From Beijerinckiaceae bacterium (GTDB lineage: Bacteria; Pseudomonadota; Alphaproteobacteria; Rhizobiales; Beijerinckiaceae), in contig JAUXWZ010000157.1 of the NCBI GenBank assembly GCA_030684835.1, positions 1 to 64,000 of the forward strand: DNA of 64,000 bases. Reading direction: 5' to 3'. Position numbers and translations under genes: made by a program. Positions 1 through 64,000 of this stretch are shown here, piece by piece. How positions within the stretch are numbered: the first letter of the stretch is position 1; each line of letters opens with the position of its first letter. The notes beneath the pieces were generated by a model. It searched no databases. It had not been told where the DNA came from and was given only the letters and a program-made list of their open reading frames with translations.

Positions 1-1
1 C

Positions 2-130
2 ACGGGCACGACCACTGAGCCCGCGACCCCGGCGCCTGCGCCGACGCCAGCGCCCGCGCCCACACCCGCGCCCGCTCCAATAGCCCCCGCGCCGACGGAC
101 ACAGCTCCAGCCACTCCAGCCCCGCAGTGA
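2..130 (+). CDS. 3' end of an Ala/Pro-rich protein (partial)
   Basis: An open frame runs in from the window edge and stops at TGA 128-130. The visible 42 residues are almost only Ala, Pro and Thr in a repeating A-P pattern, as in a proline-rich tail or periplasmic linker. A terminator hairpin follows 22 bases after the stop, which supports a real gene end. Without the upstream part, no family can be named. The frame could also be chance, because GC-rich low-complexity DNA stays open easily. Confidence 0.45.
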   Translation, partial: TGTTTEPATPAPAPTPAPAPTPAPAPIAPAPTDTAPATPAPQ

Positions 131-152
131 GTTGAGCACACCCACAAAAAAA

Positions 153-171
153 GGAGGCCTCCGCGGCCTCC
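153..171. terminator. bidirectional intrinsic terminator
   Basis: A 7-bp perfect stem (GGAGGCC/GGCCTCC, loop TCCGC) is flanked by an A-run on the left (145-152) and TTCTCTTTTC on the right. It can therefore end transcription from both the rightward partial gene and the leftward PRC-barrel gene, which converge here. Confidence 0.75.
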
Positions 172-198
172 TTCTCTTTTCTTGCCGTATTGAAGCAA

Positions 199-1023
199 TC
201 AGCGCGCTGGCGCGCTCGTCGACGCCGCAGTTCTCTCGAACCGGGGCGCGGCTTCAAGGTCAGCCTTTGTCATCCCGCGCAGAACAATACGCTCCGGCTT
301 GAGGAGCCCAGCGGTCTGCTGCGCGCCCGTGCCGCCAGTTGCGCCCGGCGTAGATCCGGTAACAGCAGAGCCCGTCGCGCCGGTCTGATTGGTGTCGGTC
401 ATGTTGGACGTTGTCCCGCTTACGCCACCCATGCCGGCGCCCGCGCCAGTAGCCGGGGCTGTTGCAGTTCCGGGGGCTGCAGTCGTGCCTGCGCCAGACG
501 TCATGCCTGGAGCGGTTCCGGTCGCGCCCGGCGAAGTGCTCGTTGACGTGCGCGTGGTCGCCTGTCCTTCGGTGACGAAGTCAAACGCCTTGAACGGGAT
601 GGCCACATCTTTCTGGCCAATGCCGAGGAATCCGCCAACGCCAACCACGAGCGCGACAATCTCGCCCTCACGCGACAGCAGAATATCGCTGACATCACCA
701 ACGCTCTCGTTGTTGGCCCCGTAGACATTCGTGCCGCGGATGTCAGATGACATCATCTGGCCAACACCAGGCGTCGCGAGCGCCCTATTGACGTCAGCGG
801 ACGTCGCCGCTGTGCCAAGATTGGATGGGTTCGACGCAGTACCGGACATCGCGCCTCCCTGAGCGCCCGTTGCGCCGGTATTCGTACCAGGCGTGGCTCC
901 ACGCTGCGTATCCGCTGCAGGAGGTGCTGCCGGCGCGGTTCCGGGAGAGGCGCCGGTCTGCGCAATAGCAGGCGCCGCAAGCAGAGTTGTCGCCAGAAGA
1001 TAAGCAAGATGCTTCTTTTTCAT
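199..1023 (-). CDS. secreted PRC-barrel domain protein with low-complexity insert
   Basis: A protein of 274 residues. A Sec signal peptide (MKKK, hydrophobic core, cleavage near AIAQ) occupies about residues 1-22. A Gly/Ala/Thr-rich linker runs to about 85. The PRC-barrel core lies at about 88-152, with VGDVSDILLS and the conserved GFLGIGQKDVAIPF segment. A second Gly/Thr/Ala stretch spans about 153-240. The last part (PERIVLRGMTKADLEAAPRF) looks like the end strand of PRC-barrel proteins, normally next to the core. The start at 1023 has AAGGAGACC in front and makes a signal peptide; the longer start does not. PRC-barrel proteins of this kind are common envelope proteins of rhizobia, often stress-induced; their biochemical role is unknown. 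An EcfG-like promoter lies upstream. Confidence 0.85.
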   Translation of the reverse strand: MKKKHLAYLLATTLLAAPAIAQTGASPGTAPAAPPAADTQRGATPGTNTGATGAQGGAMSGTASNPSNLGTAATSADVNRALATPGVGQMMSSDIRGTNVYGANNESVGDVSDILLSREGEIVALVVGVGGFLGIGQKDVAIPFKAFDFVTEGQATTRTSTSTSPGATGTAPGMTSGAGTTAAPGTATAPATGAGAGMGGVSGTTSNMTDTNQTGATGSAVTGSTPGATGGTGAQQTAGLLKPERIVLRGMTKADLEAAPRFERTAASTSAPAR

Positions 1024-1090
1024 GGGGGTCTCCTTGTATGGTGCGTCGTGGGACGCCACGCCCACGACAAGGTGTGCGGGCTACGTTTTG

Positions 1091-1115
1091 AACGCTTCAG
1101 GCAAGGATTGGTTCT
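1091..1115 (-). promoter_or_regulatory. EcfG-like general stress promoter of the PRC-barrel gene
   Basis: Read on the minus strand this is AGAAC-N16-CGTT. The alphaproteobacterial EcfG sigma consensus is GGAAC-N16/17-CGTT, so it matches at all but the first base with the right spacing. A start of transcription near 1085 would give a leader of about 60 bases before the ATG at 1023. Confidence 0.45.
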
Positions 1116-1197
1116 GCAAAACCGCGAGAGATGCGTATGGTTGGCAACGTCATCTCACGCGCGGTCACGCTCCCTGAAACTAGCGTAGCGCGTTCGC

Positions 1198-1593
1198 TTA
1201 GTCGGCCTTTATGGCGGGCGGCAGCCGGTCCGATGTAGGTGCGCCAGGATCGAGCGTCGCCCAGCCTGTTGCTGTTCCGGTCGCGGTCAACGTGGGTCGC
1301 ACAGCATGGTTCGTCAATATAAAGGCTTTAGCGATCATCATGCCTGAAACCGGCGCCGTGATGAAAACGAAGACTATGATGAGAAACTCATGGACGGAGG
1401 GTTCACCCCGAACGCCAAACGAGTACACCATCGAACCGAAAAGAATAGCGCCAAGCCCAAGCGTAGAGGCTTTCGTCGGCCCGTGCAGCCGCCGCATCAT
1501 GTCTGGCATGATGGCAAGAGCCAGCGAGCCGACGAACATGAAGAATGCCCCAAGCACAATAAAGAAGGCCGCGATAGCTTCAAACACGATCAT
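1198..1593 (-). CDS. phaG: K+/H+ (Na+/H+) antiporter subunit G
   Basis: MnhG/MrpG/PhaG family, 131 residues (family usually 100-130). Three membrane segments lie in the first 95 residues, including the family region with MRRLHGPTKASTLG, followed by a polar tail of about 35 residues. It is a small subunit of the hetero-oligomeric Mrp-type monovalent cation/proton antiporter in the inner membrane, used for pH and alkali cation tolerance. It is the last gene of a six-gene operon, 4 bases after phaF. Confidence 0.93.
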   Translation of the reverse strand: MIVFEAIAAFFIVLGAFFMFVGSLALAIMPDMMRRLHGPTKASTLGLGAILFGSMVYSFGVRGEPSVHEFLIIVFVFITAPVSGMMIAKAFILTNHAVRPTLTATGTATGWATLDPGAPTSDRLPPAIKAD

Positions 1594-1597
1594 GGCG

Positions 1598-1867
1598 TCA
1601 CTCGATCACATTGCCGCGTAAGATATACTTGCAGAAGGCGACGGTGCTCAAAAACCCGAACACCGCGAACAGCAGCGACATCTCGAAATACATCGACGTT
1701 GCGAACCAGACGCCCATCGCGGCAATCAGACCTATCGCGTTGATGACAAGCGTATCGAGGGCCAGCACGCGGTCTAGCGGATCCGGACCAACGACCAGCC
1801 GATAACCGGTCAGCACCAGAGAGATTGTGGCCAGGCTAAAGGCGATGATGCAGGCGACACCGATCAT
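1598..1867 (-). CDS. phaF: K+/H+ (Na+/H+) antiporter subunit F
   Basis: MrpF/PhaF family, 89 residues, three membrane helices. The conserved LDRVLALDTLVINAIG segment sits in the first loop and second helix; the Asp residues there are conserved in MrpF. It starts in an ATGA overlap with phaE, which implies translational coupling and fixed order of subunit production. Confidence 0.93.
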   Translation of the reverse strand: MIGVACIIAFSLATISLVLTGYRLVVGPDPLDRVLALDTLVINAIGLIAAMGVWFATSMYFEMSLLFAVFGFLSTVAFCKYILRGNVIE

Positions 1868-2355
1868 TCGAATATCTCCTTCAAAGGCCGCTCATATCGG
1901 TTCTTGATGTCAGCAACAATAGCGTCCGGATCATCAACATTGAGGCAATGCACAAGCAACGCGCGCCCGTCCGCTGACAAGTCAGAACTTAAAGTGCCCG
2001 GCGTCAGAGTGATCGTCCCCGCCAGAGCAGCGATCGCCTCGGGTGAACGCAAGTCGAGCGGCACGGTGATAAACTGCGAGCGTAAATCGCTGCCAGAACG
2101 AAAGAGCACGAGCCTGGCGACTTGGATGTTCGACACGAAAATATCTTTCATGACGACGCCGATATACGCAAGGATAACGCGTGGATTGCGCAACCGCGGG
2201 CTGCCCGGCCAGAACCTCCCCGTGAAGTACGCGACCGCAAGGCCAACTACCGCGCCGAGCAAAACGCCGCCCAACGTAAGCTCGTTGAGGAGGAACATGA
2301 AAACAAGCGCGCACGTCAATGCGATGAACGGTCGAGGCGCGATCCGCGACATCAT
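1864..2355 (-). CDS. phaE: K+/H+ (Na+/H+) antiporter subunit E
   Basis: MrpE/PhaE family, 163 residues, as usual for the family. The N-terminal half has hydrophobic helices. The C-terminal half is a soluble domain with the conserved ITLTPGTLS segment and the HCLNVDD region. It is needed for assembly of the Mrp complex. ATGA overlaps join it to phaD upstream and phaF downstream. A second Met follows directly after the first, so the start is uncertain by one codon. Confidence 0.93.
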   Translation of the reverse strand: MMSRIAPRPFIALTCALVFMFLLNELTLGGVLLGAVVGLAVAYFTGRFWPGSPRLRNPRVILAYIGVVMKDIFVSNIQVARLVLFRSGSDLRSQFITVPLDLRSPEAIAALAGTITLTPGTLSSDLSADGRALLVHCLNVDDPDAIVADIKNRYERPLKEIFE

Positions 2356-3911
2356 GGCGAGCTCCCCGGACGATTGGCGGCCAAGGTCGCCTTTGCATCA
2401 GGCCCCAGGACGGCGCGCACATAGCCTGCCCTATCAAGCGTCTGCGAGGCCGTCATGTTAAATTCCTTCATGACAGGCCCAGCGAAGGCAGCAAGCGCAG
2501 CCGTCATTGCAATTAAGCCAAGTGCGGCCGCGACACCCACAAGCGAAGCGCTGTTGCGAACGCTTGGGCCCTCCTGCGTCGCGATATCTTGTTCAGCCCG
2601 CCAGAATAAGAGCGATCCGGCGCGCGAGAAGCCGATGATCACAAACAAGCTCGTAACGAGAATAAGTGCCCATATCCACGCTCCGCCAAAAGCCGTGCGC
2701 GTGGCGTCAAGGATGAGAAGTTTTCCGATAAAGCCTGACAGGGGCGGCATACCGGACATAGCGATGGCGGCAAGGAAAAAGGCGCTCCCCAGCAATGTCG
2801 CCTGCGCCACCGGCGGGCAAGATGAAAGCCTCCCGCCGTTTGCTCGCCGCCGGACAATCTGATCCATGATCAGGAACAACGCCGCGGCCGCGAACGTGCT
2901 GTGAACCGCATAGTAAAGCGCCGCGGAAAGTGAGCGCTGATCGAAAGATCCAAACACGCTCAGAAGTGTGCCCGTCGACCAAATGACCGCAAAAACGATC
3001 AGGCCGGAGAGCGAACGACTAGCGAGAACGCCGATGGCGCCTACAACAAGCGTGACAAGCGCCGCCGGCATGATCCAGGGTTCGACGATGTTAGCGACCG
3101 GGCCAGCATCGGGTCCGAAAGCGAGCGTGTACACCCGGATAATGCAATAGGCGCCAACCTTGGTCATGATGGCGAACAGCGCGGCGGCGGGCGCAGAGGC
3201 CGCGCTATAGGCTGTGGGCAACCACCAATGCAAGGGCGCCAACGCCGCCTTGATCGCGAAGACAAGAAACAAAAGTAGCGCCGACACCTTCAAAAGCGCA
3301 GCATTCTCCGGCGCGATGGTCTGCGTCTTCACAGCGAGATCAGCCATGTTGAGCGTGCCGGTCACATTATACATCAAGCTGACAGCCACGAGGAAAAGCG
3401 CGGAGCCGATCAGGTTGATCGTAACATACTGAAAACCCGCCGTGATGCGGCGTGGACCACCCGCGTGCAGCATAAGGCCATAAGAAGCGATCAACATCAC
3501 TTCGAAGAAAACGAAAAGGTTGAACACGTCGCCTGTGAGGAACGCGCCATTGATTCCCATGAGTTGAAACTGGAACAGCGAGTGGAAATGATTCCCCCGC
3601 ACGTCCCAGCCGGTCGCAGCGTAGATGGAAACAAAAAACGCGAGCGCAGCCGTCAGCAGCACCATCGTCGCCGATAGGCGGTCAAGAACGATCACGATGC
3701 CAAAAGGCGCTTCCCATGCGCCCAGAAAATAAGCGCGCGGCCCCCCGTCGCTCGCAAGCCAATAGAGGCCAATTGCGATCATAAGCAGCGCAGACGTTGC
3801 TCCAATTGATACGATACGCCGAACAGCAGGGCTGGTCCGGCGCAACATAATTAACAGGGCAGCGGCAATTGCGGGAAGCAAAACCGGCGCGACGATCCAG
3901 GCGTTGTTCAT
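2352..3911 (-). CDS. phaD: K+/H+ (Na+/H+) antiporter subunit D
   Basis: MrpD/PhaD, 519 residues, a homologue of the proton-pumping NuoL/M/N subunits of complex I (proton antiporter domain). About 14 membrane helices are apparent. The conserved region with the intramembrane Lys (AIKAALAPLHWWLPTAYSAA) is present. It is one of the two large subunits thought to form the ion and proton paths with PhaA. It starts in an ATGA overlap with phaC. Confidence 0.95.
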   Translation of the reverse strand: MNNAWIVAPVLLPAIAAALLIMLRRTSPAVRRIVSIGATSALLMIAIGLYWLASDGGPRAYFLGAWEAPFGIVIVLDRLSATMVLLTAALAFFVSIYAATGWDVRGNHFHSLFQFQLMGINGAFLTGDVFNLFVFFEVMLIASYGLMLHAGGPRRITAGFQYVTINLIGSALFLVAVSLMYNVTGTLNMADLAVKTQTIAPENAALLKVSALLLFLVFAIKAALAPLHWWLPTAYSAASAPAAALFAIMTKVGAYCIIRVYTLAFGPDAGPVANIVEPWIMPAALVTLVVGAIGVLASRSLSGLIVFAVIWSTGTLLSVFGSFDQRSLSAALYYAVHSTFAAAALFLIMDQIVRRRANGGRLSSCPPVAQATLLGSAFFLAAIAMSGMPPLSGFIGKLLILDATRTAFGGAWIWALILVTSLFVIIGFSRAGSLLFWRAEQDIATQEGPSVRNSASLVGVAAALGLIAMTAALAAFAGPVMKEFNMTASQTLDRAGYVRAVLGPDAKATLAANRPGSSP

Positions 3912-4279
3912 CGTACAACGCCCTCGCGCTCGTCCTTGATGCTGGCGTCTGCGTCGACATGCGGCTCCTCGACGCCATCAGACCCGGTTTCGAGGAACCC
4001 TCGCAGCGCAAGCACAACAATCAACGCCGTCATGCCGAACGAGATCACGATCGCCGTCAACACCAAAGCTTGCGGCAGCGGATCGGAATAATTGGAAATC
4101 GCCTTATCAAGAATTGGCGGCTGATGAATCGCCAGCCGCCCCATCACAAAAATGAAAACATTGACGGCATACGACAGCAGCGTGAGCCCAATGATCACGG
4201 GAAAGGTGTGACGACGTAACGTCAGATAAACTCCCGCGGAGGTGAGAACGCCAAGCCCTGTGGCGAGGAGAAACTCCAT
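3908..4279 (-). CDS. phaC: K+/H+ (Na+/H+) antiporter subunit C
   Basis: MrpC/PhaC, 123 residues, a NuoK homologue with three membrane helices. The ATG at 4279 (MEFLLATGLGVLT) gives the usual family N-terminus and has GAGGGGTGG before it. The GTG nine bases upstream lies too close to that ribosome site and inside the phaAB stop region. The C-terminus has a charged tail of about 30 residues. It is translationally coupled with phaD. Confidence 0.92.
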   Translation of the reverse strand: MEFLLATGLGVLTSAGVYLTLRRHTFPVIIGLTLLSYAVNVFIFVMGRLAIHQPPILDKAISNYSDPLPQALVLTAIVISFGMTALIVVLALRGFLETGSDGVEEPHVDADASIKDEREGVVR

Positions 4280-4280
4280 G

Positions 4281-7133
4281 TCAGCCACCCCTCTGTAAAG
4301 CAGTGGTTGCGATTGCGTCAGACTCGTTCAAGGGGCCTTCGGGGACAGGCATGCGCTCCGCACGCGCCTCCACACGCGCAATTTGTGCGATTGCAAGTAT
4401 GACCGCGCCGACCACGGTCAGGAAAACGCCAAGGTCGAACATCGCAGCCGAAGCGAGTTCGACTTCCCCTATCAGCGGTATTTGGAAATAGCCGAATGAA
4501 CTGGTGAGAAATGGCCGACCGAAGACGAACGAGGCGGCGCCGGTTGCTGCTGTGATAAGCACACCACTCCCCAAAAACACGTGAGCATTCACGCGCGAGC
4601 GGCGCGCGGTCCAGCGATAGCCGCTGGCGATCGCTTGCATAAGTAGCGAAATGGCGACCACAAGTCCCGCGATAAAGCCGCCGCCGGGCTGGTTATGGCC
4701 CCGCAAGAAAATGTAAACGCCAACGACAAGCGCGAGCGGGAAAATCACGCGGCTTGCGACCACAAACAGAAACGAATGGGCGTCGCCGCTCTCTTGTCCT
4801 TGACGCATGCCGGCCAGTCGTCGCGCGGCCGCGCCAGTCAACGCACTGTCGAGGAGTGCGTAGATCGCAAGCGCCGCGACGCAAAGCACGATGATTTCGC
4901 CAAACGTATCAAAGCTGCGAAAATCCACGAGGATGACGTTGACGACGTTCGTGCCGCCGCCCTGTAGTTTCGATTCCGCAAGGTGATAAGTGGAGATGGA
5001 CGGAACATCGCGCGTCATGCCGAACCAGGCCAGCATCGCGACGCCAAAGCCGCACCCTAACGCAATCACGCCATCGCGCGCCTGACGAGCGCCGTTCGTC
5101 TCGACTGGCGTATGACGCGGCAAAAGATTAAGCGCGAGCAGCAGCAGGATCGTGGTGACGATCTCGACTGAGATCTGGGTCATGGCAAGGTCAGGCGCCG
5201 AGAACTGCACGAACATCATGCAAACGGCAAGTCCCACAACACTGATGACGATGAGCGCAAGCAACCGGTCGCTATGACGCAACACAAGCGCCGCACACGA
5301 GCCCAGGACGCACACCCAAACTGTCAGTCCAACAATGTTGACAGGCAACGTCATGCGCTCGCCGGCGCCGTGACTTGTCGTGAAAAACCCCGTGAAGCCA
5401 ACCACGAGCACAGCGCAAAGAATAACCGCGACGTAAGCCGACAACGATTCTGTGTGAAGCCGCGCATTGATCCACCGCGCCGCGCGGATTGAACCTGCAA
5501 GCGCACGTTCAAACAAGGCGCGGCCATCAGGCCGAACAAAAGATTGCCGAACGCGACCAAGCTGGTCCTGAAAGCGATAGGCGAGATAACCACCCGCGAA
5601 GGCCACAAGGCTCATGATGAGAGCTGGCGTGACGCCATGCCAGAGCGCCGGGGCGAAAGGTGGAATCTCCTCCCCGACCACAGCTTGCGCAGTCAACGTG
5701 ACGAGGCCCCCGGCAAAAAGAGCGGGCAAAATCCCGATCAAAACGACAGCCGCAGAAAGCAGCGCCACGGGCGCCCACATTCCGAAGGGCGGATCATGAG
5801 GACGATGCGGATAATCGTCTCGCACCGGGCCAAGATAAACGCCGAGGGCAAAGCGGGCAGAATAGGCGACGGACAAGAGCGCCGCCACGACGGCGAGCAC
5901 CGCAATCACCCCGGGAACCCCGGCGTATGTCGTCGTGTAGGCCGCCTCCAGCATCAACTCCTTGGAGAGAAAGCCGTTGAACAGCGGCACCCCCGCCATG
6001 GAAGCGGTTGCGATCAGAGCCACTGTCCCGCTTATCGGCGCAAGCCAGAGGAGACCACCGAGCCGTTTGATGTCGCGCGTATGTGTTTCGTGATCGACGA
6101 TGCCGGCGCTCATGAACAGCGCAGCCTTGAAGGTCGCGTGATTGAGAATGTGGAAAACCGCCACCGTTGCGGCGAACTTCGTCCCGAACCCAAGCAACAT
6201 CGTCATAAAGCCAAGATGGCTAACCGTGGAATAAGCGAGGATTGCCTTCAAATCATCCTTAAAGAGCGCGATCCATGCGCCAATCAGCATCGTCGTCAGA
6301 CCCACGCCGGTCACGATCAGGAACCACATCTCTGTTCCTGAGAGCGCAGGCCACAAACGCGCCAAAAGAAAGACGCCAGCCTTCACCATCGTCGCTGAAT
6401 GAAGATACGCCGAAACCGGCGTCGGGGCCGCCATTGCATGGGGCAACCAGAAGTGAAACGGAAACTGCGCCGACTTGGCGAAAGCGCCCACGAGGATCAA
6501 CAGAAGCGTTGGCGTATAAAGGGGCGAGGACCGGATGACGTCGCCGCGGCGAATGATCTCGCTGATTTCGTAAGTGCCCGCTATGGAGCCCAGCAAAAGA
6601 AGTCCAGCGATAAGCGCCAGCCCGCCGCCACCGGTGATGATCAGCGCCATGCGCGCGCCACGTCGCGCATCGGGCGCATGGCGCCAGAAGCCAATGAGCA
6701 AAAACGAGGAAAGACTTGTCAGTTCCCAGAAAATAGCCAGCAACAAGATGTTATCGCTTAGGACGATGCCGAGCATCGCTCCCTGAAACAGCAACAAATA
6801 CGCGTAGAAGCGCCCCATCGGGTCTTCCGCAGCGAGATAAAAGCGCGCGTAGACGATAATCAGAAGGCCGATGACGAGGATCAATCCGGCAAAAAACAGC
6901 CCAAGCCCGTCGACGAAGAAACTGAAGTTGAGACCGAGTTCGCTGATCCAGGGGACGGACTGCCGAACCGGAATTCCATTCCACACGTCCGGCGCCAGGG
7001 ACAACAGCAGTAGCAGCGAAACAAGCGAAGCCATGCCCGCGCCCAAAGCGCAAACTGTCCTGCCGAACCTGATTGTGAGGGGCGGTACTGCCGCAGCCAG
7101 AAACGGCAGCAGGCATACCAGAGCGATGCGCAT
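4281..7133 (-). CDS. phaAB: fused subunit A/B of the K+/H+ antiporter
   Basis: A protein of about 950 residues. The first 770 or so are MrpA: the NuoL-like proton antiporter domain (with FAKSAQFPFHFWLPHAMAAP) plus the C-terminal MrpA extension. About 790-930 is the MrpB domain (RGHNQPGGGFIAGL). This A-B fusion is the form known from the Sinorhizobium meliloti Pha system and separates it from the seven-gene Mrp of Bacillus. The TTG at 7148 lies five codons upstream, but the ATG at 7133 has GGGAAGAA at good distance. It is the first gene of the operon phaAB-C-D-E-F-G. The cation (K+ or Na+) cannot be read from sequence. Confidence 0.95.
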   Translation of the reverse strand: MRIALVCLLPFLAAAVPPLTIRFGRTVCALGAGMASLVSLLLLLSLAPDVWNGIPVRQSVPWISELGLNFSFFVDGLGLFFAGLILVIGLLIIVYARFYLAAEDPMGRFYAYLLLFQGAMLGIVLSDNILLLAIFWELTSLSSFLLIGFWRHAPDARRGARMALIITGGGGLALIAGLLLLGSIAGTYEISEIIRRGDVIRSSPLYTPTLLLILVGAFAKSAQFPFHFWLPHAMAAPTPVSAYLHSATMVKAGVFLLARLWPALSGTEMWFLIVTGVGLTTMLIGAWIALFKDDLKAILAYSTVSHLGFMTMLLGFGTKFAATVAVFHILNHATFKAALFMSAGIVDHETHTRDIKRLGGLLWLAPISGTVALIATASMAGVPLFNGFLSKELMLEAAYTTTYAGVPGVIAVLAVVAALLSVAYSARFALGVYLGPVRDDYPHRPHDPPFGMWAPVALLSAAVVLIGILPALFAGGLVTLTAQAVVGEEIPPFAPALWHGVTPALIMSLVAFAGGYLAYRFQDQLGRVRQSFVRPDGRALFERALAGSIRAARWINARLHTESLSAYVAVILCAVLVVGFTGFFTTSHGAGERMTLPVNIVGLTVWVCVLGSCAALVLRHSDRLLALIVISVVGLAVCMMFVQFSAPDLAMTQISVEIVTTILLLLALNLLPRHTPVETNGARQARDGVIALGCGFGVAMLAWFGMTRDVPSISTYHLAESKLQGGGTNVVNVILVDFRSFDTFGEIIVLCVAALAIYALLDSALTGAAARRLAGMRQGQESGDAHSFLFVVASRVIFPLALVVGVYIFLRGHNQPGGGFIAGLVVAISLLMQAIASGYRWTARRSRVNAHVFLGSGVLITAATGAASFVFGRPFLTSSFGYFQIPLIGEVELASAAMFDLGVFLTVVGAVILAIAQIARVEARAERMPVPEGPLNESDAIATTALQRGG

Positions 7134-7318
7134 TCGATTTCTTCCCAAACCCCGCAGGCCAAAAGCCCATTAAAAAGCGCAAACAGCCCCGCTACCGCAA
7201 GGCGCCGAGAACGTAACCCAAGCTGCCCCGCTCGCCAAATCGCGCCCCAGGAACCGCTTCCCATAATGATTTAGAGCAGGCAATCGGGAAGATACCCACG
7301 GGCAATCACCTAAGGCCG

Positions 7319-8842
7319 TCAGCTAATTGATGCACCCGCTGTGTGTTCCCGCAGAACCCTGCCGTCGGGATCGACCTCCTGGAGAAGGACATCGTACCCC
7401 CAGAGCGCCGCGACGTGGCGCAGCACCTTGCGGGAATCCGATTCGACCAGCACCCCGCGCCCCAGCGTATTGTGGCGCAAAATGAGTTTGCGATCCCCGG
7501 CGAGATCGACGCTGTGAACCTCGATCTGCGGCTCGTGATTCGCCAACTCATAGGTTTGTGCAAGGGACGACCGCACGCGTTGATAGCCTCGCTCGTTATG
7601 AATGGCGTCAACCAGCAGGGTGGGATCTTTGGGATCATCGACCAGGTCGAACAGTCGAAATTCCCGCATGACCTTTGGCGAGAGATACTGAAGAATAAAA
7701 CTGTCGTCGCGGAAATTCGCCCATATATCGAGTAGCGCGCCCATGGGATCTCCGCAGCCTGCAATGTCCGGGAGCCATTCGCGATCTTCCTCATCAGGCT
7801 TCAAGCAAGCGCGCTCTAGATCGCGCATCATGGCGAAGCCGAGCGCGTAAGGGTTGATGCCGTTATAGCGCGGATCGTTGAAAGAAGGCTGCATTACGAC
7901 GTTGGTGTGCGACGAAAGAAACTCGAGATACGAGCCGTCGTTGATCTGTCCAGTTTCGTGCAGTCGGTTCATGACTGAATAATGGACGAACGTCGCAGTG
8001 CCTTCGTTCATCACCTTTGTAAGGCGTTGCGGATAAAAGTATTGCGCCATAAGGCGCACGATACGCAGAATTTCCCGCTGCCATGGCGCCAGCTTGGGAG
8101 CATTTTTTTCTAGGAAATAAAGAATATTTTCTTGCGGCAACTCAAGGAGCTTGCGCACGAGCGAGTCGTCCGGAGACGGCGCACTCTTCTGCGCACCCGC
8201 TGGCAAGGTGCGCCACAATTCATTGTACATCTTCTCGTCGTGAAGGCGTCGATCTCGTTGCCGGGCCTCCTCCGATCGAAGGTCGGGGCGCCGACGACGG
8301 CGCGCCGAATTTACGCCTTGCGCCATCAATGCATGCGCAGCGTCGAGCAAGCCCTCCACTTGCGCAACGCCATAACGATCCTCGCAATCCGCGATGAACG
8401 ATCGGGCAAAAACCAGATAGTCGAGAATACCGCTTGGGTCGGTCCAATCTCGAAAAGTATAATTGTTTTTAAAGAAATGATTATGCCCGAATGCTGCATG
8501 TGCGATGACGAGCGTTTGCATCGTCATCGTGTTCCCTTCCATAACATAGGAGATGCAAGGACTGGAGTTGATGACAATCTCGTAGGCTAGCCCGGAGTAT
8601 CCCTTCCGGTAGGCGCCCTCGCTTTGCACGAAGCTCTTGCCGAAAGACCAGTGGGAATAATAAATCGGCATGCCCGTCGCAGCATATGCATCCAGCATCT
8701 GCTCCGAGGTGATGACTTCAATCTGATTGGGATAGACGCTTAGACCCATCTCGCCAACGGCAATCTTTTCGATGGCGTCATGTGCGCGTTGAAGAGTGTC
8801 GAAGCCCCAATCGGCGCCTTCGAACAGAAGGGGGCCCTTCAT
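7319..8842 (-). CDS. spoVR: SpoVR family protein
   Basis: A protein of 507 residues, typical for the SpoVR/YcgB family (about 500). The start at 8842 begins with the family's usual LLFEGADWGFDTLQ region and overlaps the stop of the DUF444 gene by ATGA; the longer frame has no family match upstream. In Bacillus, SpoVR acts in spore cortex formation; in non-sporulating Proteobacteria its role is unknown, but it is regularly encoded with PrkA and DUF444 proteins. The same three genes stand here in one operon. No catalytic motif can be assigned. Confidence 0.93.
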   Translation of the reverse strand: MKGPLLFEGADWGFDTLQRAHDAIEKIAVGEMGLSVYPNQIEVITSEQMLDAYAATGMPIYYSHWSFGKSFVQSEGAYRKGYSGLAYEIVINSSPCISYVMEGNTMTMQTLVIAHAAFGHNHFFKNNYTFRDWTDPSGILDYLVFARSFIADCEDRYGVAQVEGLLDAAHALMAQGVNSARRRRRPDLRSEEARQRDRRLHDEKMYNELWRTLPAGAQKSAPSPDDSLVRKLLELPQENILYFLEKNAPKLAPWQREILRIVRLMAQYFYPQRLTKVMNEGTATFVHYSVMNRLHETGQINDGSYLEFLSSHTNVVMQPSFNDPRYNGINPYALGFAMMRDLERACLKPDEEDREWLPDIAGCGDPMGALLDIWANFRDDSFILQYLSPKVMREFRLFDLVDDPKDPTLLVDAIHNERGYQRVRSSLAQTYELANHEPQIEVHSVDLAGDRKLILRHNTLGRGVLVESDSRKVLRHVAALWGYDVLLQEVDPDGRVLREHTAGASIS

Positions 8843-10116
8843 GCTCCAGCCCCGCTCAACTGCCGTTGGAAGAGATCTCTGAAAACAGGGTATATCTCCT
8901 GACGCGACGAAACGCGCCGCATTGCAGGCGCACTGTCGCCGAGCGTCTCGTACGTCCTCCATAAAGACGACAAGCCCGTATCGCGACCTGCTTCGCCAAC
9001 TTCGATGTATGCGAAATACTGGCAGATTGGCAAAATCTTGTTCCGTAAGATTTCTACCGTCTCCGCATTATCAGCACGTTCGTTATCACCATCCGAGGCC
9101 TGCGCCGCATAGATATTCCAGCTATCCAGAGGATACCGTTCAGAAGTAACGCGCATCATCTCGTCGAACGCAGTGGAGACGCGCGTGCCGCCCGTCTCAC
9201 GGGAGTGGAAGAACGTGTCTTCGTCCACTTCCTTCGCCTCATCAGTGTGGCGAATGAAAACAACGTCAACATGCTCGTAGCGGCGTTTGAGAAACACGTA
9301 GAGCAACATGAAGAAACGCTTTGCGACATCCTTCATGTGTTCTGTCATGGAGCCGGAAACGTCCATAAGACAAAACATGACGGCCTGCGCGATAGGCCGT
9401 GGCGTGAGTTCAAAACGGCGATAGCGAATATCGAGCGGGTCTATGTAAGGGATCATCATTGCCCGGCGCCGCAGTATTGAAATACGCTCCATCAGCAGCG
9501 CGATTTCCTCCTTATCGGCGCCACGCGTTTCAGCGGCTTCGATTTCTGCCTCAAGCGCTGCAATTTCTTCCGGCCGAGGTCTATTCAAGGCGGTGCGACG
9601 CGCCAGAGCGTTTCGCATGGTGCGGGAGATGGCCAGGTTAGCCGGCGACCCCGCTGTGGCGTATCCAGCGCGACGCGGTGTTTCAGCCTTCATCGCAGCA
9701 ATTTGCCGCCGCTCAAGACGCGGGAGTTCCAGGTCTTCGAGAAAGAAGTCGAGAAATTCGTCCGCCGACAGCACGATGCTGAATTGATCTTCGCCGCTGC
9801 CCTGCCCCGCTTCCCCGCCACCGCCGCCGCTTCCGCCGCCACCGGGTGGTCGAGGCAAGCGATCCCCTTCGAGAAAATCTCGGTTGCCCGGCAGAACGTG
9901 TTCGCGCCGTCCCGTTTGTCCGCGCCGGAAACGGGCTTCATCAATTCCCGATGCGGGGATTACGACTGCGCCACCTTCTTCCAGCTCCCTGATATGTCGC
10001 CCCGCAGACGTGTTGCTGACCGCCTCCTTTATGATCGCACGCGCACGACGCAGGAAACGCTGCCGGTTCGGCAAGCTCTTTCCCGAAGGATTGAGCCGTC
10101 GGTCGATTAACTGCAT
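8839..10116 (-). CDS. DUF444 / YeaH family von Willebrand A protein
   Basis: A protein of 425 residues matching the YeaH/DUF444 family. A Gly-rich flexible stretch occupies about 92-107, followed by charged helices. A von Willebrand factor A-like domain starts near 245 with an intact MIDAS motif DVSGS at 252-256. AAGGAGAG precedes the ATG. In E. coli, yeaH is cotranscribed with the kinase gene yeaG as part of the stationary-phase response. Here it lies 30 bases after prkA and is coupled by ATGA to spoVR. Confidence 0.93.
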   Translation of the reverse strand: MQLIDRRLNPSGKSLPNRQRFLRRARAIIKEAVSNTSAGRHIRELEEGGAVVIPASGIDEARFRRGQTGRREHVLPGNRDFLEGDRLPRPPGGGGSGGGGGEAGQGSGEDQFSIVLSADEFLDFFLEDLELPRLERRQIAAMKAETPRRAGYATAGSPANLAISRTMRNALARRTALNRPRPEEIAALEAEIEAAETRGADKEEIALLMERISILRRRAMMIPYIDPLDIRYRRFELTPRPIAQAVMFCLMDVSGSMTEHMKDVAKRFFMLLYVFLKRRYEHVDVVFIRHTDEAKEVDEDTFFHSRETGGTRVSTAFDEMMRVTSERYPLDSWNIYAAQASDGDNERADNAETVEILRNKILPICQYFAYIEVGEAGRDTGLSSLWRTYETLGDSAPAMRRVSSRQEIYPVFRDLFQRQLSGAGA

Positions 10117-10146
10117 CCGCTCGCTCTCCTTTGCGGAGGCTGCCCG

Positions 10147-12093
10147 TCAGGCGGATTGCCTGACGCGCATATACCATTCGACGAGACGGCGAACCTGCCG
10201 TTCGGTGTAGCCGCGCTCCATCATGCGCGACACGAAGTCAGCGTGCTTCTTCTCCGAGTCGGAGTCTTTCTTCGAACCGAAGCTGATCACGGGAAGCAAA
10301 TCTTCCACCTGACTAAACATGCGCCGCTCAATGACTTCGCGAATTTTCTGATAGCTGGTCCATGGCGGATTTTTGCCGCCGTTGGCTGCGCGCGAGCGTA
10401 ACGAAAATTTGACGACTTCATTTCTGAAGTCACGCGGATTGGCGATGCCCGCCGGCTTCTCGATCTTCGTGAGCTCCTGGTTAAGAAGCTCACGGTCCAG
10501 CATCTGTCCGGTATCGGTGTCCTTGAAATCCTGATCTTCAACCCATGCGTCTGCGTAATCGACGTATCGGTCAAAAAGATTTTGACCGTAATCGTGATAC
10601 GATTCCAGATACGCCTTTTGAATTTCGTTACCGATGAACTCGGCATATCGCGGCGCAAGATCACCTTTGATGTGCTCAAGCAGACGCTTTTCACCATCGG
10701 CACTGAATTGTTCGCGACGGATGGCTTGTTCGAGCACGTACATAAGATGCACAGGATCGGCGCCAACTTCCTGTGAGTCGTGGTTGAACGTGGCGGCAAG
10801 AACCTTGAAGGCGAAACGGGTGGATATCCCATCCATGCCTTCATCGGGCCCCGCGGCGTCACGGTATTCCTGAAGGCTGCGCGCGCGTGGGTCGGTTTCC
10901 CGCAGGCTCTCTCCATCGTAAACGCGCAGCTTTGAGAAGAAGGTCGAATTTTCGTGCGGGCGCAGGCGCGACAACACGGCAAAGCGGGCCAACATCTCAA
11001 GAGTCGCGGGCGCACAAGGCGCGTCGGCCAGTTCTGACCCACGGATCAGCTTATCGTAAATCTTTTGTTCTTCAGTCGCGCGAAGGCAGTATGGCACCTT
11101 GATTAGATAGATGCGGTCGATAAAGGCTTCGTTGTTCTTATTCGCTTTGAAGGTCTGCCATTCAGCTTCGTTGGAGTGCGCCAGAACGACGCCGTTAAAC
11201 GGAATTGCGCCAATGTTTTCCGTACCAACGTAATTGCTCTCTTGCGTCGCGGTGAGCAAGGGATGCAGCATCTTGATTGGAGCCTTGAACATCTCGACAA
11301 ATTCAAGAATGCCCTGGTTCGCACGGTTCAGCCCACCCGAATAGCTGTAAGCGTCTGCGTCATTCTGCGCGAGCGTTTCGAGCTTACGGATGTCTACCTT
11401 GCCAACCAGCGAAGAAATGTCCTGATTATTCTCGTCCCCGGGTTCGGTTTTTGAAATGCCGATCTGGCGTAAGCGAGACGGCAGAAGCTTGACGACCTTA
11501 AATTTCGTCAAATCCCCGCGAAATTCGTCCAGCCGCTTGAGGCACCAGGGGCTCATGAGGCCCGAGAGACGCCGCTTGGGTATGTGATAAAGACGCTCGA
11601 GTTCATCGCCCATCACGAGTGGGTCGAACAACGACAAAGGCGATTCAAATACAGGGCTTATCTGATCGCCTGCCTTAAGGACGTAGATTGGATGCACCTC
11701 CATCAGCGCCTTGAGTCGCTCCGCAAGCGAAGACTTGCCGCCGCCCACCGGACCCAGCAAATAAAGGATCTGCTTACGCTCCTCCAGCCCTTGCGCTGCA
11801 TGACGGAAGAACGAAACAATTCGTTCTACCGTTTCCTCCATGCCAAAAAATTCTGAAAAAGCCGGATATTGCCGGATTGTACGATTCATGAAAATGCGGC
11901 CGAGGCGTGGGTCTTTGGCCGTGTCAATGACGACCGGTTCACCAATCGCCGCGAGCAAACGCTCATGGGCGCCCGCGTAGCAAGTTGGATCTGTCTTGCA
12001 GGCCTCCAGATACTCCTGAATGGACAGCTCTACCGTACGTCGGCTGTCATAGTTCGTCGCATAGCGTGTGAGGAGATCAGATTCCACTGGCAT
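10147..12093 (-). CDS. prkA: PrkA-type serine protein kinase (YeaG)
   Basis: A protein of 648 residues with the chosen ATG, matching E. coli YeaG (644). An AAA-like ATPase domain comes first, with P-loop GPVGGGKS at about 114-121. The C-terminal PrkA kinase-like region follows. The family N-terminus (LSIQEYLEACKTDP) aligns with YeaG from the ATG at 12093. The GTG at 12165 would add 24 residues with no match and would lie within a possible promoter. PrkA/YeaG controls nutrient and stress adaptation. It is the first gene of prkA–DUF444–spoVR. Confidence 0.95.
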   Translation of the reverse strand: MPVESDLLTRYATNYDSRRTVELSIQEYLEACKTDPTCYAGAHERLLAAIGEPVVIDTAKDPRLGRIFMNRTIRQYPAFSEFFGMEETVERIVSFFRHAAQGLEERKQILYLLGPVGGGKSSLAERLKALMEVHPIYVLKAGDQISPVFESPLSLFDPLVMGDELERLYHIPKRRLSGLMSPWCLKRLDEFRGDLTKFKVVKLLPSRLRQIGISKTEPGDENNQDISSLVGKVDIRKLETLAQNDADAYSYSGGLNRANQGILEFVEMFKAPIKMLHPLLTATQESNYVGTENIGAIPFNGVVLAHSNEAEWQTFKANKNNEAFIDRIYLIKVPYCLRATEEQKIYDKLIRGSELADAPCAPATLEMLARFAVLSRLRPHENSTFFSKLRVYDGESLRETDPRARSLQEYRDAAGPDEGMDGISTRFAFKVLAATFNHDSQEVGADPVHLMYVLEQAIRREQFSADGEKRLLEHIKGDLAPRYAEFIGNEIQKAYLESYHDYGQNLFDRYVDYADAWVEDQDFKDTDTGQMLDRELLNQELTKIEKPAGIANPRDFRNEVVKFSLRSRAANGGKNPPWTSYQKIREVIERRMFSQVEDLLPVISFGSKKDSDSEKKHADFVSRMMERGYTERQVRRLVEWYMRVRQSA

Positions 12094-12641
12094 GGCCTTT
12101 TCAAGAAAAAGCTGTGTCCCGCGCAGCTTGTCCAACGCGTGTCCTGAGGCTCTTGTTAACGCCACGAGTACGCCAAAGTTTCCTCAAAGATGGACAATCT
12201 GGCAATAGCTGAAGAGCAATGCGCTCCGGCATTCCAGCATTCCCCTCCAAGTTTTCTTAACGTCGTTACGACGCCTGCTTCAAACGGATCAGTGACACTA
12301 CGCCAGTCGCGCAATTTGTCCTGCCAAGCGGCTAATTACGAATCGCTCGCTCTGTAATAACAACAACGATCCTGTCGGAATGATGGCGCGTAGAACAGGC
12401 CCGTCAAGGGTCAGCAGCGCCGCACCCCCTGCTTTTTCAAAAGGTCCACCTTGGGCCATCTAGACCTTATGCGGGCACCCATTGACGAAACGAGAACAGT
12501 GTGGAGAGCCGAGGCGGAAGCTTGACGCTTTACCGAATACAGCAAAGCTCCCTTTGTCTCGCGATCGAACCGCCTATATGATAACCGCGAGTTTGCTCGA
12601 AGCGCGTCCTTTGAGCTTCGAGGGTTACGGAGGATGCCAGA
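12094..12641. other. intergenic region between prkA and the MBL-fold gene
   Basis: A 548-base divergent gap. The part next to prkA carries the EcfG-like motif at 12158-12183. The part next to the metallo-hydrolase has a clear GGAGG at 12629-12633. A 67-codon frame at 12482-12685 overlaps the start of the hydrolase, has no recognisable family, and is judged a shadow. No RNA gene, repeat or terminator was recognised. Confidence 0.6.
12158..12183 (-). promoter_or_regulatory. possible EcfG-like promoter of prkA
   Basis: On the minus strand this reads GGAAAC, then CGTT with 16 bases between them (or GGAAA-N17-CGTT). That is one mismatch to the GGAAC-N16/17-CGTT consensus. Placement 65 bases before the chosen ATG fits. 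It would put prkA under the alphaproteobacterial general stress sigma factor, parallel to RpoS control of yeaGH in E. coli (inference). Confidence 0.35.
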
Positions 12642-13526
12642 TTGTCTACGTCAGCGACGGTGCATATCGAGCCATTTTTCGATGAGCCCACGAACACCGT
12701 AACCTATCTCGTTGCCGACCCCGAGAGCGGGAAGGCTGCGGTTGTGGATCCTGTTCTCGATTACGACCACAACGACGGGTCTGTTGATTTAAGGTCGGCA
12801 GACAAAGTGCTTGCAGCTGCGCAAGCGAAGGGCTGGGATATCGTGTGGGTGCTCGAAACCCATGCTCACGCCGATCATTTGTCAGCGGCCCCTTACATCA
12901 AGGCGAAGACCGGCGCGCGTATCGGAATTGGCGAGCACATTACCGACGTTCAACGAATATTTCGTCCAGTTTTTAACGCAAGCGACATCAAGTCGAACGG
13001 GAGCGATTTCGACCATCTTTTCAAGGACGGCGAAACGTTTCCAATTGGCGGCTTGCAGGCTGAGGTTCTGCATGTGCCAGGGCACACGCCCGCCGACGTC
13101 GCCTACAAGTTTGGCGATGCAGTCTTCGTCGGCGATACTCTGTTCATGCCTGATTACGGCACAGCTCGGGCTGACTTTCCGGGGGGAGATGCGCGACAAC
13201 TGTTTCGTTCGATACGCCGCTTGCTGGCGTTGCCGCCGGAAACACGCCTTTTCATGTGTCACGACTATAAAGCGCCCGGCAGGGAAAATTTTGCTTGGGA
13301 GACGACAGTCGACGCGCAGCGCAAGGGTAACAAGCACGTCCACGATGGCGTCACAGAAGACGAGTTTGTCTCGATGCGCACGACACGGGACGCTGACCTT
13401 GATGCGCCAAAGCTGCTACTGCCCTCAATCCAGGTAAACATACGTGCGGGAAGGTTTCCTCCCGCCGAGGCGAATGGGGTGCGTTACCTTATGATCCCCG
13501 TGAAGGCGAAGAGCGACCTTGCCTAG
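12642..13526 (+). CDS. blh: metallo-beta-lactamase-fold hydrolase, Blh/ETHE1-like persulfide dioxygenase
   Basis: A protein of 294 residues with a TTG start at 12642, placed 8 bases after GGAGG. The metal motif HAHADH is at 74-79; later ligands are in HVPGHTPADV and the GDTLF region. It closely resembles the Blh protein of Agrobacterium and Xylella and ETHE1-type persulfide dioxygenases, which oxidise glutathione persulfide in sulfide detoxification. In those species blh is controlled by BigR; no bigR, rhodanese or sulfide:quinone reductase gene is next to it here. The family call is firm; the substrate is by similarity. Confidence 0.85.
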   Translation: MSTSATVHIEPFFDEPTNTVTYLVADPESGKAAVVDPVLDYDHNDGSVDLRSADKVLAAAQAKGWDIVWVLETHAHADHLSAAPYIKAKTGARIGIGEHITDVQRIFRPVFNASDIKSNGSDFDHLFKDGETFPIGGLQAEVLHVPGHTPADVAYKFGDAVFVGDTLFMPDYGTARADFPGGDARQLFRSIRRLLALPPETRLFMCHDYKAPGRENFAWETTVDAQRKGNKHVHDGVTEDEFVSMRTTRDADLDAPKLLLPSIQVNIRAGRFPPAEANGVRYLMIPVKAKSDLA

Positions 13527-13536
13527 GCCGCCTTCT

Positions 13537-14271
13537 TTATGTCGCGTAAATGTCGCCGGAATTGGCCTCTTCCGGCAACGCCGCCAGCCACGTTTTAATT
13601 GTGGCTGCATCCACTTCTTGCGCAAATTCAAGCTGGTGGGTCTCGCCAATGACAACGTTGAAGCGCGAGTAACCCAGCGCAACGCAGCGGTCGATGCAAT
13701 CCAGTCCGACATTTCGCTGAATCGTCGTGAACTCAAACGACAGCGCGGGCGATCTCTGGTTAAGCCCCGCCAACGCATCGCGCTCAAAGCCTTCGACGTC
13801 TATCTTGATGAACGACGGGGCGCCATGCTCGGCTATCAAGGCGTCGATTGTGGTCACCGCGACCTCCATCGTGCGGTCCCAGGATTGTCCCTCCCAACCG
13901 GGCGCGTCCTTCGATGCCGCCACGAAGTCGGTCGACAAGGTTGATACAATCGGATTTTCCACGTTCACCCGCATAGACGCGACACCAACTGAAGCGCCGC
14001 AGGCCGCGCGTACGACGTGAGCGCCACGCCATCCCCAAACAGCCCGAATGAGCGTGGCGGGGAGCGGCTGCGGTTCCACGGCTACGACGCGCGCGCCCAG
14101 GCGCAGAAAGCTCGCAGTGCGATGACCGACATGCGCGCCCACGTCGAAGACGAGATCCCCCTTGCTCACAAAACGTGCGTAAAGCGCGTCAAGCGCACGA
14201 TTGTGGCGCGGATCGCCATGATAAATGCGCCATGACCGGCGAACTGCCTGCAAATCTGAAATAAGACCCAT
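13537..14271 (-). CDS. FkbM family methyltransferase
   Basis: A protein of 244 residues. The SAM-binding motif I is DLVFDVGAHVG, with VVAVEPQP as motif II and FIKIDVEGFE near the middle, all typical of FkbM (Methyltransf_21) O-methyltransferases. These often act on sugars or lipids; the substrate here is unknown. The ATG at 14271 is preferred over a TTG 57 bases upstream, though neither has a strong ribosome site. It converges with blh (10-base gap). Confidence 0.85.
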   Translation of the reverse strand: MGLISDLQAVRRSWRIYHGDPRHNRALDALYARFVSKGDLVFDVGAHVGHRTASFLRLGARVVAVEPQPLPATLIRAVWGWRGAHVVRAACGASVGVASMRVNVENPIVSTLSTDFVAASKDAPGWEGQSWDRTMEVAVTTIDALIAEHGAPSFIKIDVEGFERDALAGLNQRSPALSFEFTTIQRNVGLDCIDRCVALGYSRFNVVIGETHQLEFAQEVDAATIKTWLAALPEEANSGDIYAT

Positions 14272-14381
14272 AGAAACAAGCACCCCCGATAACCGCGCTT
14301 CAATTAGGCCACGCCCGCAGGAAAACAAAGGCGCCCCGCTCTTTGTTTGACCTTAGCTATACAGCGACTGTCGCCTGTTGG

Positions 14382-14406
14382 GGAACCCAGGGCAATGGCC
14401 GGCGTT
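14382..14406 (+). promoter_or_regulatory. EcfG-type promoter of the response regulator–csbD unit
   Basis: GGAAC-N16-CGTT, an exact match to the alphaproteobacterial EcfG general stress promoter consensus, 64 bases before the ATG at 14471. CsbD-like proteins are known general-stress genes, so the site and the genes fit. Confidence 0.6.
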
Positions 14407-14470
14407 TTGAAGGTTGGATGTAACACTCGCCGCCATCAGCGGCCCGGTGTATCCGGAGGGCAATCAAAAA

Positions 14471-14932
14471 ATGACACAGCGGAAAATTCGTCCCCGCATC
14501 TTGATTTGCGAGGACGAAATGCTCATCGCCATGCAAATCGCGACGCTGGTTGAGGAGTGCGGCTGCGAAGCTATTGGGCCATTTGCCTGGGGCCGCGACG
14601 CATTGTCCTTCCTCAAACGCCAGACAATAGATGCTGCGATCCTTGACATAGAACTCCTGGACGGCGCCAGCACGCCGCTGGCTCGCGTCCTGCGTGAAAC
14701 CGGAGCCCCAATGATTGTTCTCTCGGGCTTGCGCGCCAAGTCTCCGCCGCCAGAATTTGCAGGCGTCGACTGGCTCACCAAGCCGGCCGATGAAAATCGA
14801 TTACGCGCATTCCTCGCTGCTACGGCCGCAATCGTAAAATCTAAATGCAGCCAAGGCGACCTTTCTCCCGGAACCGATCAGATTCCCGGCGGTTGGATTT
14901 CTCGAGGCGCAGTCCACGAAGGCGCCGTTTGA
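14471..14932 (+). CDS. single-domain response regulator
   Basis: A protein of 153 residues: one receiver domain and a short tail, no output domain. The acidic pair is E14-D15, phospho-acceptor Asp59 (AILDIEL), Ser85 and Lys104 (LTKP), so the phosphorylation site looks complete. GGAGGG precedes the ATG at 14471; the upstream TTG start is not supported. It is followed 15 bases later by csbD and preceded by an EcfG-type promoter. Single-domain regulators of this kind in Hyphomicrobiales often feed into the general stress response. No histidine kinase is nearby. Confidence 0.88.
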   Translation: MTQRKIRPRILICEDEMLIAMQIATLVEECGCEAIGPFAWGRDALSFLKRQTIDAAILDIELLDGASTPLARVLRETGAPMIVLSGLRAKSPPPEFAGVDWLTKPADENRLRAFLAATAAIVKSKCSQGDLSPGTDQIPGGWISRGAVHEGAV

Positions 14933-14947
14933 AAAATGGAGGCGGAT

Positions 14948-15130
14948 ATGGCTATCGACAAGGATCGTACCGAAGGCTCGATGGATCAGATGAAGGGCAA
15001 GCTCAAGGAAGGGGCCGGGAAAATCACCGGCGATGAGAAGCTCAAGAACGAAGGCCGCGCCGACCAGGCAAAAGGCAAGGTGCAAAACACCGTCGGCGGC
15101 ATCAAGGACGCTGTGCGCGGCGACAAGTAA
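14948..15130 (+). CDS. csbD: CsbD family stress protein
   Basis: A small hydrophilic protein of 60 residues with the CsbD pattern: DQMKGKLKEGAGKITGDEKL, then EGRADQAKGKVQ. The ATG at 14948 is chosen because GGAGG lies 5 bases before it; an ATG four codons earlier overlaps that site. CsbD-like proteins are strongly induced general stress proteins of unknown molecular function. A hairpin ends the unit. Confidence 0.92.
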   Translation: MAIDKDRTEGSMDQMKGKLKEGAGKITGDEKLKNEGRADQAKGKVQNTVGGIKDAVRGDK

Positions 15131-15153
15131 GCGCGCCTAAAAAAAGTTTCGGC

Positions 15154-15177
15154 AGGCCCGCTGGCGACGGCGGGCCT
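15154..15177 (+). terminator. hairpin terminator after csbD
   Basis: 8-bp stem AGGCCCGC/GCGGGCCT with an 8-base loop, followed by only TT. A short A-run lies to the left (15139-15145), so it may work for the converging leftward operon as well. Confidence 0.55.
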
Positions 15178-15198
15178 TTCGCGTAGAAGCGCCGAGGC

Positions 15199-16425
15199 TT
15201 AGGCGTGCACGAGCTTATACAATCCCACATCGATTGTTCGCGCGCGAAACCCCGCTTCGCAATAGCAAAGATAATACTCCCAGAGGCGCCTGAACCGCGC
15301 ATCAAAGCCTTGCGTGGAAATTTGCGGTGCGGCATGCAGCATCCGCCGACGCCATTCCGCCAGAGTAAGTGCGTAACTGTCGGCAAACGTCTCGCTTTCA
15401 GCGATCCTCAGACCAGCGTCCGCCGCGTAACGCTCAAGCACCGAACGAGATGGCAACATCCCACCCGGAAACACGTATCGCTGAATAAAATCAGCAGCTT
15501 TTCTGTACGCTTCAAAGCGGTCGTCAGCGATGGTGATTGCCTGCAACACCGCGCAACCGCCTTGCTTCAGGCGCTGCGAAATGGCCCGAAAATAATGCGG
15601 CCAGTATCGCTCACCAACAGCCTCGATCATCTCGATCGAAACAACACGATCGTAGACGCCTTGAACATCGCGATAATCCTGAAGACGCAAATCCAGTTTT
15701 TGCGAAAGTCCCTCTTCCGCAGCGGTGCGCTGCGCGAAGGCGAGTTGCGCCGGAGACAGCGTCAATCCCGTCACCCTGGCCCCGCGAACGGCCAAAGCGC
15801 GACCCAGCGCGCCCCATCCACAGCCGATTTCTAAAACGCTCTTCGCGCTATCAACGTCGAGCATATCGCCAATGCGCGCGATCTTGCGCAACTGCGCTTC
15901 TTCGAGACTTTCCTGCCCGCCGGCGCTGTAAATAGCGGACGAATACGTCATCGAGGCGTCCAGCCACAACGCGTAAAATTCGTTGCCGAGGTCGTAATGC
16001 GCCTCTATGTTTCGGCGGCTGCCGCGCTTGGTGTTAGCGCGCAGCGCGTGACGAAGACGATTAAGGCTTCGCACAATCGGTCCCCCGCCGATAGCGGTGT
16101 CCAGCGTCTCTCCATTGCGCGCCGCAAGCTCGATGACCGCGGTCAAATCAGGCGTCGTCCAGTCGCCGTTCATATAGGCTTCCGCGAACGCGACATCACC
16201 TCCAAGAATCAATTGGCGCACTGCGCGCCAGCGGTGCAAAACAATGCAGGCTTCCGGCCCCGCCGCCTGCGCATGGTAGACAATGCGGCCGCCCGACGGC
16301 GTGACGACCGTCACACCCCCGAATTGGACACGACGGATAAATGGCGCGAGCGCGGCCGCCAGGAGTTCTTCAACCCCGCGGATCCCGGTTTGTTCGCGCA
16401 GGCTCTCGTTAGCGTTTCGGGTCAT
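15199..16425 (-). CDS. cfa: cyclopropane-fatty-acyl-phospholipid synthase family methyltransferase
   Basis: A protein of 408 residues with the CFA synthase layout: an N-terminal lipid-binding part, then the linker EAHYDLGNEFYALWLD, SAM motif VLEIGCGWGALG and the catalytic region ending in YYLCYCEAGFRAR. It transfers a methyl(ene) group from SAM to unsaturated acyl chains of membrane phospholipids. It is the last gene of the operon FAD protein–DUF1365–cfa. In Rhodobacter sphaeroides and pseudomonads, the same gene set belongs to RpoE–ChrR (singlet oxygen) regulons. It may make methylated or furan fatty acids instead of cyclopropane acids. Confidence 0.9.
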   Translation of the reverse strand: MTRNANESLREQTGIRGVEELLAAALAPFIRRVQFGGVTVVTPSGGRIVYHAQAAGPEACIVLHRWRAVRQLILGGDVAFAEAYMNGDWTTPDLTAVIELAARNGETLDTAIGGGPIVRSLNRLRHALRANTKRGSRRNIEAHYDLGNEFYALWLDASMTYSSAIYSAGGQESLEEAQLRKIARIGDMLDVDSAKSVLEIGCGWGALGRALAVRGARVTGLTLSPAQLAFAQRTAAEEGLSQKLDLRLQDYRDVQGVYDRVVSIEMIEAVGERYWPHYFRAISQRLKQGGCAVLQAITIADDRFEAYRKAADFIQRYVFPGGMLPSRSVLERYAADAGLRIAESETFADSYALTLAEWRRRMLHAAPQISTQGFDARFRRLWEYYLCYCEAGFRARTIDVGLYKLVHA

Positions 16426-16434
16426 ATGCTAATC

Positions 16435-17241
16435 TCAGCTTTCGACGCGCGGCGCGATGGTGGCAGGCTTGTCGGGCGGCGCCGGACGTTTCTGCAGACG
16501 CACGCCTTTGAGCCATATTTTCAGCGCCTCCCAATGGATGCCGCCGATCACCTTGATCGCCATAAGCGGGTGGGACGCGAACGTGCGAACCAGCGCACCG
16601 TCACTCAATTCCACGCGATGCGCAGAGTGCACGGCCGTGATGAGTGTTCCCTCGTCATTATAGCCGCGAATAGCGATGGTCACCGTCTCCTCAGGAAGCG
16701 CAATCCGAAAGTCGTAAGTCAGGTCCATCCCGATGAAGGGTGAAACATAAAACTTTTTTGCGCAGGCGCAACGCATTGCACGATCCGCACCTGCCCTTTC
16801 CGGCTCGGCCACAAGCACATAGGCATGGCGCTCGCCAAAAGTATTATTCACCTCGCAGATGATCGCGACAAGCGAGCCACCATCCTTATCATAACAAAAA
16901 TAGACGTTTAGCGGATTGAATGCGTATCCAAGGATGCGCGGGATGGCGAGCAGACGCACGGGTCCGCCAGTAGGCTGAAGCCCTGCCTCGCTTAACAGGT
17001 CTTCGATCTGCAGCTTCAGGGGCTTTCCTTTTTTGAAGCCAAAATCATTATCGAAAAAAGAAAAGAGATTGAACCTGTTGCGTGAGAAGAACCACAGCCG
17101 GTCATTCAGCTTGTCCAGCTCATCGAGATCAAACAGAAATGAAAAGATGGAATACCGCAGGCGATGGCGCCGCGGACGCACGCGACGATGCATCACGGAG
17201 CCAGCGAAAATGGCAGAGTTTGTCGACCGCAATTTACTCAC
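16435..17241 (-). CDS. DUF1365 domain protein
   Basis: A protein of 268 residues with DUF1365 signatures: MHRRVRPRRHRLRY near the start, the long FFSRNRFNLFSFFDNDFG segment, LLAIPRILGYAFNPLNVYFC and the KKFYVSPFIGM region. It starts with GTG in a GTGA overlap with the stop of the FAD protein. Function is unknown; family members sit next to cyclopropane synthase and FAD amine-oxidase genes and are thought to act in lipid modification. The downstream cfa gene begins 9 bases later. Confidence 0.92.
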   Translation of the reverse strand: MSKLRSTNSAIFAGSVMHRRVRPRRHRLRYSIFSFLFDLDELDKLNDRLWFFSRNRFNLFSFFDNDFGFKKGKPLKLQIEDLLSEAGLQPTGGPVRLLAIPRILGYAFNPLNVYFCYDKDGGSLVAIICEVNNTFGERHAYVLVAEPERAGADRAMRCACAKKFYVSPFIGMDLTYDFRIALPEETVTIAIRGYNDEGTLITAVHSAHRVELSDGALVRTFASHPLMAIKVIGGIHWEALKIWLKGVRLQKRPAPPDKPATIAPRVES

Positions 17242-18587
17242 GGCGTCAATTCCGCGCCTGCCAGGTCCGGCGGCGGACTGACAAAAACGCGCCCGGATTC
17301 CTCGGCAACGCGCCAGGGACGGCGCACGCTTCCCAACGCTTCCGCAACGGCGAGACCAGATTGTAGACCGTCTTCATGAAAGCCTGCCCCCATCCAGGCG
17401 CCGCAAAACCAGGTATTGCGCCGGCCCTGCAATGACCAGACATGGCGCTGCGCTGCAATCGCGCCTGCGTCGAAGACTGGATGATCATAAGTAATATCGC
17501 GAAGCGTCAAGTCGGCGCGAGGCTCTTGTGGCGAATTGAGCGAAACAAAGATATTTTGCGCTGTAGGCAACCCTTGCAGCCGGTTCATCCAGTATGTGAC
17601 CGCGGGTGGGCGACGGTCCGCCCCCTGCCCTTCGGCAAGATAGTTCCAGCTGGACCACACGCTGCGCCGTGTTGGCATGAGCTTCTCATCTGTGTGAAGC
17701 ACCGCGCGATTCTTAGAATAGCGGAAGGCGCCCAGCACTTCACGCTCCATCTGATCCGCGTCCGCCAACATGGCGACCGTTTGATCGGCGTGGGTTGCAA
17801 GCACGACATGATCAAACGTATCCATGCCTCCGGCGGCGTCATGCACCTCGACCCCGATCGGACCACGAACGACCTGACGGACAGGCGTCGCCAGCCGGAT
17901 GTCACCGGTAATGAGGCTCTCCAGTTTGCGGACGTACTCGATGCTGCCGCCTTCCACAGTACGCCACCGGGGGCGTTCGCCAAGTTCAAGCAGGCGGTGA
18001 TTGCGGCAGAAACGGATGAATGCCTCGGCTGGATAATCGCCAATCTTTCCCGCTGGCGTCGACCAGATGGCCGCAGCCATGGGGTAAAGGTGCAAATCCC
18101 GAAACGCCTGAGAATAGCGTCCCTCGTCGAGATATTGTTCAAGCGTCAAGCCGCTCAGATTGCGCATGTCGGCCTTGGCTGCCCGATAGAACCGCACGAG
18201 ATCGGCGCACATGCGCCAGAATCTTGGGTTTAGAAGGTTGCCCTTTTGCGCGAACAGACCGCCAAGCCCCGAGCCGCAGTATTCGGTTGCGCCTCGGTCC
18301 ATCGAGACCGCAAAAGACATGTCAGACGCCTTGGTCGCCACACCAAGATGCTCGAACATAGCAATCAGGTTCGGATAGGTGAGTTCATTATAGACAATGA
18401 ATCCCGTATCGACCGGAATTCGCCCCTCCGCGCAATCCACCATCACAGTGTTGCTGTGGCCGCCTAGCTTTGGCCCGGCCTCATATAGGGTGACACGGTG
18501 ATGGGTTGAAAGCAGCCACGCGGCAGCCAGGCCCGTCACGCCAGCTCCGATCACTGCAATTCGGAGCGGACGGGGAGCAAAATTCAC
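17238..18587 (-). CDS. FAD-dependent amine-oxidase-like protein (COG2907)
   Basis: About 449 residues. The FAD dinucleotide fold lies at the start: IAVIGAGVTGLAAAWLL, then the acidic end YEAGPKLGGHSNTV. The C-terminal FAD motif ends in WMGAGFHEDGLQSGLAVAEAL. The family is the predicted NAD/FAD-binding protein encoded with DUF1365 and CFA genes. The GTG at 18587 is chosen since GAGG stands 5 bases before it; the longer TTG frame adds 13 residues ahead of the FAD fold. In R. sphaeroides furan fatty acid synthesis, a flavoprotein-like step desaturates the methylated acyl chain, so an acyl-chain oxidation role is plausible (inference). Confidence 0.88.
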   Translation of the reverse strand: MNFAPRPLRIAVIGAGVTGLAAAWLLSTHHRVTLYEAGPKLGGHSNTVMVDCAEGRIPVDTGFIVYNELTYPNLIAMFEHLGVATKASDMSFAVSMDRGATEYCGSGLGGLFAQKGNLLNPRFWRMCADLVRFYRAAKADMRNLSGLTLEQYLDEGRYSQAFRDLHLYPMAAAIWSTPAGKIGDYPAEAFIRFCRNHRLLELGERPRWRTVEGGSIEYVRKLESLITGDIRLATPVRQVVRGPIGVEVHDAAGGMDTFDHVVLATHADQTVAMLADADQMEREVLGAFRYSKNRAVLHTDEKLMPTRRSVWSSWNYLAEGQGADRRPPAVTYWMNRLQGLPTAQNIFVSLNSPQEPRADLTLRDITYDHPVFDAGAIAAQRHVWSLQGRRNTWFCGAWMGAGFHEDGLQSGLAVAEALGSVRRPWRVAEESGRVFVSPPPDLAGAELTP

Positions 18588-18642
18588 TTGAACCTCATCC
18601 GGAGCGGCGCCCGATCTTTGGCGCAAAAATGCTTACGGTTGG

Positions 18643-18671
18643 CAATACGAGCACGGGTTGGAAGCGGATCA
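18643..18671 (-). promoter_or_regulatory. ECF11 (RpoE–ChrR)-like promoter, leftward lipid operon
   Basis: On the minus strand: TGATCC-N18-TATTG. The -35 box TGATC(C) is characteristic of group ECF11 sigma factors. It lies 56 bases before the GTG of the FAD protein. A mirror promoter with the same box and spacing lies 11 bases away on the other strand. Confidence 0.6.
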
Positions 18672-18682
18672 CAACCCGTCCG

Positions 18683-18711
18683 TGATCCGCAATGAAGCCC
18701 AGCCCGTAAAC
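18683..18711 (+). promoter_or_regulatory. ECF11 (RpoE–ChrR)-like promoter, rightward lipid operon
   Basis: TGATCC-N18-TAAAC, the same -35 box and the same spacing as the divergent site on the minus strand. A transcript would begin near 18718 and reach the DUF1295 start at 18759, so the upstream GTG at 18720 is unlikely to be used. Confidence 0.6.
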
Positions 18712-18758
18712 ACGGAGCAGTGCACGTTTGCGGCAGATTGCAACGAAGAGAGCGGACA

Positions 18759-19574
18759 ATGTTGACGGCGATAGCAGCGGCGGCCTTCTTCATGAGTGTC
18801 GCGATGACCCTCGCATGGGCCATCCAGCGCAAGACCGGCAATTCGGGGTGGATTGATACGGTGTGGTCGTTCGCCGTTGGCGCCGCCGCGTTCGCTCTGT
18901 CACTGGCTCCAGTAACGACCTCCAACGCGTTGACTTCCCGCCAGTTACTGGTCGCAAGCCTCGTGGCGATATGGGCCGCTCGACTTGGCGGCTACATCGC
19001 CTTTCGCAGCGCTGGATCCGCGGAAGACCCTCGTTATGCATCATTGGTGCAAGAGTGGGGCGCGGACGCTGGCCGACGGCTGTTTCTCTTTCTTCAGGCG
19101 CAGGCTGTGGCGGGCCTCATTCTGGCGCTCTCAGTTTTCGCAGCCGCGCAAAACCCGGCCTCCGGCCTCACAGTTCAAGATTATGTTGGCGCCGCGATCT
19201 TCCTGATCGCTCTGGGCGGGGCGGCGCTTTCCGACGACCAGTTAAGGCGTTTCAGGGCCGATCCCGCCAACCGGGGCAAGATATGCGATGCAGGGCTGTG
19301 GAGTTGGTCGCGTCACCCAAATTATTTTTTCGAGTGGTTGGGCTGGGTGGCCTACCCCGTCATCGCAATTTCGGGCGGATACGTTTGGGGATACGCCGCG
19401 CTCGCCGCCCCCATCCTGATGTACGTCTTGCTGGTCCATGTCTCCGGCATCCCCCCGCTGGAAGCGCACATGCTGCGCTCACGCGGCAAGGCCTTCGAAG
19501 ATTATCGCGCGCGCGTGAACGCCTTTTTTCCGGGGCCTCCCCAAAGGTCTGAACGCTCGTCCTCGCCCTCCTGA
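18759..19574 (+). CDS. DUF1295 / steroid 5-alpha-reductase C-terminal family membrane protein
   Basis: A protein of 271 residues with about seven membrane helices. The conserved C-terminal motif WSRHPNYFFEWLGW is that of DUF1295 and the wider isoprenylcysteine methyltransferase/steroid reductase group. GAGAG precedes the ATG. It heads the rightward lipid operon, 14 bases before a second CFA-like gene. The family is thought to be NAD(P)H-dependent membrane reductases, but the substrate is unknown. The neighbourhood suggests modified fatty acids. Confidence 0.9.
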   Translation: MLTAIAAAAFFMSVAMTLAWAIQRKTGNSGWIDTVWSFAVGAAAFALSLAPVTTSNALTSRQLLVASLVAIWAARLGGYIAFRSAGSAEDPRYASLVQEWGADAGRRLFLFLQAQAVAGLILALSVFAAAQNPASGLTVQDYVGAAIFLIALGGAALSDDQLRRFRADPANRGKICDAGLWSWSRHPNYFFEWLGWVAYPVIAISGGYVWGYAALAAPILMYVLLVHVSGIPPLEAHMLRSRGKAFEDYRARVNAFFPGPPQRSERSSSPS

Positions 19575-19588
19575 CCGGAGAAACGCCG

Positions 19589-20614
19589 ATGAATATGATC
19601 GCAGCCGCCACACGCTTTGCGGAACGCGCGCCTCTGCCTGATTCTCTTTCCCTTATGGGCATTGATTTCTTGTGCGCGCGCACTGCCCGAAAGCTGCGTG
19701 ACGAGGGCGCAGACGCGGAAGCGCGTTTTGCTGCTGAAATGGATGGATTTTCCATCGCCCTCCACACCGATGCCGCGAACGAACAACATTACGAATTGCC
19801 AGCCGAGTTTTTTAGGCTGGCGCTTGGTCCCCAGCGAAAATATTCTTCCTGCCTCTACACCGGCGGCGCAACAACGCTCGCCGAGGCGGAAGCCCGGGCG
19901 CTTGAAGAGACCGTCGCCCACGCGGATCTGCGCGACGGCCAGACAGTTCTGGAATTGGGTTGCGGATGGGGGTCATTGACTCTCTTCATGGCTGAGCGAT
20001 TCCCAGCGTCGCAGTTCACGGCGGTGTCCAACTCTAACTCCCAGCGCGAACACATCACGGCTCAGGCGGCTCTTCGCGGCTTGCCAAACGTCCGTGTGAT
20101 CACCGCCGACATGAACGATTTCGAAACGAGCAGCGCTTTTGACCGGATCGTCTCGGTTGAAATGTTCGAGCACATGTCAAACTGGCGCGGGCTTCTCACG
20201 CGCGTTCGCGGATGGGTGAAGCCGGAAGGTCGCTTGTTCCTCCACGTGTTCAGCCACCGCGCGCAACCCTACCGGTTTGAAGTGTCCGACAACGCCGACT
20301 GGATTGCGCAATACTTTTTTACGGGCGGAATCATGCCGAGCCACGGCCTCATCCAACATTTTGGCGATCTGTTCAAAGTTGAAGAGAACTGGCGCTGGAG
20401 CGGGGAGCATTACCGCCGCACGGCAATGCACTGGCTCGAAAATTTCGACGCCAATGCGGATCGGATCTCCCGGATCATGGCTGAAACATACGGCGCGGAC
20501 GCAGCGGTCTGGAGGCGCCGCTGGCGCCTGTTCTTTCTCGCAACCGCCGGCCTTTTTGGCCACAAGGGCGGCGACGAATGGGGCGTGAGCCACTATCGTC
20601 TGAAACCTGCGTAA
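19589..20614 (+). CDS. second CFA-synthase-like SAM methyltransferase
   Basis: A protein of 341 residues, shorter than the CFA synthase at 15199-16425, with no equivalent N-terminal domain. It carries NEQHYELPAEFFRLALG, SSCLYT, SAM motif VLELGCGWGSLTLF, and IVSVEMFEHM. This is the short branch of COG2230, related to plant coclaurine N-methyltransferase-like proteins. Two diverged methyltransferases in one locus suggest two different acyl products or two steps. GGAG precedes the ATG; the gene is cotranscribed with the DUF1295 gene. Confidence 0.88.
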   Translation: MNMIAAATRFAERAPLPDSLSLMGIDFLCARTARKLRDEGADAEARFAAEMDGFSIALHTDAANEQHYELPAEFFRLALGPQRKYSSCLYTGGATTLAEAEARALEETVAHADLRDGQTVLELGCGWGSLTLFMAERFPASQFTAVSNSNSQREHITAQAALRGLPNVRVITADMNDFETSSAFDRIVSVEMFEHMSNWRGLLTRVRGWVKPEGRLFLHVFSHRAQPYRFEVSDNADWIAQYFFTGGIMPSHGLIQHFGDLFKVEENWRWSGEHYRRTAMHWLENFDANADRISRIMAETYGADAAVWRRRWRLFFLATAGLFGHKGGDEWGVSHYRLKPA

Positions 20615-20669
20615 GTAGCTGAAAGCCAGACGTCATCAGGTGCGGCGCGCTCACCCCGGCGGATGGCGA

Positions 20670-21080
20670 CTAGGGAGAAGTGGCAAGTGCGCGCGCAATA
20701 ATAAAGCCCATGGTCGCGCTGCAAGCGGTCAGCGTGGCGCCCCACGCCATATCCACAACGGTCAGCGTTGTGGTCCATACCTTGAGCGTTGCATGGTTTG
20801 TGAGGTCGTAAGTGCCGTAGCAAACAAGACCAAGGAATGCGCCATAAAGAAGCGCCGTGGTCCACTTGCCGGTCGAGACGGCGGGCGAAATCGCAAAGAC
20901 CACAATTGCGAGTACATAAAGAAAGTAAAAAACAGCGGCTGGGGCGAGGCGAAACTGGTCAAGCAGAAGATCGCCAAGGGCTGGTCGATAAAGCGCCTTC
21001 CCCATCACAGTTAGCCAGATGGCGTCGAGAACAAGCAAGACAACGCCAGTCGCCAGATAGCCGACCGCCCAGAACTTCAT
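20670..21080 (-). CDS. DUF2177 family membrane protein
   Basis: A protein of 136 residues with four membrane helices: DAIWLTVMGKALYRPALG early, YGTYDLTNHATLKVW in the third helix, both DUF2177 hallmarks. Function is unknown; the family occurs in the same clusters as DUF1365 and CFA genes. It converges with the second CFA-like gene and has its own TGATCC-type promoter, which ties it to the same regulon. Confidence 0.9.
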   Translation of the reverse strand: MKFWAVGYLATGVVLLVLDAIWLTVMGKALYRPALGDLLLDQFRLAPAAVFYFLYVLAIVVFAISPAVSTGKWTTALLYGAFLGLVCYGTYDLTNHATLKVWTTTLTVVDMAWGATLTACSATMGFIIARALATSP

Positions 21081-21102
21081 GTGAAAACTCCCGCCATGTG
21101 TT

Positions 21103-21131
21103 CGATACGTAAACGCTATCGGTACGGATCA
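21103..21131 (-). promoter_or_regulatory. third ECF11-like promoter (DUF2177 gene)
   Basis: On the minus strand: TGATCC-N18-TATCG, with a leader of about 20 bases to the ATG at 21080. Identical -35 box and spacing to the two divergent promoters 2.4 kb away. Confidence 0.6.
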
Positions 21132-21504
21132 TGGAAAACGGGAACGCGCAGTCCAGGGGCGCACTTATAAAGAGGCGCCGGGCCATAAGCCCGGGAAATG
21201 ATACGAGCCGACACATTAATCATCTGATTTTTCATAGTTTTTTGCCTCCAGAGCTCACGAGCGAGGCCTCGGTAAATCCAACAAATCCCCGCGCTGTCGC
21301 ATCTCGTCAGAAATCACCGCCACTTTTCTCCTATTGGGTCCGCGCAGAAATATGGTCAGTCGGATCAAGCATCTGATTTGACGAGGTCTTCTTCCTTGGC
21401 ATAGGTTCTGCAAAGTCGCGTCGACGCGCTCCCCTCGGGGATGGCGCGAGCTTATCGAGCGCGATGTGCAGCCGCCGCGCAATTCGATCTAAAGGAGAAC
21501 GTCC
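21132..21504. other. intergenic region before the amidase gene
   Basis: 373 bases without a convincing gene. A sigma70-like pair TTGACG (21378-21383) and ATAGGT (21401-21406), 17 bases apart, could drive the rightward amidase gene at 21505. Open frames here lack family resemblance and ribosome sites. Confidence 0.4.
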
Positions 21505-22275
21505 ATGTCCGCAGAGCCAATCTGGAATAAATTTCTCACCGAGCGAGACAAGCAAGTTTTCGATATTTCCGGCTACGGCGCGCGCGGCGGCTTTGGCAAG
21601 CGTCCAGCGCTTCTCGTCATCGACGTGAACTACGCATTCTGCGGCGACCAGCCCGAACCGATCCTCGAATCCATCAAGAAATGGCGCAACTCCTGCGGCG
21701 AGGAAGCCTGGCCCGCAGTCGCCGCGATCAAAACGCTCATCGACAAATGCCATGAGAAAGGCCTGCCGGTCATCTACACGACAGGCGTTCGCCGCGACGA
21801 CAATTGGGACTCAGGCTCATGGAGCTGGAAGTCAAGCCGCAGCGGAGAACATCCAACGGTCGCCAATTCCAACGTGGACGGCAATCGGATCGTCGACGAT
21901 ATCGCGCCCGGCCCCAAGGACATCGTGATCTACAAGCAGAAGCCGTCAGGTTTCTTCGGCACGAACATGGCGAGCTACCTCCAATTGCTTGGCGCCGACA
22001 GCGTCATCGTCACCGGCACCACGACGTCAGGCTGCGTTCGGGCAACGGTGCTAGACGCCTTCAGCCTCAACTTCCGCGTCGCGCTCGCCGAGGAAGGCTG
22101 TTTTGATCGCTCGCAGGCCAGCCACGCAATCAATCTTTGCGACATGAACGCGAAATACGCCGACGTGGTGAAAACCGACGAAGTGCTTGAGTACTTCGAC
22201 ACCCTGCCCGCCGGACTGTTCGATCTGCCGAAAGGCTCGACAAACGCTGAGCCGCAAAAGGTGGTCAACTACTGA
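21505..22275 (+). CDS. isochorismatase-fold amidohydrolase (N-carbamoylsarcosine/maleamate amidase-like)
   Basis: A protein of 256 residues. The catalytic triad of the cysteine hydrolase family is present: Asp40 (LLVIDV), Lys at 144/146 (YKQKPSGF) and Cys177 (TTTSGCVRATV). Cys177 coincides with the nucleophile of N-carbamoylsarcosine amidase. AAAGGAGAACG precedes the ATG. Its position next to a LysR gene and facing an aromatic ring-cleavage operon suggests removal of an amide or carbamoyl group in a catabolic route; maleamate amidase is one candidate. The substrate is not determined. Confidence 0.85.
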   Translation: MSAEPIWNKFLTERDKQVFDISGYGARGGFGKRPALLVIDVNYAFCGDQPEPILESIKKWRNSCGEEAWPAVAAIKTLIDKCHEKGLPVIYTTGVRRDDNWDSGSWSWKSSRSGEHPTVANSNVDGNRIVDDIAPGPKDIVIYKQKPSGFFGTNMASYLQLLGADSVIVTGTTTSGCVRATVLDAFSLNFRVALAEEGCFDRSQASHAINLCDMNAKYADVVKTDEVLEYFDTLPAGLFDLPKGSTNAEPQKVVNY

Positions 22276-22349
22276 AGACCGCCAGTCACCAATCGGCGTT
22301 TGGGCGCCAATTGTGCAGCATGTGCATTAAATAAGCGCACTTCATTGAG

Positions 22350-22379
22350 CCCGCGCCGCCGGTCATTTGGCGGCGCGGG
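22350..22379. repeat. strong GC-rich inverted repeat after the amidase gene
   Basis: An 11-bp perfect stem (arms CCCGCGCCGCC and GGCGGCGCGGG) with an 8-base loop, in the 178-base gap between the amidase and lysR genes. No T-run follows, so it is not a canonical terminator; it may slow read-through into lysR. Confidence 0.5.
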
Positions 22380-22453
22380 TGACGAGTTGAACGCGGCATG
22401 GCCTTTGCTAATCAATTATCGTCGTTGACTCGCGCCGGAGGCTTGAACGCACG

Positions 22454-23404
22454 TTGGACATTCGCGGCATCGAAATCTTCCTCGCGATTTGCGAGAAGGG
22501 CGGACTAACCGCCGCCGCTGGCGAACTGGGGCTGACGCAAGCCGGAGTTTCGCTTCACCTTCAAAAGCTCGAACGCGATCTTGGCATTACGTTGATGGAT
22601 CGCAGCGTCCGTCCGCCACGACTCACGCCGGGTGGCGAATACCTACGCAAACGCGGGCGTGGGCTGATGCATCAGATCGACGACGTTCAACAGGGCATAG
22701 CCCGCTATAAAGCCTACGATATTCCTGAATTACGGCTCGGTATCGTTGAATCCGTCGCCAATGCTCTTTTGCCGTTTCTGGTGCGCAAACTGTCCAGCAG
22801 CGTCGGCGCACTGTCGATCACAAGCGGCACAACCCATCCTTTGGGGCCGGAACTGCGCGCCGGTGACCTCGACATGACGATCACCAGCGAGCAAATGGCC
22901 GACCATGACGAGGCGATGGTGCAAAAGCCGCTGTTTGCCGAACCCGTCGTCATCGTTCTGCCCAAGGGCATGACGCCGCCGCGCGACTGGGGGGACATCG
23001 AGGAACTCGCAGCAAAACTAGACTTCATTCGCTATGGCCATCGCCGACGTCTGAGCCAGATTATCAAGCATCAATTCGACCGCTTCGGCGTCGAGACCCG
23101 CGGAAATCTGGAGTTCGACTCTTCCGTGGCGCTTCTCGATCTTGTGAAAAGCGGTCAAGGATGGGCGGCTAGCACTCCGCTTTGCATCCTTTGCGGCGGC
23201 CTCACCGACCAAGATGTCGAGATCGCGACATTCCCCGAGGTCACGCCAATCCGCAGCATCAACGCGATCTGGATGCGCGAACGCGAGGATACAAGTGTCC
23301 ACATGGTCACCGACATGTGCCGCTCTATTTTTGGTGAACTCACCCCGCGCCTCGCACGCCGCGCCGGAGGCGCCGCAGACCGGGTGCAGGTATTGACGGA
23401 TTAA
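22454..23404 (+). CDS. LysR family transcriptional regulator
   Basis: A protein of 316 residues. The winged helix-turn-helix is at about 1-60 (IEIFLAICEKGGLTAAAGELGLTQAGVSLHLQKLERDLG), followed by the periplasmic-binding-like effector domain. The start is TTG at 22454, which gives the normal LysR N-terminus; GGAG lies rather far upstream. It likely responds to an aromatic or amide compound and controls the adjacent amidase or the facing operon (inference from position). It converges with the Rid-like/hydrolase gene, 13 bases apart. Confidence 0.92.
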   Translation: MDIRGIEIFLAICEKGGLTAAAGELGLTQAGVSLHLQKLERDLGITLMDRSVRPPRLTPGGEYLRKRGRGLMHQIDDVQQGIARYKAYDIPELRLGIVESVANALLPFLVRKLSSSVGALSITSGTTHPLGPELRAGDLDMTITSEQMADHDEAMVQKPLFAEPVVIVLPKGMTPPRDWGDIEELAAKLDFIRYGHRRRLSQIIKHQFDRFGVETRGNLEFDSSVALLDLVKSGQGWAASTPLCILCGGLTDQDVEIATFPEVTPIRSINAIWMREREDTSVHMVTDMCRSIFGELTPRLARRAGGAADRVQVLTD

Positions 23405-23417
23405 GCGCTGAGGCGTT

Positions 23418-24540
23418 TCAGATGCCGCAAAGCTCCTTCGCCTGCGCAAGCAAAGCCCCGCCGCGCAGCCCTTCCGGCAAAGTGAAATGATTGGCGCCCG
23501 GCGTGATGAGCGGCGCAGCCGCGCCCCATGCCCGCGCAAGATCGACGCTCTGGCGCTTGAACTCGTCGCTCTCGGCGCCGCCAATCGCAAAAGCAAGCCG
23601 CACGCCGCTACGTGGGCGCATGCCGTGCGGCGATAATTGCGCGACATCATCAAGCGTCGTGACGCCGAGTATCTTGCCCATCGGCAGATGCATCAGCGAT
23701 TCAAGAAAGAGCACGCCCGACAACGGATGCGCGGAAGCAAGCGGCGGACATAGCGGATCGCACGCCATGAAGGCCGCCAAATGTCCGCCGGCGGAATGGC
23801 CGCTCACATGCAGCCGCGATGCGTCAACACCCAGCGCGTCCGCTTCGCGAACGAGAAACCACAGCGCAGCGCGCAACTGTTCGACAATGCGCGCAAGAGG
23901 CGTCTGCGGCGCAAGGCCGTAGTCGATATTGGCGACAGCGTAACCCGCCTCCACCATGCCGGTGCAGAATTGCGCGTGCTGATCCTTGGTGGAGGCCTGC
24001 CAATAACCACCATGGATGAAAACCCAGACAGGCGGGCGAACGACGCCGGCAGGACGATAAAGATCGAGGATCTGGTCGCGATGGGGGCCATACGCAATGT
24101 CCAGCCCGCCAGGCAAACGCGCGCGGGCGGCAGCGCCATCGGCAGTCCATTTCGCAAACACCGCGCTCATGTCCGGCACTTGCGCGCGCGGGCTCATCTG
24201 CGCGGCCAATTGCGCGCGTGTATAGCCTTGATACACAGACTGATCATCAGATATTGGCGCAGCAACCAACGCGCGCAGAACAACCTGAATCTCATCACCC
24301 GCGCACTGCTCAAGCAGCAGCGGTGGACGAAAGCCCGCGAACGCTTCGCGCCGGGCAAGATCGACCTCCCGGCGTGCGGGATGGATGGCGGCGGGATTGG
24401 GCGCGCGCCAAATCATCTGGCTCATCTGCGGCGGTGCGGCCCCCGCCGCTGCGAGCTTGCCGCCAGCCAGAATGAGCGCGCGCGCAAGCGCGGACACGCC
24501 GCGACCCTCGCATGTGGCCTCCACCTCGATGGGGCGCGCC

Positions 24541-24560
<20 letters not shown>
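23418..24560 (-). CDS. fusion: Rid-like N-terminal domain + arylformamidase-like alpha/beta hydrolase
   Basis: A protein of 380 residues. Residues 1-105 resemble the Rid (YjgF) family, notably the stretch around 64-82 (EVDLARREAFAGFRPPLLL). Residues about 125-380 are an alpha/beta hydrolase with oxyanion motif HGGYW at 183-187, nucleophile Ser256 in GHSAGG, Asp332 and His358. HGGYW is typical of kynurenine formamidases. Its start overlaps the livF stop by 20 bases, so it is the last gene of the Liv operon. Together with 3-hydroxyanthranilate dioxygenase upstream it suggests hydrolysis of an N-formyl or ester intermediate. The Rid call is less sure than the hydrolase call. Confidence 0.75.
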
Positions 24561-25241
<681 letters not shown>

Positions 25242-25242
<1 letters not shown>

Positions 25243-25994
25243 CAGGCGTCTCCTTCGCCGAGATAGGCCGCGCGCACCTGGGTGTCAGCCTGAATCTCGA
25301 CCGGCGAACCTGACGCGATGACCCGGCCATAAACCAGCACGGAAATGCGATCGGCCAGCGCAAACACCACGTCCATGTCGTGCTCGACGAGCAGCATCGC
25401 GATCGAGCCTTTGAGGCTTGAAAGCGTATCGACCATGCGGCGGCTCTCCGCCGCGCCGAGGCCCGCCATCGGCTCATCAAGCAACAGAAGACGCGGCTTT
25501 GAAGCCAGCGCAATGGCAAGTTCCAGTTGTTTGCGCTCGCCGTGCGAAAGCTCCGACACGCGCACATCTGCGCGCTCGGCAAGGCCCGCGGCTGTAAGAT
25601 ACTCGCGCGCAGGGGCAAGCAGAGAACGGTCGGCGCCCGCGTTTCCAAGGAAGCGGAACGAATGGCCCTGCCCCGCCTGCACGGCCAGCGCGACATTGTC
25701 GAGCGCAGTGTCTTCCGTCAGCAGTTCCGTGATCTGGAACGTGCGCGCAATCCCGCGCCGCACGCGCGCGGCCGTTGAAAGCCCGTTGATGGATGCGCCG
25801 TCAAAATGAATGTCGCCAGCATCCGGACGCACCTCGCCCATCAACTGGCCGATGAAGGTCGTCTTCCCCGCGCCATTGGGCCCGATAAGCGCGTGAATTT
25901 CGCCAGCGCGCACATCAAGTGACAGATCGTCGGTCGCGTTGACGCCGCCAAAACGCTTGAACAGACGCGACACCCGCAACAGCGACTCACTCAT
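25242..25994 (-). CDS. livG: branched-chain-type ABC transporter ATP-binding protein LivG
   Basis: A protein of 250 residues. Walker A GPNGAGKTT, signature LSHGERKQLE, Walker B LLLLDEPMAGL and H-loop LLVEHDMD are intact. The ATG at 25994 is chosen; the TTG nine codons upstream lies inside livM. It overlaps livM by 8 bases and livF by one base, so the whole set is translationally coupled. Confidence 0.93.
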
Positions 25995-27000
25995 TGCGGC
26001 CACCCCGCAAGAGCCGGACAAGTCCGCTCAGCCCCCCACGCGTGAAGATGATCATCAGCACAAGCAACGGACCGAGAATGACCTGCCAATGCTCGGTCCA
26101 CGCGGCAAGCTGTGTTTCCAGACCAATCAGCACCGCAGCGCCCGCAGCGGCGCCAAACAACGTGCCCGCACCGCCCAGGATCACCATGATCATGAATTCG
26201 CCAGACTGCGTCCAGTGCATCATGTCCGGCGATACAAAGCGCGCGTGGTTCGCCATCAGCGCGCCGGCGAGCCCCGCCCCCATGCCGGAGATGACGAAGC
26301 AGGCGAGCTTGTAAGGATAGGTCGAGACGCCAATGGCCGCCATGCGCCGCTCGCTCTGACGGATTCCTTCCAGCACGCGGCCAAAGCGCGACGTGACGAT
26401 GCGCGACATCAGCGCAAACCAAGCAACCGCAAAGAACAGGCAAACCCAATAATAAGTCGGCCCGTCGCGCGTGTCGATAAACGGCAAGGCGTTTCGCCGG
26501 CGCACGATGAGCCCGTCATCACCGCCGTATGCTTTCAACGCGACGAAAAAGAAGAACAGCATTTGCGCGAAGGCCAGCGTAATCATGATGAACTGCACAC
26601 CCGATGTGCGCAGCGACAACGCGCCAAGCACCAGCGCAAACAGGCCGCTGATCAGGATCGCGAGCGGCAGCGTCACTAACAATTGATCGCTGCCAATGGA
26701 AAGCCCCAGCAACGGATCGCCGGTCACGTAGTGTCGATACATGATGCCGACAACGTAGGCGCCAACGCCGTACCACGCTGCGTGGCCAAAGCTCACAAGG
26801 CCGCAATATCCGAGCGCCAGATTGAGGCTGGCGGCGCCAATCGCAAGAATGGTGATGCGCGTCGCCAGCGACGTCAGGGCAGGCTGGCCAATCGCGTCCG
26901 CAATGAATGGCAAGGCCGCGAGCATCGCCAGAACAATCGCGATGACGGCGTATGTCCGGCTTGCGCTGGCCGGGCCGCGCGTGGTCTTCAGGTCAGCCAT
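25987..27000 (-). CDS. livM: branched-chain-type ABC transporter permease LivM
   Basis: A protein of 337 residues with about ten membrane helices and the LivM signatures LALGYCGLVSFGHAAWYGVGAY and GRVLEGIRQSERRMAAIG (the ATPase-contact loop). It pairs with LivH to form the membrane channel. It overlaps livH by 8 bases. Confidence 0.93.
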   Translation of the reverse strand: MADLKTTRGPASASRTYAVIAIVLAMLAALPFIADAIGQPALTSLATRITILAIGAASLNLALGYCGLVSFGHAAWYGVGAYVVGIMYRHYVTGDPLLGLSIGSDQLLVTLPLAILISGLFALVLGALSLRTSGVQFIMITLAFAQMLFFFFVALKAYGGDDGLIVRRRNALPFIDTRDGPTYYWVCLFFAVAWFALMSRIVTSRFGRVLEGIRQSERRMAAIGVSTYPYKLACFVISGMGAGLAGALMANHARFVSPDMMHWTQSGEFMIMVILGGAGTLFGAAAGAAVLIGLETQLAAWTEHWQVILGPLLVLMIIFTRGGLSGLVRLLRGGRNE

Positions 27001-27907
27001 GGGCAGGCATGAGTCCCTTCGGCTTCACCAGGAGAACGAGCGCCATCAGCATGTACACACCCATAGCGGAAAAGCCTGCGGCAAGGGCATCGGCGTCCGG
27101 CCCTGTCATGAGTTGACGAAACGTCTGCGGCAGAAAGGCGCGCAGCATCGTGTCGACCACACCAACAATCATCGCGCCCACAAAAGCGCCCCGCACGGAG
27201 CCGACCCCGCCTATCACCACAACGACGAACGTCAGAATAAGCACCTGCTCGCCCATGCCCACTTGCACCGACAGGATGGGCCCCGCCATCACGCCAGCAA
27301 GTCCCGCAAGCATTGCGCCCAAGCCAAACAGCGCCGTGTAGAGAAGCCGGATATCAACGCCCAGCGCGCGCACCATGTCGCGGTTTGTGGCGCCAGCGCG
27401 GATCAACATGCCAAGACGCGTGCGCGCGATCAGCAGATAAAGACCAATGGCCGTGAGAAGACCAACGGCGATAATCGCTATCCGGTAAACCGGATAGCGC
27501 ACGTCTCCGAAAAGCAGAATAGAGCCTTCGAGAAAACCCGGTATCTGCACGAACAACGGCTGGCGCCCGAACAGCAGAACGGTGAGCTGGTTGAAAAACA
27601 GGATCAGGCCGAATGTCGCCAGCACCTGATCGAGATGATCACGCGCGTAAAGTTTTCGGATGACGAAAAACTCCATCAGCATGCCGATGGCGCCCGCCGT
27701 CAGCAGCCCCGCGGGCGCGGCGATCAGGAACGAGCCCGTCTTGTTGGCGACCCACGCCATGGCGAAAGCGCCGATCATGTAAAGCGAACCGTGAGCGAGA
27801 TTGATCACGCCCATGATGCCGAAGATCAGCGTGAGGCCGGCAGCGAGCAAAAACAGCATCACGCCAAGCTGCACGCCGTTGAGCGCCTGTTCGATCAGCA
27901 GCGACAT
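26993..27907 (-). CDS. livH: branched-chain-type ABC transporter permease LivH
   Basis: A protein of 304 residues, about eight membrane helices. Family motifs: NGVQLGVMLFLLAAGLTLIFG, GVINLAHGSLYMIGAF and the loop GMLIRAGATNRDMVRALG. It follows livK after 103 bases that contain a 9-bp hairpin, which may lower permease expression relative to the binding protein. Confidence 0.93.
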   Translation of the reverse strand: MSLLIEQALNGVQLGVMLFLLAAGLTLIFGIMGVINLAHGSLYMIGAFAMAWVANKTGSFLIAAPAGLLTAGAIGMLMEFFVIRKLYARDHLDQVLATFGLILFFNQLTVLLFGRQPLFVQIPGFLEGSILLFGDVRYPVYRIAIIAVGLLTAIGLYLLIARTRLGMLIRAGATNRDMVRALGVDIRLLYTALFGLGAMLAGLAGVMAGPILSVQVGMGEQVLILTFVVVVIGGVGSVRGAFVGAMIVGVVDTMLRAFLPQTFRQLMTGPDADALAAGFSAMGVYMLMALVLLVKPKGLMPAHG

Positions 27908-27951
27908 TGACGCATCCGGACGCTTCGCAAAATTATTCCCCCTGACAAATT

Positions 27952-27976
27952 CATGGCCGGAGCAGGCCCGGCCATG
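27952..27976 (-). repeat. inverted repeat in the livK–livH spacer
   Basis: CATGGCCGG and CCGGCCATG, 9-bp perfect stem with a 7-base loop, placed after the livK stop. No strong T-run follows on the minus strand. This is the usual place for an mRNA-stabilising or attenuating hairpin between a binding protein gene and its permeases. Confidence 0.5.
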
Positions 27977-28010
27977 ACAAGTCGATCAGATCACAAACAA
28001 GGCTGCAATC

Positions 28011-29180
28011 TCACATCTTGCAGTCTTTGGCGTAGAAGTCGCTGTGACTTTCAAGAACCTTGCCCTTGGTCACAATGGCGAGGTTGCCGTCAGACGCGCG
28101 CTCGACTCTCAACGAGTACCAGTCGTTGATTGGGTGCTGATTGGGGCCGAACTTGAAATCGCCGCGCACGGATTGAAAATCAGCCTTGCGCATGGCCGCG
28201 CTGAACGCTTTCGTGTCGTCAACCTTGCCGCCGGTCCCCTTCAGCGCCGCGCCAATGGCGCGGGCCGTGTCATAGCCCTGGCTCGCGTAATAGCTCGGGA
28301 TGCGGCCATATTTCTTCTGAAACGCTGCGACGAATTCCTTGTTCGCCGCATTGGGCAAATCCGAATTCCAGTGGCTGGAAATGTGGACGCCCAGCGCAGC
28401 GTCGCCAATCGCCTTGAGGATGACCGAGTCGAGCGAAGGCGAGGCGACAACCATGGGGATGGATTCAAGCAGCCCGGCCTGCTGATACTGGCGCGCGAAT
28501 GTGATGCCGAGCCCGCCCGGATGGAACTGGAAGACGACATCTGGCTTGGCGGCGCGCACCTGCGCCATTTCCGGCGCGAAGTCCGTCTGGTCGAGGCGCG
28601 TATAAATTTCGCCGACAACCTCACCCTTGAAGAAGCGTTTGAAGCCCGCGATAGCGTCACGCCCGGCCTGATAATTGGGCGCCAGCACCACGGCGCGTTT
28701 GAAGCCAAGGTTTGTGGCGTTCTGGCCCGCGCTCTCGTGCAGCGTGTCGTTCTGCCAGGACACGACGAAGTAATTTGCGTGGCACTCCTTGCCCGCAAAG
28801 TTTGACGGCCCCGCGTTGGGACTCACATAAATGCCGCCGTTGTCCAGCACGTCCGGCACAACTGCGCCGGCGACGTTGGAGAAAATGATGCCGGTGAGAA
28901 GCCTCACGCGCTCTGTCTTCATGAAGCGCTCGGCGATCTCCTTGCCCTGCCCCGGCTTCAAGGCGTCGTCTTCGACGAGCACCTGCACGGGCACGCCGCC
29001 GAGCTTGCCGCCTTCCATCTCGATCGCAAGATTGAACGCGTCGCGCACATCCGCGCCGAGATAACCTCCCGGTCCCGACAACGTCGTCACCATGCCGATC
29101 TTGACCGGCTGCTGCGCCATGGCCGGCGCATATGAGAGCAGCGCGAACGCGGCACCCGAGACAAATCCCTTCAAAGTCAT
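28011..29180 (-). CDS. Liv-type ABC transporter substrate-binding protein
   Basis: A protein of 389 residues. A Sec signal peptide occupies about 1-23 (MTLKGFVSGAA, cleavage near APAMAQ), followed by a type I periplasmic binding fold (Peripla_BP_6) starting VKIGMVTTLSGPGGYLG. The ATG at 29180 has GGAGGG 6 bases before it; upstream starts lack a signal peptide. It delivers the ligand to LivHMGF. It is encoded between a ring-cleavage dioxygenase and the permeases, so the ligand may be an aromatic acid. Confidence 0.92.
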   Translation of the reverse strand: MTLKGFVSGAAFALLSYAPAMAQQPVKIGMVTTLSGPGGYLGADVRDAFNLAIEMEGGKLGGVPVQVLVEDDALKPGQGKEIAERFMKTERVRLLTGIIFSNVAGAVVPDVLDNGGIYVSPNAGPSNFAGKECHANYFVVSWQNDTLHESAGQNATNLGFKRAVVLAPNYQAGRDAIAGFKRFFKGEVVGEIYTRLDQTDFAPEMAQVRAAKPDVVFQFHPGGLGITFARQYQQAGLLESIPMVVASPSLDSVILKAIGDAALGVHISSHWNSDLPNAANKEFVAAFQKKYGRIPSYYASQGYDTARAIGAALKGTGGKVDDTKAFSAAMRKADFQSVRGDFKFGPNQHPINDWYSLRVERASDGNLAIVTKGKVLESHSDFYAKDCKM

Positions 29181-29230
29181 CAAAACCCTCCAGAAATTCA
29201 TTGAATCAGCCAAACGAGCGAGACCGCCGT

Positions 29231-29779
29231 TTATAGTTTCACCCACCCATCAGGGGGCTTCTTGCCTGGATGCAGCGCGCCGCAGTTCGGGCACGTGCGC
29301 TTCTTTTCATCTGCAAAAAACGCCTCGTAAAGAGGCGGCAGGTCGCGCACGATGTTTTCAACTGTCACTTCGATGCGATGCAGTTTTGTGCCGCATTCAA
29401 AGCAGAACCACTCGAACCCATCCACCGTCCCGGGTGGACGCGACGGCTCGACGACAAGGCCAATTGAACCCTCTTGGGGACGCTGCGGCGAATGGCGCAC
29501 ATGCGCGGGCAGCATGAAAACTTCGCCCTCGCGGATCGGCACGTCATAGAACTTGCCCTCGTCGTAAACCTTGAGGACCATGTCGCCCTTGAGTTGATAG
29601 AAGAACTCTTCCACCGGATCATCATGATAATCGGCGCGCGCATTGGGCCCGCCCACGACCTGCACGATCGTGTCCGTGCCTTCAAACACCAACTTGTTGC
29701 CGACAGGCGGCTTCAAGAGATGCTTGTGCTCGTCGATCCATTTCTGGAAATTGAACGCCTTCAGGCGACCCGTCTGCAT
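29231..29779 (-). CDS. nbaC: 3-hydroxyanthranilate 3,4-dioxygenase
   Basis: A protein of 182 residues, the usual bacterial length. Fe(II) ligands His52, Glu58 and His96 are offset by one from the Cupriavidus enzyme; Arg48, Arg100 and Glu111 fit the substrate site. The C-terminal rubredoxin-like metal site is present as CFEC (126-129) and CPNC. The enzyme opens the ring of 3-hydroxyanthranilate to 2-amino-3-carboxymuconate semialdehyde in tryptophan or 2-nitrobenzoate catabolism. The usual partners (decarboxylase NbaD, dehydrogenase NbaE) are absent from the window. It lies 21 bases after the aldolase-like gene and 50 before livK. Confidence 0.92.
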   Translation of the reverse strand: MQTGRLKAFNFQKWIDEHKHLLKPPVGNKLVFEGTDTIVQVVGGPNARADYHDDPVEEFFYQLKGDMVLKVYDEGKFYDVPIREGEVFMLPAHVRHSPQRPQEGSIGLVVEPSRPPGTVDGFEWFCFECGTKLHRIEVTVENIVRDLPPLYEAFFADEKKRTCPNCGALHPGKKPPDGWVKL

Positions 29780-29800
29780 CGCGCTAAACTCCTGCGGTGA

Positions 29801-30781
29801 TCATGCCGCGTTGCTGCCCGTAGACGCAAGACCCAGGCCGCATTCGCAGAACGCCTTGCGGATCGCGTCTTTTTCAACTTCGGCCAGCGCCAGCATCGGG
29901 CGACGCACCGTTCCGCCACACTGGCCAAGAAGATCTTGCCAGTATTTGGAATGTGCTTGGGGCTTTTCCTTCGGCGTGGTGGACCGGATAGCATGGCGGA
30001 CAGGATCGAGACTGTCGCGAATTATCTTCGCCTCATCGATGCGACCCGCAAACGCAAGGTCCGTGTATTCGCGCATACGGCGGTCGGTCTTCGTCTGCAA
30101 CAGATACGGCGGCGATGAGCACAGATAAAGCCGCCAACCTAGCTCCACCACGTTGTCGAACCATTCCTCTTCCGAGGCGGTCGAGACGATGAGTCGATCT
30201 CCCGCAAGGCGCGTCAGCTTGGAATACATCTCGCGCGGCACGGAATACTTGATCGCGACGACGTTGGGAATGTCTGCCAGTCGCGCACACAATTCCGGGC
30301 TCAGCAAATAGCCGGAATCGGGATGGCTCCACAGCGCGATGCCAAGATTCACCTGCTCGCTGATATATTTGTAATATTCGTAGATGGTTTCGTCGTGCGC
30401 CTTGAGGAAGTGGAGCACCGGCGCGTGAACGACAATGCTTTCCGCGCCAATCGCCTCGGCATACTTTGCAAGCTCGATGACGATGTCCATGTTCTGATCC
30501 GAACAGGACATGATCGCTTTCGTCCCCGCGCGCTGGCTTTCTTCCAGCGCGAGTCGGAACAGGAGTTTGCGCTCGTCCAGCGAGAGGGCGAAGAATTCGC
30601 CCTGCTTGCCGGCGATAAAGACGCCGTCGACCCCCAGATCGTTGAACCAGTGGCGCAGGTTGGCGCGCAGGCCCGCCTCATCAATGGACATATCAGCGCG
30701 AAAGGGTGTGAGCGCAGCCGCCCAGATGCCCCGCATATTCTCGCGAGCCCAGTCCTTTGCGTCTTGCCGTCTGTAGGCCAT
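29801..30781 (-). CDS. DapA family aldolase/hydro-lyase
   Basis: A protein of 326 residues, N-acetylneuraminate lyase/dihydrodipicolinate synthase superfamily. The Schiff-base Lys is in VVAIKYS; GVDGVFIAGKQGEFFAL replaces the usual GTTGE region with KQGE, so it is not a lysine-pathway DapA. GGAGGG precedes the ATG. It is the first gene of the operon that includes 3-hydroxyanthranilate dioxygenase. Catabolic relatives cleave or hydrate pyruvate adducts of aromatic degradation; a similar role is likely but the substrate is unknown. Confidence 0.83.
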   Translation of the reverse strand: MAYRRQDAKDWARENMRGIWAAALTPFRADMSIDEAGLRANLRHWFNDLGVDGVFIAGKQGEFFALSLDERKLLFRLALEESQRAGTKAIMSCSDQNMDIVIELAKYAEAIGAESIVVHAPVLHFLKAHDETIYEYYKYISEQVNLGIALWSHPDSGYLLSPELCARLADIPNVVAIKYSVPREMYSKLTRLAGDRLIVSTASEEEWFDNVVELGWRLYLCSSPPYLLQTKTDRRMREYTDLAFAGRIDEAKIIRDSLDPVRHAIRSTTPKEKPQAHSKYWQDLLGQCGGTVRRPMLALAEVEKDAIRKAFCECGLGLASTGSNAA

Positions 30782-30946
30782 GCCTCACCCTCCGAACCGG
30801 GACCATTGCGCCCGGCTTCCTGCGCCGCGTCAATGGGGAATAGTAGGGCTTTTCAATGCGCGCAACCGAGATTGGGACGACATGTTCGCAAGCGCAGCGC
30901 AGTTGCGGCTTAGGAAGGCGCCGGGGCCGCATGTCGAACGTTAGCC

Positions 30947-31185
30947 TATAAAAAGAGGCCGGGCCATTTCTGACCCGGCGAGGCGGCGCCACTGGCGCGG
31001 GAGGAACGGAGCAAACCATGGAGCGGGGCGCAAACGGCGCGATCAGCATGTTTAAACACAGCGAAAACAAGCCGCGTTCCGCGCAAAACTCGTAGCCTGT
31101 GAGAAAGCGCCCGTGAGCTGCCTCGTCCCCCCTTCGTCCTGCTCTCTGTTTTCACGGGCAGATCCCGCGGAGGCTAGGAGTTCGA
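30947..31185 (-). ncRNA. candidate small RNA or attenuated leader upstream of the aldolase gene
   Basis: On the minus strand the region forms nested pairing: TAGCCT (near 31177) with AGGCTA (near 31092), and inside it GCCCGTGA with TCACGGGC, 8 perfect pairs around a 35-base purine-rich loop. About 120 bases later an intrinsic terminator ends the transcript at about 30948, 167 bases before the aldolase ATG. No protein family fits the 69-codon frame covering it. It could be an independent small RNA or a leader controlling the aldolase–dioxygenase–Liv operon. The remaining bases to 31441 hold no gene that I can see. Confidence 0.4.
30948..30979 (-). terminator. intrinsic terminator, leftward
   Basis: On the minus strand: stem GCCGGG/CCCGGC with a 10-base loop, followed by CTCTTTTTAT. 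No protein gene ends here, so it should end a non-coding transcript or act as an attenuator. Confidence 0.65.
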
Positions 31186-31441
31186 TTATTGTGCGCCCAC
31201 ATTTCACGATCGTCCAGCGCTTCGTGGCTGCGACTTAGGGATGAAGGAGCGCCCTCCCAACAAGCCCAGGCTTTGCCACAAACAAGTTGGATCATAGCGA
31301 CCCGACCGCCGATTCATGACGGCAACATACTAAGCTACACGGCGCGGTTCAGATGCTGTAAGATTATATCCAAGGTTTTGGCCGAACGCTGTCCTGCGTC
31401 CCGCAATTGACGCGCTTTGGAACACCAGGGCTGGAGCGATC

Positions 31442-32746
31442 ATGAAAAAGCACATTGCGCTTCGCTGGACGGCGCTTCTCTTCGCGCTCGCTGCAGCGGG
31501 GCTTGCCGCCTGGTACATCGTCACCGCGCCGAAAACCCTCAAGATTGCGGCAGGGCCGGAAGGGTCCATGCAGATCCGGTTTCTTCAATCGCTGGCGCGC
31601 TCGCTGGTTGAACACAGGGAATCTGTTCGTCTGGAAATAGTCACCACGCCCGATTCGCCCTCTGCCGCAAAGGCGCTTGAGTCCGGCAAGGTAGAGCTTG
31701 CGCTCTTGCGCAGCGACGATCCGACGTCGACAGAGGCGCGCTCCATCGTTGTGATTCAGAAGCGCCACGTGTTCCTCGTCGCCCGCCAGGATCGCGTGGT
31801 GAAGGATTGGGCGGACCTGCGCTCGCGGCGCCTGGGTATCGTGCGCGGCGACTCGGACAATAATCGTCCGCTTGTCGAGCGCGTGCTCGCGCAGTACGGC
31901 GTGGACGCTGGCGAAGTCAGCTTGCAGGAAATCGCGATGCAGGGCACGACCGACGCACTCGCGTCGGGTGCGGTCGATGCGCTTGTGTTTGTTGGGTTCC
32001 CCGGCGCCCGGCTGCGGCAGGTGCTGATGCAGGTGACGCAAGGGCGCGGGACGCCCATTGCAGTGATCGGCGTCTCCAACGCTGGCGCCCTCGCCTTCCG
32101 ATATCGCGATCTTGAAACCACGCAGCTGCCAGCCGGCGTGTTCAGTGGGTCTCCGCCCCTGCCGCCCACCACCATCGAAACGATCGCGATTACGCACGAA
32201 ATCACGGCGACGTCAGACCTCGACGAGTCGGTTGCGACAAACCTCACGCGAACACTGATCGAAGCGGCAACGCGAATTCGCCGTCTGGAGAATACCGCTT
32301 TCAACGTAGAGGCGCCGCCTGTGGACAGACCGCGCCGCTATCAGCCGCACGCGGGCACGGCGGCCTTTGTGAACGACGAGGTGACTGGGTTTCTTGACAC
32401 CTACAGTGAATACATTTGGTTCTTGCTGTTCGGACTGAGCATCGTGGGGTCCTCAATCACCGGGTTTCTCGGTTGGGCCGGATTACGGCAAGAGGCAGAG
32501 AAGCCGGACGTGCAACACATATTGCCCGCACTGCTGGACAGGCTGGAAATTGCGCACACGGCAGAAGATGTGGATCGCATCGAGGAAGAGTTCGACGTCC
32601 TCGTAAAACTACTGATCAGAAATTACGTGCGCAGCGGTCTGGAAAATGGCGCCGGTGGTGACCCAGAACCCATGATTCGCATGTTCGAACGCCTGGTGGA
32701 CAGGCAGCGTGCGCGACTTGCAGCCCTGCAATTTGCCGCTCAATAG
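31442..32746 (+). CDS. TAXI family TRAP-type solute-binding protein, membrane-anchored
   Basis: A protein of 434 residues. An N-terminal membrane segment or signal (about 9-28) is followed by LKIAAGPEGSM, the usual start of TAXI (TRAP-associated extracytoplasmic immunogenic) binding folds. A second membrane helix lies at about 321-345 (FLLFGLSIVGSSITGFLG) and a cytoplasmic, acidic C-terminal tail of about 90 residues follows. This two-membrane-segment layout is found in TAXI proteins without TRAP permeases. No TRAP permease is nearby. GGAG precedes the ATG. The ligand is unknown. Confidence 0.82.
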   Translation: MKKHIALRWTALLFALAAAGLAAWYIVTAPKTLKIAAGPEGSMQIRFLQSLARSLVEHRESVRLEIVTTPDSPSAAKALESGKVELALLRSDDPTSTEARSIVVIQKRHVFLVARQDRVVKDWADLRSRRLGIVRGDSDNNRPLVERVLAQYGVDAGEVSLQEIAMQGTTDALASGAVDALVFVGFPGARLRQVLMQVTQGRGTPIAVIGVSNAGALAFRYRDLETTQLPAGVFSGSPPLPPTTIETIAITHEITATSDLDESVATNLTRTLIEAATRIRRLENTAFNVEAPPVDRPRRYQPHAGTAAFVNDEVTGFLDTYSEYIWFLLFGLSIVGSSITGFLGWAGLRQEAEKPDVQHILPALLDRLEIAHTAEDVDRIEEEFDVLVKLLIRNYVRSGLENGAGGDPEPMIRMFERLVDRQRARLAALQFAAQ

Positions 32747-32892
32747 GTCGGCCAGCAGGTTGCCTCGCTTGCGCTCTTGAATTTATCTAAATCATCCGTA
32801 ACTGGACGCACGGCGTTCGCATGGGTATTGCTTGCGCGCAAATGAAGTCCGCCAAACCGGTAACCGGAGGCGAACGAGGGGGAGATCAAAGC

Positions 32893-33657
32893 ATGGTGCT
32901 CGTCGAAACGCGCGCCCTCGTCAAACGTTTCGGGGCGTTTACCGCCGTCGACGGCATATCGTTCAAGGTGGAACGCGGCGAAGTTGTCGGTTTTCTGGGA
33001 CCCAATGGCGCGGGCAAATCAACGACCATGAAAGTCATCGCCGGCTTTCTGGAGCCGACGGAAGGCTCTGCCTACGTCGCTGGCCACGACAGCCAGCTAG
33101 ACCCGGTCGCCGCCCGTCAGCGCCTCGGCTATCTGCCGGAAGGCGCGCCGGCCTACCCCGACATGACCGTCGGCGCCTTTCTCGAATTCGTGGCCGCGAT
33201 GCGCGGTCTCTCCAAGCCCACCACCCGCGAGCGTCTTGGCGAACTCGTCGAGCGAATCGACCTCGCCGAGGTCTGGGGTCGGCGTATCGAGGCGCTCTCC
33301 AAGGGCTTCAAGCGCCGCGTCGGCATCGCGCAGGCCCTGGTCCATGATCCCGACGTGCTGATTCTGGATGAGCCGACCGACGGCCTCGATCCAAACCAGA
33401 AGCACGAGATGCGCGAACTCATCCGCACGCTCGCGCCCAACAAGGCCATCGTCGTCTCGACCCACATCCTTGAAGAAGTCGAGGCGATCTGCACCCGCGC
33501 CATCATCATCGCGCGCGGCAAGCTGATGGCCGACTCCACCCCGGCGGAAATTCTGGCGCGGGCCCCTGCCCGCGATCCGGCGATCCAGCAGCTGGTGCGC
33601 ACGACACCGCTGGAAGACGCCTTCCGTCACATTACGCTCGAATCCGCAGGGTCCTGA
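32893..33657 (+). CDS. GldA-like ABC transporter ATP-binding protein
   Basis: A protein of 254 residues. Walker A GPNGAGKST, signature LSKGFKRRVGIAQAL, Walker B LILDEPTDGLDP and an H-loop in VSTHILEEVE. The ATG at 32893 is chosen for the GGGGGAG about 8 bases before it; the earlier ATG at 32821 adds 24 unmatched residues. It heads an operon with a GldF-like permease, a GldG-like protein and a DUF4340 protein. Such ABC exporters are known for gliding in Bacteroidetes, but wide in other phyla with unknown substrate. Confidence 0.9.
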   Translation: MVLVETRALVKRFGAFTAVDGISFKVERGEVVGFLGPNGAGKSTTMKVIAGFLEPTEGSAYVAGHDSQLDPVAARQRLGYLPEGAPAYPDMTVGAFLEFVAAMRGLSKPTTRERLGELVERIDLAEVWGRRIEALSKGFKRRVGIAQALVHDPDVLILDEPTDGLDPNQKHEMRELIRTLAPNKAIVVSTHILEEVEAICTRAIIIARGKLMADSTPAEILARAPARDPAIQQLVRTTPLEDAFRHITLESAGS

Positions 33658-33660
33658 GCC

Positions 33661-34395
33661 ATGAGCAAAACTCTTCTGGTATTCCGGCGTGAATTCGCCG
33701 GCTATTTCGCAACACCGCTCGCAACCGTGTTCCTTGTGGTCTTTCTTGCCGTTTCGGCGGGGATGACCTTTTTCGTCGCGAACTTCTTTGATCGCGGCCA
33801 GGCGGACATGAACGCGTTCTTCCTCTGGCATCCCTGGCTCTATCTCGTGTTGATGCCCGCCATCGGCATGCGCCTTTGGGCGGAAGAGCGCCGCTCCGGC
33901 ACGATAGAACTGCTGATGACGTTGCCCGTGCGGCCGTGGCAACTTGTGGTCGGCAAATGGCTCGCCGCGTGGGCCTTCGCAGGCCTCGCGCTTGCTCTTT
34001 CGGCGCCGCTCTGGATCACGGTCAATTATCTTGGCTCCCCCGACAATGGCGTAATTCTGGCCTGCTACATCGGTTCGTGGCTCATGGCGGGCTCGTTTCT
34101 CGCGATCTCGGCCTGCGTGTCGGCGCTCACCAAGAACCAGGTGCTCGCCTTCATCGGCGCGGTGGTCGCCGGCTTCGTCTTTGTGATGGCGGGCTTCGAT
34201 CTCGTGCTTGCGGCAGTGCGTCCGTGGGCGCCCGATATCGTGGTGCAGGCGATCGCATCGATGTCATTCATCGGACATTTCCAGCGCATCACCGACGGCG
34301 TCCTCGAAGTCCCCGCGCTGGTGTTCTTCATCTCACTCATCGTGTTCGCGCTCTGGCTCAACGTCCAGGCGCTTGACGCGCGCAAGGCTGCGTGA
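33661..34395 (+). CDS. GldF-like ABC-2 permease
   Basis: A protein of 244 residues with six membrane helices. It includes FRREFAGYFATPLATVFL at the start and MRLWAEERRSGTIELLMTLPV, the conserved ABC-2 permease segment after helix two. It begins 3 bases after the ATPase stop. It forms the membrane part of the exporter. Confidence 0.9.
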   Translation: MSKTLLVFRREFAGYFATPLATVFLVVFLAVSAGMTFFVANFFDRGQADMNAFFLWHPWLYLVLMPAIGMRLWAEERRSGTIELLMTLPVRPWQLVVGKWLAAWAFAGLALALSAPLWITVNYLGSPDNGVILACYIGSWLMAGSFLAISACVSALTKNQVLAFIGAVVAGFVFVMAGFDLVLAAVRPWAPDIVVQAIASMSFIGHFQRITDGVLEVPALVFFISLIVFALWLNVQALDARKAA

Positions 34396-34402
34396 GGCAA
34401 TC

Positions 34403-36280
34403 ATGAACAAGAACAGATTTCAAACCGGACGCATCGTGATCGTCGGCGCCATTCTGGCCGCTGTCCTTTTCGGATGCATCAACATCATCAGCTCGCACCT
34501 CTTCCGCTCGGCGCGCATCGACCTGACCCAGCAGAAACTCTATTCGCTGAGCGAGGGCACAAAGCAATTGCTTGCCGAGATTCAGGAGCCCGTGCGTTTC
34601 CGCTTTTTCATGTCGTCAGGCCTGACAAAGGAAGCGCCGCAGCTGGCGGCCTTCTCGCAGCGCCTGCGCTCGATGCTGGATTCATACGTGGCCGGCTCCA
34701 ACGGCAAGATCATCATCGAGACGATTGATCCCAAGCCCTATTCCGAAGAGGAAGATCGCGCCGTCGCGTTCGGGGTCAGCCCCATCCGTTCGCAATCGGG
34801 CGACCGCATGTTCTTTGGCCTCGCCGCCACGAACTCGACGGATGGCAAGGCAGTCATCGGTTCGTTCTCGCCCGAGCGCGAAGCGTTTCTGGAATACGAC
34901 CTGACCCGCCTCGTTTCCGAACTCGGACGTCGCGGCAAGCCCGTCGTCGCCCTGTTCGATGGGTTGGGCCTCACTGGCAACCCGCAGACAGGCCAGCGCG
35001 AGCAGCAAGTGCTCACGCAGATGAAGCAATTCTTCGACGTGACCATTGTGCCGGCGGACGCTGAGAAACTGCCGGACAACACGCGCGTCGTGATGGTCGT
35101 TCATCCGCAGAACATTGGCGACAAAACGCTCTACGCTATCGACCAATGGGCGCTGTCGGGCGGCGCTACGCTGATCTTCGTTGATCCGAACGCAGAAAAT
35201 CAGATGGGGCAACGCGGCGCACCGCCGCCAGAACCCGCCTCCACCCTGCCGAAACTTTTCGAAGCGTGGGGCGTCGGCTTCGATACGAATCAGGCGGTCG
35301 CCGATCCCGGCTTCGCCTTGCAGACAGAGCGCACGATCAACGGCCGCCCGACGCCGATGATCAACCTGCCCTGGCTGGCCATCCGCAACGAGGGATTGCG
35401 CAAGGACGAAGCGATCCTCGCGCAACTTTCCGCGATCGTTGTCACGACGGCTGGCACGCTCACCACGAACAAGGACGGCGTGTCGATCCGGCCGCTCCTG
35501 ATGGCCTCGGCTGAAGGCGGCCTATTGCCCGTTTCGGCCACCAAAGATCGCACGACCGACATGCGCACGCTGCTCGACAGCATCGAGCGCGCGCCGCGCA
35601 CGCTGGTGATCGGCGGACGCCTCACTGGCGAAATTGAGGGCGCGTTCAAGGAAAGGCCGGAAGGCGTCGAGAGCAAGGACGCGCACCTGGGCAGAAGCGC
35701 CAAGCCCGCAAACGTCATCCTCGTCGCCGATGCTGACATGCTGATGGACCGCAACTGGGTGCAGCGCCGCAACGTGCTGGGCTCCGAAGTGGCGCAGGCC
35801 TTCGCCAACAATGGCGATTTCGTCATCAACGCCATCGAGCAGATGACGGGCGGCGCAGCGCTGGCCGACTTGCGTGGACGCGGCGTCTCCTGGCGCCCGT
35901 TCGAGCTTATCCAGCGCATGGAAACAGAAGCCGACCGCAGGTTCCGCTCGAAGGAGCAGGCCCTGCAGGAGAAGCTCAAGACGACCGAGCAGCAACTCAC
36001 GGAACTTGGCCGCGGCAAGCAAGGCGCGACCGAAGTTCTCACGCGCGAGCAGATGGAAACCATCGAAAAGTTCAAGAGTGAACTTCTCGCCACCCGTGAA
36101 GAATTGCGCCTGACGCAATTCGCGCTGCGCAGCGATGTAGACCGGCTAAAGAGCAGGCTCACTGCGATTAACGTCGCAGGCGTGCCGCTCGTCGTCGGTC
36201 TGATCGCGCTCTTCTTTGCAATGCGCCGGACACGGCGCACTCCTCCCGGCGGCAAGCCGAACCCCGACACGATCGCCTGA
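34403..36280 (+). CDS. GldG-like ABC auxiliary protein
   Basis: A protein of 625 residues. A membrane helix at about 11-30 is followed by RIDLTQQKLYSLSEGTKQLL, the standard opening of GldG/ABC-auxiliary proteins. A long extracytoplasmic domain follows, then a coiled coil at about 515-590 rich in Glu, Lys and Gln, and a C-terminal membrane helix (VPLVVGLIALFFAMRR). The start at 34403 has GAGG before it; the frame is open further upstream inside gldF but without family match. It probably forms part of the exporter at the periplasmic face. Confidence 0.9.
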   Translation: MNKNRFQTGRIVIVGAILAAVLFGCINIISSHLFRSARIDLTQQKLYSLSEGTKQLLAEIQEPVRFRFFMSSGLTKEAPQLAAFSQRLRSMLDSYVAGSNGKIIIETIDPKPYSEEEDRAVAFGVSPIRSQSGDRMFFGLAATNSTDGKAVIGSFSPEREAFLEYDLTRLVSELGRRGKPVVALFDGLGLTGNPQTGQREQQVLTQMKQFFDVTIVPADAEKLPDNTRVVMVVHPQNIGDKTLYAIDQWALSGGATLIFVDPNAENQMGQRGAPPPEPASTLPKLFEAWGVGFDTNQAVADPGFALQTERTINGRPTPMINLPWLAIRNEGLRKDEAILAQLSAIVVTTAGTLTTNKDGVSIRPLLMASAEGGLLPVSATKDRTTDMRTLLDSIERAPRTLVIGGRLTGEIEGAFKERPEGVESKDAHLGRSAKPANVILVADADMLMDRNWVQRRNVLGSEVAQAFANNGDFVINAIEQMTGGAALADLRGRGVSWRPFELIQRMETEADRRFRSKEQALQEKLKTTEQQLTELGRGKQGATEVLTREQMETIEKFKSELLATREELRLTQFALRSDVDRLKSRLTAINVAGVPLVVGLIALFFAMRRTRRTPPGGKPNPDTIA

Positions 36281-36290
36281 GGTTGATCAC

Positions 36291-37319
36291 ATGAACGCGA
36301 AACAACTTGGCGCTCTGGGCATAGCGACGCTCCTTGCGGTTGCGACAACCGTGTGGACCGTGCAGACCTCACCGCAAAACATCGCATCCGACCGGCGCGG
36401 CGAACGGGTCTTCCCCGAATTGCTGTCGCGCGCGAATGATGTCGTGACAATATCGATCCGCGACGATGACCGAACCTTCACGGTCGAGCGCCGCGGCGAC
36501 GGTTTCTTCGACAAGGACTCCGGCTATGTCGTGCGTCCTGAATCGTTCCGCGACATGGTAGGCGGCGCAGCTTCGCTCACCTTCGAGGAAAGCAAGACGT
36601 CGGACCCCAACCGCTTCGTGGATCTCGGCCTGGGCGAACCCGGCAAGGGCCTCGGCGACAGGGCGGGCCGCGAAGTCGTCATGCGCGACGCCAAGGGAAT
36701 AGTGCTGGCCTCAGTCTTCGTGGGCAATCGCGATAACACCGTGGGCGGCGCCCGCGGCGGCACCTTCCTTCGCTTTCCTGGCCAGCAGCAAACCTATCTC
36801 ACGCGCGGCGAAATGCGCGTTCCCGTGCCACACGCCGCGTGGTTCGAGATCAATCTCATCAACTTCACGCGCGACAAGCTCGCGAGACTGGAGTTGAAGG
36901 GCGCAGGACAGGGCGATTACGTGCTGACCTCGGACCCGAAGGGCTCGGAACTCCAGCTTGCCACGCCAGTCGAAGGCCGCGCACCGGATGGCGGCAAGGT
37001 GTTGCGCCTGTCCTTCATGGTCGATCCCATCTCCTTCCAGGACGTGCGCGCGCCAAAGGGCGAGGTAAAGCCAGATGCTCGTCAATACATTGCGACCAGC
37101 CACGACGGCCTGCGCGTGACCGTATCGAGCGTCGGCGATCAGAAGGACGGCTGGGTGAGCATGCAGGTCGACACGACGGCAGAAGCGAACGACGCTGCTA
37201 AAAAGGAAGCCGCCGAGCTCGCGCCAAAAATGGACGGTTTCGAGTTCAAACTGTCGCAGAACGATATCGACCAGATGTCATGGACGCTTGAGGACATCAC
37301 GACCGAACCCAAGAGCTAA
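36291..37319 (+). CDS. DUF4340 domain protein
   Basis: A protein of 342 residues with an N-terminal membrane helix (LGALGIATLLAVATTVWTV) and a repeated beta-rich DUF4340 domain, including TFTVERRGDGFFDKDSGYVV and WFEINLINFTRDKLARLEL. DUF4340 proteins are regularly encoded after GldG-like genes and are thought to be extracytoplasmic partners of that ABC exporter. It starts 10 bases after the GldG-like stop. A palindromic repeat element follows the operon. Confidence 0.88.
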   Translation: MNAKQLGALGIATLLAVATTVWTVQTSPQNIASDRRGERVFPELLSRANDVVTISIRDDDRTFTVERRGDGFFDKDSGYVVRPESFRDMVGGAASLTFEESKTSDPNRFVDLGLGEPGKGLGDRAGREVVMRDAKGIVLASVFVGNRDNTVGGARGGTFLRFPGQQQTYLTRGEMRVPVPHAAWFEINLINFTRDKLARLELKGAGQGDYVLTSDPKGSELQLATPVEGRAPDGGKVLRLSFMVDPISFQDVRAPKGEVKPDARQYIATSHDGLRVTVSSVGDQKDGWVSMQVDTTAEANDAAKKEAAELAPKMDGFEFKLSQNDIDQMSWTLEDITTEPKS

Positions 37320-37334
37320 GGGAGCCTCCCCTTC

Positions 37335-37485
37335 CCTTCTCCCCGTTTCACGGGGAGAAGGTGGCGCGCAGCGCCGGATGAGGGGCAGCACATCCCTTGC
37401 AAGATAAGTTCGCGCCCTCTCCTGCGACATTGGCGCCGCCCCTCATCTGTCCTTCGGACATCTTCTCCCCACACGCGGGGAGAAG
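37335..37485. repeat. RIME-like intergenic palindromic element
   Basis: Two hairpins point at each other: the first with an 11-bp stem (37335-37345/37351-37361; CCTTCTCCCCG arms), the second with a 9-bp stem (37462-37470/37477-37485; CTTCTCCCC arms). Between them GGATGAGGGG faces CCCCTCAT, giving an overall inverted layout. This fits the rhizobial intergenic mosaic elements (RIME), present in many copies in Hyphomicrobiales genomes. It lies between convergent genes and could also end transcription. Confidence 0.7.
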
Positions 37486-37505
37486 AAAATCGCGCGACGG
37501 CGACC

Positions 37506-38477
37506 TCACAAATCCGGCCAGATCTCTTCCGGCTTCACGACGCGCGGCGAAAAATGCTGCTCGTGAACGTAGCGGCCAATGGCTTCCAGCGTCGGCCGGT
37601 TCGCCTCCATCCCATACGCCCAGAAGTCCTTGCCAAACGTGCGCCAGGCCTCTTCCACGTGGTCAATGAGCCACGGCAGCCCGAGGCGCAGCGCATCGGT
37701 GTCCCATAAGCCCTCAAGGGCGATATCGCGAGATTCGCAGAAAGCGTCATACAGACTCTGACGCACCCACGGATGCTCGCGCACCACATCATCGCGCAGC
37801 GCGATCGTATGCATGATGGGGAAAATTCGCGTGCGCTTGTAATAGTCCTTCTCAACCTCCTTGAAGTCGGGAAACAAACGCTCGATGCCCTCCCAGCCGT
37901 CTTCAAAGAGTTTTGGAATGTAGATCGACAACAGCGCATCGACGCGCCCCTCGATCATCATGCGTTCAAGTGTGTCGCCCTCGGGCACAAAGTCGAGCCT
38001 GATATCGGACGGCAAATCGAGCGGGATCAGCGGCGTCTCGGTGGGCTTGGTCAGTCCCCCCATGAACCAGTGCATGTCCTTGGCGTCGATGCCGTACTCA
38101 TCCTTCAGCATGCCGCGCATGAACGTGACCGCTGTCGACGAATATTGCGTCGTGCCCACACGTTTGCCGACAAGATCACGCGGATGTTTGATGCCCGCGC
38201 CCTTGCGCACATACATGCAGCCGTGGCGGAAGAATTTGGAAACCGCCACGGGAATGGCCACAAACGGACATTCGCCACGCCCGATCAGCGATGCGTAGGA
38301 CGCGAGCGATAGCTCCGAAGCGTCGAACTCACGGTTCTCCAGCATACGCGGAAACATCTGGCGGGGCCGCAGCACCAGCACTTCAAGGTCGATGCCGCGC
38401 GGCTTGACGCGGCCTTCGATGAGCGGGCGCGTGCGGTCATAATCCCAGCACGCCAAAGTAAGTTTGAGATCAGCCAT
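37506..38477 (-). CDS. Pht5-like (4,5-dihydroxyphthalate decarboxylase family) periplasmic-binding-fold protein
   Basis: A protein of 323 residues without signal peptide. It starts LKLTLACWDYDRTRPLIEGRVKP and has FDASELSLASYASLIGRGE, both shared by proteins annotated either as 4,5-dihydroxyphthalate decarboxylase (Pht5) or as ABC substrate-binding proteins with the PBP2 fold. The lack of a signal favours a cytoplasmic enzyme. Its ATG shares one base with the TauD stop (TGATG). No phthalate dioxygenase is nearby, so the substrate stays open. Confidence 0.75.
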   Translation of the reverse strand: MADLKLTLACWDYDRTRPLIEGRVKPRGIDLEVLVLRPRQMFPRMLENREFDASELSLASYASLIGRGECPFVAIPVAVSKFFRHGCMYVRKGAGIKHPRDLVGKRVGTTQYSSTAVTFMRGMLKDEYGIDAKDMHWFMGGLTKPTETPLIPLDLPSDIRLDFVPEGDTLERMMIEGRVDALLSIYIPKLFEDGWEGIERLFPDFKEVEKDYYKRTRIFPIMHTIALRDDVVREHPWVRQSLYDAFCESRDIALEGLWDTDALRLGLPWLIDHVEEAWRTFGKDFWAYGMEANRPTLEAIGRYVHEQHFSPRVVKPEEIWPDL

Positions 38478-39340
38478 CAGTAAGGCTTTACATCCGCCTT
38501 GACCGTCGTGCGCAGCATCAGCCGGCGCTCGGTCGAGGGGAAGTCGGTGCGCGCGTGGGTCGAGCAGCGGTTGTCCCACAACAGCAGGTCGCCAACACGC
38601 CATTCGTGCGAATAGACGAATTCGGGCTTCTCCGCGTGATCAAAGACCGCGCTGAGGATCGGCGCGGCCTCTTCATCGCTCATGCCTTCAAGCCCGATTG
38701 TCATGAGGCGGTTCATGTAGACCGCCTTGCGGCCGGTTTCCTCATGTGTGCGGAACGCGGGATGTTCCGCACGCGAAAAGGCCTCCGTGCCCTTGCCGTC
38801 GCCCTTCTGCGTCGAACCGTAATTATAATGATGCTGCGCCTTGCGGCCTTCAATCTTGGCGCGAAGCGCCGGATCCATCGTCTCATAGGCGGCATAGCCG
38901 CTTGCAAACAGCGTGTTGCCGCCCTTCGACGGAATCTCCACCGAGTAAAGCAGCGTTCCCTTGTCGGGAATATCCGAGTGGATCATGTCGTGATGAAACA
39001 TCATCTCACCGTCGGGCAAGGCGCCGATGGGCTCGCCGTTTTCGCGAATGTTGGAGATGAACATGATGCCCGGCAACACCCGGTCGAAACCTGCGGGGAA
39101 GTATTTCGGTGGCCTGCGAATGTGGCCCACCTCGCCAAACATCTGCGTCGCGCGCATGTGGTCTTCCTGGGTCAGCGTCTGCCCGCGGAAGATGATCACG
39201 ATATGGTCGAGCCATGTCTGGTAGATCGCTTTGATGGTCTGCGAGTCGACCGGCTTTGACAGATCGACGCCACGGATTTCCGCGCCGATGTGCTTGGTCA
39301 AGGGAACGACTTCGAACAGATTGTGCGGCGCTTCGTTCAT
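38477..39340 (-). CDS. TauD/TfdA family Fe(II)/2-oxoglutarate dioxygenase
   Basis: A protein of 287 residues. The iron ligands are the HxD motif in FHHDMIHSD and the distal His in CSTHARTDF; Arg in ERRLMLRTT should bind 2-oxoglutarate. The ATG at 39340 has GGGAGAG before it; the longer frame has no match. Enzymes of this family hydroxylate sulfonates, phenoxyacids and other small acids, releasing the side group. It is coupled to the Pht5-like gene and divergent from a hydroxyacid dehydrogenase. Confidence 0.88.
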   Translation of the reverse strand: MNEAPHNLFEVVPLTKHIGAEIRGVDLSKPVDSQTIKAIYQTWLDHIVIIFRGQTLTQEDHMRATQMFGEVGHIRRPPKYFPAGFDRVLPGIMFISNIRENGEPIGALPDGEMMFHHDMIHSDIPDKGTLLYSVEIPSKGGNTLFASGYAAYETMDPALRAKIEGRKAQHHYNYGSTQKGDGKGTEAFSRAEHPAFRTHEETGRKAVYMNRLMTIGLEGMSDEEAAPILSAVFDHAEKPEFVYSHEWRVGDLLLWDNRCSTHARTDFPSTERRLMLRTTVKADVKPY

Positions 39341-39540
39341 GCGTCTCTCCCGGACATTTTTGAGTTCGCCAGCGCCTTGAAAAGCAGCCAGCCGCATCAT
39401 TGCGAGATAGGGCTAAACTACAGGAACGGGCGGGCCACGCGCAAGCGCGCACAAGCTTGACCCATCCGGCCTTGCGCTGCAGATTGAGACAAACCGCGCT
39501 GCAAACGCGGTCGGGAGCGAAACGCAACAGGGGCCTCGCC

Positions 39541-40611
39541 ATGTCCAAGCCAAAGATTCTCATCTACGCGCCCCGCGAGGAGCCCGACGACATTCTTCAA
39601 AGGCTTGAAAGTTCGGGCTGCGAACTTGCCTTCGGCGACAGGGCCTGGCAATTGCCGCGCGGCGAACATGAGCAGGACCTTGTCGACGCCGCGCGCGATG
39701 CCGTCGCACTCATGGGCACGTCGATCCGCCACACGCCCATCACGCGGCGCGTCATGGAAGCCTCCCAGCGCCTGCGCATCGTCGCGAAATACACGGTCGG
39801 CGTCGACGACGTGGACACGGACGCGGCGACCGAACTTGGAATCATGGTCTGCCACGCGCCCACCGAGTCCAATTGCTTTGGCGTCGCCGAAACCACCGTG
39901 ATGATGATGCTCGCCATGCTCAAGAAGGCGGTGGAGCGCGATCAGGCCGTGCGTGCGGGCCAATGGCGTGAGCCGCATCTGGGCACCACTTTTCTGGGCC
40001 GCCGCGCCGATGGCTACGCTGGCGTCACCATTGGCCTTGTAGGCCTTGGCCGCATCGCAACCCGCGTGGCGCATCTCCTTGCCCCATGGCGCGTGCGCAT
40101 TATTGCGTATGATCCCTACATCCCACCCGCCGATTTCCTCCTCGCCGGCGTACAAAGCGTCAGTTACGAAACGCTGCTGCGTGAGTCAGACGTGGTGTCC
40201 TTCCATGTCGTGCTGACCAAGGAAACGCGCTTCATGCTGCGCGACGAGCAGATCGCGCTGATGAAACCCTCGGCCATCGTCGTCAACACGGCGCGCGGTA
40301 AGGTCATCGAGGAAGCCGCCGTGGCGCGCGCTATCGAGCAAGGCCGCCTGCGCGGCGCCGCCATTGACGCATTCGAGGAAGAGCCTGTGCCCATGGATTC
40401 CCCATTGCGCAAACTCGGCCATCGCGTGCTGTTGTCGCCGCACTCCGCGTCCTTCAACGAAGACGGCGAATTGCGCCCCGGCATTCAATGGGCGGCACGC
40501 TCCGTCCTCACCGCGCTTGGCGGCGGCATCCCCGACAACGTCTACAACCGCGACGTGATCCCAAAGTGGAAAGAGCGTTTTGGCGGCGTCAGCATTCTGA
40601 CGCCAGCGTGA
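39541..40611 (+). CDS. D-isomer-specific 2-hydroxyacid dehydrogenase (SerA-like)
   Basis: A protein of 356 residues. The NAD fold motif is GLVGLGRIATRVAHLL. The catalytic set is Arg in VVNTARGKVI, Glu in DAFEEEPV and His in LLSPHSASF. The start at 39541 follows AGGGG; the upstream frame overlaps the tauD start region and is not used. The enzyme would interconvert a 2-oxoacid and a D-2-hydroxyacid with NAD(P). The neighbouring TauD, Pht5-like and GMC genes suggest catabolism more than serine synthesis. Confidence 0.88.
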   Translation: MSKPKILIYAPREEPDDILQRLESSGCELAFGDRAWQLPRGEHEQDLVDAARDAVALMGTSIRHTPITRRVMEASQRLRIVAKYTVGVDDVDTDAATELGIMVCHAPTESNCFGVAETTVMMMLAMLKKAVERDQAVRAGQWREPHLGTTFLGRRADGYAGVTIGLVGLGRIATRVAHLLAPWRVRIIAYDPYIPPADFLLAGVQSVSYETLLRESDVVSFHVVLTKETRFMLRDEQIALMKPSAIVVNTARGKVIEEAAVARAIEQGRLRGAAIDAFEEEPVPMDSPLRKLGHRVLLSPHSASFNEDGELRPGIQWAARSVLTALGGGIPDNVYNRDVIPKWKERFGGVSILTPA

Positions 40612-40680
40612 ACTGCTGGCGGCGTAGACTCAGCGCTTCCGCCAGTTCGGTGACCAAGCACGGGCCGAGCACGAACCAAG

Positions 40681-40706
40681 CATGGTGACTAAGCATGGTG
40701 ACTAAG
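40681..40706 (+). repeat. short tandem repeat (2 x 13 bp)
   Basis: ATGGTGACTAAGC occurs twice in tandem, followed by a partial third copy (ATGGT) and preceded by a related CGGTGACCAAGC at 40647-40658. It lies in the 200-base spacer before the GMC oxidoreductase gene; no function is evident. Confidence 0.6.
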
Positions 40707-40811
40707 CATGGTTCTTGCCTGCTGGCGGGCGAAGGCATGGACGAATAGTCCGCGCCGTTGTACCCGTTGCGCAAATTTGCAGGCTCTCACGGCATTTGAA
40801 CAGGGACGGAA

Positions 40812-42440
40812 ATGGCCTCCAGCAACTACGACTACATCATCGTCGGCGCAGGCTCTGCGGGCTGCGTTCTCGCCAACCGGCTGACGGAAGATCCACTTTG
40901 CCGTGTGCTCTTGCTTGAGGCTGGCCCGCGCGATTGGCATCCGCTTATTCACATCCCCCTCGGCATGGGCAAGATGCACGATTGGTCGATGTTCGACTGG
41001 GGCTACCACACGGAGCCGGAAGAAACGCTGAACGGCCGACGTATCGAGGCGATGCGCGGCAAGGTGCTGGGAGGGTCATCGTCGGTCAACGTGATGGCCT
41101 ACACGCGCGGACATCGCGGCGACTACGACCGCTGGTCGAAGAACGGCGCGAACGGCTGGGCCTACGCCGATTGCCTGCCCTATTTCCGCCGCTGCGAGAC
41201 TTGGGAAGGCGGCGCGGACGAATATCGCGGCGGCGAAGGCCCACTGGGCACCGAATTCGCGCGCACGGACGATCCGCTTTTTCCGGCGTGGATGGACGCG
41301 GCCCGCCAGCGCGGCATTCCCGTCACGGACGACTACAATGGCGCGCAGGGCGAAGGCTTCGGCCGCAGCCAGTACACAATCCGCAACGGCCGCCGCTCAT
41401 CCACGTCCAACGCATTTTTGCGGCCGGCAGAAAAGCGCCCGAACCTTCGCGTTGAGACGCGTGCGCTGGTGTCCCGCGTCATCATGGAAGGCACACGCGC
41501 GCGCGGCGTCGCCTATTCGCATCATGGCATGCAGGTGCAGGCGACTGCGGACAGCGAGGTGATCCTCGCCGGCGGCACGTTCAACTCACCCCAATTGTTG
41601 ATGCTTTCGGGCATCGGACCCGCCGACCATCTCAAGCAAGTTGGCGTCAACCCGATCGTCGATCTGCCCGTGGGCAAGAACCTGCAGGATCATCTGGCTG
41701 CGATGATCATGTTTACGCGGCCCAACAACCCCTCGCCGTTCCGCGACACGCTGCGCGCCGACCGCATCATCTGGGCGATGGTGCAAGCCTATTTCTTCGG
41801 CAAGGGCGCGGGCACTGTGGTGCCGGGCGGCCTGCACGCGTTCATCAAGTCAAACCCCGGCCTCGAAGTGCCGGACATCGAGTTCATGTTCCGCGGCCTG
41901 CCTGCGAACGCCGGCATGTGGTTCCCGGGCGTCAAAAAGCCCTATGCCGACGGCTTCGGCATCCGCCCCTGCCTGCTACATCCCGAAAGCCGCGGCCAGG
42001 TGTTGCTGCGCTCATCCGATCCTGCGGACGCGCCGCGCATCGTCTACAATTTCTTCTCCTCGCCTAATGATCTGCCGCGCCTGCGCGAGGGCTTCAAGAT
42101 CGCTCGCGACGTCGCGCACCAGAAGGCGATGGACCCGTTCCGCGGCGAGGAAACCGCCAATACCGCCAAGGCGAAGACCGACGCGGAGATCGAGGCCTAC
42201 CTCAAGCGCGCAGCGATCACCGCGCATCATCCCGCAGGCACCTGCAAGATGGGTACGGACAGCCAGTCGGTGCTTGACACGCAATTGCGTGTGCGCGGCG
42301 TCGAAGGACTGCGCGTGGTGGACGCCTCCGCAATGCCCGACATGGTGGGGGCGCACATTAACGCCTGCGTCATTATGATGGCGGACAAGGCCTCCGACAT
42401 CATCCGCGGCCGCGATCCGCTGCCCGCCGTGAACGTCTGA
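40812..42440 (+). CDS. GMC family FAD oxidoreductase (choline dehydrogenase-like)
   Basis: A protein of 542 residues. FAD fold: YIIVGAGSAGCVLANRLTED; GMC signature 1 region GKVLGGSSSVNVMAYTRG; signature 2 region GTFNSPQLLMLSGIGP. The active-site His lies in AITAHHPAGTCKMG, with a second His/Asn near VGAHINACVIMMADKA. It oxidises an alcohol group with FAD; annotated relatives include choline dehydrogenase and alcohol dehydrogenases, substrate unknown. The unit ends at a strong terminator. Confidence 0.92.
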   Translation: MASSNYDYIIVGAGSAGCVLANRLTEDPLCRVLLLEAGPRDWHPLIHIPLGMGKMHDWSMFDWGYHTEPEETLNGRRIEAMRGKVLGGSSSVNVMAYTRGHRGDYDRWSKNGANGWAYADCLPYFRRCETWEGGADEYRGGEGPLGTEFARTDDPLFPAWMDAARQRGIPVTDDYNGAQGEGFGRSQYTIRNGRRSSTSNAFLRPAEKRPNLRVETRALVSRVIMEGTRARGVAYSHHGMQVQATADSEVILAGGTFNSPQLLMLSGIGPADHLKQVGVNPIVDLPVGKNLQDHLAAMIMFTRPNNPSPFRDTLRADRIIWAMVQAYFFGKGAGTVVPGGLHAFIKSNPGLEVPDIEFMFRGLPANAGMWFPGVKKPYADGFGIRPCLLHPESRGQVLLRSSDPADAPRIVYNFFSSPNDLPRLREGFKIARDVAHQKAMDPFRGEETANTAKAKTDAEIEAYLKRAAITAHHPAGTCKMGTDSQSVLDTQLRVRGVEGLRVVDASAMPDMVGAHINACVIMMADKASDIIRGRDPLPAVNV

Positions 42441-42490
42441 CCGCCAGAGTCGCCAGACCGCAAATCCAGACCGCAAGTCTACAATTGAAA

Positions 42491-42512
42491 ACGGCGCCCC
42501 GCGGGGCGCCGT
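42491..42512. terminator. bidirectional intrinsic terminator
   Basis: A 10-bp perfect GC-rich stem (ACGGCGCCCC/GGGGCGCCGT) with a 2-base gap, followed by CCTTGTTTT and preceded by AATTGAAA. It serves the convergent GMC and TctAB genes. Confidence 0.8.
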
Positions 42513-42519
42513 CCTTGTT

Positions 42520-44580
42520 TTAGAGTGAGGGGATGTAGTCCCTCAGCCAGGGCGCCCATCCACCCAGGTATGTTGGCGGCCACGGTATCGTCAGCGCCTG
42601 ATCAAATACGAAGTAAATGAAGATCGTCAGCAAGATCGCCATCGGCGCTACGATCCTCCAAGGCTCCTTATTTTCATAGCGCATGAACGCGGTGACAAAC
42701 AAAGGCACGGTTGGAATGAGCCCGATCACCGACATAGACGCCATGAACCCAACCAGCCAGGCGAAGAACACGCTTGCCCGCCGAATCGTCTCGCGCACCG
42801 ATAGGGTCGAATGATCGGTTTGCAGGTCCATATGCAGTCGTGGTCCCGTTTCCCCTCCCCTTCCCGGCCTCGGAACCGCTTGCGGGCGAAGCTCCGGACG
42901 GAATGTCAGGTGATTGAACAAGCTGATCGCACCCAGGAACAACCCGAGCGAACCCACGACCATCGGGACAACCTTCGCACTGAAGTTCCACGATGAGGCG
43001 TCGATAAGCATCAACGTCATCAAGCCCAGAATGAAAATGTAGAACAGGGTTGATGGCTTGAATGTTGGGCGCCCGTAGCCGCGCAACATGTTTCGCAAGC
43101 CGCCCTGCGTCCGCACGTCCTGCAGGAACGGCCGCAATATCGCGATAAAGGAAATCGCGAAGAAGAAAATCACCACGGGGCGCATGAACCATTCGACCCC
43201 ATAACGCTGGATCGAAATGAAGAGATAGCGCTCGATGATGGAGCCAAGAATCATGCCCAGGATCAACGGCGGGCGCGGCCACTTGAGCTGCTTCATCGTC
43301 CAGCCAAAGAGGCCGAACATCAGCAGCACATACAGATCGCCCCAGTTACGCGACGCCTGAAACGCGCCGACATACGTAATGGACATGATGATAGGCAGGA
43401 TCAGGGTGTAACGCAGCGTGGCGAGCTTTGCGAAATAGCCGCTGAACGCAAAGCACAAGCCTGCGCCAAAGATGTTGGCGAGGGCGATGCTCCACACCAT
43501 CGCATACGAGACCTGGAGATTCTTCGTGATCATGTCCGGACCCGGCACGAGGCCGTGGATCATGAACGCGCCGAGCAAAATCGCCATGCCGGCGGAACCT
43601 GGCACGCCAAAGACGATGGTCGGGACGAGCGAACCGCCCTCCTTCGCGTTGTTGGCTGATTCCGGCGCAATGACGCCGCGAACGTCGCCAGTGCCGAAGG
43701 TTTTATCAGCGCCCTTCTCCGTGCGCGCCGCGTGCCCGTAAGCGAGCCAGTCGATGACCGAACTGCCGATGCCGGGAACGGCGCCAAAGCCCGCGCCAAT
43801 CCATGAACAACGCAGAACAAGCCACCAGTGCCTGACGGCGTCCTTTGCCCCCTGAAGCATGCCTTCGCGCGGGTTGAACTTCAAATCTTTGGTGATTGAA
43901 GTGCGCTGAATCGCAAGATCGCACAATTCAGGCAACGCGAAGAGACCAAGAACGGCCGGAACGAGCGGCAGGCCCTCCCAGAGATAAAGCGTGTCGAGCG
44001 TCCAGCGCAGCGTGCCGGTCTGTGGATCGGAGCCGATCATGGCCAGCAAAATGCCGAAGCACGCAGCGATCAAGCCCCGAAGCGGTGCGCTGCCCGACAG
44101 AACGGCGACTGACGAAATGCCGAACACAGCGAGCGCCAGAAGCTCTGGTGAGCCGATAAACAGAATGACCGGACGTATCATCGGCAGCGCAAGCGCCATC
44201 AGAAACGCGCCAAAGACGCCGCCCATAAGAGAGGCAGTATAGGCGGCGGCTAGCGCGCGGCCAGCCTCGCCTTTTTTCGACATCGGAAGGCCGTCGAGCA
44301 CCGTCGCCTGCGACCCGGACGTACCCGGAACACCAAACAGAACGGCAGGAATCGTATCCGCCGTACTCGTTACGGCGCCTAGTCCCAGAAGCAGCGCGAA
44401 CGCGGCGTAGGCATCCATGCTGAACGTGAAAGGCAGGAGCAACGCAAGGCCAACAAGGCCGCCAATGCCCGGTAAAAGCCCGATGATCAGCCCCAAAAAG
44501 ACGCCGGTGAAGAGCATGAAGATCCTGAACGGATCCATGAGCATTACAAATGCGCCGCCTGCGGCGTTGAGCATATCCAA
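42520..44580 (-). CDS. fused TctA–TctB permease of a tripartite tricarboxylate transporter (copy 1)
   Basis: A protein of 686 residues. About 1-500 is TctA, with GLIIGLLPGIGGLVGLALLLPF and the PGIGSSVIDW and VPGSAGMAILLGAF loops. About 530-680 is a TctB-like four-helix domain (ASSWNFSAKVVPMVVG, IPTVPLFVTAFMRY). Normally the two are separate proteins. TTG at 44580 is chosen because AAGGAGG stands 8 bases before it; the ATG two codons in is too far. It imports carboxylates with a periplasmic Bug protein and the ion gradient. A close paralogue lies at 55843-57906. Confidence 0.9.
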   Translation of the reverse strand: MDMLNAAGGAFVMLMDPFRIFMLFTGVFLGLIIGLLPGIGGLVGLALLLPFTFSMDAYAAFALLLGLGAVTSTADTIPAVLFGVPGTSGSQATVLDGLPMSKKGEAGRALAAAYTASLMGGVFGAFLMALALPMIRPVILFIGSPELLALAVFGISSVAVLSGSAPLRGLIAACFGILLAMIGSDPQTGTLRWTLDTLYLWEGLPLVPAVLGLFALPELCDLAIQRTSITKDLKFNPREGMLQGAKDAVRHWWLVLRCSWIGAGFGAVPGIGSSVIDWLAYGHAARTEKGADKTFGTGDVRGVIAPESANNAKEGGSLVPTIVFGVPGSAGMAILLGAFMIHGLVPGPDMITKNLQVSYAMVWSIALANIFGAGLCFAFSGYFAKLATLRYTLILPIIMSITYVGAFQASRNWGDLYVLLMFGLFGWTMKQLKWPRPPLILGMILGSIIERYLFISIQRYGVEWFMRPVVIFFFAISFIAILRPFLQDVRTQGGLRNMLRGYGRPTFKPSTLFYIFILGLMTLMLIDASSWNFSAKVVPMVVGSLGLFLGAISLFNHLTFRPELRPQAVPRPGRGGETGPRLHMDLQTDHSTLSVRETIRRASVFFAWLVGFMASMSVIGLIPTVPLFVTAFMRYENKEPWRIVAPMAILLTIFIYFVFDQALTIPWPPTYLGGWAPWLRDYIPSL

Positions 44581-45114
44581 GCGAGTCGCCTCCTTGTGCG
44601 TCTACGCATTCGACCGCCTCAAATAGGCGGCGAAAATACGCAGCGTTTTCCCTTCCGCAAGAGCCTCTCGCTGGCCCTTCTGGACACCAATGACGCTGCC
44701 CGTTGCCCTAAAGGCGGTTCTGGCTGCACCGTCACCATACAAGCTTAAGATAGTTTTCCGACAAAAAATAGCCAGAGAAAACGACAATAATATGTATATT
44801 ACAGAACCATGGCAGTATTAACTAGCCAAAAAACAGACACTTGCGGAAATTTGCCTCTGTGTACTTGCAGATTTTACTAATGTAAGACTACGTAGCGAAA
44901 GAGGCCAATTTAAGCGTGGCATTTACTAGGTCGTTGCTAAATATGGGCTTATTCTTGGCCTGAAAGACCGTGAATACAATCGCTACGCTTCAAGCTTATC
45001 CGCCACGATTCGTCGCGTCCTCCTCGTCCAAGTTACGACGCCTGACTGGCCCGGCCCCTTGCCTCGCGCGCAACGGAAGAGGATGATCATCTCCTCATTC
45101 TGAAAGGCGACTGC
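44581..45114. other. AT-rich intergenic island
   Basis: 534 bases between divergent genes. The middle (about 44740-44990) is clearly richer in A and T than its surroundings, with runs such as ACAAAAAATAG and AATAATATGTATATTA. No open frame with family resemblance, no repeat ends and no terminator was found. It may hold the promoters of both neighbours or be a remnant of a lost gene. Confidence 0.5.
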
Positions 45115-45831
45115 ATGATCGAAGTGTACTTTTGGCCCACACCCAATGGGCACAAGATCACGATCTTCCTCGAGGAGGCGGGCATCGAGTACAGGGTTGT
45201 GCCGGTGAACATCGCCAAGGGCGACCAGTTCAAACCGGACTTTCTCAAGATCGCGCCCAACAACCGCATGCCCGCGATCATCGACTACGCCCCCAAAGAT
45301 GGCGGTGCGCCCGTGAGCGTGTTCGAATCGGGCGCGATCCTGCTTTACCTTGCGGAGAAAAGCGGCCAGTTCATCCCCGGCGATATTCGCGGGCGTATGA
45401 AAGCGCTGGAATGGCTGTTCTGGCAGCTGGGCGGGCTTGGTCCCATCGCAGGACAGACCCACCACTTCAACGCTTATATCGAAGAGAAAATTCCCTACGC
45501 GATTTCGCGCTTCGTCAACGAGACAAACCGCCTTTATGGCGTGCTGGATCGCCAGCTGGCAGATAAGGATTTCATCGCCGGCGACTATTCCATCGCGGAC
45601 ATGGCCACCTATCCGTGGACGGTGTCCTTCGACCGGCAGGGCCAGAAGCTGGAAGACTTTCCCAATGTGCTGCGCTGGCACAACGCGATGAAGGCGCGGC
45701 CTGCCGTCATGGCGTCCTACACGAAGGGCGAGGCGTATCGGTCGCCCGACTACAAGATGTCGGAAGAGGACAAGAAGGTGCTGTTCGGCCAGACCGCGGC
45801 CAGCGTGAAGGCGGCGAGCAGTACGCCGTGA
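45115..45831 (+). CDS. yfcG: glutathione S-transferase, Nu class (YfcG-like)
   Basis: A protein of 238 residues. It starts IEVYFWPTPNGHKITIFLEEA, nearly the E. coli YfcG start, including Thr9 and Asn11 used for glutathione binding; PNNRMPAIIDY and ESGAILLYLAEKSG follow, then an all-helical domain. YfcG-type enzymes bind two glutathiones and show disulfide-bond reductase activity. It stands alone on its strand; GST genes near aromatic clusters can also take part in ring-fission product conversion. Confidence 0.9.
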   Translation: MIEVYFWPTPNGHKITIFLEEAGIEYRVVPVNIAKGDQFKPDFLKIAPNNRMPAIIDYAPKDGGAPVSVFESGAILLYLAEKSGQFIPGDIRGRMKALEWLFWQLGGLGPIAGQTHHFNAYIEEKIPYAISRFVNETNRLYGVLDRQLADKDFIAGDYSIADMATYPWTVSFDRQGQKLEDFPNVLRWHNAMKARPAVMASYTKGEAYRSPDYKMSEEDKKVLFGQTAASVKAASSTP

Positions 45832-45891
45832 GTCACGTGCGTCATCGTCTGACCGTCGTCGATTGCGCTTTCTGAAGCGCGCGGCGGCGCA

Positions 45892-46461
45892 TCAGGTTTG
45901 AACGTAATTCATATAACCGAGCAAATATGCCGCTTCATACGTGATGGCGCCCGCGATCAGCAGTGGAAACGGATGCATCTGCCGTTTCCACGTGAGCGCG
46001 CCCGCGACACCCACCATTACGGCTCCCGTGAGAAGATCCCCACCACTCAGTTGAAATAGCGCCAACACGCCCGCCATAATCAGGCCGGCGGCGACAGGCG
46101 TTAGTCCACGCTCCACCGCCGTATGCCAGGGCTTGCCCTTGTGCGTAGCCCACACACGGCTGACGCCGTAACACAACATTGATGATGGCAGGTAGAGCGC
46201 AACCATTGCGACAAGCGCGCCCAGCAGCCCCGCAACCTTGAAAGCGATGAGCGCGCCCAGCAACGAACTGGGGCCCGGCGTGAAACGGCAAATGGCGAAA
46301 AGATCGAGAAACTCGCGGCCCGTGATCCACTGACGCAGATCGACAACCTCGTGTTGCAGCGGGGCGTAAATGGCGGTCGCGCCGCCGATCGACGCAATGG
46401 ACAGCGGCGCCAGAATAATCGCGATGGAGATCAGCAGGCTGAGGGAGGTTTCCTCACGCAT
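45892..46461 (-). CDS. chromate transporter, short-chain subunit (second half)
   Basis: A protein of 189 residues, one CHR domain with about six membrane segments. Typical pieces are YAPLQHEVVDLRQWITGREFLDLFAICRFTPGPSSLLGALIAFKVAG and GVSRVWATHKGKPWHTAVERGLTPVAAGLI. It overlaps the other half gene by 8 bases. Paired short-chain CHR proteins together form a chromate or sulfate transporter; long-chain ChrA has both halves in one protein. Confidence 0.9.
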   Translation of the reverse strand: MREETSLSLLISIAIILAPLSIASIGGATAIYAPLQHEVVDLRQWITGREFLDLFAICRFTPGPSSLLGALIAFKVAGLLGALVAMVALYLPSSMLCYGVSRVWATHKGKPWHTAVERGLTPVAAGLIMAGVLALFQLSGGDLLTGAVMVGVAGALTWKRQMHPFPLLIAGAITYEAAYLLGYMNYVQT

Positions 46462-47077
46462 CGGCGTCGCCCCCGCTCTTGACCTTACTCTTGACGCCCC
46501 ACGGCCAGGCGATCAGCACGCTCATCGGCACAGCAACCAGCACGACAGGCACCAGCGGCCACTTCATCACGCCAATGGCGAGAAAGACGCTGATCATCAC
46601 GACAACCGACAGCACGCCCCTGCCCGAAGTTCCCACCGCTATCACGCCCATGCGCAGAAGCATGCCGATTGCGGCAGCCGCAACGCCCGCCATCGCCGCA
46701 TGCAGCGCCGGTACGGCGAGGATGGCCTTGTAAGAGTACGCCGCCACCAGCATGAAGACGAAAGGCCCCGTCAGCATGCCTATGATCGCCACCGCGGCGC
46801 CGGACACGCCCAGAAGGTGTCGCCCCACATAGACCGCCATATTAGTGGAGTTCACGCCCGGCAGAATTTGCGACATGGCGACACCGGGAAGAAACTCCTC
46901 ATCCCGCATCCAGCCGCGCTTGATCACAATCTCCCTCTGAATCCATGGCATGAGACCGCCGCCAAAGCTGAAGAGGCCAATCCAGAAAAAGACGTTGTAG
47001 AGGGCTGTATAGGTGACAGGGATCTTGGCTTCGGCAGGCGCCGCGGATCCGGGCTGTGTGACTGGCGCCTCGCTCAT
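46454..47077 (-). CDS. chromate transporter, short-chain subunit (first half)
   Basis: About 207 residues from the ATG at 47077, one CHR domain: YNVFFWIGLFSFGGGLMPWIQREIV and FLPGVAMSQILPGVNSTNMAVYVG are hallmarks. In-frame ATGs at 47122 and 47089 are also possible; AAGGAG sits 12 bases before 47077, and none of the three has an ideal site. It is cotranscribed with the second half. The transported anion is unproven. Confidence 0.88.
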   Translation of the reverse strand: MSEAPVTQPGSAAPAEAKIPVTYTALYNVFFWIGLFSFGGGLMPWIQREIVIKRGWMRDEEFLPGVAMSQILPGVNSTNMAVYVGRHLLGVSGAAVAIIGMLTGPFVFMLVAAYSYKAILAVPALHAAMAGVAAAAIGMLLRMGVIAVGTSGRGVLSVVVMISVFLAIGVMKWPLVPVVLVAVPMSVLIAWPWGVKSKVKSGGDADA

Positions 47078-47274
47078 TCTTCCCGCCATCTCCTTCAGGC
47101 CGCGCAACAATCCTGTCAGCATAAAGCGGAAACAGGCGGCGCCAAACTAATTCGCTCAAATTTCGTTTGCGCGGCGCGCTACTCGCAGACAAACTGGGCG
47201 CAACCGGCGCCGGAACAGTTGCGATACACGCAAAACAAATGCGCTCGTAAAAAGAGTCGTTGAAGGGAGTGGAA

Positions 47275-48339
47275 ATGCCAAGCCGACGAAACTCGATTGG
47301 TCACATGAGCCGCCGCGCCTTTGGGGCAATGGTGGGAGGTTTTGCCGTCGTAGCCGCGTCAAACGCCCGCGCACAAAAGCTCGATGTTGTGAAAGTAGGC
47401 CTCACGAATGTCGCGACCGACATTGGCCTCTTCGTTGCTAACAAGCGCGGCTATTTCCGCGACGAAGGTCTCGACGTTCAGTTCACGACGTTCGACTCCG
47501 CCGCACGCATGATGGCTCCCTTCGCATCCGGCGAACTCGACGTGTCAGCTGGCGCGCCATCTGCCGGCTTCTTCAACGCAGTCGGACGCGGCATCGACAT
47601 GCGTATCGTCGCAGACAAGGTGTCGACGCCGCCAGGCAGGCCGAGCCAGACGCTTGTCGTGCGCAAGGCGCTCGTCGATTCAGGTCGCTTCAAGACGCTG
47701 GCGGACCTTAAGGGCCTCAAGTTCGCAAACACCGCGCCCGGCACCGCCGCATGGGGGACGATGTACCGTATTCTCGAACGCGCGGGCCTCAAGCCGTCCG
47801 ATGTTGATCTCGTCTCGCTCAGCTTCCCCCAACAAGTGATCGCGCTAGCCAACGGCGCCATCGACGTGGCTTTGCCAGCCGAGCCGATGACGACCGAAGC
47901 TGTCACGAAAGGCTACGGGGTCAAGGTCATCACCGATGACGAAGTGTTCCCCAACCACCAGATTGCGGTGATCTTCTATTCGGGAAAATTTGCAAACGAA
48001 CGCGCGCCGGCAGCGCGCAAGTTCATGAAGGCATTCCTGCGCGGCGTGCGCGATCACAACGATGGCCTCGACGAGAAAGGCATGTTCACGGGAGAGAAGG
48101 GTGAGGCCATCATCGCGATCCTGAACGAGTATACGTCGATCAAGAACCCGGCGTTTTATCGCAGCTTCCCGTTGGCCTTCTGCAATCCTGACGGAACAGT
48201 AAACGTCGAGAGCATCAAGCAGGATTTCGCAGCCTTCAAGGCCGCCGGTTTTATCACCAGCAACATCGATCCGATGAAAGGGATCGACTTGTCATTTCTT
48301 GAAGCGGCGCTAAAGGAACTTGGCCCCTACAAGAAATAA
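47275..48339 (+). CDS. NMT1/SsuA-like ABC substrate-binding protein with Tat-like signal
   Basis: A protein of 354 residues. The N-terminus carries a twin-arginine motif SRRAFGAM before a hydrophobic stretch that ends at SNARAQ, so export may use Tat. The rest is the NMT1-like PBP2 fold (VKVGLTNVATDIGLFVANKRGYFRDEGL). GGGAG lies before the ATG at 47275. No ATPase or permease gene is adjacent, so it is an orphan binding protein. Related proteins bind nitrate, taurine, pyrimidine precursors or aromatic acids. Confidence 0.85.
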   Translation: MPSRRNSIGHMSRRAFGAMVGGFAVVAASNARAQKLDVVKVGLTNVATDIGLFVANKRGYFRDEGLDVQFTTFDSAARMMAPFASGELDVSAGAPSAGFFNAVGRGIDMRIVADKVSTPPGRPSQTLVVRKALVDSGRFKTLADLKGLKFANTAPGTAAWGTMYRILERAGLKPSDVDLVSLSFPQQVIALANGAIDVALPAEPMTTEAVTKGYGVKVITDDEVFPNHQIAVIFYSGKFANERAPAARKFMKAFLRGVRDHNDGLDEKGMFTGEKGEAIIAILNEYTSIKNPAFYRSFPLAFCNPDGTVNVESIKQDFAAFKAAGFITSNIDPMKGIDLSFLEAALKELGPYKK

Positions 48340-48349
48340 CGCCAACGCC

Positions 48350-48381
48350 GCCTTCTTCTGCCCTGCGGCGCAGAAGAAGGC
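48350..48381. terminator. hairpin between convergent genes
   Basis: A 12-bp perfect stem (GCCTTCTTCTGC/GCAGAAGAAGGC) with an 8-base loop between the ends of the NMT1-like and Bug genes. No T-run, so it is a probable but non-canonical terminator for both. Confidence 0.5.
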
Positions 48382-48390
48382 TTCGCGATG

Positions 48391-49374
48391 TCAGTTCGCG
48401 AGCTTCACGTTCGCGACGCGGATGACTTCGCCCCAGAGCTTTGTTTCATTCTGAATGAATTTCAACGCCTCGGCGGGGGAGTTGGCGACGGGCGTTGCCG
48501 CCTGCTCCAGATACCTGCGTCGAACAACAGGATCATTGAGCGCGGCGACAATGTCCTTGTTGATTTTTGCGATGACATCATCAGGCGTTCCGTCCGGCGC
48601 GACGACCGCGAACCACGCAATCGCCGAGAAATCCGGCAAGCCTGCTTCCGACACCGTGGGGACATTTGGAATTTGCGACGCGCGCTCTTTTTGAGCGACA
48701 GCAAGGATCTTCATGTTGCCGCCCAGATGCTGCGGCAGCGAGGACGAGATATTGTCGAAGAACAAATCCACATGGCCTGCGACCAAATCGTTCAAGGCCG
48801 GCGCCGTGCCACGATACGGCACATGGTTAAACTTCACGCCAGCGCGGGACTCGAACATCGCGGCGGTGAGATGCGAGGTCGAACCGTTGCCCTGGTTGGC
48901 GGCGTTCAACTTGCCCGGATTGGCCTTCGCTTTCTCGATCAGCTCCTTCACGCTGTTCACGCCGAGTTTGTTGCTGACGCCGATCACATTCGGAGACGTC
49001 GCTAGAACCGTTATCGGCTTGAACTTCGTCGGATCAAAACCGAGCTTTGGATAAAGGTTCTGATTCACCGCCAGCGGCGGCGGCGGCGAGGACATGAGCG
49101 TGTAGCCGTCGGGCTTGGCCAGCGCGACATGCTCCGCGCCGATATTGCCGCCCGCACCTGTGCGATTTTCGATGATGATGGGCTGCTTCCAAATCGCACC
49201 CAGCACTTCGGCGACAATGCGCGGCAATACGTCGGCGGACCCGCCAGCAGGAAATGGCACGATGATGCGCACCGGCTGCTGCGGCCAGGCGCCTTGCGCC
49301 ACAGCGCCTAATGGCGAGAGGAGCGGAGCGCCCGCGACGGCGCCGAGCCCAATGGTGAATGTGCGTCTGTCCAT
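48391..49374 (-). CDS. Bug family (TctC-like) tricarboxylate transporter substrate-binding protein
   Basis: A protein of 327 residues. A signal peptide with DRRTFTIG (Arg pair, Tat-like) is followed by the Bug fold: VRIIVPFPAGGSADVLPRI, VENRTGAGGNIGAEHVA-like region and NHVPYRGTAPALNDLVAGHVDLFFD. GGAGGGG precedes the ATG. It is likely the binding partner of a TctAB permease in the window, though it is encoded with the gentisate pathway genes, so its ligand may be an aromatic acid. Confidence 0.92.
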   Translation of the reverse strand: MDRRTFTIGLGAVAGAPLLSPLGAVAQGAWPQQPVRIIVPFPAGGSADVLPRIVAEVLGAIWKQPIIIENRTGAGGNIGAEHVALAKPDGYTLMSSPPPPLAVNQNLYPKLGFDPTKFKPITVLATSPNVIGVSNKLGVNSVKELIEKAKANPGKLNAANQGNGSTSHLTAAMFESRAGVKFNHVPYRGTAPALNDLVAGHVDLFFDNISSSLPQHLGGNMKILAVAQKERASQIPNVPTVSEAGLPDFSAIAWFAVVAPDGTPDDVIAKINKDIVAALNDPVVRRRYLEQAATPVANSPAEALKFIQNETKLWGEVIRVANVKLAN

Positions 49375-49421
49375 GTTCCCCTCCTGCGACCTGATTTTAC
49401 AGGTTCTTTGTACAATACAAA

Positions 49422-50627
49422 CTAGACAAGTTGAATAATATCGCCCGCCTTCGTGCGCCCTTGCGCTCGATACTGGCCAATTTTTTCAATAAGCGGCGCA
49501 TCAGTCATCGTGTAAAGCACCGCGTCACCTGAGCTGCGGTTAACATGACGCCGCCACAGGAAATTCGGCACGACGAAAATGTCGTTTTCCTCCCAGTCGA
49601 AGGTCGTGTCGGCAAGCTCCGTTTGTCCCCTGCCCTGCATGACAACGAAAACGGTGCTCGCCGTCTCGCGCTTGTGCAGCGTTTCTTCGCCGGCGCGGAG
49701 CATCTGTGCGCCAAAGCCGATGGTGGAAAAAAGCGCAGAACCATCGACAGGATTGACGAGGTCCACCGTCACGCCCTCGTGCGGATCCCCTGTCTCACGC
49801 CGCAGCGCGTTAAGCGCGTCCATGATGTCCGCGCCGCGAAAATGAATGTGAGGCGTCGTGTTGATGCCAATGCCGCGCGTATGCTTCACGAAACGCGGCT
49901 TGATGCCGCCGCGTGAATAAAGCGCCTGTGTATAGCCCTCCGCGTGAATCTCTCCCTGACGCCGCACATTGCCCGTCGCGCCGGGCATGTCCTCATCGAG
50001 CCAGATCAGATCGAGAAACTCCAGCACGGGCCAGTCCAGCGTATCGATCCACATCACGGGGTCGCGCCCGTTGTTGCCGTGATCGTGCCATGTGCCGTTG
50101 GGCGTAAGAATGACGTCGCCGCGCGCTGCGGGGCAACGCTCGCCCTCAACATTGGTGTAGCCGCCGTTGGGCGAAAGGATTGTGCGGCTGGCGTTCGGGC
50201 TGTGCAGATGCGCGGGCGCGACATCGCCAGGATTGTAGATCGACACCGCGCAGCGCAATGCCGCTGCAATCTGAAGGCGCCCACCCAGCCCGGGATTAGT
50301 GAGAAGAAATTGCTGCCGGTCTGCAAATTCGATGGGCGGCACATCGGCGTTCGCGGCAATGCCTGCGATCTTGTGTAGGTAGGGAGAAATCTCGCTCCAC
50401 TTCCAAAGATGCGGCTTCGCCTTCATCTGCGCGGCCGCGACACGGCCCGCCGCCATGGCGCCTGTGGCCGAAAGCTCCGTCTCCTTGAACCATGGGCGCT
50501 GCGCGGGCGCGTTCGCCTGTGTGCGCAGCCAGATGTTCAGCGGCGCCGCTTCCACGTTCAGCGCTTCCATCATTTCCCGCGCTGCAGAAGCGAGCGGCGC
50601 GCGGGCGTGTGCGGGAGCCTGCGTCAT
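49422..50627 (-). CDS. gentisate 1,2-dioxygenase-like bicupin
   Basis: A protein of 401 residues with two cupin domains. Iron-site residues lie in APAHLHSPNASRTIL (two His) and TPNGTWHDHGN of the first cupin; the second cupin has TPHIHFRGAD. The pattern is that of gentisate/salicylate-type ring-cleavage dioxygenases, which open gentisate between C1 and C2 to maleylpyruvate. It follows a fumarylpyruvate-hydrolase-like gene by 9 bases, and a salicylate-5-hydroxylase-like enzyme is divergent. Other members use 1-hydroxy-2-naphthoate or substituted salicylates. Confidence 0.85.
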   Translation of the reverse strand: MTQAPAHARAPLASAAREMMEALNVEAAPLNIWLRTQANAPAQRPWFKETELSATGAMAAGRVAAAQMKAKPHLWKWSEISPYLHKIAGIAANADVPPIEFADRQQFLLTNPGLGGRLQIAAALRCAVSIYNPGDVAPAHLHSPNASRTILSPNGGYTNVEGERCPAARGDVILTPNGTWHDHGNNGRDPVMWIDTLDWPVLEFLDLIWLDEDMPGATGNVRRQGEIHAEGYTQALYSRGGIKPRFVKHTRGIGINTTPHIHFRGADIMDALNALRRETGDPHEGVTVDLVNPVDGSALFSTIGFGAQMLRAGEETLHKRETASTVFVVMQGRGQTELADTTFDWEENDIFVVPNFLWRRHVNRSSGDAVLYTMTDAPLIEKIGQYRAQGRTKAGDIIQLV

Positions 50628-50636
50628 AGCGTTTCC

Positions 50637-51485
50637 TCAAGCCTCGTCTGCGACGACATTGCGCAACACGCCAACGCCTTCGACTTCGATTTCCACAACG
50701 TCGCCAGCCTTGAGCCACTTGGGCGGGGTGAAACGGATGCCAGCGCCCGTCGGCGTGCCTGTGACGATCACGTCGCCTTGCTCAATGGTCGTGTAGGTGG
50801 AGATGTAGGCAATCAATTCCTCGAACGGGAAAATCATGTTCGCGGTCGTGTCGTCCTGCCGCACTTCCCCGTTGACGCGTGTCGTGATGCGCATGTCATG
50901 GGGGTCGCGAATGTCGTCCGGCGTTGTGACCCAGGGCCCGAAAGCGCCGGAGCGCTCGAAATTCTTGCCCGCCGTGACGTTGTAGACGCCGTGCTTCATC
51001 CAGTCGCGAACGGAGCCTTCGTTAAAGCAGGAATAGCCCGCGATGTAGCTTAAGCCCTCCGCCTTTGGAATGCGGCGGCCTCGCTTGCCCACGACGATGG
51101 CGATCTCGCCTTCGTAATCGAACTGGTCGGATTCCGGGGGCCGCATCAGCGCCTCACCATGCGCGGACTGAGCAAGCGGCGTGCGCATGAACAGACTGGG
51201 ATAGGCGGGCCTGCCGACGTCATGCTCGCCGGGGCGCGATGCGTAATTGATGCCCACGCAAATGATCTTGCCCGGCCTCGGGATGGGCTGCAGAAAACGC
51301 ACGTCGTCGAAGGCGATTTCCGCGCGTGCGTCTTGCGACAGAACCCGCGTCTGCGTGTGCGCGGCGCCCGCAAGGGCGCTCACAATGTCAGCGCCGCCAA
51401 GCCGCGGATTGAGATCGAACAAGCCATCCGGCAGCACGAGGCCAAAGCTCTCCTTGCCGGCGTGGACGTAACTGGCGAGCTTCAT
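50637..51485 (-). CDS. fumarylacetoacetate hydrolase family protein (fumarylpyruvate hydrolase-like)
   Basis: A protein of 282 residues. It has KIICVGINYASRPGEHD and the metal ligands around EGEIAIVVGKRGRRI, plus GYSCFNEGSVRDWM, all typical of the FAH C-terminal fold. In gentisate routes, this family splits fumarylpyruvate into fumarate and pyruvate (NagK). The ATG at 51485 is preferred over an upstream start because it begins at the family N-terminus MKLASY. It heads the operon with the gentisate dioxygenase-like gene. No maleylpyruvate isomerase was found, unless the GST at 45115 fills that step. Confidence 0.85.
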   Translation of the reverse strand: MKLASYVHAGKESFGLVLPDGLFDLNPRLGGADIVSALAGAAHTQTRVLSQDARAEIAFDDVRFLQPIPRPGKIICVGINYASRPGEHDVGRPAYPSLFMRTPLAQSAHGEALMRPPESDQFDYEGEIAIVVGKRGRRIPKAEGLSYIAGYSCFNEGSVRDWMKHGVYNVTAGKNFERSGAFGPWVTTPDDIRDPHDMRITTRVNGEVRQDDTTANMIFPFEELIAYISTYTTIEQGDVIVTGTPTGAGIRFTPPKWLKAGDVVEIEVEGVGVLRNVVADEA

Positions 51486-51692
51486 GCCTTGCGAGTCTCC
51501 CGGCGCGGTCGCTTCCATGCGCCCTGCGAACAAATTGCTGCGGCAAATGAGCCGGTTCGGCGCACAATTGTCAACAGCGGCGCCTTGGACCGCCGTCGCA
51601 TTGACTGCGGCGCGCTACACACGTTTATTCCCCCGCTGAGATAAGGGTCCGCGCGCTCCGGTCGCGCCGCAACAGACAGGACGGAACAGTCC

Positions 51693-52997
51693 ATGGAAAC
51701 AGCAGGCTCTCCCGCGAGCCCGGCGCCGGCGACGACGCAGCCTTCGTGGCTCGCGCATTGGCCGGAAAAACTCACGCGCGTGCCCTATTGGGCATTTCAG
51801 CGGCAAGATGTTTACGCTCTGGAGCAGGAGCGCATCTTTCGCGGGCCCGCATGGCATTACCTCTGCCTTGAGGCCGATACGCCAGAACCCGGCGACTGGC
51901 GCACGACCTTCGTCGGCGACGCGTCCGTCGTCGTCACGCGCAATGCGCAGGGCGAAATTCGCGCTTTTGAGAATCGCTGCTCGCATCGCGGCGCGCTAAT
52001 TTGCCTGGACGAGAAGGGCAAAGGCAAAAAGGATTTCTCCTGCGTCTATCACGCATGGACCTATGACCTCGACGGCACGCTAACGGGCGTCGCCTTTCAA
52101 AAAGGCGTCAAGGGCAAGGGCGGCATGGCGCCCGACTTCAAATTGTCAGACCACGGACCGCGCAAGCTGCGCGTGTCGACGATGCACGGTCTTGTGTTTG
52201 GCACATTCGCCCACGACGGCCCGTCTCTGGACGACTACCTCGGTGATGAAATCTCGCGCCGCATCGCGCGCGTGCTTGAAGGCCGCAAGCCGGTTGTTCT
52301 TGCGCGCTACACGCAGGCGCTGCCCAACAATTGGAAGCTTTACGTCGAGAACGTGAAAGACTCATATCACGCGAGCATCCTTCATCTGTTCTTCACAACG
52401 TTCGAGCTCAACCGCCTCTCGCAGAAGGGCGCTATCATCGTCGACGAAAGCGGCGGACACCACGTGAGCTATTCCGCGATAGACCGGAAGGAACGCACGG
52501 CGGGGCAAGAGTACGCCCAACAGAACATCCGCTCTGAAAGCCAGTATCGTCTGGCGGACCCTTCCCTCCTCTCGGGCTTTCAAGAATTCGACGACGATGT
52601 GACGTTGCAGATCCTCACGGTGTTCCCGACATTTGTATTGCAGCAGATCCAAAATTGCGTCGCCATCCGTCAGGTTGTGCCGCGCGGCGTGAACGAAAGC
52701 GATTTGCACTGGACCATTCTCGGTTTTGAGAGCGACACGCCCGAGCAACGCCTCGCACGCTTGAAACAGGCAAATCTGGTTGGACCTGCAGGCTTCATCT
52801 CGATGGAGGACGGCTGCGTGGGAGGCTTCGTGCAGCGCGGAATCGCAGGGGCGCCGGACCAGCGCGCAGTCATTGAAATGGGCGGCGCCATGGCCGAAAG
52901 CAGCGAAAGCCGCGTGACGGAAGCCTCTATACGCGGCTTCTGGAAAGCGTGGCGCGCACACATGGGCATCGCCAATCCGGCGCCGGCCGCGCCATGA
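51693..52997 (+). CDS. Rieske aromatic-ring hydroxylase, large subunit (NagG-like)
   Basis: A protein of 434 residues. The Rieske 2Fe-2S ligands are Cys96, His98, Cys117 and His120. The catalytic iron region [19 protein letters not shown] gives Asp223, His226 and His231. The alpha subunit layout and the neighbouring gentisate genes point to a salicylate 5-hydroxylase type (NagG), giving gentisate; anthranilate or related hydroxylases are alternatives. It overlaps its small subunit by ATGA. Ferredoxin and reductase genes are absent from the window. Confidence 0.87.
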
Positions 52998-53488
52998 CCG
53001 GGAATACGCAGGCTCCCGATTTCCAGACGCTCTACTTCAAGATATCGCGCGCGCTCGCAGATTACGCGCGCTGCATCGATGACGACCGGCTCGAAGAATG
53101 GCCCTCATTCTTCGTCGAGGATTGCCTGTACAAGGTGACGACGGCCGACAATCATCGCGAAGGCCTTGAGGCCGGCGTCATCTTCGCAAACTCGCGCGGC
53201 ATGTTGAGCGATCGCATTTCGGCCCTGCGGCAGGCTAACATTTACGAGCGGCAAAGCTACCGGCACTTGATCGGTCCTCCCTCCATCCTCAGTTTCGACA
53301 GCGACGGCGTGCGCAGCGAATCCGCATTCATGGTGGCGCGGATCATGCGCGACGGAACGACGTCGCTCTTTGCGACGGGGCGCTATCTCGATTCCTGGCG
53401 CGATGCAGATGATGTCTTGCGTCTCAAAGAGCGTATCGTCGTCTGCGACTCTTCCCGTATCGATACATTGATGGCGATCCCCCTATGA
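52994..53488 (+). CDS. Rieske aromatic-ring hydroxylase, small subunit (NagH-like)
   Basis: A protein of 164 residues with the NTF2-like beta-subunit pattern: [25 protein letters not shown], then [20 protein letters not shown]. It supports the trimeric structure of the hydroxylase and has no cofactor. It begins in an ATGA overlap with the large subunit and ends in an ATGA overlap with the PdxA-like gene, so all three are translated together. Confidence 0.9.
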
Positions 53489-54465
53489 GCAGCTCGGACA
53501 AGATCATCGCAGTCGCGATTGGCGACCCTAACGGCATCGGACCGGAAATCGCAGTTAAGGCTGCAGCGCAGCTTTCAATTAGCGAAGGACCGCGCGCGCT
53601 TCTCGTCGGCGACCCACATGTAATCCGCCATTATGCGGCGATGGTCGCCCCCACTTTGGCGCTCAAGGAAGGAGATAGTCCGCAAGATGGCGCACTGACT
53701 TTTTACGCCGTGGAAAATATGCCGCGCGACCGGTTTTTCCCGGGCCGCGTCGACGCTGCAGCAGGCAAGGCGATGACGGAATACGTCGCAGCCTCCATGC
53801 GCCTTGTTCACGACAGCAAGGCCTACGCAATCGTCGGCTGCCCGCACAACGAAACCGCCGTGCATCAAGCCGGCATTCCGTTCTCCGGCTATCCGAGCCT
53901 CATCGCGCGCTTGTCGAACGTGCCCGAGGACAGCGTGTTCATGATGTTCATCGGCGGCGGCCTGCGGATCGTACACGCAACGCTGCACGAGCGGCTGGCT
54001 GACGGCCTTGCGCGACTGTCGACCGACCTAGTGGTCTCCGCGACGCTGGCCGCCGTCCATGCGCTGCAACACATGGGGATCGCGAAGCCAAAGATAGGCC
54101 TTTTCGGCATTAATCCGCACGCGGGCGAGAATGGCCTGTTCGGAGACGACGACCAGCACATCAACGTCCCCGCCGCCGCACGCCTGCTCGATCTTGGCGT
54201 CGATGTAGAAGGCCCCATTGGCGCGGATCTTCTGATCGGCCGTCGTGAGTTCGACGCCTTTGTTGCGATGTATCACGATCAGGGACACATCCCGGTGAAA
54301 CTGCTGGCGGGGCGCGTTGCGTCTGCGCTGTCGATTGGCGGCGGCGTCATTTTTTCGTCCACCGGACACGGCAGCGCTTTTGACATCGCCGGCAAGGGGA
54401 TCGCTGATCCCGAGGCGACGCTGCGCGCGATACGCATTGTGGCCGGCGCGCCTACCGCCCCTTGA
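53485..54465 (+). CDS. PdxA-like NAD-dependent dehydrogenase (4-hydroxythreonine-4-phosphate dehydrogenase family)
   Basis: A protein of 326 residues in the PdxA family: [19 protein letters not shown] at the start, [19 protein letters not shown] in the middle, [11 protein letters not shown] near the end. The region where PdxA usually has a metal His and Lys reads [12 protein letters not shown], a variation suggesting the catabolic PdxA2 branch and not vitamin B6 synthesis. Relatives in aromatic clusters dehydrogenate cis-diols or phosphorylated acids. It is cotranscribed with the Rieske hydroxylase and may act on its diol product. Confidence 0.83.
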
Positions 54466-55234
54466 ACTGGGGTTTCCGCTTCTCGACGAAGGCGGCCATG
54501 CCTTCCTTTTGATCCTGGGTGGCGAACAGCGCGTGAAACGCGCGGCGCTCGAAACGCACACCGTCCGAGAGAGAAGATTCCTGGGCGCGGTTCACACATT
54601 CCTTGGCCAGCATTGCAGCCGCGCGCGGCATGGAAGCGATCGCGCGCGCACTCTTCATCGCCTCATCCATCAGACTCTCGGTCGCAACGATGCGCGCGAC
54701 AAGACCGATGCGCTCGGCCTCCGCAGCGTCAATACGCCGGCCTGTCAGGCACATCTCCATCGCCTTCGCCTTGCCGACCGCGCGTGCAAGGCGCTGCGTG
54801 CCGCCAATGCCCGGAATGATGCCGAGCGTAATTTCAGGCTGACCGAATTGCGCGTTCTCAGCAGCGATGATGAAGTCGCACATCATCGCCAGCTCGCATC
54901 CCCCGCCAAGCGCATATCCCGACACAGCGGCGATGATCGGCTTGCGGATGGCGCCCATTGCCTCCCATCCCGCAAAAATATCGCCGAGGAAAGCATCCGC
55001 GAATTCGAAGCTCTGCATCTCCTTGACGTCAGCGCCTGCGGCAAACGCCTTCTGCGAGCCAGTGATGACCACGCAGCCGATCTCATCGTCCAGATCAAGC
55101 GCGAGAAGGGCGCCAGTGACCTCGAACATCACCTGCATGTTGAGTGCGTTGAGCGCCTGCGGACGATTGAGCGTGATGAGTCCCACGCCGTCGCATTTTT
55201 CGACCAGAATCAGTTCGTAGGCTTGCTCGCTCAT
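54452..55234 (-). CDS. enoyl-CoA hydratase/isomerase
   Basis: A protein of 260 residues, crotonase fold. The oxyanion-hole segment is [10 protein letters not shown]; the two catalytic Glu are in [10 protein letters not shown] and [18 protein letters not shown], so it is a true hydratase of the EchA/PaaF type. It hydrates 2-enoyl-CoA in fatty acid or aromatic catabolism. Its end overlaps the PdxA-like gene end by 14 bases on the opposite strand. Confidence 0.93.
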
Positions 55235-55295
55235 CAGGCCGCTCCATACGATGGGCTGTCATACAAACTGCAAATGCAGGAAGGCGACCTGCCCG

Positions 55296-55658
55296 TCAGT
55301 AGCGGGAGCGCAGAACCGTTCTGCTCTTGACGACTTTCGTCACAATGACGCGGCCGCCGCCACGAAGCGCCAGGCACGTGCCGTGGCCTTGGACATGTCG
55401 GTAAGTCCGGTTGAGGCTTCCCCACCATGACCGGCAGGCAGCGCGGCTTGTGAAGCAGCCGTATTCGTCGCGCCAATCGACCGCCGCGCCAGAAACGCGT
55501 CGTCCGCCGGTGAAATGCCCAAGCCACAATTCGCCGGGCAAGTGCGACATCGGACGGCAGGCTTCTGCTGGACGGTTGCCAGCGTAAGACTCGCCAGACC
55601 AAATCGCCGCTGCGAACGCCAAAAGACAGACGAGCAACGCGCGGGCGGGCAGGCTCAT
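55296..55658 (-). CDS. small secreted Cys-rich hypothetical protein
   Basis: A protein of 120 residues. A signal peptide spans about 1-26 (LLVCLLAFAAAIWSGESYAG). The mature part has four Cys (in EACRP, YGCFT, AACRS and GTCLA), which may form two disulfides, and a basic tail. GGAG lies 8 bases before the ATG at 55658. No known family was recognised. It lies between the hydratase and a TctAB permease, transcribed in the same direction. Confidence 0.65.
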   Translation of the reverse strand: MSLPARALLVCLLAFAAAIWSGESYAGNRPAEACRPMSHLPGELWLGHFTGGRRVSGAAVDWRDEYGCFTSRAACRSWWGSLNRTYRHVQGHGTCLALRGGGRVIVTKVVKSRTVLRSRY

Positions 55659-55797
55659 GAGTTCGACTCCGATTTGCGCGTCAGGCTCACCGCCAACGCA
55701 AGCGACGCCGCTGAGTTCCGAAAACCTCGGCGCATAACCACAGCTAGACGGATTCGCGCGTTGCGTCGAGGTCGGCAAAGGGGGTCGAAAAAGGAAA

Positions 55798-55819
55798 CGG
55801 CCGGGCAAACGCCCGGCCG
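55798..55819 (-). terminator. intrinsic terminator of TctAB copy 2
   Basis: On the minus strand a 9-bp stem (CGGCCGGGC/GCCCGGCCG) with a 4-base loop is followed by TTTCCTTTTTC, 23 bases after the permease stop. Confidence 0.75.
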
Positions 55820-55842
55820 CTCCAGTTCGCCATCCGGTCCAA

Positions 55843-57906
55843 TTAAACGGACGGAATGAAGGCCTTCAATGCCGGGAACCACGTACCGAAGTACGTAGGC
55901 GGCCACGGGATCGTCAACAACTGGTCGAAGAGGAACCAGATGAACACGGTGAGGCCGATCGCCTGCGGAACAACAAGCTTCCACGGCTCCGGTCCCTCGA
56001 GGCGCATGTAGAGCACCACGAAGAGCGGCACGGTCGGGATAAGTCCGATCGTCGCCATGGAGGCCATGAAGGCCAGCAGCCAACCGAAGAAGATCACACC
56101 ACGCCTGGCCACCGTGGAGACCGGCAAGTGGCCGGTGTCCGAGTCGATGTCCATGTGGATCTTCTTCTCCACCTCGTTTTTCGCTTCCTTGCGCAGGTCC
56201 GGGACACTCGTGTCTTCGCGACGTGACACCTCGTTGAGAAGCGAGATGGCGACGAACGCGAAACCGAGCGAGCCGACAATCGAGGGAACGATCTTCGCGG
56301 AGAAGTTCCAGCTGGAGGCTTCCCACAGCAGGTAGCCGAACACGATCAGCATGAAGACATGCATCACGTGCTGGGGCTTGAACTGCGGAGCGCCGTAGCC
56401 ACTCAACATGCCGCTGACGCCGCCTTCACGCCGGAGATCCTGCAACAAGGGACGCAGCAGGCCGAAGAGCGAGATGGCGAAGATGCCGAGGACGATGGGA
56501 CGCGCAAACCAAGACACGCCGTAACGCTGGATCGAGATAAAGAGATAACGCTCGATGATATCGCCCAGAACGAGGCCGAGAATCAACGGGGGACGCGGCC
56601 ACTTGAGCTGCTTCATGGTCCAGCCCAGAAGGCCGAAGATGAGCAAGGTCCAGAGGTCGCCCCAGTTGCGTGAGCCCTGGAACGCGCCGATGTAGATGAT
56701 GCCGAGAACCGACGGCAAGATCAGCGTGTAACGGAGCGTTGCAAGCTTCGCGAACTGTTCGGAGAACAGATAGCAGAGGCCTGCGCCCAGGATGTTCGCA
56801 AGCGCAATCGACCACACCATTGAATACGTGATGTGGAGGTTCTTCGACAGCATGTCCGGTCCAGGCACAAGGCCATGGATCATGAACGCGCCGAGCAGAA
56901 TCGCCATGCCGGCGGAGCCGGGCACGCCGAACGCGACAGTCGGGACGAGCGCGCCGCCCTCCTTCGCGTTGTTGGCGCTCTCAGAGGCGATAACGCCGCG
57001 CACGTCGCCGGTGCCGAAGGTCTGCGATGCGCCCTTTTCGGTTCGCGCCGCATGTCCGTAAGCCACCCAGTCAACGACCGCGCCGCCAATGCCGGGGACC
57101 GCGCCAAGCGCCGCGCCGATCCACGAACACCGCAGAATCAGCCACCAATGCTTGAAGCAATCCTTCGCGCCCTGAACCATGCCGGACTTGTCCGTCTTGG
57201 CGAGATCGCCCGAGATCGCAGTACGCGAAATGGCGAGATCCGCCAGTTCAGGCAACGCGAACAGCCCGAGGACGATAGAGGTGAGCGGCGCGCCTTCCCA
57301 CAGATAGAGCGTGTCGAAGGTGTAGCGCAGCGTACCCGTCTGCGGATCGGAGCCAATCATGGCGACCATGATGCCGAGCGCCGCCGCCGCCAGACCACGC
57401 AGCGGTGCGTTGCCGGACAACGTCGCAACGAACGAAATGCCGAGCACAGAGAACGCCAATAGTTCTGGCGATCCTATGTACAGCATGATCGGCCGCAGGA
57501 TCGGGATCGTGACGCCCATCAGCGCGGCGCCAAAGAGACCGCCGAGCAATGAGGACATGTAGGATGCAGACAATGCGCGGCTGGCTTCGCCGCGCTTGGC
57601 CATAGGCAGGCCATCCAGAACTGTTGCTGCCGATCCCGCGCCCCCTGGAACGCCGAATAGAACAGCCGGAATTGGATCGCCCGTCGAGGTTGTCGCGCCA
57701 AGTCCCAAAAGCAGAGCCATGGCTGCAATCGGGTCCATGCTGAATGTGAACGGCAGCAAAAGCGCCGTTCCGGCAAGACCGCCGATACCCGGGATGATTC
57801 CGAGCACTAGTCCCATGATCACGCCGATGCCAAGCATCAGTAGTGTCCATGAGTCGAACATCAAGGAAAAGGCCTTTGCGGCCGCCCCTAGCATACTAAC
57901 TTCCAT
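55843..57906 (-). CDS. fused TctA–TctB permease of a tripartite tricarboxylate transporter (copy 2)
   Basis: A protein of 687 residues with the same TctA (about 1-500) and TctB-like (about 530-685) parts as copy 1. Long stretches are nearly identical, for example GVIASESANNAKEGGALVPT and VFGVPGSAGMAILLGAFMIHG type segments, so the two are paralogues from one duplication. The ATG at 57906 has GGGAGG 6 bases before it. No binding-protein gene adjoins; the Bug protein at 48391 is a candidate partner. Confidence 0.9.
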   Translation of the reverse strand: MEVSMLGAAAKAFSLMFDSWTLLMLGIGVIMGLVLGIIPGIGGLAGTALLLPFTFSMDPIAAMALLLGLGATTSTGDPIPAVLFGVPGGAGSAATVLDGLPMAKRGEASRALSASYMSSLLGGLFGAALMGVTIPILRPIMLYIGSPELLAFSVLGISFVATLSGNAPLRGLAAAALGIMVAMIGSDPQTGTLRYTFDTLYLWEGAPLTSIVLGLFALPELADLAISRTAISGDLAKTDKSGMVQGAKDCFKHWWLILRCSWIGAALGAVPGIGGAVVDWVAYGHAARTEKGASQTFGTGDVRGVIASESANNAKEGGALVPTVAFGVPGSAGMAILLGAFMIHGLVPGPDMLSKNLHITYSMVWSIALANILGAGLCYLFSEQFAKLATLRYTLILPSVLGIIYIGAFQGSRNWGDLWTLLIFGLLGWTMKQLKWPRPPLILGLVLGDIIERYLFISIQRYGVSWFARPIVLGIFAISLFGLLRPLLQDLRREGGVSGMLSGYGAPQFKPQHVMHVFMLIVFGYLLWEASSWNFSAKIVPSIVGSLGFAFVAISLLNEVSRREDTSVPDLRKEAKNEVEKKIHMDIDSDTGHLPVSTVARRGVIFFGWLLAFMASMATIGLIPTVPLFVVLYMRLEGPEPWKLVVPQAIGLTVFIWFLFDQLLTIPWPPTYFGTWFPALKAFIPSV

Positions 57907-58011
57907 CAAAACCTCCCGGACCGCGCCGCACGCCTGCAAGGCAAAGCGACATCGTCGGCCCCATGGTTCTCACAACTCATTCCTGTCGCTAGCGAGCGAC
58001 TGCGCCCGGCG

Positions 58012-58356
58012 TTAAGCCGCCGAAGCCTTGGGAATGGGAGGAGCGCGCGCATTGAAACCGCGCGTTAATGGAGAAGGTTGGAAGCGGCTGACAAATATCT
58101 GCTCCACGCACGGGCGCGCATCGATCGCGACCGGCTCAATGGCGGCAAAAATGATGGGATCGTTTCTGCTCTCTTCGCCAAACTTGGTGGGCGACCCGCC
58201 GGAGGATTGAAGATTGATTACAACCGAATTTCGGACGTCATCGGGCGACTTGAAATCGTAGACGGCCATCATCGAAAGGATCGAGACGAGCATATACAAC
58301 ACCAGGCTGATGCCGGCGATGTTTGGTCCCTCTCTGGTGTGTTCGATCCTGTTCAT
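58012..58356 (-). CDS. hypothetical single-helix membrane protein
   Basis: An open frame of 114 residues with one membrane helix at about 14-33 (GISLVLYMLVSILSMMAVY) and a polar tail of about 80 residues. No family was recognised and no strong ribosome site lies before the ATG. It is transcribed toward the TctAB gene. The hydrophobic segment favours a real gene, but it may be chance. The 287 bases beyond it, up to the oxidase genes, hold only an AT-rich palindrome (CGTATATATACG at 58615-58626). Confidence 0.35.
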   Translation of the reverse strand: MNRIEHTREGPNIAGISLVLYMLVSILSMMAVYDFKSPDDVRNSVVINLQSSGGSPTKFGEESRNDPIIFAAIEPVAIDARPCVEQIFVSRFQPSPLTRGFNARAPPIPKASAA

Positions 58357-58643
58357 GCGCGCACCGCACGACGTCAACGAGCTCGAAAGGCAAGCGTTGG
58401 ATACACTCCCCCCTCAGTCGGCTCCCTGCCCGCCTTGCTGACCCCCTCGCCCCTCGGCTCTACGCCGTATCGCCCCGTAAAAACGCGGCTGGATCATGGT
58501 CAAAAGTGCGGGTAGTCTTCAATTGGTAAATCTACGGAGAAGGTAAGATTATTTTTACTCCTTCACTTTCGTCGGATTACTGGGGTACCAAGAGCCCGTA
58601 CCGAAAGTTCACACCGTATATATACGTATTATTTTTGGGTGAA

Positions 58644-58775
58644 TTAAGCGAGAGCTGCGCGGATGATAAACGCGAGGGTCAAAAGCACGCCTACCCCGAT
58701 CAGCCATAGCACACAGAACCAGGCGCCGCGGCGGAGCCACATCTTTAGCCCGGACAGGTTCTGCTCGCCTTTCAA
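58644..58775 (-). CDS. DUF2474 small subunit of the bd-type oxidase (CydX-like)
   Basis: A protein of 43 residues, too short for ordinary gene calling. It starts with TTG in a TTGA overlap with the cydB stop: MKGEQNLSGLKMWLRRGAW, then one membrane helix (FCVLWLIGVGVLLTLAFII) and ends RAALA. The Trp-Leu-Arg-Arg start before a single helix is the DUF2474 pattern. These peptides are encoded after cioAB and, like CydX, should stabilise the haem-bearing subunit. Confidence 0.8.
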   Translation of the reverse strand: MKGEQNLSGLKMWLRRGAWFCVLWLIGVGVLLTLAFIIRAALA

Positions 58776-59779
58776 TGGTAGCCCTCTGAGGGATCAACCT
58801 TGCCCCGGAAAACCCAGTAAGCGTAAGCGGTGTATCCAAGGATCATCGGAATAAGCACGACTGCGCCTACCAACAGAAAAGCCAAGCTTTCGGCGGGCGC
58901 TGCGGCCTCCCATATGGAGACCGACGGCGGCGCGATCATCGGATAAAAGCTGATCCCAATCCCGACGTAACACAGGAAAAATATCGCCAGCGCCGAAAGA
59001 AACGGCTGCGCGTCACGCCCATTGTAAAGGCCACGATAGAGCATGACAGACGCGAAGCCGACGAGCAGCGGCATCGCCGCGCTGAGCCAGACTGTCGGTC
59101 CCGTGAACCAGCGTTCAAGATAAATAGCGTTGAGAAACGGCGTCCACAAACTCGCGATTCCGATCATCGCTAAGGCGCCGACGCCTGATATAAGCGCGAA
59201 CCGTTTTGCTTGCTCATGCAGTTCGCCTGCCGTCTTCATAACAAGCCATGTGGCGCCAAGCAGCGCGTATCCCACGACCAGCGCAACGCCGGTGAAGAGG
59301 CTGAACGGCGTCAACCAATCCCACCAGCCGCCCGCGTAAGCCCGCCCCTCGACTTGGATACCCTGAACAAGTGCGCCGAGGGTCACGCCCTGTGCGAAGG
59401 CGGCAACGATAGAGCCGCCAGCAAAGCCCCCGTCCCAGAAAAACTGTGCGCGCTTCGTGCGCCAGCGAAACTCAAAGGCGACGCCCCGGAAAATGAGCGC
59501 GATCAGCATTGCGATGATCGGCGCATAGAGTGCCGGCATAATGACAGCGAACGCGAGCGGAAAAACCGCCATCAGACCGCCGCCGCCCAGCACCAGCCAC
59601 GTTTCGTTTCCATCCCACACAGGCGCGATGGAATTCATCATCACGCCGCGATCCTCCTCCCGCCGGAAAAACGGAAAGAGGATGCCCACGCCAAGATCAA
59701 ACCCGTCCATCACGACATAAGCAAAAACCGCAAACGCGATGAGACCTGCCCAGATAAAAGCCAGATCTGAGGCGCTCAT
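58772..59779 (-). CDS. cioB: cytochrome bd-type (cyanide-insensitive) quinol oxidase subunit II
   Basis: A protein of 335 residues, CydB/CioB family with about nine membrane helices: FAYVVMDGFDLGVGILFPF at the start, WDGNETWLVLGGGGLMAVFP, and a C-terminal GYTAYAYWVFRGKV. It is shorter than E. coli CydB (379), as usual for CioB. It pairs with subunit I and lends stability. ATGA overlap with cioA and TTGA overlap with the small subunit gene. Confidence 0.93.
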   Translation of the reverse strand: MSASDLAFIWAGLIAFAVFAYVVMDGFDLGVGILFPFFRREEDRGVMMNSIAPVWDGNETWLVLGGGGLMAVFPLAFAVIMPALYAPIIAMLIALIFRGVAFEFRWRTKRAQFFWDGGFAGGSIVAAFAQGVTLGALVQGIQVEGRAYAGGWWDWLTPFSLFTGVALVVGYALLGATWLVMKTAGELHEQAKRFALISGVGALAMIGIASLWTPFLNAIYLERWFTGPTVWLSAAMPLLVGFASVMLYRGLYNGRDAQPFLSALAIFFLCYVGIGISFYPMIAPPSVSIWEAAAPAESLAFLLVGAVVLIPMILGYTAYAYWVFRGKVDPSEGYH

Positions 59780-61200
59780 GACGCTGCTCCACTTTGTGGC
59801 GAGGGAATTGCGCGCTTATCCACCGACGGCGCAGGGGTAATGCCCGCGGTTCTGATGGGCCCCGGATCATCCCCATCCGGCGAGCCGCCCGGCCGCTGGC
59901 CCATGAGGCGCAATACATAAAACGCGCCGGCGCCGAAAATCGCAATGTAGGAGACCACGAACGCCGCCAGCGATGCAGCGACAGCGGGCGCTGCGATGGG
60001 GGAAGCAGAGTCCACCGTCCGCAGCAGACCATAGACTGTGTAAGGCTGGCGACCGATCTCGGTGACGATCCAGCCAGCCAGAATGGCGATAAATCCCGAT
60101 GGCCCCATGATGAGCGCTGCGCGCAGCAGGGCGCGGTCCGTATGCAGGCGGCCCTGCCAGCGTCGCCACAGGCTCCACAGCCCCACAAGCAACATCAGCG
60201 CGCCGATGCCAACCATGATCCGAAAGGCGAAAAACACCGGCGCAACAGGCGGCCGATCTTCGCGAACCCATTCCTTCAGTCCCTTGATCTCGGCATTCAT
60301 ATCGTGCGCGAGAATGAGCGAGCCCAGCTTTGGAATCTCTACGGAGTAGCGAAGTGTTTCCGCTGCGTCGTCCGGAATGGCGAACAGCACGAGCGGGGCG
60401 CCACGACGGGTTTCATAATGCCCCTCCATCGCAGCAACTTTCACAGGCTGATGCTTGAGCGTGTTGAGCCCATGAAGGTCGCCGGCGACGATTTGGATCG
60501 GCGTTACGATTGCCGCCATCCACATCGCCATCGAGAACATTGTCCGGGACGCAACGTCATTGTTGTCCCGCAAAAGCCGAAAGGCGCCCGCCGCGCCAAT
60601 CGCGAAAGCCGTCGTAAGATAGGCGGCCAGCACCATGTGAACCAGCCGATAGGGAAACGACGGGTTGAAAATGATTTCAAACCAGTTCACCGGCACAAAC
60701 TGACCGACGGCGTTTATGGCGTGCCCTGTGGGCGTGTGCATCCAACTATTCGCGGACAAGATCCAGAACGCGGAGCCCAGCGTGCCGATCGCCACCATGC
60801 CGGTTGCGAAAAGGTGCAGCCCTGGCCCTACCCGCTTGAGGCCGAACAGCATGACGCCGAGAAAGCCAGCTTCCAGGAAAAACGCGGTGAGCACCTCATA
60901 GCCCATCAATGGGCCGATAACCGGGCCCACCTTGTCCGAGAAGACGCTCCAATTCGTGCCCAGCTGATAGGACATCACAATTCCCGACACGACGCCCATG
61001 GCGAACGTGACGGCGAAAATCTTCTTCCAGTGGTCAAACAGCGTCAGATAGACGCCGTTCTGTGTCCGCAACCAGAGCGCGTTGAGCACAAAGAGATAGC
61101 TCGCAAGCCCGATTGTGAACGCCGGAAAGAGGATGTGAAAAGCGATCGTGAAGGCAAACTGGATGCGCGCAAGGAAGATGGCGTCCAACCCGTCGAACAT
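59776..61200 (-). CDS. cioA: cytochrome bd-type (cyanide-insensitive) quinol oxidase subunit I
   Basis: A protein of 474 residues. His22 in FAFTIAFHILFPAF corresponds to the haem b595 ligand; the b558 ligands should be the His in YRLVHMVLAAY and the Met near the Q-loop. The Q-loop is short, with length 474 against 522 in E. coli CydA, which is the CIO type often less sensitive to cyanide. It oxidises ubiquinol and reduces oxygen without proton pumping, useful at low oxygen or under sulfide/cyanide stress. Divergent from the nickel uptake operon. Confidence 0.93.
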   Translation of the reverse strand: MFDGLDAIFLARIQFAFTIAFHILFPAFTIGLASYLFVLNALWLRTQNGVYLTLFDHWKKIFAVTFAMGVVSGIVMSYQLGTNWSVFSDKVGPVIGPLMGYEVLTAFFLEAGFLGVMLFGLKRVGPGLHLFATGMVAIGTLGSAFWILSANSWMHTPTGHAINAVGQFVPVNWFEIIFNPSFPYRLVHMVLAAYLTTAFAIGAAGAFRLLRDNNDVASRTMFSMAMWMAAIVTPIQIVAGDLHGLNTLKHQPVKVAAMEGHYETRRGAPLVLFAIPDDAAETLRYSVEIPKLGSLILAHDMNAEIKGLKEWVREDRPPVAPVFFAFRIMVGIGALMLLVGLWSLWRRWQGRLHTDRALLRAALIMGPSGFIAILAGWIVTEIGRQPYTVYGLLRTVDSASPIAAPAVAASLAAFVVSYIAIFGAGAFYVLRLMGQRPGGSPDGDDPGPIRTAGITPAPSVDKRAIPSPQSGAAS

Positions 61201-61348
61201 GGCCGCTCCGTTTCCAGGACGCGCTCGAAGTCGCCAGCGTGCGCCTTCAGATCAAAAAACGCCCTAACCCGACAATAGCAAAGCCCTCGCCCCGGTTCCA
61301 CGCGGCGCCAATTTGCATTGGACAAGCCGGTCGAGGCTGACTAAATAA

Positions 61349-61376
61349 TTATGCGAAACTAGACGAAGATTCATAC
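61349..61376 (+). promoter_or_regulatory. NikR-like operator
   Basis: TTATGC-N16-TCATAC. The NikR consensus in Proteobacteria is GTATGA-N16-TCATAC: the right half is exact, the left half matches at four of six positions, and the spacing is exact. It lies 22 bases before the first gene of a nickel-type uptake operon, a position suited to repression by nickel-bound NikR. No nikR gene is in the window. Confidence 0.55.
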
Positions 61377-61397
61377 AACGTCTTTGAGGGTTGCGAT

Positions 61398-62180
61398 ATG
61401 GTGCGTTGGCGCGGGTTGATATTGGGTGCGGGACTGATGCTCGCAGCAGGCGGCGCCCAGGCTCACTTTCAGCAGATCATTCCCTCTGCGGACGTCCCCG
61501 ATGCGGGTGAATCCGTAACATTCGAGATGATCTTCACACATCCGATGGAACGCGGCCCTGTGATGGAGATGAAAAAGCCCAAGCGGTTCGGCGCGCTCAT
61601 CGACGGCAAGTTCACGGACATGTCGGCCTCGCTGAAGGCGGCCAAGCGGCAGGACAAAACAATCTGGACCTCCACGTGGAAGCCGGGAGAGCCAGGCGCC
61701 AGCGTATTCTACGTCGAGCCGGAGCCCTATTGGGAGCCCTCCGAAGGCAAGTACATCATTCATCACGCGAAGGTCGTCGTTGACGCCGGCGCGACAGGCA
61801 AAGGGTGGGACGCCATGATAGGCGCCCCGGTGGAAATTGAGCCGCTGGTTCGCCCCACTGGGCTGTGGGCGGGAAATCTCTTTCAGGGCATCGTCCGCAA
61901 GGACGGCAAACCCGTCCCGTTTGCCGAGATCGAAGTCGAGTATATGAACGACGGCGCCGTGACGCCGCCCAACGACGCCTTTATTACGCAGGTGATCAAG
62001 GCTGATGGGAACGGCGTTTTCACGTACGCGATGCCGCGCGCCGGCTGGTGGGGTTTTGCCGCGCTGATCGAGGCGGACGAGAAGATGAAATCTCCCAAGG
62101 GCGAGGACGTTCCGGTGGAGTTGGGAGCCCTGATTTGGGTGAAAGCGACCGCGATGCCCTCGGCGCCGACCCGTCGATAA
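61398..62180 (+). CDS. nikK: NikK-like DUF4198 periplasmic nickel/cobalt uptake component
   Basis: A protein of 260 residues with a signal peptide of about 22 residues (GLILGAGLMLAAGGAQA), mature start HFQQ, and the DUF4198 fold: VTFEMIFTHPMERGPVMEM, VYFVEPEPYWEPSEGKYIIHHAKV-like region, and GWWGFAALIEADEKMK. It has several His and Met residues as expected for a metal-capturing periplasmic protein. It is the first gene of the nikKMLQ operon; GAGGG precedes the ATG. Nickel is favoured over cobalt by the NikR-like site. Confidence 0.85.
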   Translation: MVRWRGLILGAGLMLAAGGAQAHFQQIIPSADVPDAGESVTFEMIFTHPMERGPVMEMKKPKRFGALIDGKFTDMSASLKAAKRQDKTIWTSTWKPGEPGASVFYVEPEPYWEPSEGKYIIHHAKVVVDAGATGKGWDAMIGAPVEIEPLVRPTGLWAGNLFQGIVRKDGKPVPFAEIEVEYMNDGAVTPPNDAFITQVIKADGNGVFTYAMPRAGWWGFAALIEADEKMKSPKGEDVPVELGALIWVKATAMPSAPTRR

Positions 62181-62209
62181 GCAGAGCTTTAGAGAGGCTG
62201 TAACAAAGA

Positions 62210-62824
62210 GTGGCGCATATCCCTGATGGAGTTCTCTCGTGGCCGGTGCTGGCTGCTGGCGGCGTCGTTGCGGCGGCGGCGGTTGCGATTGGCGTTCGCG
62301 CGCTGGACGAGCAGCGGATCCCACGGGTCGCCATCGTCGCCGCCGCGTTCTTTGCCCTCTCGCTCTTCTCCATTCCGCTCGGCCCCAGTTCCGTTCACCT
62401 ACTGCTGAGCGGGTTGATGGGGCTCATTCTGGGCGTCGCCATTTTCCCCGCCGTGCTCGCTGCGCTCTTGCTGCAAGCAGTGATGTTTGGCTTTGGGGGT
62501 CTCACGAGCATCGGCGTCAATACGATCAACATCGCGCTGCCCGGCGCGATTGCCGGTATGATCTTCGCCCCGCTTGTGGCGCAGGCCGACGTCTCCCGCG
62601 CGGCGTTCTATGGCGGCGTGTGCGCGGCCTGCGCGGTTCTCGGCACGGGCCTGCTGGTCTCACTCTCGCTTTATGCTTCCTCGCCGGATTTTGCAGTTTC
62701 AAGCCGGATCGTCATCTTCTCCTACGCACCGTTGCTGGTCGTGGAGGCGCTCGTGACCGGCTTCTGCGTCTCGTTCGTCAAGCGCGTAAAGCCTGAACTA
62801 CTCGCGCGCACAAGGAGCGCATGA
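62210..62824 (+). CDS. nikM: NikM/CbiM-type substrate-binding membrane subunit of an ECF nickel/cobalt transporter
   Basis: A protein of 204 residues with about six membrane helices. It begins AHIPDGVLS after a GTG start; the His here coordinates the metal in NikM/CbiM. The other hallmarks are HLLLSGLMGLILG and VMFGFGGLTSIGVNTINIALPG. The GTG at 62210 is 30 bases after nikK. With N-terminal Met removed the chain would start Ala-His, so the first His stays close to the amino terminus as the site requires. Confidence 0.9.
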   Translation: MAHIPDGVLSWPVLAAGGVVAAAAVAIGVRALDEQRIPRVAIVAAAFFALSLFSIPLGPSSVHLLLSGLMGLILGVAIFPAVLAALLLQAVMFGFGGLTSIGVNTINIALPGAIAGMIFAPLVAQADVSRAAFYGGVCAACAVLGTGLLVSLSLYASSPDFAVSSRIVIFSYAPLLVVEALVTGFCVSFVKRVKPELLARTRSA

Positions 62825-62825
62825 C

Positions 62826-63404
62826 ATGCGCGTCATCTTCTCGCTTGTCGCAGGTTTGCTGCTGACCCTCATCGCTTTCTCGCCTGCTGAAGCGCATCGG
62901 CTCCGGGTGTTTGCGACCGTCGAAAAGGGCGAAATTTCCGGCTACGCGTATTTTGTGGGCGGCGCCCGCGCCAAGGGCGCAAGCGTCGTATTTCGCGATC
63001 GCGCAGACCGCGAATTGCACCGCATGAGCGCGGGCGGCGACGGCGCCTTCAGGTGGAGACCAGAGCCGCCGCAAACCATCAAGATCGTGGTCGACGCGGG
63101 CGAAGGCCATGTTGGAAGGCTCGTCATTGACCGTTCGCGCTTCCTGGGCAAGCGCGCTGAGACAGAGCAGGACAACGAGGCCTCGTCCTTTGCCGACGCG
63201 TCGATCTCCCCCCTTCATCGCGAGATGATTGAAACGACGGTTGACGAAGCCGTCGCGAGGCATACGCGGCCGTTGATGGAAAAATTCGAGGCGATGGAGA
63301 CGCGCACGCGCTTCAACGACATCATGGGCGGCGTGGGCATGATCATCGGAATGGCGGGCGCAGCCATGTGGGCGCTCTCGCGCCGCAAGGGAGGCGCTGC
63401 GTGA
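62826..63404 (+). CDS. nikL: NikL-like auxiliary component of the nickel/cobalt transporter
   Basis: A protein of 192 residues: signal peptide of about 23 residues (FSLVAGLLLTLIAFSPAEA), mature start HRLRVFATVEKGEISGYAYF, a carboxypeptidase-regulatory-like beta domain, a charged helical region and one C-terminal membrane helix (GGVGMIIGMAGAAMWAL). This is the NikL pattern (a two-segment protein filling the place of NikN/CbiN). It starts one base after the nikM stop and overlaps nikQ. Confidence 0.82.
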   Translation: MRVIFSLVAGLLLTLIAFSPAEAHRLRVFATVEKGEISGYAYFVGGARAKGASVVFRDRADRELHRMSAGGDGAFRWRPEPPQTIKIVVDAGEGHVGRLVIDRSRFLGKRAETEQDNEASSFADASISPLHREMIETTVDEAVARHTRPLMEKFEAMETRTRFNDIMGGVGMIIGMAGAAMWALSRRKGGAA

Positions 63405-64000
63405 GCCTGTCGTCGAGCCTTCACGTTGAGCGCGAGACAGGCCTCATCGAGGCGCTCGACCCCCGTTCGCGCCTCATCGGCGCTGCGGTTCTCGTCGCCG
63501 CGATTGTCTCGCTGCACACGTTTACCGCCCGCTTCGCCGCGCTCGGCCTCGCGATTGCGCTCGTCGTAGCCGCGCGGATCGAACCGCGCCTGATCGTTCG
63601 CAGACTGGCCCATCTCGAGGGCTTCATGATTCTGCTGCTGATCATGTTGCCGCTGACTGTTCCCGGCCAACCGCTCGCCAGCTTTGGCCCGCTGACCATC
63701 ACTGATCGTGGCGTCGAACGCGCGTTTGGCGTCGTGCTCACCGTCAACGCCGCTGCGCTCTGCGTGTTCGCGCTCATTGGTACGCTGGAACCGATCCGTC
63801 TTGGCCGCGCGATGGCGGCGCTGGGCGTGTCGGAGCGCTTCGTGCGCCTGTTCATGTTCGTCGTGCGCTATCATGGTATTTTTGGCGTCGAGATCCGTCG
63901 CCAATTCGAGTCCATGCGCGCACGCGGCTTCCGCGCCGGCGTCAGGCGTCACGCCTTTCGCAGTTATGGCAACCTCGCGGGCATGATTCTCGTGCGCTCC
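63401..64000 (+). CDS. nikQ: NikQ/CbiQ-type transmembrane (T) component, partial
   Basis: The frame begins at GTG 63401 (GTGA overlap with nikL) and is cut by the window end after 200 codons. It starts SLSSSLHVERETGLIEALDPRSRL and has several membrane helices. The EcfT signature FESMRARGF is near 173-181; Ala-Arg-Gly couples to the ATPase. A cbiO/nikO ATPase gene is expected just outside the window. Confidence 0.88.
   Translation, partial: MSLSSSLHVERETGLIEALDPRSRLIGAAVLVAAIVSLHTFTARFAALGLAIALVVAARIEPRLIVRRLAHLEGFMILLLIMLPLTVPGQPLASFGPLTITDRGVERAFGVVLTVNAAALCVFALIGTLEPIRLGRAMAALGVSERFVRLFMFVVRYHGIFGVEIRRQFESMRARGFRAGVRRHAFRSYGNLAGMILVRS

Follow-up and report, generated by a model that had tools for sequence, protein, structure and literature searches.

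Putative ECF11-type promoters at a furan-fatty-acid-like locus, and a sigma factor and a ChrR encoded apart, in a Beijerinckiaceae genome

Three ECF11-type sites and the genes behind them

The window (the whole 64,000-nucleotide stretch that was analysed) contains two divergent operons and a further single gene, and each of these three units is preceded by an ECF11-type promoter sequence:

15199 to 16425, minus strand: CFA/CMAS-type methyltransferase, in the place of UfaM (PF02353, E 7.8e-77)
16435 to 17241, minus strand: DUF1365 protein, UfaO-like by family (PF07103, E 5.8e-81)
17238 to 18587, minus strand: FAD-dependent oxidoreductase, UfaD-like by family (PF01593, E 2.3e-20), GTG start
18646 to 18671, minus strand: ECF11-type promoter of the FAD-DUF1365-CFA operon, −35 TGATCC at 18671-18666, 16-base spacer, −10 CGTA at 18649-18646
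18683 to 18708, plus strand: ECF11-type promoter of the DUF1295-CFA2 operon, −35 TGATCC at 18683-18688, −10 CGTA at 18705-18708
18759 to 19574, plus strand: DUF1295 membrane protein (PF06966, E 1.9e-68)
19589 to 20614, plus strand: second CFA/CMAS-like methyltransferase, CFA2 (PF02353, E 5.8e-41)
20670 to 21080, minus strand: DUF2177 membrane protein (PF09945, E 4.4e-45)
21106 to 21131, minus strand: ECF11-type promoter of the DUF2177 gene, −35 TGATCC at 21131-21126, −10 CGTA at 21109-21106

The initial annotation had proposed three matched promoters with a common −35, spacer and −10, and all three are found in the sequence. It had written them as TGATCC-N18-TA, which denotes the same sites, but the −10 that they have in common is four bases rather than two, and all three read exactly TGATCC-N16-CGTA. 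The −35 boxes of the divergent FAD and DUF1295 operons have 11 bases between them. The distance from the end of CGTA to the start codon is 59 positions for the FAD gene (GTG 18587, with the reading frame open upstream to a TTG at 18626), 51 for DUF1295 (ATG 18759) and 26 for DUF2177 (ATG 21080). The same sequence is reported from ChIP-seq as the Pseudomonas syringae ECF11 (RpoE-ChrR) consensus (PMC5507510), and matching ECF11 sites are described at mapped starts in Shewanella (PMC4336711). TGATC(C) had thus been correctly assigned as an ECF11 −35, and the genome also encodes an RpoE-like sigma and a ChrR, as described below.

The FAD, DUF1365 and CFA-type genes stand together behind an ECF11 site, as the gene set ufaD-ufaO-ufaM of a furan fatty acid operon, and UfaO is reported to contain a DUF1365 domain (PMC7380195). 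Judged by family, the operon appears furan-fatty-acid-like, and its product may be 9M5-FuFA.

The window has four matches to TGATCC-N18-TA; shuffled sequences averaged 0.66, and one in 100 of them reached four. The fourth match (23980-24005) carries AATA and lies inside long ORFs, and when CGTA is required the three sites are the only matches. With one mismatch allowed there are six matches against 2.75 expected, and two shuffles reached six, so only the exact sites are informative. Among the one-mismatch matches, those at 10532 and 54510 fall within long ORFs or on the strand opposite to them, and that at 12367 falls within short frames only; none of the three was taken as a promoter.

Recurrence of the sites in the genome and the genus

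The genome-wide scan that the initial annotation had suggested returned eight exact TGATCC-N16-CGTA sites in 4.93 Mb (a 208-contig assembly with 3.9% contamination) and one match to the reversed pattern. Five of the eight lie upstream of starts, namely those of the three window units, chrR and an rpoH-type gene, so that at the promoter level the consensus is found at gene starts as in an ECF11 regulon. The other three, situated within an ORF or at its end, resemble background. The looser TGATC-N17-CGTAW has 25 matches in the genome against four for its reverse, from which we do not claim a wider regulon. Across 51 genomes of the genus, 350 exact sites were counted against 21 in the reversed control. 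The site before the rpoH-type gene recurs in 19 of 30 loci among the matches listed, starting at −49 to −57; in the other 11, one of which is cut off by a contig end, it is absent.

Since the pattern also matches coding sequence, in three of its eight occurrences in this genome, the window sites could be three chance resemblances. Against this stand the excess over the controls, both in the genome and in the genus, and the recurrence of these sites at matching positions in relatives that share the gene order. The Poisson chance of three sites in 64 kb is 3.6e-7 at the control rate and 1.7e-4 if the genome's own rate, to which these three contribute, is used instead. The earlier judgement that chance is unlikely is borne out, and we regard such a coincidence as scarcely conceivable.

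In six of six relatives with the order FAD / DUF1295-CFA2 / DUF2177, a site faces the FAD gene (as TGATCT in G007), another faces DUF1295-CFA2 and a third faces DUF2177. In G023, G034, G038 and G040 there is just one site between FAD and DUF1295, which indicates that DUF1295 is not always a target.

Eleven of the 51 genomes carry sigma and chrR as an adjacent pair, and in the nine that were fetched (G001, G002, G014, G016, G017, G019, G021, G032 and G045) the FAD operon is divergent from the DUF1295 operon and each is faced by an ECF11 site, as in the window. The gap between the two sites is 8-46 bases in seven of them, ~540 in G014 and ~650 in G001. Unlike in the window, sigma-chrR sits between the divergent promoters and DUF1295 in nine of nine, where the counterpart of the plus-strand site faces sigma-chrR-DUF1295. 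Because these relatives carry rpoE-chrR in that place, the window is the ECF11 core locus with the pair missing. The earlier description of the locus as lacking a local sigma factor holds in that no pair is present, but the locus is not peculiar, as it is the core locus that holds rpoE-chrR in these relatives.

A sigma factor and a ChrR on different contigs

The search for an ECF11 sigma gene showed that the genome has one RpoE-like sigma, at locus L017 on contig C91. Its best PDB match is RpoE/SigE of R. sphaeroides (E 3.3e-41; next best 3.9e-17), and its assignment to ECF11 rests on this closeness among solved sigmas. One ChrR passes the TIGR02451 cut-off (contig C186, locus L009). The two genes are on different contigs, neither adjoins the other, and both are far from the window targets. 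The initial annotation had made its reading depend on an ECF11 sigma/ChrR pair in the genome; both proteins are present, but not as a gene pair, and the cognate chrR that is typical of an ECF11 sigma operon is missing from this one.

Eight matches in the genome exceed the sigma70-ECF cut-off and several of them are other ECFs, one of which might read the sites instead. We consider this very unlikely. L017 is RpoE-like (it is the sole sigma that was compared with solved sigmas), and the sigma nearest to it in the genome is only 32% identical. The general-stress sigma consensus, GGAAC/CGTT, differs from the sites. In addition, the six genus genomes without an RpoE-like sigma have fewer sites per Mb than the other 45 (0.88 vs 2.01, p 0.006), with five of the six less than 90% complete.

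Both split-type proteins occur in 31 of the 51 genus genomes, the source genome among them, and in each of the 31 they lie on different contigs. Besides the 11 with an adjacent pair, we found sigma without ChrR in three (G022, G023 and G050), ChrR without sigma in one (G026) and neither in five. In 22 of 22 other genomes picked for a split-type ChrR, both proteins are present and apart; each has one strong sigma (E at most 1.7e-72; next match in any 1.3e-36) and a single ChrR at E 1e-15. Culturable bacteria with the split arrangement include Alsobacter metallidurans, Bosea sp. Leaf344 and Roseibium aggregatum. The split sigmas group in a single clade (SH-aLRT 90), as do the split ChrRs (SH-aLRT 99), both in quick trees without bootstrap. 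These trees contained every second adjacent row of the class sample (66 of 131), 14 of 34 genus split sigmas, 16 of 32 genus split ChrRs, 22 + 22 rows from the other genomes and 8 of 11 adjacent-pair genus rows, and the ChrR tree also all 18 non-adjacent class rows. Unlinked ChrR is not unique to this lineage: among the 149 class ChrR matches listed with their places, outside which weaker matches fall, no neighbouring sigma was found for 18, two of these in the window's own family.

The separation is accompanied by a difference in which gene carries the promoter. With a score matrix built from published sites (the 11 better matches of 18 printed P. syringae sites and five Shewanella RpoE2 sites), a score of at least 12 bits was found upstream of chrR in 44 of 45 split loci and upstream of sigma in eight of eight adjacent-pair loci. 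An ECF11 promoter of its own is typical of an ECF11 sigma gene; before the split sigma genes it was found in 0 of 52 loci at 10 bits and in two at 8. The genus part of these readings covers 23 of 32 split ChrRs (source genome included), for zinc residues as well as promoters, and the best 30 of 34 split sigmas. The exact TGATCC site precedes split chrR in 18 of 23 genus loci and is absent in five, and TGATC-N17-CGTA is absent from the 400 bases upstream in nine of 80 contig chrR loci (the best 80 of 238, which overlap the genus set). As the site precedes chrR and not the sigma gene, self-amplification has probably been lost and negative feedback kept.

The genome's ChrR passes TIGR02451, matches the ChrR fold and has the cupin ligands H141, H143, E147 and H177. 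It scores 124.6 bits against the curated cut-off of 300 for the equivalog NF051881 (cadmium/peroxide/UV responsive). Its predicted model, of moderate confidence (mean pLDDT 77, helix IV near 58), best matches the ChrR of 2q1z (TM-score 0.64 over 187 columns). Of the zinc anti-sigma (ZAS) ligands H31, C35 and C38, split ChrR keeps H31 and lacks both cysteines in every row that covers this region (23 of 23 from the genus and 79 of 79 further ones), whereas its cupin ligands are retained; the 102 full rows come from overlapping sets and H6 was not counted. One of the 80 further rows is without the N-terminal part and one without the H177 column. In contrast, the adjacent-pair genus ChrRs keep both cysteines in the eight aligned rows. 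Cysteine loss does not always accompany separation, since 26 of 131 sigma-adjacent ChrRs also lack the pair by alignment (29 by a cruder text match); of the 18 class ChrRs without a sigma beside them, nine have the pair and nine do not.

In R. sphaeroides, the anti-sigma-domain zinc is reported to be needed for inhibition by ChrR, and the same review describes its precise role in the singlet-oxygen response as unknown (PMC6852236). Because the zinc cysteines are gone, split ChrR may not inhibit sigma. The sites would then be ECF11 promoters, but ChrR, encoded apart from sigma, would be a target only (e.g. a cupin sensor or effector), and control of sigma would lie in its own synthesis or with a different partner. 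We think this improbable, given that the anti-sigma domain is conserved, that the predicted structure matches ChrR best and that the cysteine pair is dispensed with in linked pairs as well. RseA and RskA are also reported to function without a zinc motif (PMC7406223). Finally, no conserved second inhibitor gene was seen beside sigma in the 14 of 52 split sigma loci inspected, where the downstream genes differ.

A predicted circuit and its known relatives

From these observations, we put a probability of about 0.8 on the window sites being promoters read by one unlinked ECF11-type sigma under an unlinked, self-targeted ChrR. The sigma on C91 would be held inactive by the ChrR from C186, whose gene bears an ECF11 promoter. 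ChrR would probably operate without anti-sigma-domain zinc, sense through its cupin domain and let sigma go under photo-oxidative or peroxide stress, a signal predicted from sequence like the binding itself. Freed sigma would then switch on the furan-fatty-acid synthesis genes (FAD, DUF1365 and CFA), the DUF1295-CFA and DUF2177 units, the rpoH-type sigma and chrR. Such a system would lack the usual self-amplification, with negative feedback through chrR remaining.

The ECF11 response is known, and what is new is a conserved unlinked variant without the anti-sigma-domain zinc site. The odds seem even that this Hyphomicrobiales lineage runs an ECF11 singlet-oxygen response through an unlinked ChrR with no anti-sigma-domain zinc, as the only autoregulated partner in pure negative feedback and with sensing by the cupin zinc alone. 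In that case these bacteria do not sense singlet oxygen with the anti-sigma-domain zinc, and the positive loop disappeared when the operon was broken up. A natural lineage in which the anti-sigma-domain cysteines are gone and the cupin site is invariant could help tell which zinc senses singlet oxygen. A target locus with and without the pair in close relatives makes the effect of lost sigma autoregulation measurable. Surveys that pair sigma and anti-sigma by gene neighbourhood would overlook such split pairs.

The system resembles RpoE-ChrR of Rhodobacter sphaeroides in its RpoE-like sigma, in a ChrR cupin with all four zinc ligands and in the furan-fatty-acid genes among its targets. In that organism, however, rpoEchrR is reported as one operon within its own core regulon (PMC6852236), while here sigma and ChrR are apart with a site on chrR only, and the anti-sigma-domain zinc site lacks C35 and C38. 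Pseudomonas syringae PSPTO_1043-1042 has the same consensus and a reported target locus that carries cfa, amine-oxidase and photolyase genes, but its rpoE-chrR locus bears its own ECF11 promoter (PMC5507510). The neighbouring genes ufaM-ufaO-ufaD of Rhodopseudomonas palustris (RPA2569-2571), reported to make furan fatty acid (PMC7380195), are of the same three kinds as the FAD-DUF1365-CFA operon, a likeness by family only.

ECF11-type promoter sites in the window and the genome

The initial annotation placed three TGATCC-N18-TA promoters of one ECF11 (RpoE-ChrR) regulon in the window, and inspection of the sequence located all of them, with distances counted from the CGTA end to the start codon:

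18671-18646, minus strand: site of the FAD-DUF1365-CFA operon, 59 positions from the FAD GTG at 18587
18683-18708, plus strand: site of the DUF1295-CFA2 operon, 51 positions from the DUF1295 ATG at 18759
21131-21106, minus strand: site of DUF2177, 26 positions from its ATG at 21080

The sites and their spacing hold, but the −10 element given as TA is in its common form CGTA, so that the full motif reads TGATCC-N16-CGTA. This is the consensus printed for P. syringae PSPTO_1043 (PMC5507510), and Shewanella RpoE2 promoters with mapped starts are reported to combine TGATCC with CGTAAT or CGTATT (PMC4336711). Family searches returned the gene identities already proposed (FAD oxidoreductase, DUF1365, CFA-type, DUF1295, CFA-type and DUF2177).

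The divergent −35 boxes lie back to back at 18666-18688, with a gap of 11 bases, and therefore two polymerases could hardly be seated simultaneously. Among the 15 relatives that have both sites, the gap is 6-15 bases in 8 and 21-650 in the other seven. At 10532-10557 we also observed a copy of the motif with one mismatch, opposite a frame of 678 codons, which by eye resembles a serine protein kinase; the relative G007 has an exact TGATCC counterpart in similar sequence.

The whole-genome scan that had been suggested (4.93 Mb, 208 contigs, 96% complete) gave 8 exact TGATCC-N16-CGTA matches versus 1 in the reversed control, and across the genus list of 51 genomes the figures were 350 versus 21. 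Three of the 8 are those in the window, one precedes chrR, one ends 24 positions ahead of the start of an rpoH-type gene, and the remaining 3 lie inside ORFs or at an ORF end. The rpoH-type gene matches the NCBIfam PRK07500 sigma-32 model (450 bits, cut-off 315), and we take it to be of the RpoHII type.

A sigma factor and a ChrR encoded apart

The search for the ECF11 sigma gene led to an RpoE-like sigma on contig C91, one of eight ECF-domain matches over the cut-off, whose best PDB match is R. sphaeroides SigE (3.3e-41; next match 3.9e-17). The one ChrR over the family cut-off in the genome is on another contig (C186:3037-3651), where its neighbours are a DNA photolyase and what is by eye a cysteine-synthase-like gene. 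No chrR was found beside the C91 sigma gene and no sigma gene beside chrR on C186. The photolyase gene stands tail to tail with chrR and points towards it (L009:2149-3600, the fetched ChrR locus), as in several other genomes in which the two genes are likewise split; photolyases are described as ECF11 targets in P. syringae (PMC5507510).

The separation is conserved. By match coordinates, 31/51 genus genomes encode both split-type proteins, on separate contigs in 31/31, and 11/51 carry an adjacent sigma-chrR pair; the remainder have the sigma only (G022, G023, G050), ChrR only (G026) or neither (G006, G012, G013, G020, G035). The split ChrR alignment was also run against genome contigs, and the best 80 of 238 loci were kept. 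They come from MAGs of Beijerinckiaceae and other Hyphomicrobiales and from Alsobacter, Bosea, Prosthecomicrobium, Rhabdaerophilum, Stappia, Roseibium and Pannonibacter, with two loci titled Alphaproteobacteria only. Among these 80, no sigma match was found in the flanks (up to 3 kb, some shortened by contig ends), and TGATC-N17-CGTA occurs within 400 bases upstream of ChrR in 71. All 22 genomes drawn from the 80 loci contain one strong split-type sigma and exactly one ChrR (E 1e-15), the sigma being the independent part of this result as the genomes were selected for having ChrR; none shares ChrR coordinates with a genus-list genome. The two genes are on different contigs in 20/22; in the other two they share a contig, at distances of 1.3 Mb in Alsobacter metallidurans and 1.9 Mb in Prosthecomicrobium hirschii. 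Split sigmas form one clade (110-row tree, SH-aLRT 90), as do split ChrRs (130-row tree, SH-aLRT 99). The ChrR clade also takes in two rows of the class sample that belong to the same family as the window, L462 and L466, the second being identical to one of the 22.

Upstream regions were scored on TGATCC and CGTA with a matrix derived from 16 published sites. At least 12 bits were reached ahead of split chrR in 44/45 loci, compared with 1.3% of shuffled upstreams, and ahead of the sigma gene in 8/8 adjacent-pair loci. Upstream of split sigma genes, 0/52 loci reached 10 bits and 2/52 reached 8 bits. In the split lineage, the ECF11 site thus belongs to the presumed inhibitor alone. In G007, the split sigma gene is followed, about 50 bases further downstream, by an exact site (C12:206697-206722, in L071) that faces an ORF resembling by eye a 2Fe-2S protein.

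Gene order in the relatives

The order FAD gene, divergent sites, sigma, chrR, DUF1295 was found in all nine adjacent-pair genomes from which the core-locus region was fetched (G001, G002, G014, G016, G017, G019, G021, G032, G045); in the other two, G005 and G028, no DUF1295 match was found. The window shares with G007, G011, G027, G030, G031 and G047 the order FAD gene, divergent sites, DUF1295, CFA2 and DUF2177 with its own site, and all three sites are kept in 6/6 of these relatives, one being written TGATCT in G007. This part of the window is the core locus minus its regulators. A lone site between FAD and DUF1295, with DUF1295 lacking an adjoining CFA2, is seen in G023, G034, G038 and G040. 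On one G007 contig (C28; L227, L065), the window-like locus and an orphan chrR are about 93 kb apart.

Since rpoE-chrR is usually a single operon (PMC6852236), removal of the pair is the simpler direction; alternatively, one sigma-ChrR pair may have been replaced by another, as the split sigmas and split ChrRs are old lineages. Nine other alphaproteobacterial ChrR loci of the class sample (L363, L370, L381, L385, L389, L400, L420, L423, L438) keep the cysteine pair of the anti-sigma domain and had no adjoining sigma in the fetched stretch (ECF11 site upstream in 8/9), so separation arose more than once.

Loss of the ChrR cysteine pair and a proposed mechanism

Aligned to R. sphaeroides ChrR, with H6 left out of the count, split ChrRs lack C35 and C38 in 23/23 genus rows and in 79/79 contig-scan rows reaching there, two sets that overlap. 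H31 is kept, as are the cupin ligands H141, H143, E147 and H177 in all split rows reaching them. Both cysteines are present in 8/8 adjacent-pair genus rows and, in the class sample, in 105/131 sigma-adjacent and 9/18 non-adjacent ChrRs, with the four cupin ligands in 149/149. The anti-sigma domain is conserved despite the missing cysteines. It forms four helices in the predicted structure (mean pLDDT 77), for which ChrR of 2q1z is the best match (TM-score 0.64, rmsd 5.1).

A mechanism can be proposed that fits what was observed of the sites, the genes and their order, the separation and co-occurrence of sigma and ChrR, and the lost residues. The C91 sigma would read all these sites, the C186 ChrR would inhibit it without zinc in the domain, stress would free it via the ChrR cupin domain, and furan fatty acids and other regulon products would shield the membrane. 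UfaD, UfaO and UfaM are reported to produce 9M5-FuFA in R. sphaeroides, as do R. palustris homologues once placed there (PMC7380195). Because ChrR turnover has been tied to furan fatty acids (PMC6852236), the window's first operon may, by analogy, also feed back on ChrR.

In R. sphaeroides, inhibition is reported to require the anti-sigma-domain zinc, whose part in singlet-oxygen sensing a review of that system calls unknown (PMC6852236), and RseA and RskA are described as working without a zinc motif (PMC7406223). Full-text searches, a weak negative as Dufour 2008 and the ECF reclassification were not covered, brought up no publication in which ChrR is unlinked or lacks the cysteines. The singlet-oxygen sigmas studied in Bradyrhizobium japonicum, of the same order, are given as groups 33 and 16, not ECF11 (PMC3420878), and a lake study describes genomes of abundant freshwater clades without RpoE/ChrR homologues (PMC3965437). 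The promoters as such are ordinary for a regulon already known; the new part is the arrangement, in which sigma and ChrR are encoded apart.
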